Positions 1-64,000 of a stretch of DNA of 64,000 nucleotides are shown one piece after another. Each line of letters begins with the position of its first letter. Position 1 is the stretch's first letter. Source of the DNA: Falsirhodobacter halotolerans (GTDB lineage Bacteria > Pseudomonadota > Alphaproteobacteria > Rhodobacterales > Rhodobacteraceae); assembly GCF_022899245.1 (NCBI RefSeq), contig NZ_JALJAZ010000001.1, positions 104,501 to 168,500 on the forward strand, read 5' to 3'. The notes beneath the pieces are model-generated. The model did no database searches. It saw only the letters and a list, made by a program, of their open reading frames with translations, and was not told the origin of the DNA. Made by a program: the position numbers and the translations under genes.

Positions 1-706
1 CATCACGCTGACCATCCGCCCCGGCGAACGTCTGGGCGTCGTGGGCCGCTCCGGCGCCGGAAAATCGACGTTGGTGAAGCTCTTGTTGCGCTTCTACGAC
101 CCCGAAGGCGGGGCCATCCGCATCGACGGGCAGGACATCGCGGGCGTCACCCAGTCCAGCCTGCGGCAGGCCGTGGGCATGGTGCAACAGGACCCGAGCC
201 TCCTTCACCGTTCGGTCCGCGAAAACATCCTCTATGGCCGCCCCGACGCGACCGAGGAGCAGATGATCGCCGCCGCCCGACAGGCCGCCGCCCATGATTT
301 CATCCTGACGTTGGAGGATGGCGAGGGCCGCACCGGCTATGACGCGCAGGTGGGCGAACGGGGGGTGAAGCTGTCGGGCGGTCAACGCCAGCGGATCGGC
401 CTTGCCCGCGTCATCCTGAAGGACGCGCCCATCCTTGTGCTGGACGAGGCGACTTCGGCCCTCGATTCCGAGGTGGAGGCCGAGATTCAGGACGCGCTTT
501 ACGGCGTCATGGCGGGCAAGACCGTGATCGCCATCGCCCACCGCCTGTCCACGCTGGCGCATATGGACCGCATCCTTGTTCTGGACGACGGGCGGATTGC
601 CGAGATCGGCACCCATGACGAATTGCTGGCCCGGAACGGCCTTTACGCACGCTTCTGGGCGCATCAGTCCGGCGGCTTCATCCACACCGAGGAGGATCCC
701 GCATGA
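1..706 (+). CDS. ABC exporter subunit, ATP-binding end (5' part lies outside window)
   Basis: This is the C-terminal nucleotide-binding domain of an ABC exporter; the reading frame is open to the left window edge (frame beginning at base 2), so the membrane domain is missing here. Walker A (GRSGAGKST) starts near base 47, the signature LSGGQ lies near 373, and Walker B (ILVLDEATS) with the following H-loop (IAHRLS) is intact. The stop overlaps the next gene by 4 nt (ATGA), and that gene has the same domain type, so the two probably form a heterodimeric exporter of the MsbA/LmrCD type in the inner membrane. The substrate cannot be read from sequence. Confidence 0.9.
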   Translation, partial: ITLTIRPGERLGVVGRSGAGKSTLVKLLLRFYDPEGGAIRIDGQDIAGVTQSSLRQAVGMVQQDPSLLHRSVRENILYGRPDATEEQMIAAARQAAAHDFILTLEDGEGRTGYDAQVGERGVKLSGGQRQRIGLARVILKDAPILVLDEATSALDSEVEAEIQDALYGVMAGKTVIAIAHRLSTLAHMDRILVLDDGRIAEIGTHDELLARNGLYARFWAHQSGGFIHTEEDPA

Positions 707-2562
707 GGACCGCCCTGCGCCGCATGGGCGGCATGGTCGACGCCTTTCGCCCCGCCAAGGGCCAGCCGCCGGAAACGCTGGGCAGGTTCTTTCTGTGGTG
801 CCTGAAGGGGTCCTGGCCCGCGCTGATCCTCGCCGCCGTCATCTCCTGCTTCACCGGCGCGCTGGAGGTGGTGTCGGCCACGCTGCTGGGCTGGGTGATC
901 GACGGGGCGCAGGCCTCCGGCCCCGGCGCGTTCTGGGCGACAAGCTGGCCGCTGTTCGTAGGGTTGGCCGCCTTCTATCTGCTGCTCCGGCCCTTTGCGT
1001 TCGGCCTGTCCTCGGCCTCCAACGCGATCATGGTGCAGCCCAACGTCTTTCCGCTGGTTCTGGGGCGGCTGCACCGTTGGACGATGGGGCAGGACGTCAC
1101 CTTCTTCGACAACGATTTCGCGGGCCGCATCAGCCAGAAACAGATGCAGGCCGCCCGCGCGGTCACGGATGTGGCGGCTGAAACGATCAACACGGTGGCT
1201 TTCGCGCTGGCCTCGGTCGTGGGGTCGGTGATCTTTTTGCTTTCGGTCGATATCTGGCTGGCGGTGGCGCTGGGCGTCTGGATCGTCGGCTATATCGTCC
1301 TGATCCGCCATTTCATGCCGCAGATCCGCAGGAATTCCGCCGCCCGCGCCAACGCCCGCGCGATGGTGTCGGGGCAGGTGGTGGACACGATCAGCAACAT
1401 CAAGACGGTCAAGCTCTTCGCCCATGCCGAGTTCGAGGATCGGGTGGCCCTGCAGGCCATGGGCACCTTCCGCGAACGCAGCTTCGATTTCGGCGTCATC
1501 TCCACCACCTTTCGCACGGCGCTGATGCTGGTCTCGGGCCTTTTGCCCGTGGCGCTGATCGGCGGCACGCTGGTTCTGTGGCAGCAGGGCGTGGCCACGG
1601 CGGGCGACGTGGCGGCGGCGGGGGCAATTTCGCTGCGGCTGTCGCAGATGTCGGGCTGGGTCAGCTTCACGCTCATGTCCATCTACACCTCCATCGGTGA
1701 GGTGGAGGATGCGATGAACACGCTGGCCAAACCCCACAAGCTGCCCGACGCCAAGGGGGCGGAGGCGCTGCCCGCCGTGCGGGGCGAGGTGGCGTTCCGC
1801 GGGGTCACCTTCACCTATGGCGGGCGGCATGGCGGTGTCACGGATATCGACCTGACCATCGGCGCGGGCCAGAAGCTGGGCATCGTCGGCGCCTCGGGGG
1901 CGGGAAAATCCACGCTGGTCGCCCTGCTGCTGCGGCTTTACGACACCGAAAAGGGCGTGGTGGAGATTGATGGCCGCGATGTGCGGACCATCACGCAGGA
2001 AAGCCTGCGCCGCCAGATCGGGATGGTCACGCAGGAAACCGCGATGTTCAACCGCTCCGCCCGCGACAATATCCTCTATGGCCGCCCCGAGGCGACGGAC
2101 GAGGATCTTCGCGCCGCCGCCCGCGCCGCCGAGGCCGACGACTTCATCGAGACGATGACCGACCATCAGGGGCGTTCGGGCTATGACGCCTATCTGGGCG
2201 AACGGGGGGTGAAGCTGTCGGGTGGCCAGCGCCAGCGGATCGCGCTGGCCCGCGCCTTCGTCAAGGATGCCCCGATCCTTGTGCTGGACGAAGCGACTTC
2301 GGCCCTTGATTCGGAGGTGGAGGCCTCGATTCAGGCCAGTCTGGAAAAGGTGATGGAGGGCAAGACCGTCCTCGCCATCGCCCACCGCCTGTCCACCATT
2401 GCCGAAATGGACCGGATCGTGGTGCTGGAAAAGGGCCGGATCGTCGAAGAAGGCACACATGACGCACTTCTGGCGCGAAACGGGGTTTACGCGCGCTATT
2501 GGAACCGGCAATCGGGCGGCTTTCTGGGAATGGACGACGACATGATCGGGGCAGCGGAATGA
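703..2562 (+). CDS. ABC exporter, fused permease and ATP-binding subunit
   Basis: The 619-aa protein is a type IV exporter half-transporter. Residues about 40-310 hold six hydrophobic segments, and residues about 360-600 form the ATPase with Walker A GASGAGKST (about 396-404), LSGGQ (about 504) and ILVLDEATS followed by IAHRLST. The NBD is closely similar to that of the upstream gene, including the shared LGERGVKLSGGQRQRI-like stretch, which supports a heterodimer. Start ATG overlaps the upstream stop by 4 nt, implying translational coupling. Multidrug, lipid or peptide export are all possible. Confidence 0.93.
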   Translation: MRTALRRMGGMVDAFRPAKGQPPETLGRFFLWCLKGSWPALILAAVISCFTGALEVVSATLLGWVIDGAQASGPGAFWATSWPLFVGLAAFYLLLRPFAFGLSSASNAIMVQPNVFPLVLGRLHRWTMGQDVTFFDNDFAGRISQKQMQAARAVTDVAAETINTVAFALASVVGSVIFLLSVDIWLAVALGVWIVGYIVLIRHFMPQIRRNSAARANARAMVSGQVVDTISNIKTVKLFAHAEFEDRVALQAMGTFRERSFDFGVISTTFRTALMLVSGLLPVALIGGTLVLWQQGVATAGDVAAAGAISLRLSQMSGWVSFTLMSIYTSIGEVEDAMNTLAKPHKLPDAKGAEALPAVRGEVAFRGVTFTYGGRHGGVTDIDLTIGAGQKLGIVGASGAGKSTLVALLLRLYDTEKGVVEIDGRDVRTITQESLRRQIGMVTQETAMFNRSARDNILYGRPEATDEDLRAAARAAEADDFIETMTDHQGRSGYDAYLGERGVKLSGGQRQRIALARAFVKDAPILVLDEATSALDSEVEASIQASLEKVMEGKTVLAIAHRLSTIAEMDRIVVLEKGRIVEEGTHDALLARNGVYARYWNRQSGGFLGMDDDMIGAAE

Positions 2563-3797
2563 AACTGGTGGCGGACCGTCTGGGCCATCGCGGCGATGCG
2601 GTGGCCTATGTTTCGGAAGCGGGGGGGCCTTCCGGTCCCGTCTTCATGCCCCGGATCCTGCCGGGCGAGGAGGTGGAGGGCGAAATCACGGGCGACCGGA
2701 TGCCCGCGCCCCGCATCCTGACGCCCTCTCCCGACCGCGTGGCGGCGCCGTGCCCGCATTACCGCACCTGCGGCGGCTGCGCGCTGCAACACGCGTCCGA
2801 CCGGTTCGTGGCCGAATGGAAGCGCGCCGTGGTCGTCACGGCCTTGGCCGGGCAGGGGCTGGAGGCGGCGGTGGACGAGGCGCAGACCTCGCCCCAACGC
2901 TCCCGGCGCCGGGCCACGCTGCACGGACGACGGACCAAGGGCGGTGCGCTGATCGGCTTTCACGGGCGGGCCTCGGACGCGCTGGTCGCGGTGCCGAACT
3001 GCCTTCTGCTGACGCCGGCGCTGATGGCGGGCTTTCCCGCGCTGGAGGCGCTGGTGAAGGCGGGCGGATCGCGCAGCGGGGAACTGGCGCTGACCGTGAC
3101 GGACAGCACGACCGGCCTCGATGTGGCGGTGACGGGGGGCAAGCCGCTGGATGCGGCGCTGCACGGCATGTTGGCGCAACTGGCCGAATCGCAAGGCCTC
3201 GCCCGTCTGACATGGGAGGGGGAGGTCGTGGCCCTGCGCCAACCCCCGCTCCAACGCTTCGGCGCGGCCCCCGTGGCCCCGCCGCCCGGCGCGTTCCTTC
3301 AGGCGACCGAGGCGGGGGAGGCGGCACTTCTGGCCTTTGTCACCCGGACCGTCGATGGGGCGAAGCGTGTCGCCGACCTGTTCGCCGGGGCGGGCACCTT
3401 CGCCCTGCCGCTGGCCCGGCAGGCCGAGGTGCACGCGGTGGAGGGCGATGCCGCCATGATCGCCGCGCTGGACAAGGGCTGGCGCGCGGCGACCGGCCTG
3501 AAGCGCGTCACGTCCGAAGCCCGCGACCTGTTCCGCCGCCCGCTGGATGCGGACGAACTGCGGGGCTTCGACGCCGTCGTCATCGATCCGCCCCGCGCGG
3601 GGGCCGAGGCGCAGGTGCGCGCGCTGGCCGCATCCCGCGTGCCGCGCATCGCCATGGTGTCCTGCAACCCGGTCACCTTCGCCCGCGACGCCCGCATCCT
3701 TGTGGAAAAGGGCTTCACGCTCGACCGCGTGGCGGTGATCGACCAGTTCCGCTGGTCCACCCATGTGGAGGTGGCGGCACAGTTCACCCGCTCGTGA
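2559..3797 (+). CDS. Fe-S class I SAM-dependent RNA m5U methyltransferase (RlmD/TrmA family)
   Basis: A 412-aa RumA/RlmD-type enzyme that would methylate C5 of a uridine in rRNA or tRNA using SAM. Residues about 1-55 look TRAM-like. A [4Fe-4S] cysteine set is visible at C65, C71 and C74 (CPHYRTCGGC), with C148 as likely fourth ligand. The SAM site reads DLFAGAGTFALPLA, followed by the DPPRAGA motif and the catalytic cysteine C369 in SCNPVTF. Start at 2559 overlaps the ABC gene by 4 nt; an in-frame start at 2499 is inside that gene and lacks family support. The exact target base (23S U1939, U747 or tRNA U54) is undecided. Confidence 0.9.
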   Translation: MKLVADRLGHRGDAVAYVSEAGGPSGPVFMPRILPGEEVEGEITGDRMPAPRILTPSPDRVAAPCPHYRTCGGCALQHASDRFVAEWKRAVVVTALAGQGLEAAVDEAQTSPQRSRRRATLHGRRTKGGALIGFHGRASDALVAVPNCLLLTPALMAGFPALEALVKAGGSRSGELALTVTDSTTGLDVAVTGGKPLDAALHGMLAQLAESQGLARLTWEGEVVALRQPPLQRFGAAPVAPPPGAFLQATEAGEAALLAFVTRTVDGAKRVADLFAGAGTFALPLARQAEVHAVEGDAAMIAALDKGWRAATGLKRVTSEARDLFRRPLDADELRGFDAVVIDPPRAGAEAQVRALAASRVPRIAMVSCNPVTFARDARILVEKGFTLDRVAVIDQFRWSTHVEVAAQFTRS

Positions 3798-3882
3798 AAA
3801 GGCCGCGGGAATCCCGACTAGGCAGGGGGCGTGATTCGGGATTAAATGCCCTGCAAAAATACCCCTGACACCGGGATAAAAA

Positions 3883-4389
3883 ATGCGGGCAGTGAAATTG
3901 ATTCTGGCGTTTGCGCTTGTGGCGGGTCTTGCGGCCTGCGGCGGCAACACGCCTCCTTCCAAATTCAAGACCTATGACGGGCCGCCGATCACCATGATCC
4001 AGGTCCAGAAGGCGAACCGGAAGATGTTCATGATGAGCGGCGCGCGCGTCGTCCACACCTATGACATCGCGCTGGGCTTCCAACCCGTCGGACACAAGCA
4101 GTTCGAAGGGGACGGCAAGACGCCCGAGGGCACCTACATCATCGACCGTCGCAACCCCAACAGCGCCTATCACCTGTCGGTCGGCGTCTCCTATCCCAAT
4201 GCGAACGACCGGATCAACGCGCTGGCGGCGGGCAAGCTGCCGGGCGGGGACATCTTCATCCACGGCGACTCGCGGGGGCCGAAGCCCGGTTGGGACTGGA
4301 CGGCGGGCTGCATCGCCGTGACGGATGCCGAGATGGAAGACATCTATGCCATGATCCGCGACGGAACCGTGATCCAGATCCTTCCCTGA
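3883..4389 (+). CDS. L,D-transpeptidase (YkuD domain) lipoprotein
   Basis: 168-aa secreted protein with a lipoprotein signal: hydrophobic run then lipobox LAAC, giving acylated Cys19. The rest is one YkuD/ErfK domain with HGD at H127 and the catalytic TAGCIAV motif (Cys143). Family members cross-link peptidoglycan stems 3-3 or attach proteins to peptidoglycan in the periplasm. It is followed by a convergent terminator and a CAP-domain lipoprotein, then a second L,D-transpeptidase, so this is a small envelope-enzyme group. The protein is nearly all catalytic domain, with no PG-binding domain. Confidence 0.9.
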   Translation: MRAVKLILAFALVAGLAACGGNTPPSKFKTYDGPPITMIQVQKANRKMFMMSGARVVHTYDIALGFQPVGHKQFEGDGKTPEGTYIIDRRNPNSAYHLSVGVSYPNANDRINALAAGKLPGGDIFIHGDSRGPKPGWDWTAGCIAVTDAEMEDIYAMIRDGTVIQILP

Positions 4390-4393
4390 CGAA

Positions 4394-4419
4394 AAAGGCC
4401 CCGGACATCCGGGGCCTTT
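4394..4419. terminator. Bidirectional rho-independent terminator
   Basis: An 11-bp perfect stem (AAAGGCCCCGG and its complement) with a 4-nt loop lies 5 nt after the L,D-transpeptidase stop and 4 nt before the convergent CAP-protein stop. The A/T flanks make it usable in both directions. Confidence 0.85.
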
Positions 4420-4422
4420 CGC

Positions 4423-4971
4423 TTATTGGGCCATCGCCATGCCATAGGGCGAGGAGGCCCCGCCGCCCCGTCCTGTGTTGATCACCCACCACAGCTTGCC
4501 CGCCGATTCCTGATACCAGGAAATGCCCACATCCGTGGCGTCCCGGTTCAACAGAACCTCGCGCGTGCCGGTCTGGTTCATCCAGTCGCCCACGGTCTGC
4601 GTCTCGGTCTGATAGGTCTCGGAGATATCCTCGCCCAGCAGCGTGCCGCCATAGCCCGCGCGCTGTGCCCGCACCAGAGGCGACGAGCCGTCCGAGCCGA
4701 AGTGCCAGGGCCGGTTCTGAACCGCCATATCGCGCGCATGGGTGGCGGCGGCGGCCGTCAGGGCGGCGTTCAACTGCAACGGGCCCATGCCACGCGCCTG
4801 ACGCAGGGCATTGACGGAATCGAGCATCCGATACGTGATCTCGCCCCGCTGGCTTTCGTCGATCTGATAGACGCGCTGCGCCGGTTGCCCGTCCGGGCCC
4901 AGTTGCACCGCCGGTGCCCCCGAGCAGGCGGAAAGCGCGGCCAGGCCGCAAATCGCAAGAAGATATTTCAT
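4423..4971 (-). CDS. CAP (SCP/PR1-like) domain lipoprotein
   Basis: 182-aa protein starting MKYLLAI with a lipobox ending in Cys near residue 16 (LSAC), so probably anchored to the outer membrane. Residues about 50-175 form a CAP domain: MLDSVNALRQARG helix, ATHARDMA, HFGSDGSS, GEDI, and a C-terminal WWVINTG strand. Bacterial CAP proteins are secreted and of unclear biochemical role, often linked to envelope processes. I chose the start at 4971 because the in-frame start at 5043 would bury the signal peptide. It sits between two L,D-transpeptidases. Confidence 0.85.
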   Translation of the reverse strand: MKYLLAICGLAALSACSGAPAVQLGPDGQPAQRVYQIDESQRGEITYRMLDSVNALRQARGMGPLQLNAALTAAAATHARDMAVQNRPWHFGSDGSSPLVRAQRAGYGGTLLGEDISETYQTETQTVGDWMNQTGTREVLLNRDATDVGISWYQESAGKLWWVINTGRGGGASSPYGMAMAQ

Positions 4972-5147
4972 GGCTGTCCAGGCTTTCAGGATTTCGCCAT
5001 ACATAGCCGCCTGTCCGCACCGGATCAAACGCAAGATGCGCACGGTATTGTCATCGTGATTTGCCCGTCACACCGGATGACGCTATGTAGACCTCCGCGC
5101 GACACGGGCGTTCCAGCCGGTCGCCCATCATGGAAATGGAGAGACGG

Positions 5148-5753
5148 ATGAGTGACGTGAAGCTCAATCGCCGGGCGTTGCTGGGGGCGGCTGCCGCCAT
5201 GGGTGCCGGTGCCTTGGCCGCGCCGGCGTTGGCGCAGCAGAATGCGGTGATGCAGGGATCGACGGCGATGGAGGGATCGGCGGCGGCGCGATCGAACATC
5301 TCCAGCTTTCGGATGCTGGACTGGCGCAATCACTTCGACAACACCAACAACGGGGCGATTCTGGTCGATCTGACGTCGCGCGCGCTGCATTTCTGGTCGG
5401 CGGATCAAAGCGTCTACAAACTTTATCCCTGTTCCATCCCGCTGTCGGAAGACCTGACGCGCCGGGGCCGCACCACTGTGGTGGAAAAGCGTGAGAACCC
5501 CAGCTGGCGTCCCACGCCCGCGATGCGCCAGCGCAATCCCGAATGGCCCGAGGTCGTCGAAGGCGGTGCGCCGGACAACCCCTTGGGCGTGCGTGCGCTG
5601 TATCTTTCGTGGCAATATTATCGTATTCACGGCACGCACGACACCCGCAAGATCGGACGCGCATCCTCAAACGGTTGTGTGGGCCTCTATAACGAGCACA
5701 TCATCGAGCTCTATTCGCTCACCTCCGTCGGGACACAAGTGTTGCTTATTTGA
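5148..5753 (+). CDS. Tat-exported L,D-transpeptidase
   Basis: 201-aa protein with a twin-arginine signal (LNRRALLGAAAAMGAGAL, cleavage after ALA near residue 29). The catalytic YkuD region is C-terminal: NPLGVRALYL, HGT, IGRASSNGC with catalytic Cys177, then VGLYN. The family forms 3-3 peptidoglycan cross-links in the periplasm. Start at 5148 follows a purine-rich GGAAATGGAGAG; an in-frame ATG at 5130 is upstream of that site. It differs from the first L,D-transpeptidase in export route (Tat versus Lol lipoprotein), which suggests distinct localisation. Confidence 0.9.
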   Translation: MSDVKLNRRALLGAAAAMGAGALAAPALAQQNAVMQGSTAMEGSAAARSNISSFRMLDWRNHFDNTNNGAILVDLTSRALHFWSADQSVYKLYPCSIPLSEDLTRRGRTTVVEKRENPSWRPTPAMRQRNPEWPEVVEGGAPDNPLGVRALYLSWQYYRIHGTHDTRKIGRASSNGCVGLYNEHIIELYSLTSVGTQVLLI

Positions 5754-5842
5754 CAACGTTTTCCGCGTCTTTGTGGGAACCCCAAGCCGCCGATTGCATT
5801 CACAATCCAGAGATGCCAATGCATTTCATACGAGGAACAGTC

Positions 5843-5871
5843 TTGGATGCAAAACGTCCCCTCTGTAACAA
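5843..5871 (+). promoter_or_regulatory. Possible sigma-70 promoter for the 63-aa secreted protein
   Basis: TTGGAT and TAACAA are separated by 17 bp, about 30 bp upstream of the ATG at 5901, in a locally less G+C-rich gap. Matches are moderate, so this is a guess from spacing and position. The gap 5754-5900 holds nothing else I recognise. Confidence 0.3.
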
Positions 5872-5900
5872 AAGACGTTGAGCAGTATCTGGAGGTCATT

Positions 5901-6092
5901 ATGAAGAAAATCGCACTCGCCGCCGCTCTCTCGGTCGCTGCTACCTCGGCTTTCGCCGGTGGTATGGCTGAGCCGGTCATGGAACCCGTCATGGCTCCGG
6001 CCGTCGTGGAAGAAAACACCAGCTCGTCGTCGGCTGGCGTCGTTGTTCCGCTGCTGCTGCTGCTGGTTGTGGCTGCTGCCGCTGCTTCCTGA
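5901..6092 (+). CDS. Small secreted or membrane protein, 63 aa, unknown function
   Basis: Begins MKKIALAAALSVAATSAFA, a clean Sec signal peptide with AxA cleavage near residue 19, after a strong GGAGGT ribosome site 7 nt upstream. The mature part has an acidic/Met-Pro stretch with a repeated PVMEPVM-like unit, a Ser-rich patch, then a C-terminal hydrophobic run of Val, Leu and Ala that could be one membrane segment or a poorly ordered tail. It has its own strong terminator. No function can be assigned. It is a monocistronic small gene facing ferrochelatase. Confidence 0.75.
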   Translation: MKKIALAAALSVAATSAFAGGMAEPVMEPVMAPAVVEENTSSSSAGVVVPLLLLLVVAAAAAS

Positions 6093-6113
6093 TTTCAGGA
6101 ACACAGAATATGG

Positions 6114-6143
6114 AAAAGGCGGGGGAGCGATCCCCCGCCTTTT
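6114..6143. terminator. Strong bidirectional rho-independent terminator
   Basis: A 13-bp perfect stem with a GCGA loop and T-tract follows the small-protein gene and precedes the convergent ferrochelatase stop at 6162. Confidence 0.88.
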
Positions 6144-6161
6144 TCAATTCCAAGGGCCGGA

Positions 6162-7178
6162 TCAGATCCAGCCCGCCAGATTTTCGTGGATGATCGCGGC
6201 CAGCGCGGCGATATGGGCCGGGCGGTCGTTCAGGCAGGGGATATAGGTGAACGTCTCGCCCCCCGCATGAACGAAGGCCTCACGAATCTCGCCCTCGATC
6301 TCCTCCAGCGTCTCGATGCAGTCGGCGGAAAAGGCGGGTGCGACCACGGCGATGTTCTTGCGGCCCTGCCTGGCCAGTTCGGCCACATGTTCGACGGTAT
6401 AGGGTTTCAGCCACTCCTCTGGGCCGAAAACCGACTGGAACGTGGTGTGGATCGCATCCTTCTCCCACCCCAGCGATTCGCGCAGAAGCCGCGTCGTTTT
6501 CTGGCATTGGCAGTGATAGGGGTCGCCCTGCATCAGATACCGCTTGGGCATCCCGTGATAGGAGGCGACGAGCACCTCCGGCTTCGTGTCCATCGCGTCC
6601 CACGCCTCACGCACCGAATCGGCCAGTGCGGCGATGTAGGCGGGATGTTCGAAATATTCGGCCACGGTGCGGGCGGCGGGCGCGCGGAACGCCCCTTGCA
6701 GGGCGCGGAAGAACGAATCGTTCGCGGTGGCCGTGGTCGCCCCCGCATATTGCGGATAAAGCGGCAGGAACAGGATGCGGTCGCACCCCGCCTCGATCAT
6801 CGCCTTCACCCGCGATTCGGTGGAGGGATTGCCATAGCGCATGCAGAAATCGACCATCACCTCCGGCAGTTCCGCCGCCAGTGCCGCGGTCTGCGCCTTG
6901 GTGATCGTCATCAGCGGGCTTTCCCCGGCCTCGTTGTTCCAGATCGATTTGTAATTCGCGCCCGAGGTGAAGGGCCGTTTCGCCAGGATCACCGTCTGCA
7001 ACAGCGGTTGCCATTTCCAGCGGGGGTAATCGATCACCCGCCGGTCGGACAGGAATTCCGACAGATAGCGGCGCATGTTCCAGTAGTCGTAACCGTCCGG
7101 CGTGCCGAGGTTGGCGATCAAGACGCCCACCCGTTTCGGCGGGATCGCGGGGTGGCCGGGGGGAAGGGTCTGGGACAT
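6162..7178 (-). CDS. hemH: Ferrochelatase
   Basis: 338-aa enzyme inserting Fe2+ into protoporphyrin IX to make protoheme, the last step of heme synthesis. Diagnostic features: N-terminal VLIANLGTP, SEFLSDRRVID, the metal-binding His in SYHGMPKRY (about residue 205), CQCQKT, and the Glu in ETLEEI near residue 285. Full length, with start ATG at 7178. Expected at the inner membrane face. It is convergent with the 63-aa small protein. Confidence 0.95.
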   Translation of the reverse strand: MSQTLPPGHPAIPPKRVGVLIANLGTPDGYDYWNMRRYLSEFLSDRRVIDYPRWKWQPLLQTVILAKRPFTSGANYKSIWNNEAGESPLMTITKAQTAALAAELPEVMVDFCMRYGNPSTESRVKAMIEAGCDRILFLPLYPQYAGATTATANDSFFRALQGAFRAPAARTVAEYFEHPAYIAALADSVREAWDAMDTKPEVLVASYHGMPKRYLMQGDPYHCQCQKTTRLLRESLGWEKDAIHTTFQSVFGPEEWLKPYTVEHVAELARQGRKNIAVVAPAFSADCIETLEEIEGEIREAFVHAGGETFTYIPCLNDRPAHIAALAAIIHENLAGWI

Positions 7179-7226
7179 GGGCGGCTCCTATGGCTAGGGC
7201 TGGAGATACGCGCCTGAACGGGGGCG

Positions 7227-8012
7227 TCAATCCTTCGGGCGCAAGGCGTCCGCCAGCCGGTGGGTGGCCGATCCCGGTCGCAGGGGCTGCGGCTGGCCCG
7301 GATGCGGGGCCCACCCCGTCAGCCAAACGAGATCGAACGTCGCGGGAATGCGCCCTTCGGCATCGGCATGATCGGCCTGATACCGCGCCGCCGCCCCCAG
7401 CAGAACGCCGCTGCGGGTGAACCGGCGCGGCCGTGCATCCAGGGCCGAGGTTTCGCCCATCCCCCGCAGATCATGCATCAGATGCAGCGCGTCGCGATAG
7501 CGGACGGTTCGCCGGTCCGCATCCGCCACCGGCAGCGCCAGCCCGGCGCGCGACAAAAGCGCACCCAGATCGCGAATGTCGGCCATGGGGAGGATGCGGG
7601 GGGACAGGCCGCCCGTCACCTCCGCCTCGGCCGCCGTCAGGGCGGCGCGCAGCTCGCGCAATGTCTCGCCGCCGAAGCAGACGGCCATGAACAGCCCGTC
7701 GGGGGCCAGTGCGCGGCGGCATTGCACGACCTGCCCCACCGGATCATCGGCCCAATGCAGGCACAGGGCGTGGATCACCAGATCATGCGCGCCGTCCGTC
7801 AGATCCAGAAGATCGGCATCGGGCACGGTGGCAAAGCCCGGCCAGAATTCCGGGAACGGTGTCACGACCACGGGCGACGTAAAGGTTCTGTTAACCTCGC
7901 TCAGTCTTTCCTGCGTCTCATGCGCGACATCCGCATGCAGGAACAGCGCCTCCGTGCGGGCGCGGGTCCGGTGGCGGGTCAGGGCAGGGCGGTCGGTCAG
8001 CTTGGGCGTCAT
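7227..8012 (-). CDS. NDUFAF5/BioC-like methyltransferase-fold protein lacking the usual SAM motif I
   Basis: 261-aa protein. The middle and C-terminal parts match the NDUFAF5-like branch of class I methyltransferases: ALCLHWADDPVGQV, FGGETLRELRAAL, ILPMADIRDLGALL, TVRYRDALHLMHDLRGMGE. The canonical glycine-rich SAM loop (DxGxGxG) expected around residues 50-60 is not visible; the region reads SPVVVTPFPEFWPG instead. NDUFAF5 hydroxylates an arginine of a complex I subunit, so such a role is possible, but the family is inferred from memory. Start 8012 is 30 nt from the divergent comF start. Confidence 0.75.
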   Translation of the reverse strand: MTPKLTDRPALTRHRTRARTEALFLHADVAHETQERLSEVNRTFTSPVVVTPFPEFWPGFATVPDADLLDLTDGAHDLVIHALCLHWADDPVGQVVQCRRALAPDGLFMAVCFGGETLRELRAALTAAEAEVTGGLSPRILPMADIRDLGALLSRAGLALPVADADRRTVRYRDALHLMHDLRGMGETSALDARPRRFTRSGVLLGAAARYQADHADAEGRIPATFDLVWLTGWAPHPGQPQPLRPGSATHRLADALRPKD

Positions 8013-8042
8013 GGACCGGAATGTGTGGGGGCGGGAATGGGA

Positions 8043-8744
8043 ATGCAAGCGGTGCTGCGGGTGCTCTATCCCCCCGCCTGTTTCTGCTGTGGAGAGGGTG
8101 TGGCCTCGGGCGGGCTGTGCGGCCCCTGCTGGCGCGACACGCCCTTCGTGACGGGCGCGGTCTGTGATCGCTGCGGCACACCCGTGCCGGGGGCCGAGGA
8201 TGCGGAGGCCTGCGACGATTGCCTGCGGATGCTGCCGCCCTGGGATCAGGGGCGCGCGGCCCTGATCTATGGCGACAATGCGCGGCGGATGGTGCTGGCG
8301 CTGAAACATGGCGACCGGCAGGATCTGATCGCCCCCGCCGCGCGCTGGATGGCGCAGGCGGTGGCCCCGATCCTGCGGCCCGACATGCTGGTGGCCCCCG
8401 TGCCGCTGCATTGGACGCGGCTGATCCGGCGGCGTTTCAACCAGTCCGCCCTGCTGGCCACAGGGCTGGCGCGGGCCACCGGCCTGACCGCCGCGCCGGC
8501 CCTTCTGACCCGCACCCGCCGCACCGCGAGCCAGGACGGACGCGGGGCCGCCGCCCGGTTCGAGAACGTCTCGGGCGCGATGCGCGTGCGCCGCCCGCAG
8601 GCGGTGCCCGGGCGTGCGGTTCTTCTGGTGGACGACGTGATGACCACCGGCGCGACCCTTGCGGCGGCGGCAGAGGCCTGCCGCGACGCAGGCGCCGCAT
8701 ATGTTGCGGTCGCGGTGCTGGCGCGCGTGGTCAAAACCCCCTAG
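8043..8744 (+). CDS. comF: ComF family phosphoribosyltransferase-like protein
   Basis: 233-aa protein with N-terminal zinc-ribbon-like cysteines (CFCCGEG, CGPCW, CDRCG, CDDCL within residues about 12-60) and a C-terminal PRTase domain with VAPVPLHWTR, RRRFNQSALLA and the PRPP loop VLLVDDVMTTGAT. ComF proteins act in uptake and integration of transforming DNA in competent bacteria, but the homologue is widespread and its role here is unproven. Start at 8043; an in-frame ATG at 8037 is equally possible. Divergent from the NDUFAF5-like gene. Confidence 0.88.
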   Translation: MQAVLRVLYPPACFCCGEGVASGGLCGPCWRDTPFVTGAVCDRCGTPVPGAEDAEACDDCLRMLPPWDQGRAALIYGDNARRMVLALKHGDRQDLIAPAARWMAQAVAPILRPDMLVAPVPLHWTRLIRRRFNQSALLATGLARATGLTAAPALLTRTRRTASQDGRGAAARFENVSGAMRVRRPQAVPGRAVLLVDDVMTTGATLAAAAEACRDAGAAYVAVAVLARVVKTP

Positions 8745-8772
8745 ATATGGTGGACCAAAACGGGAGAAAGAC

Positions 8773-9030
8773 ATGGCCACCGTCGAGATCTACACCACCC
8801 CCACCTGCCCCTTCTGCCATTCGGCCAAGGCGCTGCTGTCGAAAAAGGGTGTGGCCTTCACCGAAACCGACGTCAGCCGCGATCCCGACCTGCGGGCGAA
8901 GATGGCCGAACGCGCGGGCGGCCGCCGCTCGGTCCCGCAGATCTTCATCGACGGACAGTCGGTGGGCGGCAGCGACGACATCCACGCGCTGGACGCGCAA
9001 GGCAAGCTCGACGCGCTTCTGGCTGGCTGA
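8773..9030 (+). CDS. grxC: Glutaredoxin 3
   Basis: 85-aa dithiol glutaredoxin with active site CPFC at residues 12-15, cis-Pro in RSVPQIFIDG and the GSH-binding GGSDDI motif. It reduces disulfides and mixed glutathione disulfides in the cytoplasm. Preceded by GGGAGAAAG 4-6 nt before the ATG. Its stop shares a base with the start of the MarR gene (TGATG), so the two are probably co-transcribed. Confidence 0.95.
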   Translation: MATVEIYTTPTCPFCHSAKALLSKKGVAFTETDVSRDPDLRAKMAERAGGRRSVPQIFIDGQSVGGSDDIHALDAQGKLDALLAG

Positions 9031-9473
9031 TGATCGACCGCACCGACGATCTTGCGATCACCTTGTTCGGAGAGCTGTTCATGGCCGATCAGCTGGCCCG
9101 AAACCGCATATCCAAGGTGCTGCCGAAAGGCATGGAGCTGTCGCATTTCGGCGTTCTGAACCATCTGGCCCGGTTGAACGAGGAACGGACCCCGGCCCAG
9201 CTGGCCAAATCGTTCCACGTCACGCGCGGGGCGATGACCAACACGCTGGCCAAGCTGGAATGGGCGGGGCATGTCCATATCCGCCCCGACTGGGACGACG
9301 CGCGGCGCAAGTTCGTCGGCATCTCGCCTTCGGGGCGGCAGGCGCGGGATGCGGCGGTGCATGCGATCGTTCCGATCATCGGCGGCGTGGTGAAAACGCT
9401 GGGGGCCGATCGCGTGCGCGCGGTTCTGCCGGTCCTGCGCGAGATGCGGGTGCGGTTCGAAGATGCCGACTGA
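9030..9473 (+). CDS. MarR family transcriptional regulator
   Basis: 147-aa winged-helix regulator: HFGVLNHLARLNEERTPAQLAKSFHVTRGAMTN is the expected MarR helix-turn-helix span (about residues 37-72), followed by the wing DWDDARRKFVGISPSGRQ. It would bind DNA as a dimer in the cytoplasm; ligand and targets are unknown. Start ATG overlaps the grxC stop by one base, and its 3' end overlaps the epimerase start by 11 nt, so it lies physically within a redox/surface-glycan transcript. I saw no clear operator. Confidence 0.9.
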   Translation: MIDRTDDLAITLFGELFMADQLARNRISKVLPKGMELSHFGVLNHLARLNEERTPAQLAKSFHVTRGAMTNTLAKLEWAGHVHIRPDWDDARRKFVGISPSGRQARDAAVHAIVPIIGGVVKTLGADRVRAVLPVLREMRVRFEDAD

Positions 9474-10194
9474 CCTGATCGTCACCGGGGCCACGGGGCG
9501 GCTGGCGCGCCTTCTTCGGCCCCATTGGCCGGACGCGATCTGGCTTGCGCGGGGCGATGCCTGGCCACAGGGGCGGGGCGGCACGATCCTGAATCTGGCG
9601 GGCGTCACCGATCCGCAGGGCCCGATGGAGGACAACGTCACCACGGCCGCCGCCGCGTTGGCCGAGGGGGCGCGGCGGGGCGCGCGGGTGTTTCTCATGT
9701 CCTCGGCCGCGGTGTATGGCACCGCGTCGGGCGATCTGACCGAGGATATGGCCCCGACGCCGGTCAGCCCTTACGGCGCAGCCAAGGCGCGGATGGAGGA
9801 TCTGGCGCGGACGGCCCAGATCCCCGTTTGCGTGTTGCGTCTGGGCAATGTGGCGGGGGCGGATGCGCTGCTGCGCGCGACCCCGCCGGTCACGCTTGAT
9901 CCGGTGGCGGGGGGGCGGGGGCCGGTGCGGTCCTATATCGGTCCCGCCACGCTGGCGCATGTGCTGCGGGCGTTGATGCACATCCCCGATCTGCCGCCGG
10001 TCCTGAACATCGCCGCCCCCGGACCCGTCGCGATGGCCGACCTTCTGGATGCCGCAGGCCTGCCTTGGGCGTTCGGCCCCCCGCGCGCCGGCGCGATCCC
10101 CCGCGTCGCCCTCTGCACCGCCCGGTTGCAGGCGCTGGTGCCCCTGCCCCCCGCCGATCCTGCGGCGATGATCGCCGAAGGGCGGGCCGCATGA
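9463..10194 (+). CDS. NAD-dependent epimerase/dehydratase family protein (extended SDR)
   Basis: 243-aa extended short-chain dehydrogenase with N-terminal Rossmann motif VTGATGRLARL (GxxGxxG), the Ser of SSAAVYG and the catalytic YGAAK (YxxxK) pair, then LRLGNVAG. Members interconvert nucleotide-sugars (UDP- or dTDP-hexoses). It is short for the family (usual 300+ aa) and the C-terminal substrate domain is reduced. The overlap with marR (11 nt) and with the sugar transferase (4 nt) indicates one operon for glycan priming. Confidence 0.82.
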   Translation: MPTDLIVTGATGRLARLLRPHWPDAIWLARGDAWPQGRGGTILNLAGVTDPQGPMEDNVTTAAAALAEGARRGARVFLMSSAAVYGTASGDLTEDMAPTPVSPYGAAKARMEDLARTAQIPVCVLRLGNVAGADALLRATPPVTLDPVAGGRGPVRSYIGPATLAHVLRALMHIPDLPPVLNIAAPGPVAMADLLDAAGLPWAFGPPRAGAIPRVALCTARLQALVPLPPADPAAMIAEGRAA

Positions 10195-10808
10195 CGCCGG
10201 GAAAACGCCTGCTCGACCTCGCGCTGGTTGTGGTGCTGGCGCTGATCCTCGCGGTGCCCTTCGTCGTTCTGGTGGGGGTTCTGCTGATCGCGCAGGGGCG
10301 GCCGATCTTCTATGTCGCCGAACGCATGAAGGGCGTGGACCGGCCGTTCCGCCTGTGGAAGCTGCGGACCATGCGCCCCGCCGGCCCGAATGAGGGGGGC
10401 GTGTCGGGCGGCGACAAGTCCGACCGCGTGGGTCGCATCGGGCGGCTGCTGCGCAAGACCCGCGCGGACGAGATTCCGCAGCTTTGGAACGTCCTGCGCG
10501 GCGACATGAGCTTTGTCGGCCCCCGCCCCCCGCTGCGCAGCTATGTCGAGCGGTTTCCCGATCTTTACGCCCGCATCCTGCGCAACCGCCCCGGAATCAC
10601 CGGCCTCGCCTCCTTGCATATTCACGGATTTGAGGAACGGGTGCTGACCCCCTGCACCACGGCAGAAGAGACGGACGCCGTCTATGTCCGTCGGTGCATT
10701 CCCCGCAAGGCGCGCCTCGATCTGATCTATCAACGCCATCAATCGGTGTGTTTCGACCTGTGCCTGATCCGCGATACCGCGAAACGGGTGATCTTCCGGC
10801 GGAAATAG
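10191..10808 (+). CDS. Initiating undecaprenyl-phosphate sugar-1-phosphate transferase (bacterial sugar transferase family)
   Basis: 205-aa monotopic enzyme of the WcaJ/PglC type: one N-terminal hydrophobic segment (residues about 8-35), then KLRTMRP, RKTRADEIPQLWNVLRGDMS and FVGPRPPL, which carry the catalytic Asp-Glu pair. It transfers a sugar phosphate from a UDP-sugar to undecaprenyl phosphate, the first membrane step of O-antigen, capsule or exopolysaccharide synthesis. The short length fits the PglC-like minimal form. Start ATG overlaps the epimerase stop. Confidence 0.92.
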   Translation: MTPGKRLLDLALVVVLALILAVPFVVLVGVLLIAQGRPIFYVAERMKGVDRPFRLWKLRTMRPAGPNEGGVSGGDKSDRVGRIGRLLRKTRADEIPQLWNVLRGDMSFVGPRPPLRSYVERFPDLYARILRNRPGITGLASLHIHGFEERVLTPCTTAEETDAVYVRRCIPRKARLDLIYQRHQSVCFDLCLIRDTAKRVIFRRK

Positions 10809-10934
10809 GTCCGGTCCGCGCAGGAGTGCTTGTTGCGCCGTCCGAACCGTTCTAAGTCTTGAACGGTCTTATTTTTGTGCAGCCCCAGCGGTAGGATTCC
10901 CGATTTGCCATCGCCCAGAAATCATGTGTTTCGA

Positions 10935-12815
10935 ATGGTCGATGCGCTGTCGCGAAAGCAGAAGCAGGCGGTTATCCTGACGCTGGATCTGATCCTCGCG
11001 CCGCTCGCGCTGCTGCTGACCTGTTCGCTGATCCACAATGTCCCCTTTCCCTTGTGGCTGTGGGGCCAGGTGTTCCCGCTGCTGCCCGTGCTGTCGGTTC
11101 TGGCGGGGGCGCTGTCGATGCTTCTGGGCATCTATCGCATCCAGTTGAAGGCGTTCGAGGTGTTGGCCATCGGCAAGGTCGCCGTCGCCTCGATCCTTCT
11201 GGGCCTGATGATGGCGGGCCTGATCCGCATGACGGATGTGCCGCTGCCGGGGGCGGCGGCGATCGTGTTCGCCCTGTTGTCCTTCCTGATGTCGGTCGGC
11301 GCGCGATATGGCCTTCTTTACACGTTGAAATGGGTGCTGCGTCAGGGAAAGCCCCGCCACAAGGTCCTGATCTATGGCGCGGGGACCACGGGCATCCAAC
11401 TGGCGGCGGCGCTGCGGTCGCATGACAGCATCCGGCCGGTGGCGTTCGTCGATGATGGCGTGGCGGTGCAGGGTTTGACGATTTCCGGCCTGACGGTGCT
11501 GCGCCCCGACCAGATCGCCCAGGCGGTGCAGACGATGGGGGTGCAGCGCGTTCTTCTGGCGATGCCGTCCGCCTCGCCCGCGCGGCAGGCGCAGATCGCG
11601 CGGCATCTGGAAAAGCGCAAGCTGAAGGTGATGACCGTCCCATCCTTTGCCCAGTTGGTGGGCGAGGAGAAGCTGGTCGATCATCTGGCGCCGGTCATTC
11701 CCGGGCGGTTCCTGAACCGCCGTCAGGTGGAATCCGTGATGCCCGAAGGGGCCGAGGCCTATACCGACCGCGTGATCGTGGTGTCGGGGGCGGGCGGGTC
11801 GGTTGGATCTGAACTGTGCCGCCAGTTGATCGTGGCCCGGCCCCGGCGGCTGGTCCTGTTCGAATCCTCGGAAATCGCGCTTTATACCATCGACCGCGAA
11901 TTGCGCGACATGGCCGAGGATCTGGGCGTTCTCATCACCCCGGTTCTGGGATCGGTCACCGATGCCCGTCTGGCGCGCATGGTCATGAACGATCACGCTG
12001 CCGAGGTGGTTTTCCATGCCGCCGCCTACAAGCACGTCCCGCTGGTGGAGGGGAATCCGATCGCGGGGCTGGCCAACAACGTTCTGGGCACCCGCACCTT
12101 CGCCGACGCCGCGCATGAGGCGGGGGTGGCGCGGTTTATCCTTGTGTCCACCGACAAGGCCGTGCGCCCGACCAACATCATGGGCGCGTCCAAGCGTCTG
12201 GCCGAACTGGTGATCCAGGATCTGGCCCTCCGGTCGCGGGGAACCGTCTTCTCCATGGTGCGCTTCGGCAACGTCCTCGGCTCGTCCGGGTCGGTCATTC
12301 CGCTGTTTCGCGACCAGATCGCGCGGGGCGGTCCCGTGACCCTGACGCATGAGGATGTGACCCGGTTCTTCATGACCATCGCCGAGGCGGCGCGTCTGGT
12401 GATGCTGGCGGGATCCTTCGCGGGGCAGGACAGCGGGGGCGAGGTGTTCGTTCTGGACATGGGCAAGCCGGTCAAGATCCGCAATCTGGCCCAGCAGATG
12501 ATCGAAGCGGCCGGATATACCGTGCGCGACACCGGCAATCCCGATGGCGATATCGAGATCGTCGTGACCGGCCTGCGCCCCGGCGAGAAGTTGCACGAGG
12601 AACTTCTGATCGGCGAAGGACTTCTGACCACGCCCCACCCCAAGATCATGCGCGCCCGCGAAGAGGCGCTGAGCGAGTTGGAAATGGCCAGCGTCCTGCG
12701 CGCCCTGCGCACGGCGGTGGCCTTGGGCGATCCCGAAGCCGCGCGCGACGTGGTGCGTCGCTGGGTGGCGGGATATGTCGAACCGGCACCACTGCAGGCG
12801 GTTTCCGCCCACTGA
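10935..12815 (+). CDS. FlaA1/CapD/WbpM-like membrane nucleotide-sugar epimerase-dehydratase
   Basis: 626-aa protein with four N-terminal membrane helices (about residues 10-125), a CoA-binding-like Rossmann region (YGAGTTGIQLA, about 150-250) and a C-terminal SDR dehydratase: SGAGGSVGSELCRQL, AAYKHVPLVE and STDKAVRPTNIMGASKR, the latter being the active-site region. Members catalyse C4,C6-dehydration or epimerisation of UDP-HexNAc in making rare amino sugars such as bacillosamine or QuiNAc. The start at 10935 (ATG) is a choice; GTG at 10926 and TTG at 10875 are in frame. Lies 126 nt after the sugar transferase. Confidence 0.9.
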   Translation: MVDALSRKQKQAVILTLDLILAPLALLLTCSLIHNVPFPLWLWGQVFPLLPVLSVLAGALSMLLGIYRIQLKAFEVLAIGKVAVASILLGLMMAGLIRMTDVPLPGAAAIVFALLSFLMSVGARYGLLYTLKWVLRQGKPRHKVLIYGAGTTGIQLAAALRSHDSIRPVAFVDDGVAVQGLTISGLTVLRPDQIAQAVQTMGVQRVLLAMPSASPARQAQIARHLEKRKLKVMTVPSFAQLVGEEKLVDHLAPVIPGRFLNRRQVESVMPEGAEAYTDRVIVVSGAGGSVGSELCRQLIVARPRRLVLFESSEIALYTIDRELRDMAEDLGVLITPVLGSVTDARLARMVMNDHAAEVVFHAAAYKHVPLVEGNPIAGLANNVLGTRTFADAAHEAGVARFILVSTDKAVRPTNIMGASKRLAELVIQDLALRSRGTVFSMVRFGNVLGSSGSVIPLFRDQIARGGPVTLTHEDVTRFFMTIAEAARLVMLAGSFAGQDSGGEVFVLDMGKPVKIRNLAQQMIEAAGYTVRDTGNPDGDIEIVVTGLRPGEKLHEELLIGEGLLTTPHPKIMRAREEALSELEMASVLRALRTAVALGDPEAARDVVRRWVAGYVEPAPLQAVSAH

Positions 12816-12867
12816 CCCTCTATTGCGGTTGCCTTGGGATACACGTCTCCGTTATTCCGAAGGCGTA

Positions 12868-14112
12868 ATGATCAGTGTGGGTGTGGCGATGCGGAAAATT
12901 GTTCTGGGGTTTGGTGCCCTTGCCTTGTGCACGGGGTCGGCCCTGGCGCAGGACGCGGGCCGCTTCACGGTGACCCTTGGCGGCACCACCAGCCCGACCC
13001 TGGGGCAGCGCCCGATCCTCGGCTTCGGGGATGACGGGTTCGCCGCCCTCGGCTATCGCCATCAGGGCGCGCGTCTGGGCTACAATCTTGAGGTGTCGGG
13101 CGAAAGCGACGGCGACGGCGTGCGTCTGGATCGCAGCTATGTGGAGACGTATTGGGGCGAGTTCACCTTCGGTCTGGGCGCGATCGACCGCAACTGGGGG
13201 CCTTCGCGCCACACCTCGCTGATCATGTCGTCGAATGCGCGGCCCTTCGCTTCGGCCTATGTCCAGAAACGCGAATACAGCGCCTTCGACACACCGCTCC
13301 TGTCGTGGATCGGCCCGTGGAAGGGCGAGGTTTTCCTGGGTCAAAGCGACAGCCCCGGCAATCCCGACAACACCAAGCTTCTGGGTATGCGCCTGCAGCT
13401 GCAACCGGTCACGGGGTTCGAGATCGACCTTGTTCGCACCGCGCAATGGGGGGGCGAGGGGCGCCCCGAAGGTTTCGGCGATTTCATCGATACCCTGATC
13501 GGGCGCAGCAATTCGGCAACGGAACCGGACGCAAACCAGTTGGCCGGTCTTGGCCTGTCCTATACCCTGCCGGAAAACATCGCGCCCATCCGCGTCTATG
13601 GGCAAGCCATCGGCGAGGATGAATCGGGCGGCCTGCCCTCCTGCTTCATGTATCTGGCGGGGGTCGAGGGGCGCGGCCAGTCCTTCGGCGTGCCGACCAC
13701 CGTCACCGTGGAAGGGGCCACGACCGAGATCGCCGATTCGACAAACGGTTTCTGCGGCGACGGCACGGCCTATACCAACTTCTTCTATGATGGCGGCTAT
13801 ACCAACGAGGGCGTGGTCATGGGCGCGCCGATGGACACCGATTCGCGCATGGTGCAACTGGCCGTCACGCATGAACTGTCCAATTTCGACGTGAACTGGT
13901 CGCTCGGCTATTACGTCATCAACGCGCCCAGCCTTCCCGATCACCGCCTGACGGCGGAACGGACAGAAGGCGGGATCGTCCGCGTCGGTGCCTCGCGCGA
14001 TTTTGCCGACCTGTCGGTGCTGGGCGAGGTCACCTATCAGTCCTTCGATCTGGAACGTGCGGGCCAAGACCGTGGCTTTGGTGTCGGCCTGCGTCTGGCA
14101 AAATCCTTCTGA
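12868..14112 (+). CDS. Wzi-like capsule assembly outer-membrane beta-barrel protein
   Basis: 414-aa exported protein: signal peptide ending GSALAQ, then beta-strand-rich sequence ending in a C-terminal Phe as for outer-membrane barrels. Family-like motifs include GAIDRNWGPSR, SSNARPF, LLSWIGPWKGE, KLLGMRLQL, RTAQWGGEGRP, QLAGLGLSY and QAIGEDESGGLPS. Wzi binds and organises capsular polysaccharide on the cell surface in Escherichia coli. Start at 12868 follows GAAGG at good spacing; the in-frame ATG at 12889 is an alternative. Downstream of FlaA1, so probably part of the same surface-glycan set. Confidence 0.87.
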   Translation: MISVGVAMRKIVLGFGALALCTGSALAQDAGRFTVTLGGTTSPTLGQRPILGFGDDGFAALGYRHQGARLGYNLEVSGESDGDGVRLDRSYVETYWGEFTFGLGAIDRNWGPSRHTSLIMSSNARPFASAYVQKREYSAFDTPLLSWIGPWKGEVFLGQSDSPGNPDNTKLLGMRLQLQPVTGFEIDLVRTAQWGGEGRPEGFGDFIDTLIGRSNSATEPDANQLAGLGLSYTLPENIAPIRVYGQAIGEDESGGLPSCFMYLAGVEGRGQSFGVPTTVTVEGATTEIADSTNGFCGDGTAYTNFFYDGGYTNEGVVMGAPMDTDSRMVQLAVTHELSNFDVNWSLGYYVINAPSLPDHRLTAERTEGGIVRVGASRDFADLSVLGEVTYQSFDLERAGQDRGFGVGLRLAKSF

Positions 14113-14133
14113 CGGTTGCCGTCGGGGCAGGGG

Positions 14134-14158
14134 TCGGCCCATACTATGGGCCGGATTT
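14134..14158 (+). terminator. Hairpin after the wzi-like gene
   Basis: An 8-9 bp stem (CGGCCCAT with ATGGGCCG, loop ACT) lies about 20 nt past the stop. The following T-run is short, so termination may be partial or rho-dependent. Confidence 0.4.
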
Positions 14159-14179
14159 CGCCCATGAAGGGACCATCAT

Positions 14180-15016
14180 ATGCCATTTTCGTCGTCATGG
14201 GCGTGGCTGAAGCGCCTCCATGCCCGCACCGACGCCGCCGATCTGTTCATGATCGCGGCCGGAATGGCGTTCTACGGCCTTCTGTCGATCTTTCCCGCCG
14301 TCGCCGCCGTCATCGCGATCTGGGGGTTCGTGGCGGACCCCGTCGTCATTCGCGGTCAGCTGGAGCTGGCGCGCGATTTCCTTCCCGGCGATGCGTTCAG
14401 CCTGATCTCCACCCAGGTCGATTCGCTGCTGGCCACCAATTCCCGTGATCTGGGCTGGGCGACGCTGGTCTCCACCATGCTGGCGCTGTGGTCGTGCCGG
14501 GCGGGGGTGGCCTCGCTCATCACCGGCATCAACACGGTGCACCACCTGCCCGCGCGCAGCGGGGTGATGCATGTCATCCGGGCGCTGTTCCTGACGATCA
14601 CGCTGGTCGGGGTCGTCCTGTCGGCGATGGTGCTGGCGGTGGTGATGCCGGTTGTCATCCGCTATCTGCCGCTGGGGTATGGGCAGTCGGTCCTGCTGGA
14701 ATCGCTGAACTTCGCGCTGGGGCTGGCTTTGGTGGTGTTCGGCATCGCGCTGGTCTATCGCCTTGGCCCCAACCGCCCGGCGGGAGAGCCGCGCCCGGTC
14801 TTCACCCGCGGCCTCTTGATGTCGGTCCTGCTCTGGGCGCTGATCTCACGCGGGTTCGTGTTCTATCTTAGCAATTTCCACAGCTACAATCAGGTCTATG
14901 GCTCCATCGGGGCGGTGATCGCGCTGCTGATGTGGATGTATCTGTCGGGATTCGCGATCCTGCTGGGGGCGGCGGTCGATGCCGACCACGCCGCCCGCCG
15001 CCATCGCCGTCAGTAA
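14180..15016 (+). CDS. YihY/virulence factor BrkB family inner-membrane protein
   Basis: 278-aa integral membrane protein with about six hydrophobic segments. Family motifs: AAGMAFYGLLSIFPAVAA near the N-terminus, WATLVSTMLALWSCRAGV, and the C-terminal YGSIGAVIALLMWMYLSGFAILLGAA stretch. These proteins were once miscalled RNase BN; the actual function is not established. Its last 7 nt overlap the convergent tamB stop region (15010-15016), leaving no room for an independent terminator. Confidence 0.92.
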   Translation: MPFSSSWAWLKRLHARTDAADLFMIAAGMAFYGLLSIFPAVAAVIAIWGFVADPVVIRGQLELARDFLPGDAFSLISTQVDSLLATNSRDLGWATLVSTMLALWSCRAGVASLITGINTVHHLPARSGVMHVIRALFLTITLVGVVLSAMVLAVVMPVVIRYLPLGYGQSVLLESLNFALGLALVVFGIALVYRLGPNRPAGEPRPVFTRGLLMSVLLWALISRGFVFYLSNFHSYNQVYGSIGAVIALLMWMYLSGFAILLGAAVDADHAARRHRRQ

Positions 15017-18000
15017 TCGCGTTCGTAGAAGATGCCGAGGCCGGTGGATCCATCCCCCGTCCCGGTCGATCCGCGCACCGTGACATTGTCCGTAAGGTCG
15101 TAGTTCAGGCTGATCTCGCTTTGCCCCTGCGAATCGACCTGCACCTCGGTATAGGTGTCGGCGGCGATGTATTTCCCCGCCCGCACCGCCGCGTCGCCGC
15201 TGTCGTTCGTGGTCACGTCCAGATCGTCCAGCCCGAAGCTTTTGCGCAGGTTGCCGATGATGCCGTCCCCCCCGCGTCCGGCCAGCGTGGCCACGGCGGA
15301 CGCAAGTTGCGCCGCCTGGAACGGCGAGATCGAGGACAGGTCGCGGCCGAACAGCAACTGCGCCAGAACCTCCTCCTGCGGCAGTTCCGGGGTGGAACTG
15401 AACGTCACCTCCGGCGCATCCGCCGGGCCGACGATGTTGACATAGCTGGTAACGCCGCTGTTCTCGCTGGCCGCGCGGATGTTCAGATAGGGGACGAACT
15501 CACCCTCCATCGTGATGGCCGCCTCGCTCAGGTTCAGGCGGCGGCCGAGGATGTCCAGACGGCCGCGCACCAGTTCGAACGCGCCGATCGGCACGATGTT
15601 GTTGGTGGTGCCCGTCAGCCGCAACTGGCCCCCGAATTCGGATTCCAGCCCCCGCCCGCGCACGAAGATGCGGTTCGGGGCCGAGATGGTCAGATCAAGG
15701 TTCAACCCCGCCGAGGCGCTGCTGCCCTGGGTCCGCCCGTCCTCGTCCAGAAGGCGGGCGCGGGCGCGGGTGGACCGGACGGGCGCGGTCTCGTTCACGT
15801 GCTGCAGGCGGGGCAGGGTGCCCGCGCCGCCCAGACCGCCCGAGGGCACCTGCACCTCGGTCTCCTCCAGCACGATGTTGCCCGCCACGGTGCCGTTTCC
15901 GGCCAGCGGTCCGGTCAGGCGGACCGTCCCGCCGGTGGTGGTGCGATACAGCGTGGGATCGCTGAACACCGCGCGGTTCAGCGTCACCGTCAGGTCGCTG
16001 TTGAACGGATCGGCCAGCCCGACCGAGCCGCCGACCGAGATGCTGCCCCCGTCTTCGGGGGCGGCGCTGGCGGTGATGCGGGCGACCGGCCCGGCCAGCG
16101 TGACCGTCGCGTCGATGGCGTTCATCGCAAGGTTCAGTTCCGGGTCGGCAAAACGCGCGCCTTGCGTGCGGATCGTGCCGTTCACCGACTCCAGCGCCAA
16201 GGGGCCGTTGACCCGCAGGTCGAACTGCACCGGCCCCGCCACGCTGCGCGGGCTGAGGAACGCGTTCGCCAGCGCCGCCTGCGCGGCCCCCGTCAACGAC
16301 AGGTCGGCCCGATCAAAGGCCGCGCCCAGATCGCCGTTCACCCGCGCGTTGATCCCGCCCGGCCCCTGCGCCGTCAGATCGAGGCCATAGCGGTCGGGCC
16401 GTTGCTGCACCGTTCCCGACACCGTGACGGCGCCGGGAAACTGCGGCACCAGAAGGCCCAGATTGGCCAGCCGCGCCGTCAGGTTCAGGTCCTGCCCATT
16501 CTGCGCCGCCGTGCCGGTGGCGTTCACCGTGATCTGTGGGTTCTGCACATTCGCCCGTTCCACGATCACCGTGCCGTTGGTGATCTGTGCTGCGGCGGAA
16601 ATGGTGGAGTTTCCGCGCAGCAGGCGATCCGCCTCGGCCTGCGCGACGGAGATGTTCCGTGCCTGCCCCTCCACCGTCACACGTGCGTTTTCCGGCGTGC
16701 CCTGAAAGGTCGTCACCGCGTTCACCGCCCCGGAATATCCCCGGCCAAGCGCGGTCAGATCGCTCAGGTTCAGGCGCGCGGTCACGTCGCTGCCCTCGGT
16801 CGAAAGCCGCCCTTCGGCGGTCAGGTCCAGCGCGCGGGCGTTGACCACGGCCTGCCGGATCACGGCGGCGCCGTTGTCCAGTGCCGCATCCAACCGAAGG
16901 CTGGATGCCCCGCGAAGCAGGCCATCCGCCTCCGCGATGCCGGTGCGGATGTCGGTGCCATCGGCGGTCAGGGTGATCTCCCCCGCCTCGGGCGTGCCCG
17001 TGAAGGTCACGGCGGCAGCGGCCGCCCCGGCATAGGGCGCGCCCAGAACCGAAAGGTCCCGCGCGTCGATATTCGCGGTCAGGTCGCTGCCGGTGGAGGC
17101 GATGAGCCCCTGCGCCTCGGCCGTCAGCCCTTGGGCGTTCACCGTCAGATCGCGGATGCGGGTGCCTGCCGTGTCGCGCAGTGTCGACAGATGGATGGTG
17201 GAGGTGCCGCCAAGCAGCCCGTCCACTTGATCGATCCCGACCTGAAGATCCGTGCCGGTCACATCGGCCACGGCGTCAAAGCCGCCTTCCAGCACGGTAT
17301 AGCGGCCCGACACGGTCGCGGTTGCCGCCCCCGCCAAGGGGCGGCCGGCCAGCGTCGCCGCGCGGCTGATATCGGCGAACCGCGCCCCGATATTGCCGGT
17401 GATGGTCATCCCCGTGCTCAGCCCCTGGAACACGGCATCGGCGGTCAGGCCGTAATCCTCGCCGTCCAGCGCAAGGTTCGACAGGCGCAGCCCATCCTCG
17501 CCCTGCACCCAGACGATGTTCGCCCCACCTTGGATCGTCGGCCCCAGCGCCTCGTTCAGGGCGGGATCGGCGGCGGCGAGGCCCGTGGCGGCCAGCGTCA
17601 GATCCGCCGTCACCTGCTGCGCCGCGCCCGCGACGATGCGGCCCGTGCCGTCCAGCGCCAGCGTGTCGGCGTCGAAATCGGCGCGGTCCAGCCCCGTGAT
17701 CCGCAGGCCCCCGCGCCAATCCTCGGACTGGGCGGCATCGAACGCCACCTCCAGATCGGCGGAGGTCACGCGGGTTTCCTGCTCCGTGGTCAGCGGCAGC
17801 AGCACCGGCTGCCCGTCCGGCGCGGCGATCCGCCCCGTCAGGTCGATCCGGTCGGGCAGCCCGTCGGCCCCTATGGTCACCGCCCCGTTCAAGGCCAGTT
17901 GCTGCGCCACCAGCGACACCGCGGGGATGTCCAGCACCCCGTCCGTCGATTGCGAGCCTTCGACCTTGAGCGCCAGGTTGTCGCCGAAGAACTCGGCATA

Positions 18001-18858
18001 GTCCGGCAGGAACAGCGGGGCGGCGTTGCCCGACAGGTCCGCGGCAAAGCCCAAGGGACCCTCCACCGGCGACTGGATGCGCACATCCCCCGCCAGACGC
18101 GGCTGTTCGTCGGTCGCCAGCGCAATGTTCGCGGTGAAATCGTCGATGGGCCCGGTGCCCGCCACCGTCAGGTCGATCGACGGCGCGCCCGGAAGGCCCA
18201 GCTTGCGCGTGACCAGACCGTCCGCCCCTTCGGCCACCGTCAGGTTGGTGACCAACTGGCGGTTTTCGTTGGCATAGCTCGCCTCAAGATCCAGCGAGAG
18301 CTCCTGCCCGTCGGTCCGGGCGATGTCCAGCGTGATCGACCCTTCACCATTGGCAAGGGACAGCGCGCCTTCCAATGAGGCCACGACATCTTCGCCCACA
18401 AGACCTTCGCCCAGCTCCAGCCGGTCCGCCGCGATGCGGCCGACATTCACGGATACGGGCAGTTGCGGCAGGCTGAACGGGGTGGCCTCCGGCGCGGGGG
18501 CCGCCTCCAGCCCCTCGGGGACCTTGGGCGTGCGGGCGACGATGATTTCGGCCGCGGTCAGTTCGGTCACCTGGAACTGGCGGCGGAACAGGGCCGACCG
18601 GTTCCAGTCCAGCACCACGTCGCGCAGGGTCAGCCAGACGCCGTCATCATCGGCGATGGTCAGTTCCTGCAACGTGGCGCGCGAGGACAGCGCGCCCTGA
18701 AATCCGCGAATGTCCACATTCACGCCGGGGGAAGAGAGGTTGTCCTCGATGATGCCTTCCAGCCAGCCGCGATCCTCGTCCGGGGTCGAAGGGGCCACAT
18801 CCTGCGCCAGCGCGGCGCAGGGCAGGGCGGTGATGAGAAGAAGTGCCGTGATCCGCAT
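15010..18858 (-). CDS. tamB: TamB, inner-membrane-anchored envelope-spanning protein
   Basis: 1282-aa protein with an N-terminal signal-anchor (MRITALLLITALPCAALAQ), a very long repetitive beta-rich midsection, and the conserved C-terminal TamB domain (residues about 930-1282: GRLDILGRRLNL, PELPQEEVLAQLLFG, ITEISLNYDLT-like ending and terminal Tyr). TamB works with TamA in the outer membrane; AsmA/TamB-like proteins are also implicated in phospholipid transport across the periplasm. Length is close to E. coli TamB. Its start shares one base with the tamA stop (18858), giving the classical tamA-tamB operon. Confidence 0.93.
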   Translation of the reverse strand: MRITALLLITALPCAALAQDVAPSTPDEDRGWLEGIIEDNLSSPGVNVDIRGFQGALSSRATLQELTIADDDGVWLTLRDVVLDWNRSALFRRQFQVTELTAAEIIVARTPKVPEGLEAAPAPEATPFSLPQLPVSVNVGRIAADRLELGEGLVGEDVVASLEGALSLANGEGSITLDIARTDGQELSLDLEASYANENRQLVTNLTVAEGADGLVTRKLGLPGAPSIDLTVAGTGPIDDFTANIALATDEQPRLAGDVRIQSPVEGPLGFAADLSGNAAPLFLPDYAEFFGDNLALKVEGSQSTDGVLDIPAVSLVAQQLALNGAVTIGADGLPDRIDLTGRIAAPDGQPVLLPLTTEQETRVTSADLEVAFDAAQSEDWRGGLRITGLDRADFDADTLALDGTGRIVAGAAQQVTADLTLAATGLAAADPALNEALGPTIQGGANIVWVQGEDGLRLSNLALDGEDYGLTADAVFQGLSTGMTITGNIGARFADISRAATLAGRPLAGAATATVSGRYTVLEGGFDAVADVTGTDLQVGIDQVDGLLGGTSTIHLSTLRDTAGTRIRDLTVNAQGLTAEAQGLIASTGSDLTANIDARDLSVLGAPYAGAAAAAVTFTGTPEAGEITLTADGTDIRTGIAEADGLLRGASSLRLDAALDNGAAVIRQAVVNARALDLTAEGRLSTEGSDVTARLNLSDLTALGRGYSGAVNAVTTFQGTPENARVTVEGQARNISVAQAEADRLLRGNSTISAAAQITNGTVIVERANVQNPQITVNATGTAAQNGQDLNLTARLANLGLLVPQFPGAVTVSGTVQQRPDRYGLDLTAQGPGGINARVNGDLGAAFDRADLSLTGAAQAALANAFLSPRSVAGPVQFDLRVNGPLALESVNGTIRTQGARFADPELNLAMNAIDATVTLAGPVARITASAAPEDGGSISVGGSVGLADPFNSDLTVTLNRAVFSDPTLYRTTTGGTVRLTGPLAGNGTVAGNIVLEETEVQVPSGGLGGAGTLPRLQHVNETAPVRSTRARARLLDEDGRTQGSSASAGLNLDLTISAPNRIFVRGRGLESEFGGQLRLTGTTNNIVPIGAFELVRGRLDILGRRLNLSEAAITMEGEFVPYLNIRAASENSGVTSYVNIVGPADAPEVTFSSTPELPQEEVLAQLLFGRDLSSISPFQAAQLASAVATLAGRGGDGIIGNLRKSFGLDDLDVTTNDSGDAAVRAGKYIAADTYTEVQVDSQGQSEISLNYDLTDNVTVRGSTGTGDGSTGLGIFYERDY

Positions 18859-20654
18859 CAGAATGCCTGCCCTATACCCACGTAGATCTGGACGCCTTCG
18901 CCCGTATCGCCCGACACCGGGGTCGCGATGTCCAGCCGGATCGGCCCCACGCCGGTGTCATAGCGCAGGCCGATGCCGGCGCCGGACTGTTCGCGCATGT
19001 CGGAAAAATCGCTGGCCCCGATGCGGCCCGCATCGAAGAACCCGACCAGGCCGATCGTGTCGGTCACCATGACCCGCGCCTCCACCGCCGCCGCAAGGAA
19101 GGCCGCGCCGCCGATCTTGTAATCTTCGTTCCCCGGAATGGGGTTCACGCCCAGCGATTGATAGGGTTGCCCCCGAACCGACCCGCCGCCCCCGGAATAG
19201 AACAGGTATTCGCGCGGCGTGTTCAGCAGGTCGGTCCCGAAGACCTGCCCCGCCTGCACCCGGCCGGCAAAGGTCACCCGGCGCGGCGTGCCAAGGCTGT
19301 AATAGCCGCGCCCGTCCAGCGTGGCGCGCAGACCGGAATCGGCATCGCCCGCCCCCGCGAAGGGTTCGATCGTGGCATTGGCAAACAGCCCTTCGGTCGC
19401 GTCCAGCGCGTTGTCGCGCGTGTCGTAGATGGTGCCGAGGGGCAGCGCCAAGGTCTTGTAGTCATAAGTGCCCAGATCGTCCTCCACCCGCGACTGGGCA
19501 TAGGTCAGGCCGATGCTGGTCGTCAGTTCCTTGCTGATGACATGGGTGAAGCGCAGGCCCAGATCGAACCCGTCCGAGGTGAAGTCTTCCTCGTCCAACC
19601 GCTCGATCCCGATATTGACGGCGGCGGTGGTGTCCGCCGTGATCGTGGCGGGGCGTTCCAGCGTGGCGCCCAAGGAATAGTCGCGGCCCGAATTCTGCGC
19701 GCCGATATTTTCCACCGCCCCGTCGATCCGAAGCCGCTCCCCCCCGCCCAGAAGGTTGCGGTGGAGCCAATAGGCGGTGACCGACGCCCCTTCGGAGCTG
19801 GAAATCTCGGCCCCCACGCTGTAGCGGCGGGGAAGCTGTTCCACCACCGTGGTGGTGATGGGCAGAAGATCGGGGGCCAGAATGTCCCCTTCGGTCATCG
19901 CGACCGACGAAAAGATGCCCGTGCGCCGCAGCCGGTTGGCCGACGTGTCGAGTTCCTCGGGCGAATAGGTCTCGCCCTCGGGCAGGCCCGCGATCTTCTC
20001 GATCCGCCTTGGGTCCATCCGTTGCTGGCCCTGCACGGTCATGGGGCCGAAACGCAGCTGCGGGCCGGGGGCGATGCGCACCTCGGCCGACAGGGCGTTG
20101 GCGCGGTGGTCCGCGATCAGGCGTTCCTGCGCGACATCGGCCTTGGCGTATCCCGCCCCGCGCCAGCCGTCGATGCCGGCGCGCACCGCTTCGGCCACAA
20201 GGCCGCTTTCGGCAACCTCGCCCACCGCGAAGCCGTCGGGGAATTCCGACCCCTGGACATAGGGGGTGACGGTGGCGCGGGAAAAGCGGAACTGCGGCCC
20301 CGGATCCACGCGGATGACGATGCGGCGGATGGAGGCGGGGTCGGGGGCGTTCAGCGGCGGGATGGAGGCGACCTCGCGCCCGTCGATGGTGATGTTGATC
20401 ACGGGGGAGTAGCGGCCAAGGGCATACATCGCGCCGACCAGACGGCCGTAATCGGCCTGCGCCGCGCCGAACAGCTCGTCCCAGCGGTCGCGTTCCGCCG
20501 ACACTTCGGCGGTCAGGGAGGCATTGCGCAGCGTGTCGGTGATGTCCTTGTCGTTGCCGACCACCTGGAACACCACCGCGTCCAGCGCCTGCGCACCCGT
20601 CGTGGAGGCGATCCCGATCGCCGCCGCGATCCCCCATGCCTTCAGTCGTTCCAC
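18858..20654 (-). CDS. tamA: TamA, outer-membrane BamA-family protein
   Basis: 598-aa Omp85-family protein: signal peptide ending GAQAL (about residue 24), three POTRA-like domains to about residue 260, and a 16-strand barrel with the conserved VRGQPYQSLG (VRGF-type) motif near 497, ending in Phe. It partners with TamB in outer-membrane assembly. The gene diverges from xylB across 140 nt; on the minus strand TATAGT preceded at 17 bp by TTTCCA is a possible promoter. Confidence 0.94.
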   Translation of the reverse strand: MERLKAWGIAAAIGIASTTGAQALDAVVFQVVGNDKDITDTLRNASLTAEVSAERDRWDELFGAAQADYGRLVGAMYALGRYSPVINITIDGREVASIPPLNAPDPASIRRIVIRVDPGPQFRFSRATVTPYVQGSEFPDGFAVGEVAESGLVAEAVRAGIDGWRGAGYAKADVAQERLIADHRANALSAEVRIAPGPQLRFGPMTVQGQQRMDPRRIEKIAGLPEGETYSPEELDTSANRLRRTGIFSSVAMTEGDILAPDLLPITTTVVEQLPRRYSVGAEISSSEGASVTAYWLHRNLLGGGERLRIDGAVENIGAQNSGRDYSLGATLERPATITADTTAAVNIGIERLDEEDFTSDGFDLGLRFTHVISKELTTSIGLTYAQSRVEDDLGTYDYKTLALPLGTIYDTRDNALDATEGLFANATIEPFAGAGDADSGLRATLDGRGYYSLGTPRRVTFAGRVQAGQVFGTDLLNTPREYLFYSGGGGSVRGQPYQSLGVNPIPGNEDYKIGGAAFLAAAVEARVMVTDTIGLVGFFDAGRIGASDFSDMREQSGAGIGLRYDTGVGPIRLDIATPVSGDTGEGVQIYVGIGQAF

Positions 20655-20729
20655 CCGTGCCCCCGATCTTTGTTCTTTTGGCGACTATATGCGCCAAACC
20701 CCCAATTGGAAAACGATTCCGGCGCGGGA

Positions 20730-20757
20730 TTGGCAAGGGACGGCGCAATCGTGATAA
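20730..20757 (+). promoter_or_regulatory. Possible promoter of xylulokinase gene
   Basis: TTGGCA and TGATAA are separated by 16 bp, about 37 bp ahead of the xylB ATG, in the tamA/xylB divergent gap. Base matches are reasonable but no operator or regulator gene is next to it. Confidence 0.35.
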
Positions 20758-20794
20758 GGGTGCGGCACCAAGGACGCATACAAGGGATGGCGGC

Positions 20795-22231
20795 ATGTAT
20801 ATCGGGCTGGATCTGGGCACATCGGGGCTGAAGGGCATCCTGATCGACGACACGCAGACGGTCCTGGCCGAAGCGACGGCCCCCCTGACCGTGGAGCGCC
20901 CGCATTCCGGCTGGTCCGAACAGGACCCCGCCGCTTGGATTGCCGCCGCCGACGGGGTGATGCGGGCGCTGGCCGCGCAGGCCGATCTGGGCGCCGTCCG
21001 GGGCATCGGCCTGTCGGGCCAGCAGCATGGGGCGGTGACGCTGGACGCCTCGGACGCCGTGCTGCGCCCGGCGATCCTGTGGAACGACACCCGCGCCCAT
21101 GTCGAGGCGGCGGAACTGGACGCCGATCCGCGGTTCCGGGCCATCAGCGGCAACATCGTCTTTCCGGGCTTCACCGCGCCGAAGCTGGTGTGGATGGCGC
21201 GGCATGAACCCGACCTGCGCGCCCGTGTGGCCAAGGTCCTGCTGCCCAAGGATTACCTGCGCCTGTGGCTGACGGGCGATCATGTGGCCGAAATGTCGGA
21301 CGCGGCCGGAACCTCGTGGCTGGACACCGGCGCGCGGGACTGGTCGGACGACCTCTTGGCCGCGACGGGTCTGGGGCGGGACCACATGCCGCGTCTGGTG
21401 GAGGGGTCGGACGTCTCGGGCACCTTGCGGGCGGCGTTGGCGCGGGACTGGGGCCTGCCCCCGGGCGTGGTGATCGCGGGCGGGGGCGGGGACAACGCGG
21501 CCTCGGCCATCGGGGTGGGGGTGGTGAGGCCGGGGGCGGGGTTCGTCTCGCTCGGCACCTCCGGCGTGCTGTTTGCCGCGACCCAAGGGTATGCCCCCGC
21601 GCCCGACACGGCGGTGCACAGCTTCTGCCACTCCCTGCCGGATGCCTGGCACCAGATGGGGGTGATCCTGTCGGCCACCGATGCGGTCAACTGGTATGCC
21701 GGTCTGGTCGGACAGGATGCGGCGACCCTGGTGGCCGAGGCGGGGCCGTTGCAGGCCCCCGGGTCGGCGGTCTTCCTGCCCTATCTGGGTGGGGAACGGA
21801 CCCCCCTGAACAATGCGGGCATTCGCGGGGGCTTTGCCGGACTTGCCCATGCGACCGACCGCGCGGCGGGCACGCGGGCGGTGGTGGAGGGCGTGACCTT
21901 CGCCATCCGCGATTGCCGCGACGCGCTGGCCCGCACCGGCACGCGGCTGGACAGCCTGATTGCCGTGGGCGGCGGATCGCGGTCGGACATGTGGCTGTCG
22001 ATGTTGGCAACCGCGCTGGGCGTGGTCGTCCATCGTCCGGCGGCGGGCGATTTCGGCGGGGCCTTCGGCGCGGCGCGGCTGGGAATGCTGGCCGCCGGCG
22101 CATCCGCTGACATCCTGACCCCCCCGCCGGTGGAGCGGAGCTTCGAGCCGGACACCGCCCTTGCCGACGCGTTCGACGCCGGTCATGCGCGCTATGCCGC
22201 GCTGCGGGATGCCATCGTAGCACTGGGCTGA
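20795..22231 (+). CDS. xylB: Xylulokinase (FGGY family)
   Basis: 478-aa carbohydrate kinase: N-terminal ATPase motif GLDLGTSGLKGILI, LSGQQHGAV (substrate binding), ILWNDTR, and C-terminal LPYLGGERTP and VGGGSRSDMWL. It phosphorylates D-xylulose to xylulose 5-phosphate for the pentose phosphate pathway. Start at 20795 follows AAGGGATGG. It is alone: no xylose isomerase, transporter or regulator is adjacent, so the physiological substrate could be another pentulose supplied from elsewhere in the genome. Confidence 0.9.
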   Translation: MYIGLDLGTSGLKGILIDDTQTVLAEATAPLTVERPHSGWSEQDPAAWIAAADGVMRALAAQADLGAVRGIGLSGQQHGAVTLDASDAVLRPAILWNDTRAHVEAAELDADPRFRAISGNIVFPGFTAPKLVWMARHEPDLRARVAKVLLPKDYLRLWLTGDHVAEMSDAAGTSWLDTGARDWSDDLLAATGLGRDHMPRLVEGSDVSGTLRAALARDWGLPPGVVIAGGGGDNAASAIGVGVVRPGAGFVSLGTSGVLFAATQGYAPAPDTAVHSFCHSLPDAWHQMGVILSATDAVNWYAGLVGQDAATLVAEAGPLQAPGSAVFLPYLGGERTPLNNAGIRGGFAGLAHATDRAAGTRAVVEGVTFAIRDCRDALARTGTRLDSLIAVGGGSRSDMWLSMLATALGVVVHRPAAGDFGGAFGAARLGMLAAGASADILTPPPVERSFEPDTALADAFDAGHARYAALRDAIVALG

Positions 22232-22302
22232 GGAACCGCACCCCGTCGGTCCCGTTGATCCTTCAGCCACGGCGCGCCGCGCCCCAGCCGGAGGATCTTT
22301 CC

Positions 22303-23811
22303 ATGCCCGACGACACGCCCGACCTGACCAAGGGAATCGACGCCAAGCTGCTGGAGGATGGTGCCATCGTATCCGGCACGGTGGAGGGGAAGGCGGTCAT
22401 CGTCCTGCGTCAGGGCGGCACCCTGCGCGCGCTGTCGGGCCAATGCACGCACCTGAAGGCCCCGCTGGAAAAGGGCGCGGTGATCGACGGCGAAATCCGC
22501 TGCCCGTGGCATCACGCGCGGTTCGATCTGGAAACGGGCGAGGCGGTGGGGGCCCCGGCCTATGCGCCCCTGTCCTGCTACCGCGTGGTGGAGGTGGATG
22601 GCCGCGTCGTCGTGCATCCGCGCACGACACGGCCCGAACCCGCACAGGCCCCCGCCGCGCCGCGCGTGGTGGTGATCGGCGGCGGGGCGGCCGGCCACGC
22701 GCTGGCCGAGATGATGGCCCGCCATGGGCAGGGGAAACGTGTCACCGTGATCATGGCCGATCCCGACCGCCCCTATGACCGGACCTTCTGTTCCAAACAG
22801 TATCTGGCGGGGAAAAAGGATATGGAGGACACCTTCCTGCCGGATCTGCCGGGCGTGGATCTGCGCACGGGGGCCGAGGTGGAGCGGATCGACCCCGCTG
22901 CGAAATCGGTCACACTGACCGATGGAACGGTGGTGGACTATGATGATCTGGTTCTGGCCACCGGGGCGGAGCCGAAACGGCCCGAATTCGACGGGATGGA
23001 CCGCACCAACGTCCACACCCTGCGCACGCTGGACGACGCCACCCGCCTGATCGACGCGGCAAAGGGGGCGGAGCGCGCGGTCATTCTGGGCGCGGGCTTC
23101 ATCGGGTTGGAGGTGGCGGCAGCGCTGATCGGGCGCGATCTGTCGGTGGAGGTGGTGGATCGCGGCGATCTGCCCATGGCGAAGGTGCTGGGACCGGAGG
23201 CCGGGGCCTTCCTGCGCGACCTGCACGAAAAGAAGGGCGTCGTCTTTCATGCCGGGCGGCAGATCGACGGCTTCGACGGAACGGTCGTGCATCTGGATGA
23301 CGGCACGACGATCGAGGCCGACCTTCTGGTGATCGGCGGTGGTGTCGCCCCCCGCGTGGCCTTGGCCGAGGCGGCGGGGCTGGATCTGGCCGACCACGGA
23401 ATCGCGGTGGATGCGACGCTTGCCACCTCTGTCCCGCACATCTTTGCCGCGGGGGATGTCGCGGCGACTCCCGACCCCCATGGCGTGGGACGCGTCCGCG
23501 TCGAACACTGGGTTCATGCCCAGCGGCAGGGCCAGTATCTGGCGCGGCGGTTCCTGGGGATGGAGGACGGCCCGTGGTCCGACACGCCGTTCTTCTGGTC
23601 GGGCCATTACGGCACGCAACTGCGCTATGTCGGTCATGCCAAGGCCGAGGATCGGACGATCGACGGCGATGTGGCGTCGGGCGACTTCGCCGTCCATTAC
23701 CTCCAGGACGGCGAGGAGCGGGCCCTTCTGACCTGCAAGCGCGACGTCCTGTCCCTGGAAACCGAAGCCGCGTGGGACGCGGATCAGCGGCGCAGGCTGG
23801 CCGTGACGTAA
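22303..23811 (+). CDS. Rieske-AIF type FAD/NADH oxidoreductase
   Basis: 502-aa fusion. Residues about 1-110 are a Rieske [2Fe-2S] domain (CTH then CPWHH, with the C-x-H and C-x2-H ligands). Residues about 125-410 are a two-dinucleotide-fold flavoprotein ([44 protein letters not shown]), and the last 90 residues form a dimerisation domain. The arrangement matches apoptosis-inducing-factor-like (AIFM3-like) reductases and ferredoxin reductases of oxygenases. No partner oxygenase is nearby, so the electron acceptor is unknown. A GGAGGA site precedes the ATG. The 3' end overlaps ubiG by 28 nt. Confidence 0.88.
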
Positions 23812-24518
23812 TTCACCGACAGGTCGCGGGCCGACAGGCTCCATGACCAGCCAAGGGGGTTGAACACCATCCCCTTGCGATCCACGGGATCGAGGCCCGC
23901 GCCACGCAGCAGGTCGAACAGTTCGTCCGGGGTGATGAACTTCTTCCAGTCATGCGTGCCCTTGGGCAGCCATCGCATGACCCATTCCGCCCCGACGATG
24001 GCCATGGCAAAGCTTTTCGGATTGCGGTTCAGGGTGGAGCAGATCATCAACCCGCCCGGCCGCAGCAGATCGTGGCAGGCGCGCAGATAGGCGGGGGGGG
24101 AGGCGACATGCTCCACCACCTCCATGTTCAGGACGACGTCGAACTGCTCTCCCGCCTCGGCCAGCGCCTCGGCCGTGGTGTGGCGATAATCGATCTCCAA
24201 CCCCGACTGTTCGGCATGGATGCGGGCCACGGGAATGTTGCGTTCGGCGGCGTCCGCGCCCATGACCGTCGCCCCAAGGCGCGCCATGGGTTCCGCCAGC
24301 AACCCCCCGCCACAGCCGATGTCAAGGATGCGCAGCCCCTGAAACGGCCGCGCCGCCGTCAGATCGCGGTCGAACTCCATCGCGATCTGGGTGGTTATGT
24401 AATCCAGACGGCAGGGGTTCATCTGGTGCAGCGGCTTGAACTTGCCGTTCGGATCCCACCACTCGGCGGCCATCGCCTCGAATTTCGCAACTTCGGAAGG
24501 GTCGATGGTGGTGGTCAT
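23784..24518 (-). CDS. ubiG: Ubiquinone biosynthesis O-methyltransferase
   Basis: 244-aa class I SAM methyltransferase that catalyses the two O-methylations of ubiquinone synthesis. Motifs: N-terminal [25 protein letters not shown] loop [27 protein letters not shown] and [12 protein letters not shown], all typical of UbiG. Full length for the family. Convergent with and overlapping the AIF-like gene by 28 nt. It diverges from pip across 57 nt, where a TATATAG core on the minus strand may serve as its -10 box. Confidence 0.95.
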
Positions 24519-24575
24519 GGCAATCTTCCTCTTTTCGACGCGACAGCGGGCCGTTCCTCGCTATATAGGCGCAGG

Positions 24576-25559
24576 ATGGAACAGAGGTCAGGCCAAAAGC
24601 GCGCAGGCGACAGTCTTTATCCCCCGATCGAGCCGTTCGACCGGCGGATCGTCGATGTGGGCGACGGCCATACGCTGTATGTCGAACAGTGCGGCAATCC
24701 GCATGGCGCGCCGGTGATCGTTCTGCATGGCGGGCCGGGGGGCGGCTGTTCGCCGATGATGCGGCGGTTCTTCGATCCGGCGCATTACCGCGTGATCCTG
24801 TTCGACCAGCGCGGCTGTGGCCGGTCGCAGCCCCGCGCCTCGGTCGCGGCGAACACGACTTGGCATCTGGTGGCCGACATCGAACGCATCCGCGCCGATC
24901 TGGGGGTGGATCAGGCGCTGATCTTCGGCGGCAGCTGGGGGGCCACGCTGGCGCTGATCTATGCCATCACCCATCCCGACCGCGTGACGGGGCTGGCCCT
25001 GCGCGGGGTGTTTCTTGGCACGCGGGGGGAAATCGACTGGTTCTATGGCGGGGGCGCGGGGCGGTTCTATCCCCTGAACTGGGCGCATTTCGCCCGCGCC
25101 GTGCCGGAGGAGGAGCGGGACGACATGATCGCCGCCTATCACCGCCGCCTGTTTCCGGGCGATCATCCCGATGCCGACCGTCTGGCGCGCATCTGGACGG
25201 GGTGGGAAAACGCGCTGGCCTCGGCCCATCACGACGGGGGCGTCAGCGAGGCGCCGCTGGACTACGCCCGCGTCTTCGCGCGGCTGGAGAACCACTATTT
25301 CCACAACCGCTGTTTTCTGGACCGGGACGACTGGATCCTGCACCACCGCGCGCGGATCGAACATCTTCCCGCCATCATCGTCCAGGGGCGGATGGACATG
25401 ATCTGCCCCCCCGCCTCGGCCACTCGTCTGGCGGAGGGGTGGACCGGTGCCGATCTGCGGATCGTGCCCTTGGCGGGCCACGCTCTGTCCGAACCGGGGA
25501 TCGGGTCCGCATTGATCCGCAGCTTGGATTTCTGGCGCGATACGGGAAAATTCGGCTGA
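24576..25559 (+). CDS. pip: Proline iminopeptidase
   Basis: 327-aa alpha/beta-hydrolase of peptidase family S33 that releases N-terminal proline from peptides in the cytoplasm. Motifs: LYVEQCGNPHGAPV, oxyanion HGGPGGG, DQRGCGRSQP, nucleophile elbow GGSWGATLAL, catalytic Asp in GRMDMICPP and His in LAGHALSEPG. Family-typical length. Start ATG at 24576 is preceded by GCAGG. It stands alone, followed by the dnaK promoter region. Confidence 0.94.
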   Translation: MEQRSGQKRAGDSLYPPIEPFDRRIVDVGDGHTLYVEQCGNPHGAPVIVLHGGPGGGCSPMMRRFFDPAHYRVILFDQRGCGRSQPRASVAANTTWHLVADIERIRADLGVDQALIFGGSWGATLALIYAITHPDRVTGLALRGVFLGTRGEIDWFYGGGAGRFYPLNWAHFARAVPEEERDDMIAAYHRRLFPGDHPDADRLARIWTGWENALASAHHDGGVSEAPLDYARVFARLENHYFHNRCFLDRDDWILHHRARIEHLPAIIVQGRMDMICPPASATRLAEGWTGADLRIVPLAGHALSEPGIGSALIRSLDFWRDTGKFG

Positions 25560-25577
25560 TATCACGCCCCCGTGACG

Positions 25578-25610
25578 CTTGCAGGCCCATATCACCCTCC
25601 TTATATACCG
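25578..25610 (+). promoter_or_regulatory. Heat-shock (RpoH-type) or sigma-70 promoter upstream of dnaK
   Basis: CTTG followed after 18 nt by CTTATATACC closely fits the alphaproteobacterial heat-shock consensus (CTTG-N17/18-CYTATNTNNG, recalled from literature) except for the last base. The same bases also give TTGCAG-17-TATATA, a fair sigma-70 promoter. A leader of about 105 nt separates it from the ATG. The position fits heat-inducible dnaKJ. Confidence 0.55.
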
Positions 25611-25721
25611 CTGCGTGGCCGGATGGGGCGATCATGCCTTGGTCGGTCGCATCTGGGATCGGGGCCAGGGGCCGTAACGGGCCTGGACCCATAAATCGCC
25701 GCTAAGAAGAGGTGCATGAAC

Positions 25722-27623
<1,902 letters not shown>

Positions 27624-27648
27624 TCCCCCGGGATTGATGCAAGAAGGG

Positions 27649-27670
27649 GGCGGTCCGGCGACGGGCCGCC
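27649..27670 (+). other. Intercistronic hairpin between dnaK and dnaJ
   Basis: GGCGGTCC and GGGCCGCC pair over 8 bp with a 6-nt loop and are followed only by TCGTTCC. It could lower dnaJ read-through or stabilise dnaK mRNA; no clear poly-T tail is present. Confidence 0.35.
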
Positions 27671-27690
27671 TCGTTCCATAAGGGACCCCG

Positions 27691-28830
27691 ATGGCAAAAC
27701 GTGATTATTACGATGTGCTTGGCGTTGCGAAGGGCGCGTCGGCGGAAGAACTGAAAAAAGCCTATCGCACCAAGGCCAAGGAGCTGCACCCCGATCGCAA
27801 CTCCGACAACCCGCAGGCGGAGGCGCAGTTCAAGGACGTCAACGAAGCCTATGACGTGCTGAAGGACGCCGAGAAGAAGGCGGCCTATGACCGCTTTGGC
27901 CATGCCGCGTTCGAAGGCGGTATGGGCGGCGGCGGCGCGCGCGGCGGATATGGCCAGCAGGCCGACTTCTCCTCGGCCTTTTCCGACGTGTTCGAGGATC
28001 TGTTCGGCGATTTCATGGGCCGCGGTCAGGCGCGCAGCCGCGTGCAGCGCGGTTCGGACCTGCGCTACAACCTCCGCATTTCGCTGGAGGAGGCGTTCGC
28101 CGGATCGCAGAAGACGATCAACGTGCCCTCCTCCACCGCTTGCGATGCCTGTCATGGCACGGGGGCCGAGGGCGGCGCGGAGCCGGTCACCTGTCCCACC
28201 TGTTCGGGCATGGGCAAGGTGCGCGCGCAGCAGGGCTTCTTCACCGTCGAACGCACCTGCCCCACCTGCAACGGGCTGGGCCAGACGATCAAGAACCCCT
28301 GCAAGGTCTGTCACGGCGTGGGCCGGGTGGAGAAGGATCGCGCGCTGTCGGTCAACATTCCCAAGGGGGTGGAGACCGGAACCCGCATCCGACTGGCGGG
28401 AGAGGGCGAGGCCGGTCTGCGCGGCGGGCCGTCGGGCGATCTTTATATCTTCATCGAGGTGCAGGAACATGCCTTGTTCCTGCGCGATGGGGTGAACCTG
28501 TTCTGCCGCGTGCCGATCACGCTGGCCACCGCCGCCCTTGGGGGTGAGGTGGAGGTGCCGACCATCGACGGCGGCATGTCGCGCGTCAAGGTGCCCTCGG
28601 GCGCCCAGACGGGCAAGCAGATGCGCCTGCGGGGCAAGGGGATGCCCGCCCTGCGCGGGGCCGGTCAGGGCGACATGATGATCGAACTGGCGGTGGAAAC
28701 CCCGGTGAACCTGACCGCGCGGCAAAAGGAAATCCTGCGGGAATTCGACACGCTGTCGGCCGACAACAATCCCGAAGGCAAAAGCTTCTTCTCCAAGGTG
28801 AAGGGCTTCTGGGACGGGATGAAAAGCTGA
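27691..28830 (+). CDS. dnaJ: Chaperone DnaJ (Hsp40)
   Basis: 379-aa type I J-protein: J domain (residues 1-70) with the HPD motif in LHPDRN, a Gly-rich linker, a zinc domain with four CxxCxGxG repeats ([32 protein letters not shown]), and the C-terminal substrate domains. It stimulates DnaK ATPase and delivers clients. All zinc ligands are present. Second gene of the dnaKJ unit, followed by a UUCG-loop terminator. Confidence 0.98.
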
Positions 28831-28832
28831 AC

Positions 28833-28856
28833 GGGGCCGCCTTCGGGCGGTCCTTT
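28833..28856 (+). terminator. Terminator after dnaJ
   Basis: A GC-rich 8-9 bp stem closed by a TTCG tetraloop begins 3 nt past the dnaJ stop; the downstream sequence TCCTTTCGTA gives a short T-run. Confidence 0.6.
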
Positions 28857-28904
28857 CGTATCTGCATTAACCCCTTGTAAACCATCCTGCCGCATCGTGG
28901 CGGG

Positions 28905-29651
28905 ATGACACCCGCATTTCACGAAGCCCCCGGCCTGTTCGATGACGAAGCGACGCCCGTCGCCGTCGCGGGCCGGATGCCGTCCTATATCTCCGACCAT
29001 CGCAAACGCCTGCGCGCACGGTTTTCGGATGGCGGGGCGGTGGCGATGCCGGATTACGAGCTTCTGGAGCTGCTCCTGTTCCGCTCCATCCCCCGTCAGG
29101 ATGTCAAACCGCTGGCCCGCCTGCTGCTGGACACCTTTGGCGACCTGAACCGGGTCGTCACCGCCCCTGCCGCCCGCCTGACGGCGGTAAAGGGGGTGGG
29201 AGAGACGGTGGCGCAGGATCTGAAGATTCTGGAGGCGGTGGCCCAGCGGATGATGCGCGCGCGGGTCATGCATCGGCCCGTGCTGTCATCCTGGGATGCG
29301 CTGCTGGACTATTGCCACACCGCCATGGCGCATCGCGAGACGGAGCAGTTTCGCGTGCTGTTCCTCGACCGCAAGAACGTCCTGATCGCGGATGAGGAAC
29401 AGGCGCAGGGGACGGTGGACCATGTGCCGGTCTATCCGCGCGAGGTGATGAAGCGGGCGCTGGAGCTGAACGCTTCGGCCATCATCGTCGTGCACAACCA
29501 CCCTTTGGGCGATCCGACGCCATCGCAATCCGACATCGCGATGACGGTGCAGATCCAGGATGCGGGGCAGGTTCTGGGCGTGACGCTGCACGATCATCTG
29601 ATCATCGGCAAGGAACGGGAACTGTCCTTCCGCGCCTCGGGCTATCTGTGA
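28905..29651 (+). CDS. radC: RadC-like JAB domain protein
   Basis: 248-aa protein with helix-hairpin-helix region (LTAVKGVGETVAQ, about residues 85-100) and a C-terminal MPN/JAB metalloprotease-like domain carrying HNHPLGDPTPSQSD, the zinc-binding set. RadC was historically tied to DNA repair, but that phenotype was traced to recG, so the function is uncertain. Intact and monocistronic between terminators. Confidence 0.93.
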   Translation: MTPAFHEAPGLFDDEATPVAVAGRMPSYISDHRKRLRARFSDGGAVAMPDYELLELLLFRSIPRQDVKPLARLLLDTFGDLNRVVTAPAARLTAVKGVGETVAQDLKILEAVAQRMMRARVMHRPVLSSWDALLDYCHTAMAHRETEQFRVLFLDRKNVLIADEEQAQGTVDHVPVYPREVMKRALELNASAIIVVHNHPLGDPTPSQSDIAMTVQIQDAGQVLGVTLHDHLIIGKERELSFRASGYL

Positions 29652-29652
29652 A

Positions 29653-29678
29653 AAAAGGCGCCCCGCGGGGCGCCTTTT
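29653..29678. terminator. Bidirectional terminator between radC and secA
   Basis: A 26-b perfect palindrome (AAAAGGCGCCCCG and complement) falls just after the radC stop and 4 nt before the convergent secA stop. Confidence 0.85.
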
Positions 29679-29682
29679 CATT

Positions 29683-32385
29683 TCAGGCCAGACGGCCGTG
29701 GCAATGCTTGAACTTCTCGCCCGATCCGCAGGGGCAGGGGTCGTTGCGCCCCACCTCGCCCCAGACCGAAGGATCGACGTCCTCGCTCGGCCCATCTTCC
29801 TGCAAGACCGGCTCCGACGCAGGCTCGGCGGGGGCCTCCTCCTGCTTCACGTTGATGCCGTGCTGCTGCATCATCTGCGCCAGCATCGCCTGCCGTTCCT
29901 CTTCGGTCAGCGGGCGGATCTGCGACAGGCGCTGCGTCACGTCATGGCGAAGCGAGCCGAGCATCGTGTCGAACAGGGCGAACCCTTCGGTCTTGTATTC
30001 CGACAGCGGATCGCGCTGCGCATAGCCGCGGAAGCCCACGACAGAGCGCAGATGCTCCAGCGTCAGCAGATGGTCGCGCCACTTGCCGTCGATGGCCTGC
30101 AGCAGCACCTGCTTTTCGATGTTGCGCATGTTCTCGGGGCCGAACTGTTCGGTCTTGGCCACCATCATCTCATCCGAGGCGGCGAAGATCCGGTCGCGGA
30201 TGTCGGCCTGGTCCACGCCCTCTTCCGCCGCCCATTCCGGGATCGGCAGGTCCAACGTCAGAACCTCGCGCACATTGGCCTGAAGCGCCTCCGCCTCCCA
30301 CGTGTCGGGATAGGATTTGGGGGGCATGTGCAGATCGACCATGTCCTCGATCACCTGATGGCGCATGTCCTGCGCGATCTCGGACAGATCGGAGGCGCCC
30401 ATGATCTCCATCCGCTGGCCGAAAATGGCCTTGCGCTGGTCGTTCATCACATCGTCGAACTTCAGAAGGTTCTTGCGCATGTCGAAGTTGCGCGCCTCCA
30501 CCTTGGCCTGCGCCTTTTCAAGGCTGCGGTTGACCCATGGGTGAACGATCGCCTCGCCTTCCTTCATGCCCAGCGTGGACAGGACCTTGTCCAGTCGTTC
30601 CGAACCGAAGATGCGCATCAGGTCGTCTTCCAGCGACAGGAAGAAGACCGAGCGGCCCGGATCGCCCTGACGGCCCGACCGGCCGCGCAGCTGGTTGTCG
30701 ATCCGGCGCGATTCGTGGCGTTCGGTGCCAAGGACGAACAGCCCACCGGCGTCCAGCACGGCGGCCTTTTCGGCGGCATGGCTTTCTTCCACCTGCGCGC
30801 GGATGGCGTCGGGATCGGCCTCCGGATCGGCGGCCAGCGCCTCCATCACCTTGATCTCCACGCTGCCGCCCAACTGGATGTCGGTGCCGCGTCCGGCCAT
30901 GTTGGTGGCGATGGTGACCGCGCCCAGCTTGCCCGCATCGGCGACGATCTGCGCCTCCTGCTCGTGCTGGCGCGCGTTCAGGACGTTGTGGGGGATGCCC
31001 GCCTGGTTCAGCAGGGCCGACAGCATCTCAGACTTCTCGATCGACGTGGTGCCGACCAGAATCGGCTGCTGCTTGGCGTGTGCCTCGACGATGGCCTTGA
31101 CCGCGCCCTCGTATTTCTCGCGCGCGGTGCGATAGACCTGGTCGTGTTCGTCCGTCCGGTTCACGCCCCGGTTGGTCGGAACCTCCACCACGCCCAGCTT
31201 GTAGATTTCGCCGAACTCCTCCACCTCGGTCACGGCGGTGCCGGTCATGCCCGACAGCTTGTCGTAAAGGCGGAAATAATTCTGGAAGGTCACGGAGGCG
31301 AGGGTGACGTTTTCGGGCTGGATCTTCATGCCCTCCTTCGCCTCGATCGCCTGATGCAGACCTTCGGACAGGCGGCGGCCCTTCATCATCCGGCCGGTGA
31401 ACTCATCCACCAGCATCACCTCGTCGTCGCGGATGATGTAATGCTGATCGCGCAGATAGAGTTTGTGCGCGCGCAACCCTTGGGTGACATGGTGCACCAG
31501 CGTCGTGCTTTCCGGGTCGTAGAGCGACTGATCCTCGGGCAAGAGGCCGGCCTTGTGCAATTCGCCTTCGATGAACTCGTTGCCCTCTTCGGTGAAGGTG
31601 ACGTTGCGGGTCTTCTCGTCCAGCTTGAAATGCTCGTCGCTCAGCAACGGGATCAGCTTGTCCACCGCGACATATAGCTCCGACCGGTCCTGCGAAGGGC
31701 CGGAGATGATCAGCGGCGTCCGCGCCTCGTCGATCAGGATGCTGTCCACCTCGTCCACGATGGCGAAGTTGTGGCCGCGCTGCGCCATCTCTTCCAGCGA
31801 GTTCTTCATGTTGTCGCGCAGATAGTCGAAGCCGAGTTCGTTGTTCGTGGCATAGGTCACGTCGGCGCGGTAGGCCTCGCGCTTTTCGCCGTCCGCCTGG
31901 AAGGGATAGACGACGCCCGTGGTCATGCCCAGCTGCGCGAACACCTTCGACATCCAGCCCGCATCGCGCTTGGCCAGATAGTCGTTGACGGTGACGACAT
32001 GCACGCCCTTGCCCGTCAGCGCGTTCAGATAGGCGGGGAAGGTCGCGACAAGGGTCTTGCCCTCGCCCGTCTTCATTTCGGCGATGTTGCCCTGATGCAG
32101 GAAGATCCCGCCCGCCAGCTGCACGTCATAGGCGCGCAGGCCAAGCGCGCGGCGCGCGCCTTCGCGGCAGGTGGCGAAGGCTTCGGGCAGAAGCTTGTCC
32201 AGATCCTCCCCGCCCTGGGCCCGGGCCTGCAGCTCGGCGGTCTTGGCCTTCAGGGCCTCATCGCTCAGCGGTTGAATCTCCGGCTCCAGCGCGTTGATCT
32301 TTGCGATCAGCGGGCGAACCGATTTGACGATCCGGTCGTTGGGCGAGCCAAAGACCTTTCGTGCGAGCGTTCCAAGACCGAGCAT
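29683..32385 (-). CDS. secA: Preprotein translocase ATPase SecA
   Basis: 900-aa motor of the Sec pathway that pushes unfolded preproteins through SecYEG. Visible: N-terminal [16 protein letters not shown], Walker A (MKTGEGKT), DEVD helicase box, [13 protein letters not shown], and a C-terminal zinc SEC-C motif [14 protein letters not shown] at the very end, which binds SecB or ribosomes. Start at 32385 matches the family N-terminus; the open frame upstream is spurious. It diverges from the parvulin gene. Confidence 0.98.
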
Positions 32386-32515
32386 ATTCTCTCCGGGTGA
32401 ACCGGCGGAGGCCGGCTTCGTGACAAGATCGTGTGACGCTGCGGCCTTGTCCGGCCATTCCACCAGACATACAACGGAGGAAAGCCCCGGCGGCCCCGCG
32501 CTCGTGACGTATCGC

Positions 32516-32544
32516 GATGTAAGGGGGGATGGGTGCCAAGTCAA
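32516..32544 (-). promoter_or_regulatory. Promoter of secA
   Basis: On the minus strand TTGACT and TACATC stand 17 bp apart, giving 5 of 6 and 4 of 6 matches to the sigma-70 consensus. It lies about 130 nt before the secA ATG, leaving a long leader. The rest of the 32386-32577 gap shows no other feature I can name. Confidence 0.5.
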
Positions 32545-32580
32545 CGTCGCGCACCCTGCGCGGCCCAAACGGAGACAATG

Positions 32581-33465
32581 ATGCTGACGAAACACACGAT
32601 CTGCGCCACGGCCCTTGCTTTGGTGATGACGGTTCCGGCCTTTGCCCAAGACGCAACGCCCGCACCGGCCACCGAGGCCCCCGCCGCAGCCGATGTGACG
32701 GCAGACACGGTGGTGGCCACCGTCAACGGCGCGGACATCACGCTGGGCCAGATGCTGATCCTGCGCCAGAACCTGCCGCCGCAGTATCAGCAGCTTCCCG
32801 ACGAGGCGCTGTTCAAGGGCGTGATGGAGCAGTTGGTCCAGCAGCAGGCGCTGGCGGATTCGATGAAGGACAAGATCACCCCAAAGGACGAGATGGCGAT
32901 CGCGATCGAGCGTCAGTCCTATCTGGCCGCCAAGGCGCTGGAGGAGGTGGCCGGCGCCGCGGTGACCGACGAATCGCTGCAGGCCGCCTATGACGCGCAA
33001 TACGCCAATGCGGAGCCGACGACGGAATACAACGCCTCCCACATCCTGGTCGCGACCGAGGAGGAGGCCAAGGCCATCAAGCAGGAGCTGGAGGACGGGG
33101 CCGATTTCGCCGAGCTGGCGCGCGAGAAGTCCAGCGACGGCGCGGCGCAGAACGGCGGCGAACTGGGATGGTTCGGCCAGGGCATGATGGTGGAGCCCTT
33201 CCAGAACGCCGTCAGCGGCATGTCGGTGGGCGACGTGTCCGATCCGGTGCAGACGCAATTCGGCTGGCATGTGATCAAGCTGAACGAAACGCGCGAGGCC
33301 GAGGCCCCGACGCTGGACGAGGTGCGCGACGAGCTGTCGGCCCAGATCCAGGAACAGGCCGTGGCCGAGCATCTGGCCCAGATCGAGGAAGGGGCCGACA
33401 TCACGCGCCCCGGAGAAGGGCTTGACCCCGCGCTGCTTCGCGACGATTCCTTGCTCGACCAATAA
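32581..33465 (+). CDS. Periplasmic parvulin-type peptidyl-prolyl isomerase
   Basis: 294-aa exported PpiC/SurA-like protein: signal peptide ending VPAFAQ (residue about 21), an Ala/Pro-rich linker, an N-terminal chaperone-like helical region, then one rotamase domain (about 150-245) with [26 protein letters not shown] and FGWHVIKL. It assists folding of outer-membrane or periplasmic proteins. GGAGAC lies 5 nt ahead of ATG 32581; ATG 32578 is also in frame. Upstream of argJ, a frequent neighbour in this order. Confidence 0.92.
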
Positions 33466-33497
33466 GGGTCGACACGCACGGAGCGAAGGGGATGGCG

Positions 33498-34736
33498 ATG
33501 ACCGATACGAAACCTGCAAAGGCGGTCTCGCCATTGGCCCCGGACGCCTTTCCCCGGCTGCCCGACATCGCGGGGGTCGAATTTTCCGCGGTTGAGGCCG
33601 GGGTGCGGTATGCCGGACGGACGGATGTGACGCTGATCCGTCTGGCGCCCGGCACGTCGGTGGCGGGGGTGTTCACCCGATCCTCCACCCGTGCGGCCTG
33701 TGTTCTGGATTGTCAGGACAAACTGGCCCAGCCCGCGCCGGACGGCGCAGGCGCGGCCATCATCGTCAATTCCGGCAACTCGAACGCGTTCACCGGCAAG
33801 GCAGGCGCGGTGTCGGTGGCCGAGGTGACAGGCGCGGTCGCCGCGGCGCTGGATCTGCCGGAGGGGCGGGTCTTCTCCTCCTCCACCGGGGTGATCGGCG
33901 AACCGCTGCCCCATGACCGCATCATCGCCAAGGTGCCCGCGCTGGTGCAGGGCCTGGACGCGGGCGGGATCGAAATGGCGGCCCGCGCCATCATGACGAC
34001 CGACACCTTCCCCAAGGGGGCCGTGGTGGATGTGGGCGGCATCCGCATCGCGGGCATCGCCAAGGGGTCTGGAATGATCGCGCCGGACATGGCGACGATG
34101 CTGGTCTATATCTTCACCGATGCCAAGATCGAGCCCACGCTGCTGCAATCCATGCTATCGGCGCGCGTGGACGACACGTTCAACGCGATCACCGTGGACA
34201 GTGACACCTCCACCTCCGATGCGCTTCTTTTGTGCGCCACGGGGCAAAGCGGGGTGGAGGTCACGGCCGGGCCGGTGGCCGAGGCGTTCGAGGACGCCTT
34301 GGGCAGCCTGATGCTGGACCTGGCGCATCAGGTGGTGAAGGACGGCGAGGGTGCCACGAAATTCGTGGAGGTCCGCGTGACCGGTGCCGCGACGGCCGAG
34401 GACGCCCAGCGTGTGGCCATGGCGATCGCCAACTCGCCCCTGGTGAAGACGGCGATCGCGGGCGAGGATCCGAACTGGGGCCGCATCGTCATGGCGGTGG
34501 GCAAGTCCGGGGCCCACGCCGACCGCGACCTTCTGACGATCCGGTTGGGCGACATGATTCTGGCCGAAAACGGCTGGCGCAGCCCGTCCTATTCCGAGGA
34601 GGAGGCCGCCGCCTACATGAAGCGGTCCGAACTGGTCATCTCGGTCGATCTGGGTGTCGGGGGGGCGGCGAAAACGGTCTGGACCTGCGATCTGACGCAC
34701 CGTTACATCGATATCAACGCCGATTACCGCTCGTGA
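33498..34736 (+). CDS. argJ: Bifunctional glutamate N-acetyltransferase / amino-acid acetyltransferase
   Basis: 412-aa arginine-biosynthesis enzyme that recycles the acetyl group from N-acetylornithine to glutamate. It self-cleaves at the Thr of PDMATML (near residue 200), with [10 protein letters not shown] preceding; the oxyanion-hole and substrate residues are in SSTGVIG and EDPNWGRI. Start 33498 is favoured because AAGGGG lies 6 nt before it; ATG 33492 directly abuts that site. Ends with a 4-nt overlap with mutT. Confidence 0.96.
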
Positions 34737-35143
34737 AGACGGTTCTCGTGGCGGCGGTGGCCTTGGTCGACGACCGGGGCCGTATTCTTTTGGCGCAACG
34801 GCCCGAAGGCAAATCCATGGCCGGTCTGTGGGAATTTCCCGGCGGCAAGGTGGAGGAGGGCGAGACCCCCGAGGCCGCCCTTGTCCGCGAACTGGCCGAG
34901 GAGCTGGGGATCGAGGTCAGTGCCGCCGATCTTGCCCCCGCGATCTTCGCCAGCCACAGCTATGACACGTTCCACCTTCTCATGCCGGTGTTCCTGTGCC
35001 GTCGCTGGCAGGGAGAGGTCACGGGACGGGAGGGTCAGGCGCTGGACTGGGCCGTCGCGTCGGCGCTTGGCGACTATCCCATGCCCGCGGCGGACATCCC
35101 CCTGATCGCGCCGCTGACCATGGCCCTTAGCGCGCGAATGTAA
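34733..35143 (+). CDS. mutT: 8-oxo-dGTP diphosphatase (MutT, Nudix)
   Basis: 136-aa Nudix hydrolase removing 8-oxo-dGTP from the nucleotide pool. The Nudix box GGKVEEGETPEAALVRELAE plus EELGI is complete (GX5EX7REUXEEXGU). GTG start overlaps the argJ stop (GTGA), indicating coupling. The argJ-mutT junction is conserved in related genomes as far as I recall. Confidence 0.94.
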   Translation: MKTVLVAAVALVDDRGRILLAQRPEGKSMAGLWEFPGGKVEEGETPEAALVRELAEELGIEVSAADLAPAIFASHSYDTFHLLMPVFLCRRWQGEVTGREGQALDWAVASALGDYPMPAADIPLIAPLTMALSARM

Positions 35144-35176
35144 CGCTTCAATCACAAATCGGACAATTGGCAGGCA

Positions 35177-35205
35177 TTGGCCGAAAATAGTGATGGATTT
35201 TTAAA
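35177..35205 (+). promoter_or_regulatory. Possible promoter for the 47-aa small gene
   Basis: TTGGCC and TTTAAA are 17 bp apart in an unusually A/T-rich patch (35160-35225) that stands out from the surrounding G+C-rich DNA. It lies about 50 nt before the ATG at 35254. Confidence 0.4.
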
Positions 35206-35253
35206 ACTTTTATGTATCCTTGGTTTCAGAGACACGAAGCGAGGGAAAGAACC

Positions 35254-35397
35254 ATGTTGCGCACCATCACGATCGGAAGCTGCATTTCGGTCCAGGGCCA
35301 GTTCGTCGGGGATGCCGCCGATGGCAAGATCATCGTTCAGGTGGGGGAAAAGAGCTTTGTCGGTCGCCCCGTGCAAAGCGCACGCGTCGCCGCCTGA
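35254..35397 (+). CDS. 47-aa small protein of unknown function
   Basis: A short ORF (MLRTITIGSCISVQG...) after a GAGGGAAAG site 5-6 nt upstream. The sequence is predicted all-beta: alternating hydrophobics, Gly turns and VGEKSFVGRPV, consistent with a small barrel-like or SH3-like fold. It has its own promoter-like region and a very strong terminator, which argues that it is a real, possibly abundant product. I recall similar short proteins in other Rhodobacterales but no function. Cys near residue 10 is notable. Confidence 0.7.
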   Translation: MLRTITIGSCISVQGQFVGDAADGKIIVQVGEKSFVGRPVQSARVAA

Positions 35398-35411
35398 TAC
35401 CAAACCAACGC

Positions 35412-35448
35412 ACGAAAAAAGCCGGGCATCATGCCCGGCTTTTTTCGT
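35412..35448. terminator. Very strong bidirectional terminator
   Basis: Two 18-nt perfectly complementary arms separated by a single base, with a GCCGGGCAT core and A6/T6 flanks. It separates the 47-aa gene from the convergent infB stop at 35463. Confidence 0.92.
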
Positions 35449-35462
35449 TTCTGGGGCTGGGA

Positions 35463-37961
35463 TCAGGCCAGCTTCCGAACCACTTCCTCGCGTTCGAAGA
35501 TCTCGATCACGTCGCCCGCGCGGATATCCTCGTAACGTTCGAACGCCATACCGCATTCTTGGCCGGAGATGACTTCCTTCACCTCGTCCTTGAAGCGTTT
35601 CAGCGTCTTCAGCGTGCCTTCGTGGATCACCACGTTGTCGCGCAGCAGACGGACACCGGCGGAACGACGTGCCACGCCTTCGGTGACCAGACAGCCCGCA
35701 ACCATACCCACGCCGGTGACCTTGAAGGTCTCCTTGATGGTGGCATAGCCGATGAAATGCTCGCGGATCTCGTTCTTCAGCAGGCCCGAGGCGGCGTCTT
35801 TGATGTCATCGACCAGGTCGTAGATGATCGAGTAATACCGGATCTCCACGCTTTTCTGGTTCGCGGAATTCCGCGCCGAGGCGTTGGCCCGGACGTTGAA
35901 CCCGATGATCGGCGCATTCGACGCCTCGGCCAGACCGACATCGGTGTCCGTGATCGCGCCCACACCGTAATGCAGGATGCGCACGCGCACCTCGTCGTTG
36001 CCGATCTTCTCCAGCGCCTGCACGATCGCCTCGGCCGAACCCTGAACGTCGGCCTTCACCAGAACCGGCAGTTCGGCCACGTCCTTGTCGGCCTTGGCCT
36101 TCGCCATCAGCTGTTCCAGCGTGGTCGCGGCCCCGGCGGCGGCGCGTTTGTCCTTGGCGGCGTTCTCGCGATAGAGCGCGATTTCGCGCGCCTGCGCCTC
36201 GGTTTCCACCACGTTCAGCACGTCACCGGCGGCGGGGGTGCCGTTCAGGCCCAGAACCTCGACCGGAACCGACGGACCGGCCTCGTTCACACGCTCGCCC
36301 TGATCGTTGATCAGCGCGCGGACCTTGCCCCACTGTTCGCCGACGACGAAGATGTCGCCGCGCTTCAGCGTCCCGTTCTGCACCAGAACCGTCGCCACGG
36401 GGCCACGACCCACGTCCAGCTTCGCCTCGATCACGGCACCGGAGGCGGCGCGGTCGGGGTTGGCCGTCAGTTCCAGAATCTCGGCCTGCAGGGCGATGGC
36501 TTCCAGAAGGTTGTCCAGGCCCTGACCGGTCTTGGCCGACACCTCGACATCCTGCACGTCGCCCGACATCTCCTCCACCACGATTTCGTGCTGCAGAAGG
36601 TCAGTGCGGACCTTGGTCGGGTTCGCGCCCGGCTTGTCCACTTTGTTGATCGCGACGATCATCGGCACCTTGGCGGCCTTGGCGTGGTTGATCGCCTCCA
36701 CCGTCTGGGGCATGACCGCGTCATCGGCAGCCACGACCAGCACGACGATGTCGGTCACCTGCGCGCCACGGGCCCGCATCGACGTGAACGCCGCGTGGCC
36801 GGGGGTGTCGAGGAAGGTCAGCGTCGTGCCGCCTTCGGTCTTCACTTGATAGGCGCCGATGTGCTGGGTGATGCCGCCGGCCTCGCCCGAGACGACGTTG
36901 GCCTTGCGCAACGCGTCCAGCAGCGAGGTCTTGCCGTGGTCCACATGGCCCATGATGGTGATGACCGGGGCGCGGGTCTTCAGATCCGTGTCCTTGTCCT
37001 CGACCTGCTGGATCACCTGTTCCACGTCCGAATCGGAGACGCGGACGGCGCGGTGGCCGAATTCCTCGATCACCAGCTCGGCGGTGTCGGCGTCGATCGC
37101 CTGGTTCATCGTGACCATCATGCCCATTTTCATGAGCGATTTGACCACGTCGGCCGCGCGTTCGGTCATCCGGTTCGCCAGTTCCGACACCACGATGGTT
37201 TCGGGGATGCGAACATCGCGGAACTGCTTTTCGGCGCGCTGGCCGCCCATCGTCTTCTGACGGGCCTTTTCCTGCTTGCGCTTCATGGCCGCGAGCGAGC
37301 GCGTGCGCCCACCTTCGCCCGACAGGGCGTCGTTCAGCGTCAGCTTGCCCGAACGGCGGTTGTCCTCACGGCCCTTGCCGACGCGGTCGCGATCCTCACG
37401 CTCCCGCTCCGCCTTGCGGGGGGTGGGGGTGCCGGGACGCGCGGGGACGGGTCCGCCACCGGGGGCCTGGCGCGGGCTGGGGGCCTCGGCCTCGGCGCGC
37501 TTGGCGGCGTCGGCTCGGCGGGCATCCGCCTCGGCCAAGGCCTTCAGGCGCTCTTCTTCCTCGGCTTTGGCTTGCAGGGCGGCGACGCGTTCGCGCTCCT
37601 CCCGGTCCTTGGCTTCGATCTCTTCGCGGCGGCGCTGACGCTCTTCCTCGCGCTGACGCTCCTCCGCGGCGCGGCGCTCGGCGTCTTCCGCCTCGCGTGC
37701 CTTGGCGAGTTTCAGCGCGTTCAGGCGCCGTTCCATCTCCGCATCGGTGATGCCGGCAGGACGCTTGGAAGGGTCGCCCAGCCGGGCGGGTCCGCCACCA
37801 GCGGCCGACCCCGAAGCGCCCGGCTTCGGCACGACAACGCGCTTGCGCTTCGTTTCCACCAGAACACTTTTCGTGCGGCCGTGGCTGAAGCTTTGCTTCA
37901 CCGACCCCGAACGCGGGGCCCCACCCAGACCGAGGGGTTTTTTACCGTCTGTATCGCTCAT
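35463..37961 (-). CDS. infB: Translation initiation factor IF-2
   Basis: 832-aa GTPase that brings fMet-tRNA to the 30S subunit. Variable N-terminus rich in Arg/Glu/Ala coiled-coil (about residues 80-220), then the G domain with [14 protein letters not shown] (G1), DTPGHAAF (G3) and NKVDKPGA (G4), followed by domains II to IV. The last 16 residues read [16 protein letters not shown], the usual end. Overlaps the ylxR-type gene by 4 nt. Confidence 0.98.
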
Positions 37962-38590
37962 GCGTCTTTCGTATCCCTTCCGGCGGGCCTGCCGCCGATG
38001 TCACCGCGAAGTCCGGCGAGTCTTGCCGCGTCCTCTACTACACGTCGAGTGAGTCCGCCAGCCGCAAGCGCGCCGTGTATCGCATGTTCACGTCCGAATG
38101 CCAAACCCAATTCCTGAGCGGTCAGGCACCCTATGAACGTATCCTTACCATAGGGCGGATGCAGCTTCGACTTGCCACGTTCCGACCCGTCGCTGGCCTG
38201 GACAAGCACCGCGGCCTTGTCCTTGGTCAGCCAGTCCTTCACCTTCTCGTATCCCGTCACCGCCTCGCCCGCCTTGCGGGCCAGGCTGATCAGGTCCACC
38301 ACCCGCCGCGCCATCTGGGCATCGACCATGTCGGCCAGCCCTTCGGGCACCTTGACCGGCTGGCGGGCGGCACGGGCGAACAGGCCCTTGGCCGCCGCCT
38401 TCTCGATCGCCTTGCGGTCGGCCGAGACATAGAAGCCCCGGCCCGGCAGCCGTGCCAGAATATCCGGCACCACCTGCGCCTCCGGCCCCAGACCGAACCG
38501 GATCAACCCGGCCTTCGGTCCCGACGTGCCGGACACGATGCATTTGCGTTCGGGGTCATCCCCCGTATCGGTCCGGCCGCCGCGTGTCAT
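37958..38590 (-). CDS. ylxR: YlxR-L7Ae fused RNA-binding protein
   Basis: 210-aa protein: residues about 10-85 are a YlxR (DUF448) domain with RKCIVSG and [13 protein letters not shown], and residues about 95-190 resemble the ribosomal L7Ae-like fold ([33 protein letters not shown]). Alphaproteobacteria commonly carry this fusion between nusA and infB. Probably an rRNA or RNase P binder; not proven. Its ATG abuts the nusA stop with no gap and its stop overlaps infB. Confidence 0.9.
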
Positions 38591-40201
38591 TTACGCCTCG
38601 TCTTCTTCGTCTTCGGCTTCGGTGTCCTCGGCCGTCTCAAGCTCGGTCGGATCGACCCAGCCCAGCATGACGCGCGCGGTCATGACCATGGTCTGCGCGT
38701 CTTCCAGCGATACGTCGAAGGATTCCAGAATGCCGTCATCCTTCTGACGCTTGCCGTCCTGAACCGTCCAGCCGCCGGCCAGTTCCCAATCGGCACAGGT
38801 CGCGAAATCTTCCAGCGTCTTGATGCCGTCCTTGGCCAGAGCTTCGACCATCGGGGGGGTCAGGCCGTCGAATTCGATCAGGCTGTCCTCGACCCCCAAC
38901 GCGCGGGCGTTTTCCAGCGCCTTGACGTTGGCGGCCTCCAGGTGGTCGCGGGCGCGGGCCTGAAGCTCGGCCGCGGTATCCTCGTCGAAGCCGTCGATGG
39001 ACAGAAGTTCGTCCGCCTCGACATAGGCCACCTCTTCCAGGTTCGTGAACCCTTCCGAGACAAGGAGTTGGGCCATCATCTCGTCGATATCAAGGGTTGC
39101 GATGAAGAGATTCGTGCGTTCGTTGAACTCGGCCTGACGACGCGCGCTCTCGTCGCTTTCGGTCACGATGTCGATGTCAAGCGCGGTCAGCTGGCTGGCC
39201 AGACGCACGTTCTGCCCGCGACGGCCAATGGCCAGCGACAGTTGTTCGTCCGGAACCACCACCTCGATCTTGCCCGCGTCGTCGTCGATCACGACCTTCG
39301 ACACCTCGGCCGGTTGCAGCGCGTTCACAAGGAACGTCGCCTGATCCTCGTTCCACGGAATGATGTCGATCTTCTCGCCCTGCAGCTCGTTCACGACGGC
39401 CTGCACGCGGGACCCGCGCATCCCGACGCAGGCGCCGACCGGATCGATGGAGTTGTCATAGGAAATCACGGCGATCTTGGCGCGCGAGCCCGGGTCGCGG
39501 GCCACGGCCTTGATCTCGATGATGTTGTCGTAGATTTCCGGCACTTCCATCTTGAACAGTTCGGCCATGAACTGCGGATCGGTGCGCGACAGGAAAATCT
39601 GCGGGCCGCGGGGTTCGCGGCGCACATCCTTGATATAGCAGCGGATACGGTCGTTCGGGCGATAGGATTCGCGGCCGATCTTCTCGTTCCGGCGCAGGAT
39701 CGCCTCGCCCCGGCCGATATCGACGATCAGGTTGCCGTATTCCTCGCGCTTGACCAGCGCGTTGATGATGGTGCCCTTGCGGTCCTTGAATTCCTCATAC
39801 TGGCGATCCCGCTCGGCCTCGCGCACCTTCTGCAGGATGACCTGCTTGGCCGATTGCGCGGCGATGCGGCCCAGATCGACGGGCGGAACCTCGTCGATGA
39901 CCTCCTGGCCCACCTGCGGATCGGCCAGATAGGTCTTGGCCTGTTTCACCGTCAGCTGGGCGTGGTGGTTCTCGAACTCCTCATCCGACACGACGGTGCG
40001 GATGCGGGCGAAGGTGGCCCGGCCCGTCTTGCGGTCGATCTTGACGCGGATGTCCAGATCGGCCCCGTAACGCGACTTCGCGGCACGGGCCAGACTGTCT
40101 TCCATCGCCTGGATCACCAGATCCGGGTCGATCATCTTTTCGCGCGCCACCGCCTCGGCGGTTTGCAGAAGTTCAAGCTGGTTGGCAGAGGTGATCGCCA
40201 T
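38591..40201 (-). CDS. nusA: Transcription termination/antitermination factor NusA
   Basis: 536-aa RNA polymerase-binding factor: N-terminal domain starting MAITSANQLELLQTAEAVA, S1 domain, KH1/KH2 (GACVGMRGSRVQAVVNEL; LAIGRRGQNVRLAS), and two C-terminal acidic repeats (about 370-510). It ends in an acidic Glu/Asp run. Start 40201 fits the family; the upstream in-frame extension overlaps rimP and is discarded. 22 nt downstream of rimP. Confidence 0.98.
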   Translation of the reverse strand: MAITSANQLELLQTAEAVAREKMIDPDLVIQAMEDSLARAAKSRYGADLDIRVKIDRKTGRATFARIRTVVSDEEFENHHAQLTVKQAKTYLADPQVGQEVIDEVPPVDLGRIAAQSAKQVILQKVREAERDRQYEEFKDRKGTIINALVKREEYGNLIVDIGRGEAILRRNEKIGRESYRPNDRIRCYIKDVRREPRGPQIFLSRTDPQFMAELFKMEVPEIYDNIIEIKAVARDPGSRAKIAVISYDNSIDPVGACVGMRGSRVQAVVNELQGEKIDIIPWNEDQATFLVNALQPAEVSKVVIDDDAGKIEVVVPDEQLSLAIGRRGQNVRLASQLTALDIDIVTESDESARRQAEFNERTNLFIATLDIDEMMAQLLVSEGFTNLEEVAYVEADELLSIDGFDEDTAAELQARARDHLEAANVKALENARALGVEDSLIEFDGLTPPMVEALAKDGIKTLEDFATCADWELAGGWTVQDGKRQKDDGILESFDVSLEDAQTMVMTARVMLGWVDPTELETAEDTEAEDEEDEA

Positions 40202-40223
40202 GTCGCAGGGCCTTTCCGAAAGG

Positions 40224-40838
40224 TCAGTGCTTGGTGGGGGTGGGTTCCGGGGCGTCGTCTTCGTCGCCCGCTTCCGAGGTCTGGACCTCGTCGAAATCGG
40301 CCTCATTGAACGTGCCGCTGGCCTTTTTCTGGCGCAGCATCTCGGCAATCAGGTCATCCGTCAGGATCAGTTTGGCATCCGAAAGCCAGTCGAATTCAAG
40401 GCCGATGGTCAGCGTCTCGCCGCTTTCCTCGATCTCGATCAGCACCTCGGATCCTTCGGTGCCGCGCAAAAAGCCCTTGAAGCGGCGGCGGCCGTCGATC
40501 AGTTCGGTCGTCTCCACGCGCGCTTCGTAATCGGCCCACATGTCGAAATCCTTCAACCGGGTCAGCGGGCGGTCGATGCCGGGGGACGACACCTCAAGGA
40601 CGTAATTCTCCTCGATCGGATCCTCGACATCCAGAAGGGCGGACACGGCGGTGGAGATCGTGCCGCAATCGTCCACCTCGATCCCGCCCTCGGGCTTGTC
40701 GGCCATGATCTGCAGGATGCGGGTCTTGCCGCCCATCAGGCGGATGCGGACCAGTTCGAAGCCCAGCCCCTCGATCGTGGGGGTCACGATTTCGGCCAGG
40801 CGGCGGTCGATGGCGGTTTTCGCAATAAGATCGGTCAT
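40224..40838 (-). CDS. rimP: Ribosome maturation factor RimP
   Basis: 204-aa 30S assembly factor. N-terminal alpha/beta domain ([21 protein letters not shown]), the [17 protein letters not shown] signature, then an SH3-like C-terminal domain and a charged tail rich in Glu/Asp. First gene of rimP-nusA-ylxR-infB; start at 40838 ([13 protein letters not shown]). Confidence 0.97.
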
Positions 40839-40868
40839 CGGAGGTCCAGAATCGGAGGGGTCCAGAAA

Positions 40869-40892
40869 CAAAAAAACGGGCCGAGCGGCCCG
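40869..40892 (-). terminator. Rho-independent terminator after the polysaccharide ABC permease gene
   Basis: Reading the minus strand, a 6-bp CGGGCC/GGCCCG stem with a 4-nt loop is followed by seven T residues. It lies downstream of the 40981 stop and before rimP, insulating the rimP operon. Confidence 0.75.
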
Positions 40893-40980
40893 CATGATCA
40901 TCCGGTGGAGCTTCGGGTTTGGACCCCGATGCGCCGCTATGGCCCTGCATATAGCGCAAGGCGCGGGGGCTGGCAAGGCG

Positions 40981-41802
40981 CTAGCGTCCGACCCCCCAGC
41001 TGGCCGAGGCGTAGATGCGGGTATAGAAGACCCCCATCAGCCCGATGACGAAGGCCACCGCCGACACCACGACCGGATAGGTTATGGAGCTGTTATGGGG
41101 TGTGTAGTTCAGGAACACGAAGCCGCGCGTCTGGTCGATGATGTGAAACAGCGGGTTCCAGTCGAACATCGCCAGCATCATTGCGGGCAGCGTGTTGGCC
41201 AGGAACATCTTGCCCGAGGCCAGCATGTTCACCCGCTGATACAGCATGACCAGGAGCCCGACGAGTCGCGGGTTCCACGGCATGAAGGCATAGGCGACCA
41301 TGCCGAAGATCGCCCCGCTGGCCCAGGCCAGCAGGAACATGGCCATCATGCCCACCGGATCCTCGATCGTGATCGGCTGCACCGCCGCGTGATAGATGTA
41401 AAGCACCACCGCCGCCGACAGAAGCTGGGTGTAAAGCGCGGCAAAGGCCGATGCCGACAGCGCGATCACCGGATTCATCGGCGCATGTTTCATCATCTGC
41501 GATGTGGGGCCCTCGGACCCCGCGACCGCCCCCATCGTCTTGGTGTGGGTCAGGAACAGAAAGATGCCGGACATCACATAAAGCACGAAATCGCCGCGGA
41601 TGGCCGCCGAACGCCCCACGAAGTTCATCAGCACGTAAAAGGCCGCCACCAGCAGAACCGTCTGCAGGATGTTCATGATCAGGCCCATGACCGCGTTCCC
41701 CGACCCCTTGCGCGCCTCGCGCACGGTGGCGTGGAAGATCACTTCCAGGGTGCGGGCCGGGGCGGACAGCAGGCCGCGCCGTTTTTGTTCGATCCGAAAC
41801 AT
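40981..41802 (-). CDS. Polysaccharide export ABC transporter permease (KpsM/ABC-2 type)
   Basis: 273-aa inner-membrane protein with six predicted helices and the ABC-2 pattern of capsule or O-antigen exporters (KpsM, RfbA): N-terminal [10 protein letters not shown] with a basic cytosolic region, [38 protein letters not shown], and [15 protein letters not shown] near the C-terminus. It would export a polysaccharide with an ATPase partner. No ATP-binding gene is adjacent on either side, so the partner must lie elsewhere. Confidence 0.88.
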
Positions 41803-41846
41803 GGCATCCTCCGACGGGGCCCCGAGGCTATCTTCAACCCGATAGC

Positions 41847-41875
41847 TTGCCGTTCCGTCAACGACACATGATAGT
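41847..41875 (+). promoter_or_regulatory. Possible promoter for cysQ-kdsB
   Basis: TTGCCG and GATAGT with 17-bp spacing lie in the 129-nt divergent gap (41803-41931), about 57 nt before the cysQ ATG. Confidence 0.3.
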
Positions 41876-41931
41876 GAAGCCGCGCGTCGCACACAACGCG
41901 CGATCATGGCCCTACCCAAACGGAGAGCGGG

Positions 41932-42723
41932 ATGGATTTCGAGACGCTGATGCCCACCTTGCGGACCCTCGCGCTTGGCGCGGGCGACCGGATCATGGAA
42001 ATTTACGAATCGCCCGATTTCGACGTGCGGTCCAAATCTGACGACAGCCCCGTCACGGCGGCGGACGAGGCGGCGGACGCCTTCATCAGCGAAGGGCTGC
42101 GCAAGGCCTTTCCCGATGTGACCCTGATCACCGAAGAGCAGGCCGACAGCCACGCCCTGACCGCCAGCACCTTCCTGATCGTCGATCCGCTGGACGGGAC
42201 CAAGGATTTCGTGCAGCGGCGCGGCGATTTCACCGTCAACATCGCCTTCGTGCAGGACGGCGTTCCGGTGCGCGGCGTGGTCTATGCCCCCGCCAAGAAG
42301 CGCCTGTTCTGGACACGGCCCGACGGCACCTCGGTCGAGGAGACGGGCGATCTGGACAAGGATACGGTGGGCGACCTCGTACCGCTGCGCGTCTCCACCC
42401 CCGACAACGGGGCGCTGATGGTGGTGGCGTCGAAATCCCACCGCGATCAGGCGACGGACGATTACATCGGCAAATACGCGGTGCGCGACATGACCAGCGC
42501 GGGATCGAGCCTGAAGTTCTGTCTGGTGGCCACGGGCGAGGCCGACATCTATCCCCGTCTGGGCCGCACGATGGAATGGGATACGGCGGCGGGCGATGCC
42601 GTGTTGCGCGGCGCGGGCGGTCAGGTCGTGCGGTTCGATGACCAATCCGTCCTGACATATGGCAAGGCGGGCTGGGACAACCCGTTCTTCATCGCCCATG
42701 CCCCCGGCGTGGAGTTGAAGTGA
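41932..42723 (+). CDS. cysQ: 3'(2'),5'-bisphosphate nucleotidase CysQ
   Basis: 263-aa member of the inositol monophosphatase-like, Mg2+-dependent phosphatases. Metal-binding motifs: ITEEQA, DPLDGTKDF and WDTAAGDAVLRGAGG. CysQ hydrolyses PAP, the by-product of sulfate assimilation and of sulfotransferases. Its position between a polysaccharide exporter, kdsB and the sulfotransferase-containing cluster at 44555-49790 makes PAP removal a sensible job here. The stop overlaps the kdsB start (TGATG). Confidence 0.93.
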   Translation: MDFETLMPTLRTLALGAGDRIMEIYESPDFDVRSKSDDSPVTAADEAADAFISEGLRKAFPDVTLITEEQADSHALTASTFLIVDPLDGTKDFVQRRGDFTVNIAFVQDGVPVRGVVYAPAKKRLFWTRPDGTSVEETGDLDKDTVGDLVPLRVSTPDNGALMVVASKSHRDQATDDYIGKYAVRDMTSAGSSLKFCLVATGEADIYPRLGRTMEWDTAAGDAVLRGAGGQVVRFDDQSVLTYGKAGWDNPFFIAHAPGVELK

Positions 42724-43511
42724 TGTCCGTTCTCATCGCGATTCCCGCGCGCTACGCCTCCACCCGCTATCCGGGCAAGCCGCTGGTGTCCCTGCGGGGG
42801 GCGGATGGCGACAAGACCCTGATCCAGCGCAGCTGGGAGGCGGCGATGGCCGTCGCCGGCGTGGACCGCGTGGTGGTGGCGACCGACGACGACCGCATCC
42901 GCGATCACGCGCAGGGCTTCGGGGCGGAGGTGGTGATGACCTCGCCCGCCTGCCGCAACGGCACCGAACGCTGCGCCGAGGTGGCGGCGCAGGTGTCGGA
43001 TCACGACATCATCGTCAATCTTCAGGGCGACGCCCCCCTGACCCCGGCTTGGTTCGTGGAGGATCTTGTGGCCGGCCTGCGCGCACATCCCGAAGCGGCG
43101 GTGGCCACCCCCGTCCTGCGCTGCGACGGGGCCGCGCTGAACGGGTTTCTGGAGGATCGCCGCGCGGGCCGGGTGGGGGGCACCACGGCGGTGTTCGACG
43201 CGCGCCGCCACGGGCTCTATTTCTCCAAGGAGGTGATCCCCTTCACCTCCCGCACCTATGCCGAGGATGAGGCGACGCCGGTGTTCCACCATGTGGGCGT
43301 CTATGCCTATCGCCCCGACGCGCTGACCGCCTATGGCACATGGCCGACCGGCCCGCTGGAGGAGTTGGAGGGGCTGGAGCAGTTGCGGTTTCTGGAAAAC
43401 GGCACCCCCATCCTGTGCGTGGAAGTGGAAGGGCGGGGCCGCGTGTTCTGGGAATTGAACAATCCGGCAGATGTTCCACGAATTGAACGGGTTCTTCAGG
43501 CGGGCGGATGA
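42723..43511 (+). CDS. kdsB: 3-deoxy-manno-octulosonate cytidylyltransferase-like protein (KdsB family, divergent)
   Basis: 262-aa nucleotidyltransferase: IPARYASTRYPGKPL, VVVATDDDRI, RNGTERCAEV, then NLQGDAPLTP where E. coli KdsB has NVQGDEP, and GPLEELEGLEQLRFLENG. The fold and motifs fit CMP-Kdo synthetase, but the Glu to Ala change in QGDEP and the neighbours (export permease, cysQ, galU) suggest a capsule-type Kdo or related sugar rather than the core-LPS enzyme. ATG 42723 overlaps the cysQ stop; GTG 42720 is also in frame. The core-path kdsD is elsewhere (52802). Confidence 0.82.
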   Translation: MSVLIAIPARYASTRYPGKPLVSLRGADGDKTLIQRSWEAAMAVAGVDRVVVATDDDRIRDHAQGFGAEVVMTSPACRNGTERCAEVAAQVSDHDIIVNLQGDAPLTPAWFVEDLVAGLRAHPEAAVATPVLRCDGAALNGFLEDRRAGRVGGTTAVFDARRHGLYFSKEVIPFTSRTYAEDEATPVFHHVGVYAYRPDALTAYGTWPTGPLEELEGLEQLRFLENGTPILCVEVEGRGRVFWELNNPADVPRIERVLQAGG

Positions 43512-43591
43512 CGGAAGCACGCCGATCCGACACGACGGAATTGATCGCGGCCCCGACCGGGCTATCATTGCCGGAACCGGCGCCACAACGC

Positions 43592-43620
43592 TTGCAAGAT
43601 ATACCGGCGCACCCTTAACA
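43592..43620 (+). promoter_or_regulatory. Promoter of galU
   Basis: TTGCAA and TTAACA are separated by 17 bp about 39 nt upstream of the galU ATG. The -10 box is part of a 12-bp perfect palindrome described separately. Confidence 0.5.
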
Positions 43621-43626
43621 TGTTAA
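43615..43626. promoter_or_regulatory. Palindromic operator-like site over the galU -10 box
   Basis: TTAACATGTTAA is a perfect 12-bp inverted repeat that covers the putative -10 element and about the start of transcription. A bound dimeric regulator there would block RNA polymerase. No regulator is identified. Confidence 0.45.
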
Positions 43627-43658
43627 AATCCCGCGTATCTGCGCAAAAAGTGAGAGTC

Positions 43659-44552
43659 ATGAGCATCAAAAAGGTCACCAAAGCCGTTTTCCCCGTCGCT
43701 GGCATGGGGACGCGATTCCTTCCGGCCACGAAATCGGTTCCGAAAGAGATCCTGTCGCTGGTGGACCGACCGCTGGTGCAATACGCCATCGACGAAGCCC
43801 GCGCCGCCGGGATCGAGGAGTTCATCTTCGTCACCTCGCGCGGGAAATCGGCGCTTGAGGATTATTTCGACGTCTCGCCCACGCTGGAAGCCTCGCTCAA
43901 GGCGTCCGGCAAGGACGAGCTTCTGGACATCCTGAACTCCACCAACATGGATGACGGCAAGATCGCCTATGTTCGCCAGCACCGCGCGCTGGGTCTGGGC
44001 CACGCCGTCTGGTGTGCCCGCCGCCTGATCGGGGACGAGCCGTTTGCCGTCATGCTGCCCGATGACGTCATCACCGGCGACGTGCCCTGCCTGAAGCAGA
44101 TGGTGCAGGCCTATGAGAAAACCGGCGGCAACATCGTGGCCGCGATGGAGGTGCCGGTCGAGGCGACGAAATCCTATGGCATCCTGGACGTGTCCGAAGA
44201 CAACGGATCGACCGTGCGCGTGAAGGGCATGGTGGAAAAGCCGAAGTCGAACCCGCCGTCGAACCTGGCCGTGATCGGTCGTTACATCCTGACGCCGTCG
44301 GTTCTGGACACGCTGGACAAGAAGGAAACCGGCGCAGGTGGGGAAATCCAGCTGACCGACGCCATCGCCCGCGAGATCGAGACGAAGAACAACGTCTATG
44401 GCTTCCGCTTCAAGGGCGAGCGGTATGACTGCGGCTCCAAAGCAGGCTTCCTTCAGGCGACCGTCGCCTTCGGCCTGGCCCGCGACGACCTGCGCGACGA
44501 ATTCAGCCAGTTCCTGAACGACGTCGTGTCCTCCAGCAAGACCGCGCAATAA
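43659..44552 (+). CDS. galU: UTP-glucose-1-phosphate uridylyltransferase
   Basis: 297-aa enzyme making UDP-glucose from UTP and glucose-1-P for surface polysaccharides and lipids. Motifs: FPVAGMGTRFLPATKSVPKE, VMLPDDVI, KGMVEKP and GLGHAVWCAR. Start at 43659 gives the family length. It leads a run of glycan genes: the next start (GTG 44555) follows its stop by two bases. Confidence 0.96.
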   Translation: MSIKKVTKAVFPVAGMGTRFLPATKSVPKEILSLVDRPLVQYAIDEARAAGIEEFIFVTSRGKSALEDYFDVSPTLEASLKASGKDELLDILNSTNMDDGKIAYVRQHRALGLGHAVWCARRLIGDEPFAVMLPDDVITGDVPCLKQMVQAYEKTGGNIVAAMEVPVEATKSYGILDVSEDNGSTVRVKGMVEKPKSNPPSNLAVIGRYILTPSVLDTLDKKETGAGGEIQLTDAIAREIETKNNVYGFRFKGERYDCGSKAGFLQATVAFGLARDDLRDEFSQFLNDVVSSSKTAQ

Positions 44553-44554
44553 AG

Positions 44555-45637
44555 GTGGGGCGTCGGGGGCCCGGCACCCCGACGCCGGCCGCGGGGATTC
44601 TGGAACTTCCGCCTTTGACGCCATCCGTGCAGACCGCGCGGGTGGCGTTCGCCTTGCGGTGGAAGCGCCGTCGCCTGTTGTGGCGCGCCTTTCGCAGCCG
44701 GGGCGACCTTGTGCCCGATCGCGACCGCACCGCGCAGATACGCCGCGACACGATTCTGGGTTTCGCCTGTGTGCGCAACGAGGCGGCGCGCCTGCCCTAT
44801 TTTCTGGACCATGTCCGCCGTCTGGGCGTCGGGCATCTTCTGATCGTGGACAATGACAGCACCGACGGCACGCAGGACCTTCTGCGGAGCCAACCCGACG
44901 TGTCGCTGTGGACCACCACGGCGGGATACAAGGCGGCGCGCTTCGGCGTGAACTGGACCACCTGGCTGCAGATGCGGTTCGGCCACGGGCATTGGTGCCT
45001 GACGCTGGATGCGGACGAGTTGCTGATCTATCCCCATTGGCAGACGCGAGATCTGCGCGCGCTGACCGGCTGGCTGGACGATCACGGGCAGGACATGTTT
45101 CCCGCCATGATGCTGGACCTGTTTCCCAAAGGGCCACTGGACCGCGCGCCGCACCGGCCGGGCGACGATCCGACGCGGCACCTGTGCTGGTTCGACCACG
45201 GCAACTATTCGGTGCAGGTCCAGCCGCGTATGCGCAACTTCTGGATCCAGGGGGGGCCGCGCAGCCGCGCGCTTCTGGCTGATCCCCGGCGCGGTCCCAC
45301 CCTGAACAAGGTGCCGCTGATCCGCTGGCGCCGCCATTACGCCTATGTCAATTCGACGCATTCGGTCCTGCCGCGTCGCCTGAACCGATTCTATGCCGAA
45401 GACGGGGGCGAGATGCCGTCCGGGCTTTTGCTGCACACGAAGTTCCTGAACACCGCCCCCGCCCGCGCCCGCGAAGAAAAAGCGCGCGGCGAACATTTTT
45501 TCGACGCCAGTTTTTATCAAGACTACTATGATGTTGTGGCATCGGGGCCTGATCTCTGGCATCCCTGTGCGGAACGATTGCGGGGATGGCGGCATCTGGA
45601 GGCGCTGGGCCTTATGTCACGCGGGGGGTGGGCCTGA
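44555..45637 (+). CDS. Glycosyltransferase family 2-like protein, first of a tandem pair
   Basis: 360-aa protein with a GT-A style core: CVRNEAARLPYFLDHVRRLGV, IVDNDSTDGTQDLL, CLTLDADELLIYP (DxD-like), WIQGGPRSRA and a C-terminal WRHLEALGLMSRGGWA. The N-terminal about 60 residues are basic and poorly conserved. Start is uncertain: GTG 44555 has no good RBS because it follows the galU stop; TTG 44615 and GTG 44627 are in frame. The gene is paralogous to the next one through the whole core. No signal peptide; acts in the cytoplasm. Donor and acceptor unknown. Confidence 0.82.
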   Translation: MGRRGPGTPTPAAGILELPPLTPSVQTARVAFALRWKRRRLLWRAFRSRGDLVPDRDRTAQIRRDTILGFACVRNEAARLPYFLDHVRRLGVGHLLIVDNDSTDGTQDLLRSQPDVSLWTTTAGYKAARFGVNWTTWLQMRFGHGHWCLTLDADELLIYPHWQTRDLRALTGWLDDHGQDMFPAMMLDLFPKGPLDRAPHRPGDDPTRHLCWFDHGNYSVQVQPRMRNFWIQGGPRSRALLADPRRGPTLNKVPLIRWRRHYAYVNSTHSVLPRRLNRFYAEDGGEMPSGLLLHTKFLNTAPARAREEKARGEHFFDASFYQDYYDVVASGPDLWHPCAERLRGWRHLEALGLMSRGGWA

Positions 45638-45680
45638 TCATGCCGGACACGGGACATGACATCCGAATTCCGACCGAGGT

Positions 45681-46697
45681 GTGCGTTTGGGGCTGAAACG
45701 AACGATCGACCTGCGCGTTCGGCGCGAATGGCACCGCCTGCGGGCCTGGCGCCGTCTGGCGGACCTGAAGGGCGTGGCCAATCGCACGGGCCGCATCCAG
45801 CGGGGCGATATCCTGCTGTTCTGCACCTTGCGCAACGAACGCATCCGCCTGCCGTATTTCTTCGACTACTATCGGCGGATGGGGGTCAACCACTTCCTGT
45901 TCGTGGACAATGGCAGCGATGACGGCACCCGCGACTATCTGGTCCGGCAGGAGGACGCCTCGGTCTGGACCACCACCGCAAGCTATCGCCGGGCGCATTT
46001 CGGGGTGGACTGGCTGAACGGGTTGCAGGGCCGGTTCGGGCACAATCACTGGTGCCTGACGGTGGATGCCGACGAATTCCTCGTCTATCCCTTCTGCGAC
46101 ACGCGCCCCTTGCGCGCGCTGACCGACTGGCTGCAAAGCTGTTCCATCCGGTCGATGTCGGCGATGATGCTGGACATGTATCCCAAAGGGTCCATCGGCG
46201 CGAAACCCTATCACGAAGGGCAGAATCCGTTCGAGATCGCGGAATGGTTCGACCCCGGCAATTACCAGATCAGCCGCAACGGCCAATATGGGAATGTCTG
46301 GATCCAGGGCGGGCCGCGCGGGCGGGCCTTTTTCGGCGACGCGCCCTATTCCGCGCCGGCGCTGAACAAGATCCCGCTGGTGCGGTGGAACCGCCGCTAC
46401 GCCTATATCAGTTCCACCCACATGATGCTGCCGCGCGGCCTGAACAGCACCTATGACCGCTGGGGCGGTGAACAGGTATCGGGATGCCTGATGCATGCCA
46501 AGTTCATCGACACGTTCGGTGCCAAGGCGCAGGAGGAGATGCGTCGGGGCGAGCATTACGCCCAAAGCCGCGAATATGCCGCCTATCGCGAACGGATCGA
46601 GGCCGAACCCGACCTGTGGACGCGGTGGAGCGAGCGTTACGTCAACTGGCGCCAGCTGGAGATATTGGGCCTTATTTCCAAGGGGAACTGGGCATGA
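45681..46697 (+). CDS. Glycosyltransferase family 2-like protein, second of a tandem pair
   Basis: 338-aa paralogue of the preceding protein: TLRNERIRLPYFFDYYRRMGV, FVDNGSDDGTRDYL, CLTVDADEFLVYP, WIQGGPRGRA, STHMMLPRGLN and a closing LEILGLISKGNWA. GTG start at 45681 directly follows CGAGGT; TTG 45687 has better spacing. The stop overlaps the GT14-like gene by 4 nt. Shared blocks across the length show gene duplication, with divergence mainly at the N-terminus and around the acceptor-side segments, so the two may act on different acceptors. Confidence 0.85.
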   Translation: MRLGLKRTIDLRVRREWHRLRAWRRLADLKGVANRTGRIQRGDILLFCTLRNERIRLPYFFDYYRRMGVNHFLFVDNGSDDGTRDYLVRQEDASVWTTTASYRRAHFGVDWLNGLQGRFGHNHWCLTVDADEFLVYPFCDTRPLRALTDWLQSCSIRSMSAMMLDMYPKGSIGAKPYHEGQNPFEIAEWFDPGNYQISRNGQYGNVWIQGGPRGRAFFGDAPYSAPALNKIPLVRWNRRYAYISSTHMMLPRGLNSTYDRWGGEQVSGCLMHAKFIDTFGAKAQEEMRRGEHYAQSREYAAYRERIEAEPDLWTRWSERYVNWRQLEILGLISKGNWA

Positions 46698-48391
46698 GCG
46701 TCGGATTCGTCATGTTGTGCCACACCGCGCTGGACCGCGTGGCGCAGGTGGCGCGCCATTGGGCCGAACAGGGCTGCCCGGTGGTGATCCATGTGGACAG
46801 CCGCGTGCGCCCGCGCGAGTTGCGCGACATGAAGAAAAGCCTGGACGACATGCGCAAGCTGATCCGGTTCAGCCCCCGCTATCGCTGCGAATGGGGGGGG
46901 TGGAACCTTGTGGCCGCCACGCAGGCCGCCTCGCAGATGATGTTGCGGCAGTTTCCGGGGGTGCGCCATGTCTACCTGACCTCGGGGGCGTGTTTGCCGT
47001 TGCGTCCGGCGGCGGATCTTGTCGCCTATCTGAACGAACGGCCCGAGACGGATTTCATCGAATCGGTCATGACCGAGGAGGTGGGCTGGACCATCGGCGG
47101 GCTGAACATCGAACGGTTCCGGCTGTTCTTCCCCTTTTCCTGGCGCCGAAACCGGCGTGTGTTCGATATCGCCACACGGATGCAGCAACGGCTGGGCGTG
47201 CGGCGGCGCATCCCGCAGGGGATCGTGCCGCATCTGGGCAGCCAATGGTGGTGCCTGACGCGCAAGACGCTGCTGGCCATTCTGGACAGCCCCGAACGCG
47301 TCCGCCACGATCGGTATTTCCGCCGGGTGTGGATCCCCGATGAAAGTTACTTCCAAACTCTGGTTCGCCGGTATTCCACCGATGTCGAAAGCCGGTCCCT
47401 GACGCTGTTCAAGTTCGATTTTCAGGGCAAGCCCCACATCTTCTATGACGATCACCTGTCGCTTCTGCGCCGGTCGGATTGCTTTGTGGCGCGCAAGGCC
47501 TGGGCCCATGCCGACCGGCTTTACGACCATTTCCTGTCCCCGGCGGTGGCCGAGGATCAGCGCTCCGATCCTAATCCGGGGCGGATCGACCGGCTGTTCA
47601 GCGCCGCAAAGGAACGGCGTGTGCGGGGGCGGGCGGGTCTGTACATGCAAAGCCGCTTTCCCGTGTCGAATTTCGAGAATGGCCGCACGGCGATGCCCTA
47701 TTCGGTGCTGCAAGGGTTTGCCGAACTGATGCCGGATTTCCCCGATTGGCTGACCACGATGACCGAAACCCGTGTGCACGGCCATCTGTTCGGGCCGGAG
47801 CGGGTGGAATTCGCGGGCGGCCAATCGGTCTTCCGCGGCGGGCTGTCCGACAGTGCCAAGCTGCGCGACTACAATCCCAAAAGCTTCCTGACCAGCCTGA
47901 TCTGGAACACGCGGCCCCGGCGGCAGTGCTTCATGTTCGGCCCGGCCGACAACCAGACGCTGAACGGCTTCATGGCCGCCGATCCCAACGCGCAGATCTC
48001 GATCGTGTCGGGGGCCTGGGCCGTTCCGCTCTATCGTTCGGGCCTGCCCTTTTCGGATATCCGGCGCGAAGCGGCGCGGCTGCAACGGGTGGAGATGGAG
48101 TTTCTGGATCTGTTGGAACAGCATTGGGTCAAGGCGCGGGTGCGGATCTGGCCGCTGGCTACCTTTCTCGACAAACCGACCGAGCCGCTGCAGACCATCA
48201 TCGAGGAAATCGCCCCGCGCCTGCGCCCCCGTCTGACAAGCGCCCCCAATCTGGTCGATCTGACAGGTTTCGGGCAGTTCCTTCAGGATTTGCGCAATCA
48301 GGGGATGCAGCCCATGGTCATGGGCGATTATCCGGCCAACGATATATTTCACAATCCCGACCGACAGGTCCGTCCGCATCTGGTGAGCTGA
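46694..48391 (+). CDS. Core-2/I-branching (GT14-like) glycosyltransferase with C-terminal extra domain
   Basis: 565-aa protein. Residues about 1-290 resemble bacterial core-2/I-branching or xylosyltransferase-like enzymes: GFVMLCHTALDRVAQ, VIHVDSRV, YLTSGACLPLRPAADLV, GSQWWCLTRKTL, IPDESYFQTLV. From about residue 300 comes a second domain (MPYSVLQGFAELMP, FRGGLSDSAKLRDYNP, FMFGPADNQTLNGF) of unknown function, possibly the DUF5928 type as recalled. Probably cytoplasmic glycan assembly. Four-nt overlap with the upstream glycosyltransferase and one base to the sulfotransferase. Confidence 0.8.
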   Translation: MSVGFVMLCHTALDRVAQVARHWAEQGCPVVIHVDSRVRPRELRDMKKSLDDMRKLIRFSPRYRCEWGGWNLVAATQAASQMMLRQFPGVRHVYLTSGACLPLRPAADLVAYLNERPETDFIESVMTEEVGWTIGGLNIERFRLFFPFSWRRNRRVFDIATRMQQRLGVRRRIPQGIVPHLGSQWWCLTRKTLLAILDSPERVRHDRYFRRVWIPDESYFQTLVRRYSTDVESRSLTLFKFDFQGKPHIFYDDHLSLLRRSDCFVARKAWAHADRLYDHFLSPAVAEDQRSDPNPGRIDRLFSAAKERRVRGRAGLYMQSRFPVSNFENGRTAMPYSVLQGFAELMPDFPDWLTTMTETRVHGHLFGPERVEFAGGQSVFRGGLSDSAKLRDYNPKSFLTSLIWNTRPRRQCFMFGPADNQTLNGFMAADPNAQISIVSGAWAVPLYRSGLPFSDIRREAARLQRVEMEFLDLLEQHWVKARVRIWPLATFLDKPTEPLQTIIEEIAPRLRPRLTSAPNLVDLTGFGQFLQDLRNQGMQPMVMGDYPANDIFHNPDRQVRPHLVS

Positions 48392-48392
48392 C

Positions 48393-49790
48393 ATGACGTT
48401 TACAAGCTTTGTCCTTTTCGCCGGAATGCGGACCGGCTCGAACTTCCTTGAGGCCAATCTGAACGCCTTCGACGGCCTGACCTGCCATGGCGAGGTGTTC
48501 AATTCCGGCTTCATGGGCAAACTGGGCCAGACCGAGATGTTCGGCATCGACATCGCCGCCCGCGACCGTGACCCGCACACTGTGCTGGCCGCCATGAAGA
48601 CGGGGGAGGGGTTGCAGGGGTTTCGCCAGTTTCAGGATCACGACACCCGCATCACGCAGGCCGTGCTGGACGATCCCACCTGTGCCAAGATCATCCTGAC
48701 CCGCAATCCGCTGGAATCCTATGTCTCGCTCTTGATCGCGCGGGAAACGGGGCAATGGAAGCTGACCCATGCGGGCAAGGCCCGGGGCGCGAAGGTGGTG
48801 TTCAACGCGCCGGGCTTCGTGGCCCATGTGGAGGGGCTGGGCCGCTTTTACGCCGATATCCTGCACCGCCTGCAGGTGTCCGGCCAGACGGCGTTCCACA
48901 TAGACTATGAGGATGTGCAGGATGTGGCCGTCCTGAACGGTCTGGCCAAGTTCCTGGGCATTCCCGCGCGGTTGCAGGAACTGGACGGCAAGCTGAAGAA
49001 GCAGAACCCCGATCCCCTGGCCGACAAGGTCGAAAACCCCAAGGCGGTGGAGGAGGCGCTGGCCCGTCTCGACCCGTTCCAGTTTTCGCGTGTGCCCAAT
49101 TTCGAACCGCGGCGGGGGGCGGCGGTGCCGACCTTTCTGGCCGCGACCGGGGCCCCGGCCCTCTATATGCCCACCCGCAACGGGCCGGATGCGCAGGTCG
49201 TGCAATGGCTGCGCGATCTGGGCGGAGATGTGGTGGAGAAGATGGATCAGCGCGCCTTGCGGGCGTGGCGCGGCGCGCATCCCGGCCATCGCAGCTTCAC
49301 CGTCCTGCGCCATCCGCTGGCCCGCGCCCACACCGCCTTCACCGATCAGATACTGACCAACGCGCTTGCGGGCATTCGCCAGCAGATGGTCCGTCGTTAT
49401 GACCTGCCCTTGCCGCCGCCGGGACAGGATATGGGGTTCGAGGCGCATCGCACCGCGTTCCTTGCGTTTCTGCGGTTCTTGAAACTGCATGTCGCGGGGC
49501 AAAGCGGGGTGCGCGCGGATGCCGGCATGGCGTCGCAGGCGGCGGTTCTGGAGGGGATGGGCGCGGTGTGCCAGCCGGATCTGATCCTGCGGGAATCGCG
49601 GCTGTCCGAAGGGCTGGCCTTCCTCGCCGCGCAGATCGACCATCCGTCGCCCGCGCTGATCCCGGCCCCGGCCGATGCCGCGATCCCTTTGTCCACCTTG
49701 GTCGATGACGAGATCGAGGCGGCCGCGCGCGAGGCGTATCACCGCGATTACGACCAATTCGGCTTCGGCGACTGGCGCGACGAAGGCTAG
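48393..49790 (+). CDS. NodH-like sulfotransferase, two tandem sulfotransferase-like domains
   Basis: 465-aa protein. The N-terminal half has the PAPS 5'-phosphosulfate loop AGMRTGSNFLEANLN and a 3'-phosphate-like motif ILTRNPLESYVSLL. The second half, from about residue 245, has TVLRHPLARAHTAF, a second 3'-phosphate-type motif, but no clear matching 5' loop. NodH-type enzymes sulfate glycan or lipid-linked oligosaccharides with PAPS. Gene order after two glycosyltransferases and a GT14-like enzyme points to sulfation of their product. It ends with a 4-nt overlap with convergent ptsN. Confidence 0.8.
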   Translation: MTFTSFVLFAGMRTGSNFLEANLNAFDGLTCHGEVFNSGFMGKLGQTEMFGIDIAARDRDPHTVLAAMKTGEGLQGFRQFQDHDTRITQAVLDDPTCAKIILTRNPLESYVSLLIARETGQWKLTHAGKARGAKVVFNAPGFVAHVEGLGRFYADILHRLQVSGQTAFHIDYEDVQDVAVLNGLAKFLGIPARLQELDGKLKKQNPDPLADKVENPKAVEEALARLDPFQFSRVPNFEPRRGAAVPTFLAATGAPALYMPTRNGPDAQVVQWLRDLGGDVVEKMDQRALRAWRGAHPGHRSFTVLRHPLARAHTAFTDQILTNALAGIRQQMVRRYDLPLPPPGQDMGFEAHRTAFLAFLRFLKLHVAGQSGVRADAGMASQAAVLEGMGAVCQPDLILRESRLSEGLAFLAAQIDHPSPALIPAPADAAIPLSTLVDDEIEAAAREAYHRDYDQFGFGDWRDEG

Positions 49791-50251
49791 GCCGCCTGCG
49801 ACGCCCGCGATTCGGTCAGGATGGCATAGAGTTTGGCCGGGTCGGTGTTGGCGCGCAGCTTCTGGCACACCTTCTGGTCGCGCATGGTGCGCGACACCAG
49901 CGCCAGCGCCTTCAAATGATCCACCCCGGAATCCTTCGGCGCGAACAGGGCAAACACCAGATCCACCGGCTGGCGGTCCACGCTGTCGTAATCCAGCGGT
50001 TTTTCCAGACGGATGAAAATGCCCTGGATGCCCGGCAGGTCGTGCAGCCGGGCATGGGGCAGGGCGATGCCGTGGCCCACACCGGTGGGGCCAAGGCTCT
50101 CACGCTCTTGCAGGCCATCGGTGGCGATGGCGGCGTTCAGGCCATAAGCACCGCCCGCAATGTCGCCCAATTCCTGGAACAGGCGCTTCTTGCTGGTGAT
50201 ATGGCCCAGGACACGCACGGCGTCGGGGGCGAGAATCTTGGTCAGTTCCAT
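49787..50251 (-). CDS. ptsN: PTS IIA-Ntr nitrogen-regulatory protein
   Basis: 154-aa EIIA-Ntr of the fructose/mannitol IIA fold, phosphorylated on the His of ALPHARL (about residue 66) by NPr/EI-Ntr. It regulates potassium, nitrogen and carbon functions. Family pattern: ELGDIAG, LGPTGVGHGIALPHARL, FALFAPK. Located in the usual place after hpf. No PTS sugar permease is nearby. Confidence 0.95.
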   Translation of the reverse strand: MELTKILAPDAVRVLGHITSKKRLFQELGDIAGGAYGLNAAIATDGLQERESLGPTGVGHGIALPHARLHDLPGIQGIFIRLEKPLDYDSVDRQPVDLVFALFAPKDSGVDHLKALALVSRTMRDQKVCQKLRANTDPAKLYAILTESRASQAA

Positions 50252-50275
50252 ACGGTTCCCGGCCCCGCGGGGCCC

Positions 50276-50854
50276 CTATTTTGCGTTGCGCGGATCGATC
50301 CAGCCGATATTGCCGTCTTCCCGGCGATATACCACATTGACCCCGCCATGTCCTTCGTTCCGGAAGACAAGCATCTGCTGCCCCCCCAGTTCCAACTGCA
50401 TCACCGCTTCGCCCACGGTGATGGCCGGAACCTTCGTTTCGGTTTCCGCGACGATGATGGGCTGCCATTCCTGGCCCTTGTGGTCATCATCCGCGTCCTC
50501 TGTCGGGGCGAGGATATAGGAGGAGCCGCCGCCGAACACAACCGGGGTCGTCCGTGCCTTGTGGTGGTCGCGCAGCCGGCGCTTGTAACGGCGGATCTGC
50601 TTGTCCATCTTCTCGCGCGCGGCTTCGAACGCGGCATAAATCTCGGTCGCGCGGCCCTTGGCGCTGACGCTCAGGCCGGTGGACAGGTGAAGAACGGTCT
50701 CGCAGGTATGTTCATGCGCAATCTTGGAAAAGATGATCAGGGCATCGGTGGGTCGCTGGGCATACTTTTCGATCAACTCGTTCAACTCGGACTGAACGTG
50801 GGTCTGAAGCGCTTCGCCGATGTCGATCTGCTTGCCGCTGATCTGGTAACGCAT
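50276..50854 (-). CDS. hpf: Ribosome hibernation promoting factor, long form
   Basis: 192-aa HPF: N-terminal RaiA-type domain (MRYQISGKQIDIGEALQTHV ... ADEIYAAFE-like helix region, about 1-100) and a C-terminal dimerisation domain (GGQQMLVFRNEGHGGVNVVYRREDG) that forms 100S ribosomes. The long form is expected where no separate RMF exists. Strong AAGGAGGACAACC before the start 50854; the upstream in-frame start at 50893 lacks it. Confidence 0.95.
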   Translation of the reverse strand: MRYQISGKQIDIGEALQTHVQSELNELIEKYAQRPTDALIIFSKIAHEHTCETVLHLSTGLSVSAKGRATEIYAAFEAAREKMDKQIRRYKRRLRDHHKARTTPVVFGGGSSYILAPTEDADDDHKGQEWQPIIVAETETKVPAITVGEAVMQLELGGQQMLVFRNEGHGGVNVVYRREDGNIGWIDPRNAK

Positions 50855-50954
50855 GGTTGTCCTCCTTCTTTCGGGCATGTGCCCATGATTCAAGAATGGG
50901 GGACGTGGCGTGGAAATCCAGAGGTATCGTGACGAAACGGCGAATTCGCGCGCG

Positions 50955-51683
50955 TCAGGTCAGGGTGAAGGTGTCGCCCAGATAGACCTGCCGCACCATC
51001 GGGTCGGCCACGATCTCGTCCGTGGTGCCGCTTTTCAGGATGGTGCCGTCATGCAGGATATAGGCGCGGTCGACGATGGCCAGCGTCTCGCGCACGTTAT
51101 GGTCGGTGATCAGGACGCCCAGACCCCGGCCTTTCAGGTCCTGCACCAGATGGCGAATCTCGGCCACGGCGATGGGATCGACCCCGGCAAAGGGTTCGTC
51201 CAGAAGGACATAGGCGGGGTCCGCCGCCAGACAGCGGGCGATCTCGGCCCGCCGCCGTTCGCCGCCCGACAGCGCCAGCGCAGGCGCGCGGCGGATATGG
51301 GTGATGGAAAACTCCGACAGCAGATCCTCAAGACGTTCCCGCCGCCGATGGGGGTCTTTCTCGCGGATCTCCAGCACGGCCAGGATGTTGTCCTCCACCG
51401 ACAGGCCGCGAAAGATCGACATCTCCTGCGGCAGATAGCCGATGCCCAACCGGGCGCGGCGATACATCGGCAGGGCGGTCACATCGCGCCCGTCAATGGT
51501 GATCGCGCCGCTTTCGGGCGTGACGAGACCCGCGATGGTATAAAAACAGGTGGTCTTGCCCGACCCGTTCGGCCCCAGAAGGGCCACGACCTCGCCCCGC
51601 CGCAGGGCCAGCGACACGTCGCGGATCACCGGACGGCGTTTGTAGCTTTTGCGGATGTTCGTGACCTGCAGCCCGTCGGTCAT
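50955..51683 (-). CDS. lptB: LPS export ABC transporter ATP-binding protein
   Basis: 242-aa ATPase of the Lpt system that powers LPS extraction from the inner membrane. Walker A GPNGSGKTT, signature LSGGERRRAE, Walker B YVLLDEPFAGVDPI, H-loop ITDHNVRETL. It would work with LptF/LptG (not in the window) and with LptC, LptA encoded just upstream. Its start overlaps the lptA stop by 4 nt. Confidence 0.97.
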   Translation of the reverse strand: MTDGLQVTNIRKSYKRRPVIRDVSLALRRGEVVALLGPNGSGKTTCFYTIAGLVTPESGAITIDGRDVTALPMYRRARLGIGYLPQEMSIFRGLSVEDNILAVLEIREKDPHRRRERLEDLLSEFSITHIRRAPALALSGGERRRAEIARCLAADPAYVLLDEPFAGVDPIAVAEIRHLVQDLKGRGLGVLITDHNVRETLAIVDRAYILHDGTILKSGTTDEIVADPMVRQVYLGDTFTLT

Positions 51684-52180
51684 TGGCGGGCGCCCGGCTG
51701 GAACAGGGTCTGGACCCGCCCCTCCATCCGGCCCGACCCGGACGCAAGGTCGATCGTCAGCCGATTGCCCGCGATGGTGCTGGACCCTTGCGTCAGAACC
51801 ACGTCCCCCGACAGCACGACCTGCCCCGAGGCGATGGTATAGCTGGCCTCGCGCCCCTCGGCCGCCAACGTCTCGTTGGCCAGCGTCACGCCGCCCGTCG
51901 CGTGCAGCGCGGTGATCTCGTTCTGGCTTTCGCCGTATTCCACCCGCACCTCGTTCGCCGCCATGCGCAACGCGCCCTGCGCCACGCGCACGTTGCCGGT
52001 GAAGGTCGCGGCACCCGCCGCCTGATCGACCGACAGCTGGTCGGCATCCACGCCGACCGGGGCGGAGGTGTCCTGCGCGGCGCCCCCAAGGTCGATCTGC
52101 GTATCCTGTGCCGTGGCCGCCACGGGCAGGGCAAGGGCGAAAGACAGGATCGTCGCTTTCAGCATGGAACTTCCGATCAT
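51680..52180 (-). CDS. lptA: LptA-type periplasmic LPS transport protein
   Basis: 166-aa OstA/LptA-domain protein with a signal peptide ending PVAATAQ (residue about 24). The rest forms a beta-jellyroll bridge segment (ATFTGNVRVAQGALRM, ANEVRVEY, GRMEGRVQTL). LptA links LptC to LptD across the periplasm. Short for the family, typical in alphaproteobacteria. Confidence 0.9.
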   Translation of the reverse strand: MIGSSMLKATILSFALALPVAATAQDTQIDLGGAAQDTSAPVGVDADQLSVDQAAGAATFTGNVRVAQGALRMAANEVRVEYGESQNEITALHATGGVTLANETLAAEGREASYTIASGQVVLSGDVVLTQGSSTIAGNRLTIDLASGSGRMEGRVQTLFQPGARQ

Positions 52181-52800
52181 GGTTGTGGTGCAGGGGTGTA
52201 TATCAGCTTGACGCCCCCGGTGAAGTCCAGACGATATTGCCCGCCCGTGTCCCCCGCCGGGTTCAGCGTCATTCCGCCCGCGGTCAGTTGCCCCATGGGC
52301 GCCTGCCCGGTGATGGGGCCGATGCCGGTCACCTGCGTGCGGTCCAGTTCGGCCACCGCCTCCGCCATGCGGATGTCATACCCGGTGGAGGTGTGCACCC
52401 GCACCTGCCCCGAAAAGGTCACGCGCTGGTTCGCATCGTCATAGGTGCCGGCGGCGGATTGCAGATGCGTGTCCACGCCGTCGGGGGTCGTCAGATCGGC
52501 CCGCAGCGCGCTGATCGTCGCGGGGCGCCCTTCGGCCGGGGGCCGCACCTCCGCCGCCGCGATGTTCAGCCGCGCCCCGTCCGAGGTCAGGCCCGACCAT
52601 GTGGGTTCGGTCAGGCGCGGGTCCATCGCGCGGCCCTGCACATCGACGTTGGAATAGGGGATCGCGTCCTGCGTGCCGACCGTGCGCGACACCAGAAAGA
52701 TCGTGGACAAAAGCGCCAGCGCCACCAGGGGAAGGGCGACCTTCAGCAGCTTCACCAGCTTGGTGTGCCGGTCCCCCGTTCTGCCCGCGATCCGCGCCAT
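52177..52800 (-). CDS. lptC: LPS export protein LptC
   Basis: 207-aa bitopic protein: N-terminal basic residues then one membrane helix (about residues 18-40, LLKVALPLVALALLSTIFLV), and a periplasmic beta-jellyroll (LRADLTTPDGVDTHLQSAAG, VTFSGQVRVHT). It receives LPS from LptFG and hands it to LptA. Overlaps lptA by 4 nt and lies 1 nt after kdsD. Confidence 0.92.
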   Translation of the reverse strand: MARIAGRTGDRHTKLVKLLKVALPLVALALLSTIFLVSRTVGTQDAIPYSNVDVQGRAMDPRLTEPTWSGLTSDGARLNIAAAEVRPPAEGRPATISALRADLTTPDGVDTHLQSAAGTYDDANQRVTFSGQVRVHTSTGYDIRMAEAVAELDRTQVTGIGPITGQAPMGQLTAGGMTLNPAGDTGGQYRLDFTGGVKLIYTPAPQP

Positions 52801-52801
52801 G

Positions 52802-53764
52802 TCAGGCCACCCCGGCGCGCAGGCAATCGTGGATATGGATCAGACCCACGGGACGGTCGTTCTCCACCACGAACAGGGCGGTGATCTTGCGGTCCTGCAT
52901 CACCGCCACGGCCTTTTCGGCCAGCGCGTCGGGGCCGATGGTGCGGGGGTCGGGGGTCATCACCTCGGCCGCCGTATGGGTCAGCAGGCCCTGCATGTGA
53001 CGGCGCAGGTCGCCATCGGTGACGATGCCCGCCAGACGGTCGCCGTCCAGCACGCCAAGCGTGCCGTAGCCCTTCCCGCTCATGACCAGCAGCGCCTCGG
53101 ACATGGGCAGGTCGGCGGCCACCAGCGGCAGGTCGGTGTGCATTAGGTCGGCCACGCGCGACAGGCGGGCCCCCAGCTTGCCGCCCGGATGAAAGATGCG
53201 GAACTGTTCGGGCGTGAAGCGGCGATGTTCCATCAGGGCCAGCGCCAGCGCGTCGCCCAAGGCCAGCGTCATGGTGGTGGAGGTGGTGGGCACCACGCCC
53301 GTGCCACAGGCCTCGGGCACCTGCGGCAGCACCAGCGCCACATCCGCCTGCCGCAGCAAGGTCGATTGCGGGCGCGAGGCGACGCCGATCATCGGGATGG
53401 AAAACCGGCGGGTATGGGCCACCAGATCGGCCAGCTCCGGCGTCTCGCCCGAATTGGACAGGACCAGCACCACGTCCTGATCGGTGATCATGCCCAGATC
53501 GCCGTGGCTGGCTTCCGCCGGATGCACGAAATGCGCGGGTGTCCCGGTAGAGGCGAAGGTGGCCGCGATCTTGCGCCCGACATGGCCGGATTTGCCCATG
53601 CCCGACACGATGACGCGCCCCTTGGCCCCCAGGATCAGGTCCACCGCCCGGGCAAAGCCGTCATCCAGCGCGCCTTCAAGCGCCACCAGCGCCTGCGCCT
53701 CGATCCCGATCACGCGGCGGGCGGTGGCAAGATAATCAGTGGTGGAAGATGTCATTCGGCTCAT
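52802..53764 (-). CDS. kdsD: D-arabinose-5-phosphate isomerase (KdsD/KpsF family)
   Basis: 320-aa enzyme converting ribulose-5-P to arabinose-5-P, the first step toward Kdo. N-terminal SIS domain (GKGRVIVSGMGKSGHVGRKIA-like, FVHPAEASHGDLGM, SNSGETPE, THSTTMTLALGDALA) and two C-terminal CBS domains (about 200-320). Start is taken at 53764; ATG 53755 is an alternative. Its start overlaps the end of rnd by about 29 nt. Confidence 0.94.
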   Translation of the reverse strand: MSRMTSSTTDYLATARRVIGIEAQALVALEGALDDGFARAVDLILGAKGRVIVSGMGKSGHVGRKIAATFASTGTPAHFVHPAEASHGDLGMITDQDVVLVLSNSGETPELADLVAHTRRFSIPMIGVASRPQSTLLRQADVALVLPQVPEACGTGVVPTTSTTMTLALGDALALALMEHRRFTPEQFRIFHPGGKLGARLSRVADLMHTDLPLVAADLPMSEALLVMSGKGYGTLGVLDGDRLAGIVTDGDLRRHMQGLLTHTAAEVMTPDPRTIGPDALAEKAVAVMQDRKITALFVVENDRPVGLIHIHDCLRAGVA

Positions 53765-54350
53765 TCCATCCCATCAGATCGAGTTTCGCGCGGGTGGGCA
53801 GGAAATCGAAGCAGCTTTGCGCCAGCGCCATGCGGTCCTCGCGGATCAGCCGTTCCTCCAGCGCGGTTTTCAGCGCGTGAAGGTAAAGAACGTCCGACGC
53901 CGCATATTCCATCTGCGCGTCCGTCAGCACCCCGGCCCCCCAATCGGAGGTCTGCTGCTGTTTCGACACGTCCACCCCCACCAGTTCGGCCAGCAGGTAT
54001 TTCAGCCCGTGACGATCGGTGAAGGTGCGGATCATCTTCGACGCGATCTTGGTGCACCACACGGGCGCGGTCGTCACGCCGAAGGCGTTGTGGAGCGCCG
54101 CGATGTCGAAACGTCCGAAATGGAACAGTTTGACCACCGCCGGATCGGTCAGCAGACGTTCCAGGTTGGGGGCGCTCGTCTGGCCCTTGGCGATCTGCAC
54201 CAGATGCGCGTCCCCGTCGCCTGCCGACAACTGCACCACGCACAGCCGGTCGCGCCGGGGGTCGAGGCCCATGGTTTCGGTATCGATGGCGACGATCGCG
54301 CCAAGGGTCAGCCCGTCGGGCAGGTCATTCTGATGCAAGTGAAGGGTCAT
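53736..54350 (-). CDS. rnd: Ribonuclease D-like 3'-5' exonuclease
   Basis: 204-aa DEDD exonuclease with motifs DTETMGLD (Exo I), HFGRFDIAAL (Exo II) and YAASDVLYL (Exo III with Tyr). It lacks the HRDC domains of E. coli RNase D (375 aa), as is common for the short alphaproteobacterial form next to kdsD. Likely acts on structured RNA ends, for example tRNA. Start 54350 (MTLHLHQNDLPDG) was chosen over the longer frame start at 54380. Confidence 0.9.
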   Translation of the reverse strand: MTLHLHQNDLPDGLTLGAIVAIDTETMGLDPRRDRLCVVQLSAGDGDAHLVQIAKGQTSAPNLERLLTDPAVVKLFHFGRFDIAALHNAFGVTTAPVWCTKIASKMIRTFTDRHGLKYLLAELVGVDVSKQQQTSDWGAGVLTDAQMEYAASDVLYLHALKTALEERLIREDRMALAQSCFDFLPTRAKLDLMGWNEPNDIFHH

Positions 54351-54417
54351 GGGACAGGTCCGGGCGGCTGCGGTTGACACCAGCTAAGCCGTCCGGACGT
54401 GTTTCGCAAGGAAGCCG

Positions 54418-55110
54418 TCAGTCCGTGAACGTCACGCGCACGGGGTCAAGGCCGTCCACGCCGCCTTCGACCTTGCTGCCGGCCACGACGGCGCCGATGC
54501 CCGCCGGGGTTCCGGTCATCACCAGATCGCCCGGTTGCAGGCGGTAAAAACGCGAAAGATAGCTCAGAACCTCGGCCGGGCCGCGCGCCATGTCCGACAG
54601 CTTGCCGTCCTGCCGCACATCGCCGTCCAGCGTCAGCCAGATGCGCTGATCGCCCAGCGCGTCCATGTCGCCCGCGCGGGTCAGGGGGGCGATGATGGCC
54701 GATTCCTCGAAGTTCTTGGCGAAATCCCACGGGCGGCCTTTCTTCTTGGCCACCGCCTGCAGATCGCGGCGCGTCATGTCCAACCCCACGGCATAGCCGT
54801 AGATGGCGCGGGCGGCCTCCTCCTCGGACGCGTTGAACAGCGGCTGGCCCAGCGCCAGCACCAGTTCGATCTCGTAATGCAGGTTCTCGGTGCCCAGCGC
54901 ATAGGCGACATCGGTGCCCGACGGCACAAGGGCGGAGGCGTCCTTCAGAAAGAAGAACGGCGCTTCGGTATCGACGGACGACCCGACTTCCTTGGCGTGG
55001 TCGGCATAATTCTGGCCGACGCAGAAGATGCGATGGACGGGATAGGCCGCCGTCTCGCCCTTCACGGGCAGGGTGGGATAGGTCTTTTGCGGGAACAGCG
55101 TGTCGGTCAT
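54418..55110 (-). CDS. Fumarylacetoacetate hydrolase family protein (fumarylpyruvate hydrolase-like)
   Basis: 230-aa FAH-fold enzyme: RIFCVGQNYADHAKEVG, PFFFLKDASALV, the metal-binding Glu pair in NLHYEIELVL, YAVGLDMTRRDLQ, KNFEESAII and VMTGTPAGIG. It hydrolyses a C-C bond in a fumaroyl- or acyl-pyruvate, as in gentisate or homogentisate catabolism. No ring-cleavage dioxygenase is adjacent, so the exact substrate is open. An in-frame ATG upstream (55182) lacks the GGAGGATCC site that precedes 55110. Confidence 0.88.
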   Translation of the reverse strand: MTDTLFPQKTYPTLPVKGETAAYPVHRIFCVGQNYADHAKEVGSSVDTEAPFFFLKDASALVPSGTDVAYALGTENLHYEIELVLALGQPLFNASEEEAARAIYGYAVGLDMTRRDLQAVAKKKGRPWDFAKNFEESAIIAPLTRAGDMDALGDQRIWLTLDGDVRQDGKLSDMARGPAEVLSYLSRFYRLQPGDLVMTGTPAGIGAVVAGSKVEGGVDGLDPVRVTFTD

Positions 55111-55165
55111 CGGATCCTCCTTGGACTTGGCGCGCAGCCTGCGCCAAGCCAAGGGGGGTTGCAAG

Positions 55166-55819
55166 TCAGGGCTGCTTGGCAAACCGCAGATAGGGCAGTT
55201 TCACGTCCAGATCGCCGAACCGCTCCTTGGCCTGATCGTCGTTCAGGCTGAGTGCCACGATCACGTCCTGCCCCGGCTGCCAGTTGGCGGGGGTGGCGAT
55301 GGGGACGCCGTCGGTCGCCTGCACCGCGTCCAGCGCGCGGAGGATTTCGGCGAAGTTGCGCCCCACCGACATGGGATAGGAGATCGTCAGCCGCACCTTC
55401 TTGTCCGGCCCGATCAGATAGACGGTGCGGACGGTGGCGGTGTGGGCGGGCGTGCGCCCTTCCGTGGGGGTGTAGTATTCCGCGGGCAGCATGTCATAGG
55501 CCTTGGACACCGTCAGCGACGTGTCGTCGATGATCGGGAAATCGGCCGGGCTTTGGGCAAAGGCCTCGATGTCGCGCTTCCATTTCTGGTGTTCGTCCAC
55601 CGTGTCCACCGACACGCCGATGACCTTGGTGTTGCGCTTGGCGAATTCGGGGGCCAACTGCGCCACCGCGCCGAATTCCGTCGTGCAGACGGGGGTAAAA
55701 TCGCGCGGATGGCTGAAGACGATGGCATAGCTGTCGCCCAGCCAGTCGTGGAACCGAATCTCGCCCGCCGTGGACTGGGCGGTGAAATCGGGGGCGATGT
55801 CGTTGATGCGGATAGACAT
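55166..55819 (-). CDS. 1-Cys peroxiredoxin (Prx6 type)
   Basis: 217-aa thiol peroxidase: PVCTTEF holds the peroxidatic Cys near residue 47, with FSHPRDFT just before and a long C-terminal extension typical of Prx6. No resolving Cys is evident elsewhere. It reduces H2O2 and organic peroxides in the cytoplasm. Starts MSIRINDIAPDF at 55819. Lies between the FAH-family hydrolase and the small lipoprotein. Confidence 0.93.
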   Translation of the reverse strand: MSIRINDIAPDFTAQSTAGEIRFHDWLGDSYAIVFSHPRDFTPVCTTEFGAVAQLAPEFAKRNTKVIGVSVDTVDEHQKWKRDIEAFAQSPADFPIIDDTSLTVSKAYDMLPAEYYTPTEGRTPAHTATVRTVYLIGPDKKVRLTISYPMSVGRNFAEILRALDAVQATDGVPIATPANWQPGQDVIVALSLNDDQAKERFGDLDVKLPYLRFAKQP

Positions 55820-55979
55820 GGGTTCTCCGTCGGTTCGGGAAGATGGGCCTTTCGGGTTTGGGGGATGATACCCACGCCCCGGCCCAAGAAAAGGGCGGCG
55901 CGGCGAAAAAAGGCGCATTGCCCGTTTTCGCCGCCCTGCGCGGAACGGGCGTTTCACACGCCCCCCGTGCCGAAAAACC

Positions 55980-56225
55980 TCAGTCGCCCGAGGCGTAGAG
56001 GAGGGCGATGTCGCGATGGTGCAATTCGCATTGCGCGCCTTCCCGGACCAGCACCGCCGCCGTCGGTTCCAGGATCACGACGCAGCCGTTGCGAAAGGCG
56101 TATTGCCGGGTGCCGTCCGCCAGCGTGGTCTGTTGCGGCACCTCGTCCATCGGGCGCTCTTCGGCGGTCTCCATGCAGCCGGCCAGAAAGGGCAGGGCCA
56201 GAACCGGGATCAGAAGCTGTTTCAT
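55980..56225 (-). CDS. Small lipoprotein of unknown function
   Basis: 81-aa protein MKQLLIPVLALPFLAGC with the lipobox Cys at residue 17, then a polar segment and a short beta-rich C-terminus (ADGTRQYAFRNGCVVILEPTAAVLVREG) with two more cysteines that could form a disulfide. AAGGAG is 7 nt upstream. Probably outer-membrane anchored. I do not recognise a family. Confidence 0.75.
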   Translation of the reverse strand: MKQLLIPVLALPFLAGCMETAEERPMDEVPQQTTLADGTRQYAFRNGCVVILEPTAAVLVREGAQCELHHRDIALLYASGD

Positions 56226-56264
56226 CTCATTCTCCTTTCAGGAGTAGATAGCCTCTGTCCCGTC

Positions 56265-56735
56265 TCAGGCGAGGTATGGGCGGAACTGCGCCACCACCGT
56301 GTCATAGACCGCGCGCTTGAAGGGGACGATCGCCTCGATCATCGCGTCGGCCCGCATCCACCGCCATTCGGAGAATTCGGGATGGTCGCTGTCAATACGG
56401 ATCCGGTCGTCGGTGCCGTGAAACCGCATCAGGAACCATTTCTGCCGCTGCCCACGATATCTGCCGCCCCAGACCTTTCCCAGCAACTCGGGCGGCAGGT
56501 CGTAGGTGACCCAATCGTCGGTCCCGGCCACCACCTCCACCTGATCGGCGGTAACGCCGGTTTCTTCCCACAATTCGCGCAAGGCGGCGTCGCGGGGGTT
56601 TTCACCCTGGTCGATCCCACCCTGCGGCATCTGCCACGCGGCCGAGGTGCTGTCCAACCGCCGGCCGGTAAAGATCAGCCCGTCGGCATTGATCAGGACC
56701 ACGCCGACGCAGGGGCGATAGGGAAGATCGGTCAT
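56265..56735 (-). CDS. rppH: RNA pyrophosphohydrolase RppH
   Basis: 156-aa Nudix hydrolase that removes pyrophosphate from 5'-triphosphate mRNA to start decay. Nudix box [20 protein letters not shown] plus TGV is complete, with [12 protein letters not shown] at the start and WQMPQGG. Overlaps pncB by 4 nt, so it is expressed with NAD-salvage genes. An in-frame region upstream is in pncB and is ignored. Confidence 0.93.
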
Positions 56736-58024
56736 ACGGTCACCTTCATCGGGGCCTGTTCGCCCACCTCGAACACGCGTTTGTAGCGGGCGATCTCCTC
56801 CGCCGGGCCGATGGCCTTCAGCGGATTGTCGGACAGTTTCACCGTGGGGCGGCCATTGGCCGAAATGGCCTTGCAGACCAGGCTGAACGGGTCCAGCGCG
56901 CCGTCCGGCACCAGCCCGCGGAAATCGTTGGTCAGCATCGTCCCCCAGCCGAACGAGGTCTTGACCCGGCCCTTGAACCGCGCGTGCAGATCCTCGATCT
57001 TGTCCACATCCAGCCCGTCGGAAAAGACGATCAGCTTGTCGCGCGGATCCTCGCCCCGGTCCTGCCACCAGCGAATCGCACGTTCGGCCCCGGTCGCGGG
57101 ATCGCCGCTGTCGATCCGCACGCCGGTCCATGTGGTCAGCCAGTCGGGCGCGCGTTTCAGGAACCCTTCGGACCCGAAGGTGTCGGGCAGCATGACGCGC
57201 AGGTTGCCGTCATGCTCTTCGTGCCAGTCGGCCATGACCTTGTAGGGGGCCTGGGCCAGTTCGGCGTCGGTTTCGGCCAGCGCGGCATAGACCATGGGCA
57301 GTTCGTGGGCGTTGGTGCCGATCGCCTCCACCTCGCGCCGCATGGCGATCAGGCAGTTCGACGTGCCGGTGAACGCGGTGCCCAAGCCCTCCTGCATCGC
57401 CTGCACGCACCAGTCCTGCCACAGGAAGGAATGGCGGCGGCGGGTGCCGAAGTCGGCGATCTTCAGATCGGGAATGGCGCGCAGCCGCTCGATCTTCTCC
57501 CACAGCTTGGTCATCGCGCGGGCATAGAGGACCTGAATCTCGAACCGTCCCATGCGTTCCAGAACCGCGCGGGACCGCAGTTCGACCATGACCGCCAGCG
57601 CCGGAATCTCCCACAGCATGACCTCGGGCCAGGTGCCCTCGAAGGTCAGCTCGTATTGGCCGTCCTTCTTTTCAAGGTGATAGGGCGGAAGCTGGAGGTT
57701 CTCGAACCACTCCATGAAATCGGGGCGGAACATCTGGCGTTTGCCGTAAAAGGTGTTGCCGCGCAGATAGGTCGATTCCCCCCGGGTCAGGCGCAGGCTG
57801 CGGACGTGGTCCAGTTGCTGGCGCAGCTCCCCCTCGTCGATCAGATCGGCCAGCCGGACCGAGGAGGTGCGGTTGATGATCTGGAATCGCACCTGCGTGT
57901 CGGGCCGGTTGCGAAAGATCGACTGGCACATCAGAAGCTTGTAGAAATCGGTGTCGATCAACGACCGGACGATCGGGTCGATCTTCCATTTGTGGTTGTG
58001 AACCCGTGTGGCGATATCGGCCAT
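56732..58024 (-). CDS. pncB: Nicotinate phosphoribosyltransferase
   Basis: 430-aa enzyme of NAD salvage converting nicotinate and PRPP to nicotinate mononucleotide. Motifs: [14 protein letters not shown] at the N-terminus, [30 protein letters not shown] and [11 protein letters not shown]. Full length. It directly follows pncA with no gap and overlaps rppH, making a three-gene unit. Confidence 0.96.
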
Positions 58025-58615
58025 CTATCCCTCCAACGTCACGCCCGCGGCGCGCATTTCGGCCACGGCACGGTCCAACGAGCCGTCCAGATCGATCGCG
58101 CGGCAGGCGGCCATGTCCACCGTCGCGGCAAAGCCCAGACGCGCGGCGTCCAGCGCCGACCATGCGACGCAGTAATCCGTGGCCAGCCCCGTCAGCGTGA
58201 CCGCCGTCACCCCGCGATCCCGCAGGTATCCCGCAAGGCCGGTGGCGGTGGTCCGGTCATTCTCGAAAAACGCGGAATAGCTGTCGATGCCGACCCGCAT
58301 ACCCTTGCGCAGGATGATGTCGGCATCGGTTCGCAGGTCGGGATGGAACGCCGCCCCCGCCGTTCCCTGCACGCAGTGGCGGGGCCACAGCGTCTGGGGG
58401 CCGTAGGGCATGGGCACGGTGGAAAACGGCGCGGCACCGGCGACATCGGCAAAGCTGGAATGATCCTGCGGATGCCAGTCCTGCGTCAGCACGGTCGCAT
58501 CGAACCGGTCCATCGCGGCATTGATGCGGGGGATGACCCGATCGCCCCCTGTCACGGCCAAGGCGCCGCCGGGGCAGAAATCGTTCTGCACGTCGATCAC
58601 GATCAGTGCGTCCAT
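58025..58615 (-). CDS. pncA: Nicotinamidase
   Basis: 196-aa isochorismatase-fold amidase deamidating nicotinamide to nicotinate. Catalytic triad: Asp in VIDVQNDF (residue about 8), Lys in LRKG, Cys in TGLATDYCV; metal-binding residues in DWHPQDH. First step of the salvage route feeding pncB. Start 58615 (MDALIVIDVQ) has the family N-terminus; the longer frame start at 58678 is not needed. Confidence 0.94.
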   Translation of the reverse strand: MDALIVIDVQNDFCPGGALAVTGGDRVIPRINAAMDRFDATVLTQDWHPQDHSSFADVAGAAPFSTVPMPYGPQTLWPRHCVQGTAGAAFHPDLRTDADIILRKGMRVGIDSYSAFFENDRTTATGLAGYLRDRGVTAVTLTGLATDYCVAWSALDAARLGFAATVDMAACRAIDLDGSLDRAVAEMRAAGVTLEG

Positions 58616-58713
58616 GGCCCATCCCTCCTCAGGCCGTTGATGCGTAGGGGGGTGCGGTCCGCCCGTCAATGCCGACACTTGATTTTCCGCCGCCTTCGGC
58701 GCATCTGGCGGAC

Positions 58714-59580
58714 ATGCATATCGTAGCCGCGCTTTATCATTTCACCCGATTCCCCGACCCCGCCGCGCTGATCCCGCCCCTGCGGCAGGTGGCGGAGGGC
58801 GCGGGCGTGCGCGGATCGCTTCTGATCGCCCCCGAGGGGATCAACGGCACCATTGCCGGGTCCCGCGCAGGCATCGATGCCGTGCTGGCCGCCCTTCGCG
58901 CCCTGCCCGGATGTGCCGATCTGGAGTGGAAGGAAAGCACCGCACGCGACATGCCCTTCGACCGGCTGAAGGTGCGCCTGAAGCGCGAGATCGTGACGAT
59001 GGGCCAGCCCGACGTCGATCCCCGCGCCCGCGTGGGCCATTACGTGGAGGCGCGGGACTGGAACGACCTGATCCGCCAGCCCGACGTCGTGGTGATCGAC
59101 ACCCGCAACGATTACGAGGTGGAGATCGGCACGTTTCAGGGCGCGGTCGATCCCGACACGTCCTCGTTCGGCGAGTTTCCCGAATGGTGGGCGCAGAACA
59201 AGGACCGGTTCGCCGGCAAGCGTGTGGCGATGTTCTGCACCGGCGGGATCCGGTGCGAGAAATCGACGAATTATCTGCTGGGGCAGGGGGTGGAGGATGT
59301 GTTCCACCTGAAGGGCGGTATCCTGAAATACCTTGAGGAGGTGCCGCAGGACGACAGCCTGTGGCAGGGCGAATGCTATGTCTTCGACAAACGCGTCTCG
59401 GTCGGGCATGGGCTGGTGCAGGGCGATTACGGCATGTGCCACGCCTGCGGCCGCCCGGTGGACGCGGCGGCCCGCGCGCATTCCGATTACGAGGACGGGG
59501 TCGCCTGCCCCCGCTGCATCGGCGAATACACCGACGAGGATCGCGCGCGGTTCCGTATGCGCCAGCGCCAGCGCGCCTGA
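58714..59580 (+). CDS. trhO: tRNA uridine(34) hydroxylase, rhodanese-like
   Basis: 288-aa YceA/TrhO protein, rhodanese domain near residues 105-215 with active-site CTGGIRCEKS. C-terminal Cys pairs (CHACG, CPRCIG) may bind metal. TrhO oxidises U34 of certain tRNAs to ho5U using oxygen. Start 58714 follows GGCGGA; the upstream in-frame ATG 58669 has no ribosome site. It diverges from pncA across 98 nt. Confidence 0.9.
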   Translation: MHIVAALYHFTRFPDPAALIPPLRQVAEGAGVRGSLLIAPEGINGTIAGSRAGIDAVLAALRALPGCADLEWKESTARDMPFDRLKVRLKREIVTMGQPDVDPRARVGHYVEARDWNDLIRQPDVVVIDTRNDYEVEIGTFQGAVDPDTSSFGEFPEWWAQNKDRFAGKRVAMFCTGGIRCEKSTNYLLGQGVEDVFHLKGGILKYLEEVPQDDSLWQGECYVFDKRVSVGHGLVQGDYGMCHACGRPVDAAARAHSDYEDGVACPRCIGEYTDEDRARFRMRQRQRA

Positions 59581-59634
59581 CGGTTGCGGCACGGCGCGGC
59601 GCGCCCTAAAACCGTCGTAAAGAAGGAGAGTGCC

Positions 59635-61146
59635 ATGCCCCCCAAACCCGTCGTATTGTGCATCCTTGACGGCTGGGGCCTGCGCGAGGGGCGGGAGGCC
59701 AATGCCCCCGCGCTGGCGAACACACCCACGATGGACCGGCTGATGGCCACCTGTCCGCATTCCACGCTGGTGACCTTTGGCCCCGATGTGGGCCTGCCGA
59801 AAGGGCAGATGGGCAATTCCGAGGTCGGGCACACCAATATCGGCGCGGGCCGCGTCGTGGCGATGGATCTGGGCCAGATCGACCTTGCGATCGAGGATGG
59901 GACCTTCTTCACCAATCCCGCGCTGGGCGACTTCATCGCCAAGGTCCGCGCGGCAGGTGGGGCGGCGCATCTGATGGGCGTCATCTCGGACGGGGGGGTG
60001 CACGGGCATATCCTGCATCTGCTGGCGGCGGCCCGCGCGCTGGCCGAGGCGGGCCTGCCGGTGGTGATCCACGCGATCACCGACGGGCGGGACGTGGCGC
60101 CGTCCTCGGCGCTGACCTTCCTGAAGGCGGTGGAGGACAAGCTGCCCCACGGCGTGCGGATCGGCACGGTGTCGGGCCGGTATTACGCGATGGACCGGGA
60201 CACCCGCTGGGACCGGGTGATGCTGGCGCAGGCCGCCATCGTCGATGGGCAGGGGCAGATGGCCGGATCCGCGACGGAGGCGATCGAGGCCGCCTATGCC
60301 AAGGGTGAGACGGACGAATTCATCCGACCCACCGTCATCGACGGCTATGCGGGGGCGCGGGACGGCGATGGGCTGTTCTGCCTGAACTTCCGCGCCGACC
60401 GCGCGCGGGAAATCCTGTCGGCGCTGGGCGATACTGATTTCACCGCCGCCGAACGGCGCGGGGTGGCGTGGTCGTCGATGCTGGGTATGGTCGATTATTC
60501 CACGGCGCATGACGCCTACATGACCTCGGTCTTTCCCAAGCGGGCCATCGTCAACACGCTGGGCGAATGGGTGGCGGCGCAGGGCCGGACGCAGTTCCGG
60601 CTGGCCGAGACGGAGAAATATCCCCACGTCACCTTCTTCCTCAACGGCGGGCGGGAGCAGCCCTTCGCGGAGGAAGACCGCTTCATGCCGAAATCCCCCA
60701 AGGTCGCGACCTATGACCTGCAACCCGAAATGTCCGAACCGGAGGTGGCCGCGCAACTGGTGGGCGCGATCCGGCACGGCTATGACCTGATCGTGGTGAA
60801 TTTCGCGAACCCCGACATGGTGGGCCATACCGGCATCCTCGAGGCGGCGATGGCCGCGTGCGAGGCGGTGGATACCGGCCTTGGTCAGGCCGTGGCCGCG
60901 CTGGAGGAGGCGGGCGGCGCGATGCTGGTCATCGCCGATCACGGCAATTGCGAAACGATGGTCGATCCGGTCACCGGCGGGCCGCACACCGCGCATACGA
61001 CGAACCTCGTTCCCGCGATTCTGGTCGGCGGGGCGGCGGGGGCGCGCTTGCAGGACGGGCGGCTGGCCGATGTGGCACCCACGCTGCTGCAACTGATGGG
61101 CCTGCCGCAACCGGCGGAGATGACCGGAAAGAGCCTGATCGCATGA
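59635..61146 (+). CDS. gpmI: 2,3-bisphosphoglycerate-independent phosphoglycerate mutase
   Basis: 503-aa alkaline-phosphatase-superfamily glycolytic enzyme interconverting 3- and 2-phosphoglycerate with Mn2+. CILDGWGLRE (N-terminal Asp), nucleophile Ser in GNSEVGH (about residue 63), VNFANPDMVGHTG, and VIADHGNCE. AAGGAGAG precedes the ATG. Four-nt overlap with envC. Confidence 0.97.
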   Translation: MPPKPVVLCILDGWGLREGREANAPALANTPTMDRLMATCPHSTLVTFGPDVGLPKGQMGNSEVGHTNIGAGRVVAMDLGQIDLAIEDGTFFTNPALGDFIAKVRAAGGAAHLMGVISDGGVHGHILHLLAAARALAEAGLPVVIHAITDGRDVAPSSALTFLKAVEDKLPHGVRIGTVSGRYYAMDRDTRWDRVMLAQAAIVDGQGQMAGSATEAIEAAYAKGETDEFIRPTVIDGYAGARDGDGLFCLNFRADRAREILSALGDTDFTAAERRGVAWSSMLGMVDYSTAHDAYMTSVFPKRAIVNTLGEWVAAQGRTQFRLAETEKYPHVTFFLNGGREQPFAEEDRFMPKSPKVATYDLQPEMSEPEVAAQLVGAIRHGYDLIVVNFANPDMVGHTGILEAAMAACEAVDTGLGQAVAALEEAGGAMLVIADHGNCETMVDPVTGGPHTAHTTNLVPAILVGGAAGARLQDGRLADVAPTLLQLMGLPQPAEMTGKSLIA

Positions 61147-62246
61147 TCCGCGCCGCCGTCCTGATGGCGCTGATGGCCGCCCCCGCCTTTGCGGCGGGCC
61201 CGGCCGAACAGGCGCAGCAGGCGGCGGCGACCTTGCGCAAGGCGGTCAGCGACATGCAATCGGCGCGCGAGGGGCGGGACCGCGTGGCCGCCCTGACCCG
61301 TACCATCGGCGCCTATGAGGACGGGCTTGCGGCCCTGCGCGAAAGCCTGCGGCAGGTCGCCGCGCGCGAGGCCGATCTGCGCGCGCAGCAGGACGCGCGG
61401 CGGGCGGATCTGGGCCATATCCTTGGCGCGCTGGCGCGGATGGAAAGCGATCCCGGCCCGATGCTGATGCTGCATCCGGGCGGGCCGCTGGCGACGGTGC
61501 GGACGGGGATGATCCTGGCCGATGTCGGCCCCGCCCTTCAGGCCGAAGCCGACGGTATCGAATCCCGCCTGTCCGAACTGCGGCAACTGGCCGAGGTGCA
61601 GCGCGGCACCGCCGGCACGCTGGCCGAGGGGTTGCGCGTGGCGCAGGATGCCCGCGCCGCGCTGGGGCAGGCGATTTCCGACCGGACGGACCTGCCGCGC
61701 CGGTTCACCGACGATCCGTCGGTGCTGCGGGCGATCCTTGAAAGCTCGGACACGCTGGACGCATTCGCGGGCGGGCTGGACCCCGACGGGATGCCGCCCG
61801 GTTTTGCCGATCTGAAGGGCAGCCTGCCGCTTCCGGCCCATGCCACGCTGGTGCGCAAGGCGGATGCGCCAGACGCTGCGGGTGTGCGTCGTCCGGGAAT
61901 CATCCTGGCCACCGCGCCGGGCGCGCTGGTGACGGCACCGATGGCCGCGACCATCCGCTATCGTGGGCCGCTGACCAACTACGGAAATGTGATGATCCTT
62001 GAGCCCGGCTCGGGGTATCTGATGGTGATTGCTGGGCTTGAGACGTTGTATGGCGAGGTGGGCGAGGTGGTGCCCGCCGGGGCCGCTTTGGGCTTGATGC
62101 CGGGCGGCGATCAGGCTCTGGTGGATTTTCTGGGCCGGGCGGGCACGCCGCCGGGTGCGGGCGGAACGGAAACGCTGTATGTGGAACTTCGGCAGGGCAG
62201 CGGGCCCGTCGATCCCGCGCAGTGGTTCGCAGCGACCGAAAGGTGA
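61143..62246 (+). CDS. envC: EnvC-like murein hydrolase activator (degenerate M23 domain)
   Basis: 367-aa exported protein: signal peptide ending AAPAFAA (about 18), a long alpha-helical coiled-coil segment (about 20-230), then a LytM/M23 domain with NYGNVMILEPGSGYLMVIAGLE and LYVELRQGSGPVDP. The metal-binding His positions of active M23 peptidases are replaced, as in EnvC, so it likely activates amidases at the septum rather than cutting peptidoglycan. It sits in the gpmI-envC-ctpA order. Confidence 0.86.
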   Translation: MIRAAVLMALMAAPAFAAGPAEQAQQAAATLRKAVSDMQSAREGRDRVAALTRTIGAYEDGLAALRESLRQVAAREADLRAQQDARRADLGHILGALARMESDPGPMLMLHPGGPLATVRTGMILADVGPALQAEADGIESRLSELRQLAEVQRGTAGTLAEGLRVAQDARAALGQAISDRTDLPRRFTDDPSVLRAILESSDTLDAFAGGLDPDGMPPGFADLKGSLPLPAHATLVRKADAPDAAGVRRPGIILATAPGALVTAPMAATIRYRGPLTNYGNVMILEPGSGYLMVIAGLETLYGEVGEVVPAGAALGLMPGGDQALVDFLGRAGTPPGAGGTETLYVELRQGSGPVDPAQWFAATER

Positions 62247-62256
62247 TAGGACGCGT

Positions 62257-63594
62257 ATGAGAAAGTTTGTTCTGGCCGCTTTGGGCGGCACCGTGGCGGG
62301 GGTTCTGGCCACCACCCAACTGGCCGCGCCCCTGATCGCGCAGGAACAGAAGCATGACAGTTCCGTCTATGAACAGCTGGATCTGTTCGGCGATGTGTTC
62401 GAACGCATTCGCCAGCAATATGTCGAGGATGTGGACAGCAAGGAGCTGATCCAGGCCGCGATCAACGGGATGCTCACCTCGCTTGATCCGCATTCCAGCT
62501 ATCTGCCGCCCGACGATTTTTCCGACATGCAGGAACAGACGCGCGGCGAATTCGGCGGTCTGGGGATCGAGGTCACGACCGAGGACGGCTTCGTCAAGGT
62601 CGTGACGCCGATGGACGAAACGCCCGCCGCCGCCGCAGGCATCGAACCGGGCGACTTCATCACCGCCGTCGATGGCGAGTCGCTTCAGGGCCTGCCGCTG
62701 GATCAGGCGGTGGAGAAGATGCGCGGCCCGGTCGGGTCGGAAATCGTGATCACCATCGTGCGCGACGGGCAGACCGAACCCTTCGACGTGTCCCTGGTGC
62801 GCGACACGATCAAGGTGACGGCGGTGCGGTCGCGCACGGTCAGCGGCCACACGATCGTGTTGCGGGTGACGACGTTCAACGATCAGACCTATCCCGGGGT
62901 GCAGGCCGAACTGGCCAAGCGGGTCGAGGAACTGGGCGGGATGGACAATGTGAACGGCATCGTGCTGGATTTGCGCAACAACCCCGGCGGGCTGCTGACG
63001 CAGGCGATCAAGGTGTCGGACGCGTTTCTGGAGCAGGGGGAGATCGTCTCCACCCGCGGGCGCAACGAACAGGACAACGAACGCTACAACGCCGTGCCGG
63101 GGGATCTGGCGGAGGGCAAGCCGATCGTGGTCCTGATCAACGCGGGCTCGGCCTCGGCGTCGGAAATCGTGGCGGGGGCGTTGCAGGATCACAAGCGGGC
63201 CATCGTCGTGGGCACGAAAAGCTTCGGCAAGGGGTCGGTCCAGACCGTGGTGCCGGTGCGCAACGAAGGCGCGATGCGTCTGACCACCGCGCGGTATTAC
63301 ACGCCGTCGGGCCGGTCGATCCAGGCGCTGGGCGTGTCGCCCGACATCGTGGTGGAACAGCCCCGCGTCGATCCGCAGACCACGCCCGAGGATGCCGAAA
63401 CCGGATCCTCTGTTCGGTCGGAATCCAGCCTGCGCGGCATCCTGTCCAACGATTCGATGACCGAGGAGGAGCGTCAGCAACTGGAAGCCGACCGCGCGCT
63501 GGTGGAGGAAACCGCCCGGCTGCGGCAGGAGGATTACCAGCTGGCCTATGCCGTGGACATCCTGCGCGGCCTGTCGGTGGTCGAATCCCGCTGA
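62257..63594 (+). CDS. ctpA: C-terminal processing serine protease (S41, CtpA)
   Basis: 445-aa periplasmic protease: N-terminal signal/anchor (MRKFVLAALGGTVAGVLATTQ), PDZ domain about 80-170 (GGLGIEVTTEDGFVKV), then the S41 core with catalytic Ser in GSASASEIVAGAL and Lys in KSFGKGSVQT. Processes proteins from their C-terminus, in envelope remodelling. 10 nt after envC. Confidence 0.96.
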   Translation: MRKFVLAALGGTVAGVLATTQLAAPLIAQEQKHDSSVYEQLDLFGDVFERIRQQYVEDVDSKELIQAAINGMLTSLDPHSSYLPPDDFSDMQEQTRGEFGGLGIEVTTEDGFVKVVTPMDETPAAAAGIEPGDFITAVDGESLQGLPLDQAVEKMRGPVGSEIVITIVRDGQTEPFDVSLVRDTIKVTAVRSRTVSGHTIVLRVTTFNDQTYPGVQAELAKRVEELGGMDNVNGIVLDLRNNPGGLLTQAIKVSDAFLEQGEIVSTRGRNEQDNERYNAVPGDLAEGKPIVVLINAGSASASEIVAGALQDHKRAIVVGTKSFGKGSVQTVVPVRNEGAMRLTTARYYTPSGRSIQALGVSPDIVVEQPRVDPQTTPEDAETGSSVRSESSLRGILSNDSMTEEERQQLEADRALVEETARLRQEDYQLAYAVDILRGLSVVESR

Positions 63595-63601
63595 TCCTTC
63601 C

Positions 63602-63626
63602 GGCCCCGCCCCCGCGGCGGGGCCTT
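63602..63626. terminator. GC-rich hairpin between ctpA and arfB
   Basis: A 9-bp GGCCCCGCC/GGCGGGGCC stem with a 5-nt loop lies 8 nt after the ctpA stop and reaches the convergent arfB stop at 63625. The T-tail is minimal, so termination is only likely. Confidence 0.5.
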
Positions 63627-64000
63627 ACGTCAGGTCGTCATCCGCGACCTTGCCGCGCCCGGCCTTGACCCCGGCGCGGTTGGCTTTTGCCGCCAGCCGC
63701 CGCCGCTGGCTGCCCAAGGTGGGGCGGGTGGCGATCCGCCGCTTGGGCGCGACCAGCGCCTGCCGGATCAGGTCGGCCAGACGCTCGCGCGCGATCTCGC
63801 GGTTGCGGGCCTGGCTGCGGGTCTCCTCCACCTGAAGGATCAGCGCGCCTTCCTGCGTCCAGCGGCGTCCGGCCAACCGCTTCAATCGTGCCTTCACGGG
63901 GTCGGGCAAATGCGGCGACCGCGCCGCTTCGAACCGCAGTTCCACCGCGGTGGAGACCTTGTTGACGTTCTGCCCCCCGGGCCCCGAGGCCCGGACGAAG
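63625..64000 (-). CDS. arfB: Ribosome-rescue peptidyl-tRNA hydrolase ArfB (N-terminus beyond window edge)
   Basis: 125 residues of the C-terminal part are visible, open at the right edge. It contains the catalytic GPGGQNVNKVSTA motif near bases 63955-63985, followed by VELRF and a basic C-terminal tail (RIATRPTLGSQRRRLAAKA) that enters the mRNA channel. ArfB hydrolyses peptidyl-tRNA on stalled ribosomes. Only the first dozen or so residues are missing. Confidence 0.92.
   Translation of the reverse strand, partial: FVRASGPGGQNVNKVSTAVELRFEAARSPHLPDPVKARLKRLAGRRWTQEGALILQVEETRSQARNREIARERLADLIRQALVAPKRRIATRPTLGSQRRRLAAKANRAGVKAGRGKVADDDLT

Follow-up and report, generated by a model that had tools for sequence, protein, structure and literature searches.

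A conserved glycosyltransferase and predicted sulfotransferase cassette beside lipopolysaccharide genes in Rhodobacteraceae

What is built by a compact run of three glycosyltransferase genes and one predicted sulfotransferase gene in Falsirhodobacter halotolerans? The family Rhodobacteraceae, to which marine roseobacters, Paracoccus and Rhodobacter belong, is abundant and has been studied in depth. The cassette is nevertheless uncharacterised, though present in about 96% of species in the family. A literature search on DUF5927, Rhodobacteraceae lipopolysaccharide (LPS) together with sulfotransferase, Roseobacter NodH, roseophage resistance and R. sphaeroides envelope mutants yielded nothing on the locus; older LPS structure papers are poorly covered, and this negative is a weak one.

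The window analyzed here is a stretch of 64,000 nt (assembly GCF_022899245.1, contig NZ_JALJAZ010000001.1, positions 104,501-168,500), to which all coordinates refer. A first-pass annotation had described four same-strand genes with gaps or overlaps of 1-43 nt directly 3' of galU, coding for two GT2-like paralogues, a GT14-like two-domain enzyme and a two-domain NodH-like sulfotransferase. The coordinates bear out this arrangement, and the gene assignments held up in profile and fold comparisons:

44555..45637, + strand: GTA, Glyco_tranf_2_4 glycosyltransferase (PF13704, 108 bits), variable slot
45681..46697, + strand: GTB, Glyco_tranf_2_4 glycosyltransferase (PF13704, 113.7 bits), invariant member
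46694..48391, + strand: GT14 (Branch) glycosyltransferase fused to DUF5927, assigned by Pfam and fold comparison
47681..48328, + strand: DUF5927 core (GT14 protein residues about 330-545), candidate for a degenerate domain of the sulfotransferase fold, lacking a PAPS site
48393..49790, + strand: predicted two-domain sulfotransferase (AF2 pLDDT 91, pTM 0.56)
48393..49112, + strand: sulfotransferase domain 1 (residues 1-240), NodH/Stf0-type with predicted intact PAPS site
49122..49787, + strand: sulfotransferase domain 2 (residues 244-465), Sulfotransfer_2-like with degenerate PAPS residues

Spacing within the run is tight: 2 nt separate the end of galU from GTA, 43 nt separate GTA from GTB, GTB and the GT14 gene overlap by 4 nt (ATGA), and a single nucleotide precedes the sulfotransferase gene. 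The start codon of GTA is uncertain, homologues suggesting a site some 15-25 codons downstream of 44555, and GTB may start at a TTG at 45687. GTA and GTB both exceed the PF13704 cut-off of 27.5 bits and are 52% identical across 318 aa. In GTB, D129-x-D131 is present in 116/116 relatives.

In the third protein, Pfam places Branch/GT14 at residues 31-242 (61.3 bits; cut-off 23.4) and DUF5927 at residues 267-564 (456.6 bits). The fold search recovered C2GnT-L (Z 24.5, rmsd 3.0, 267 residues) and xylosyltransferase 1 (Z 22.3); by sequence, the closest solved GT14 relative is human xylosyltransferase 1 (E 3.6e-7). On the Pfam match and a modelled C2GnT-L-like GT-A fold, this protein is a GT14 (Branch) glycosyltransferase. 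It shares with the two known enzymes the fold (Z 21-24), a Branch domain above the Pfam cut-off and the conserved PDE motif (215-217; 143/143 sequences), and differs in its fusion to DUF5927, which was confined to Rhodobacteraceae in the genomes searched (among 289 Alphaproteobacteria, only the four Rhodobacteraceae included had it).

Pfam family scans alone would miss the sulfotransferase, because PF00685 had no match across the whole genome and no Pfam sulfotransferase model exceeded its cut-off on the fourth protein (PF03567, 18.1 bits versus 22). Its identity follows from a match between the domain 1 profile and a genuine Mesorhizobium NodH (50.9 bits, full length), whose gene adjoins nodC-nodI and cysDN, a match to PDB 9vki, 'LPS sulfotransferase NodH' (E 8e-13), and the fold, which resembles Stf0 (Z 12.9, rmsd 4.1 over 198 residues) and heparan 3-O-sulfotransferases (Z about 12). 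The 5'-phosphosulfate loop of the R/K-T-G-S type (MRTGSN, residues 12-17) and the 3'-phosphate site (R104 and S112) are each present in 134/134 sequences. Judged from these residues, domain 1 is of the NodH/Stf0 type with an invariant predicted PAPS site. The domain 2 profile matched a Paracoccus Sulfotransfer_2 protein (32.2 bits); its loop has no conserved K/R plus S/T, and the 3'-phosphate-site Ser occurs in just 9/134 sequences. By the PAPS residues expected of an active sulfotransferase, domain 2 is degenerate. APS kinase, a source of PAPS, is present in this genome and in 18/18 genomes checked.

Sulfation of LPS by LpsS, of the Stf0 family, is described as established in Sinorhizobium meliloti in PMC12445080, which cites Cronan and Keating 2004. 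Like rhizobial NodH and LpsS, which act on Nod factor and LPS, respectively, the cassette enzyme has intact PAPS motifs in a domain with full-length homology to NodH. In contrast to these single-domain proteins, it carries a fused degenerate Sulfotransfer_2-like domain, and its gene is locked among glycosyltransferase genes and near-universal in one family.

DUF5927 is possibly one more inactive domain with the sulfotransferase fold. Its core shares the order of 13 secondary-structure elements with sulfotransferase domain 1, and the hhalign score (31.0) exceeded the maximum of 60 block shuffles (25.2), with an hhalign probability of just 23-30%. The DUF5927 profile gave no significant hmmsearch score against single sulfotransferases and no match to Pfam sulfotransferase families; sulfotransferases were also absent from the whole-protein fold search, whose rows span residues 1-290 only. 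The likeness is weak at sequence level and suggestive only overall.

Occurrence of the cassette was assessed in 196 Rhodobacteraceae genomes, and gene order in up to 120 loci. GTB was detected in 188 genomes, and so was full-length GT14-DUF5927, of which G075 has a remnant; 187 genomes have the sulfotransferase. All three were missing from the same 8 genomes, belonging to 8 genera (Fisher p 2e-13, phylogeny not corrected). None of the 196 had GTB and the sulfotransferase at separate loci without GT14. The order GTB-GT14 was found in 120/120 loci, and the sulfotransferase was present in 116/120. This arrangement exceeds chance. The idea of a cassette had been staked beforehand on co-occurrence in such a neighborhood comparison; given the co-occurrence and joint loss across the family, it survived for GTB, GT14 and the sulfotransferase. 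The claim that all four genes co-occur failed for GTA, whose slot is variable: of 120 loci, 50 have a GT2_4 enzyme there and 59, about half, have one of the GT4 type.

In four of the eight genomes, each from a different genus (G156, G093, G174 and G084), the entire cassette has been precisely excised from between galU/galE and ptsN, decaying remnants were present in G075, and several of the eight cassette-less lineages keep galU and kdsB in place. Cassette-gene distances correlate with the distances of lptB and galU (r 0.43-0.67). The cassette is inherited vertically, is specific to Rhodobacteraceae and is retained or dropped as a unit. The sulfotransferase alone was lost in L099, L104 (Tabrizicola oligotrophica), L166 and G059, and the predicted sulfation therefore looks like a late, dispensable step.

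In nearly all Rhodobacteraceae, the cassette occupies one conserved chromosomal site near LPS genes. Its flanks in the window are:

41932..42723, + strand: cysQ, 3'(2'),5'-bisphosphate nucleotidase (TIGR01331, 255 bits, cut-off 228.8; 109/112 loci with room)
42720..43511, + strand: kdsB, CMP-Kdo synthetase (NF003950, 350.9 bits, cut-off 234; 84/112 loci)
43620..44552, + strand: galU, UTP-glucose-1-phosphate uridylyltransferase, supplying UDP-glucose (TIGR01099, 330.9 bits, cut-off 326.8; 104/113 loci)
49787..50251, - strand: ptsN, right cassette boundary, its stop codon overlapping that of the sulfotransferase gene (PtsN model matches; 100/116 loci)
50955..53764, - strand: lptB, lptA, lptC and kdsD, LPS export and Kdo synthesis (profile matches)

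Among the last group, lptB (TIGR04406, 364.9 bits), lptA (TIGR03002, 75.2 bits) and kdsD (TIGR00393, KpsF/KdsD, 295.5 bits) were matched, as was lptC at 31.2 bits, under the TIGR04409 cut-off of 38. Besides kdsB, linkage to the cassette was seen for lptB in 93/114 loci and for kdsD in 66/112.

The nearby cysQ, which the first-pass annotation had linked to sulfation, is present as described; its value as a sign of sulfation did not stand. It is still beside kdsB/galU in loci that lack the sulfotransferase (L099, L104, L166, L179 and L180) and is thus no specific evidence.

We propose that the cassette makes a heptose-free LPS core, or an oligosaccharide linked to it, that is sulfated in the cytoplasm, a reading whose chances we consider evenly balanced. 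The glycosyltransferases would add sugars from nucleotide donors (galU, and sometimes galE, is nearby) to a pre-existing lipid acceptor in the cytoplasm. This acceptor would most likely be the heptose-free core on Kdo-lipid A, because the cassette is without priming enzyme, flippase or polymerase and is flanked by kdsB, kdsD and lptABC. The NodH/Stf0-type N-terminal domain would transfer sulfate from PAPS to the glycan as a late, dispensable decoration, and the Lpt system would carry the finished product outward. The C-terminal domain of the sulfotransferase, and probably DUF5927, would be sulfotransferase-like modules lacking catalytic activity, with a possible part in binding the acceptor or in tethering enzymes. 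The heptosyltransferase family PF01075 was absent from 17/18 genomes, the exception being a 33-residue match, which fits a heptose-free core. Proximity to LPS genes is no proof of LPS function, and the linkage of ptsN-hpf-lptB may simply be ancient. That eight lineages do without the cassette counts against this reading. A bolder version, in which only one of three sulfotransferase-fold domains is alive and the dead DUF5927 and dead domain 2 form a complex for building and sulfating a surface glycan that defines the clade (a sulfated, heptose-free LPS core), is a tentative and rather doubtful extension.

Alternatively, the sulfated product to which the cassette contributes could be a capsule, an exopolysaccharide or a lipid-linked oligosaccharide, with genes for priming, flipping and polymerization elsewhere. 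Surface-polysaccharide clusters do contain related GT14 and GT2_4 genes: one Shinella plasmid carries them close to rfbABCD, a second Shinella has them close to an export gene, and in Rhizobium tropici (pRtrCIAT899c) the two lie side by side. Because this Rhizobiaceae pair sits in clusters of the O-antigen or exopolysaccharide type, such a pair need not build an LPS core. As in the cassette, GT14 adjoins a GT2_4 enzyme in the rhizobial pairs, and their GT14 C-termini are weakly DUF5927-like (22 and 21 bits, under the cut-off of 27). They differ in being plasmid-borne, apparently rare and set in O-antigen-like clusters; in Shinella, the order is reversed and the nearby sulfotransferase is of another type and outside the gene run. 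A search of 289 genomes of the class for the rhizobial DUF5927-like C-terminus, run without a positive control, found none, a result of little weight. Scattered systems also occur in the family: in R. capsulatus, wza/wzb/wzc lie apart from the capsule locus rcc01081-01086 (PMC10218006). However, that locus varies even among strains of one species (PMC10218006), in contrast to the cassette with its presence in about 96% of species, and in none of the examined loci did the galU-ptsN interval contain an export or polymerase gene. The co-location with kdsB, kdsD and lptABC favors LPS over a free polysaccharide, and we regard this alternative as unlikely.

A second GT14 locus in the F. halotolerans genome, also found in Paracoccus, likewise combines GT14 with a lineage-specific C-terminal domain, and in Paracoccus a Sulfotransfer_2 gene adjoins it. 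It differs from the cassette in that domain (DUF5928), in its neighbors (a HIT protein and polA) and in having no GT2_4 partner.

GT14 enzymes such as xylosyltransferase 1 modify proteins, and C2GnT-L acts on glycan. That the closest solved relative by sequence is the protein-modifying enzyme would suit synthesis of a sulfated glycoprotein or glycolipid; however, in its fold GT14 resembles C2GnT-L at least as closely, and a linked gene for a protein acceptor or lipid synthesis is absent, making this quite improbable. That the genes are mere neighbors in an old frozen order, without a common pathway, is very improbable: the order of the functionally unrelated flanks ptsN and hpf is likewise conserved in many genomes, but unconnected functions would not go missing together, as in the four precise excisions that left both flanks, and most genomes keep the 4-nt GTB/GT14 overlap.

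The cassette probably shapes the outer surface of Rhodobacteraceae, and its natural losses, complete or limited to the sulfotransferase, provide controls that already exist. If a sulfated LPS core is indeed its product, the cassette would help explain how these bacteria build LPS without heptosyltransferases, would assign a function to DUF5927, and would open to genetic study the way in which phages, gene transfer agents and hosts recognize the cell surface.

The cassette comprises four genes on one strand of the window, as described in the first-pass annotation, and re-checking of the coordinates confirmed the spacings (2 nt from galU to GTA, 43 nt from GTA to GTB, a 4-nt overlap of GTB with GT14, and 1 nt from GT14 to the sulfotransferase).

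44555-45637, + strand: GTA, Glyco_tranf_2_4 paralog of GTB (52% identity)
45681-46697, + strand: GTB, Glyco_tranf_2_4 paralog of GTA
46694-48391, + strand: GT14 enzyme, Branch/GT14 domain followed by DUF5927
48393-49790, + strand: two-domain sulfotransferase

Genes cysQ, kdsB and galU lie 5′ of the cassette, and ptsN, hpf, lptB, lptA, lptC, kdsD and rnd lie 3′ on the opposite strand. The sulfotransferase and ptsN are convergent, sharing 4 nt at their 3′ ends (49787-49790). The start of GTA is doubtful (44555-44640): homologs start downstream of GTG 44555, and GTG 44630 gives a better length fit. Among named genomes the nearest is that of Falsirhodobacter sp. alg1, whose GT14 is 79% identical.

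Co-occurrence, on which the cassette idea had been staked, was assessed in 196 whole genomes from the order, all in one family and representing 88 genera. DUF5927 was matched in 189 genomes (only a remnant in genome G075), GTB was found in 188 (threshold E < 1e-100), and sulfotransferase orthologs in 187, a weak match in G059 (E 9e-12 versus 1e-150 or better elsewhere) being left out of the count. The eight genomes lacking GTB (G060, G075, G084, G093, G109, G140, G156 and G174) had neither the sulfotransferase nor an intact GT14; the sole mismatch was G059, which kept GTB and GT14 and was missing an orthologous sulfotransferase. Association of GTB with the sulfotransferase gave p 2e-13 by Fisher's exact test, uncorrected for relatedness, although the gene-less genomes represent eight separate genera. 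Across the class (289 genomes), both DUF5927 and the two-domain sulfotransferase were restricted to the four Rhodobacteraceae included, and partial sulfotransferase matches in three other genomes were confined to the first domain. These tests, which were beyond the reach of the first-pass annotation, strengthened the cassette idea.

Gene order was compared across 120 loci, 40 of them from genus representatives and 80 named ones from GTDB. GTB adjoined GT14 in all 120 loci, and the sulfotransferase was present in 116. Among the 80 named loci, the 4-nt GTB-GT14 overlap recurred in 52, and the GT14-to-sulfotransferase distance was 0-12 nt in nearly all. Neighbors were cysQ (109/112 loci), galU (104/113) and kdsB (84/112) upstream and lptB (93/114) downstream. 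However, the slot that follows galU (or galE) and precedes GTB held a GT2_4 enzyme like GTA in 50 of the 120 loci and a GT4-type enzyme in 59, the rest being other or empty. Thus, GTB, GT14 and the sulfotransferase are kept together as proposed, whereas GTA, replaced by other enzymes in many loci, lies outside the invariant core.

In four cassette-less genomes (G156, G093, G174 and G084), galU or galE directly faces ptsN, with the whole block from slot to sulfotransferase absent and both flanks kept. G075 retains GTA and GT14 fragments, and in three more ptsN lies in unrelated surroundings. The block losses indicate that the cassette behaves as one unit. The sulfotransferase alone was missing at loci L099, L104 and L166 and in G059, where ptsN directly follows GT14, implying that the proposed sulfation would be a late, dispensable step, one that a genome can lose and still keep the glycosyltransferases. 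These genomes retained cysQ, so cysQ is not specific evidence for the sulfotransferase. In addition, apparently decaying or interrupted copies, among which assembly errors are possible, were seen at L185 (the G075 fragments), L077 (G133), L082 (G116) and L069 (G132), with defects including a GT14 interrupted by an in-frame TAG, a truncated DUF5927 and a split GTB.

No Pfam sulfotransferase model matched the two-domain sulfotransferase at or above cut-off. Two domains were confidently predicted by AlphaFold2 (mean pLDDT 91, pTM 0.56), with low confidence over residues 236-242. The fold of domain 1 matched Stf0 (Z 12.9, rmsd 4.1 over 198 residues) as well as heparan 3-O-sulfotransferases; its sequence matched PDB 9vki ('LPS sulfotransferase NodH', E 8e-13) and, over the full domain, Mesorhizobium NodH, whose gene adjoins nodC, nodI and cysD/N (50.9 bits). 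MRTGSN, R104 and S112 were invariant in 134 sequences. Domain 2 matched a Paracoccus Sulfotransfer_2 protein (32.2 bits); the same 134-sequence comparison showed that its PAPS residues are not conserved, so this domain is probably catalytically inactive. APS kinase was found in the source genome and in 17/17 others tested, so PAPS can be made.

The fold of GT14 residues 1-288 matches those of C2GnT-L, at Z 24.5, and xylosyltransferase 1, at Z about 22, and a PDE motif (215-217), invariant in 143 sequences, presumably includes the catalytic Glu, by analogy with C2GnT-L. Model pLDDT was 66-94 over residues 331-540 and low in 287-329. In the model, the 13 main helices and strands of DUF5927, a domain with no assigned fold, follow the same order as those of sulfotransferase domain 1, at near-constant offsets of 331-337 and then 314-318 (short helix 342-345 omitted). 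Comparison of the two profiles by hhalign scored 31.0 (E 9e-4, probability 23%), whereas the best of 60 block shuffles reached 25.2 and unrelated profiles scored no higher than about 20; the alignment paired VHGHLF with CHGEVF and ran on for about 80 columns. HMMER detected no DUF5927-sulfotransferase relation, and PAPS residues were missing from the aligned DUF5927 stretch. That DUF5927 could be a dead sulfotransferase domain is offered as a lead.

The source genome encodes a second GT14 enzyme (L203:5856-7433; G000:C1:517855-519432), of DUF5928 type by size and neighbors, which adjoins a HIT-family gene and polA. Its equivalent on Paracoccus plasmid pNSM5TCa lies beside a Sulfotransfer_2 gene, and this may be a second GT14-sulfotransferase pairing in the family.

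The cassette holds no priming transferase, flippase or polymerase, implying that the acceptor must pre-exist. LPS is the product we favor, with about even confidence, the simplest reading being a predicted sulfated, heptose-free core. LPS sulfation has a precedent in Sinorhizobium LpsS (PMC12445080). Another surface polysaccharide is a distinctly less probable product. Counting against LPS, adjacent GT2_4 and GT14 pairs, distant relatives outside Rhodobacteraceae with a weakly DUF5927-like GT14 C-terminus, occur in Rhizobium tropici and on Shinella plasmids (L197:4509-7332, L196:6992-9716 and L205:8992-11713) inside O-antigen or exopolysaccharide-like clusters. In favor of LPS, the genes flanking the cassette are LPS genes, and heptosyltransferases are missing from the family: of 18 genomes, 17 had no PF01075 match and the other had a 33-residue one, which fits an LPS core of other sugars. 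The cassette is of a known kind, glycosyltransferases with a NodH-type sulfotransferase, and is a new variant with unusual domain make-up; it is near-universal in one bacterial family and specific to that family among the genomes searched.
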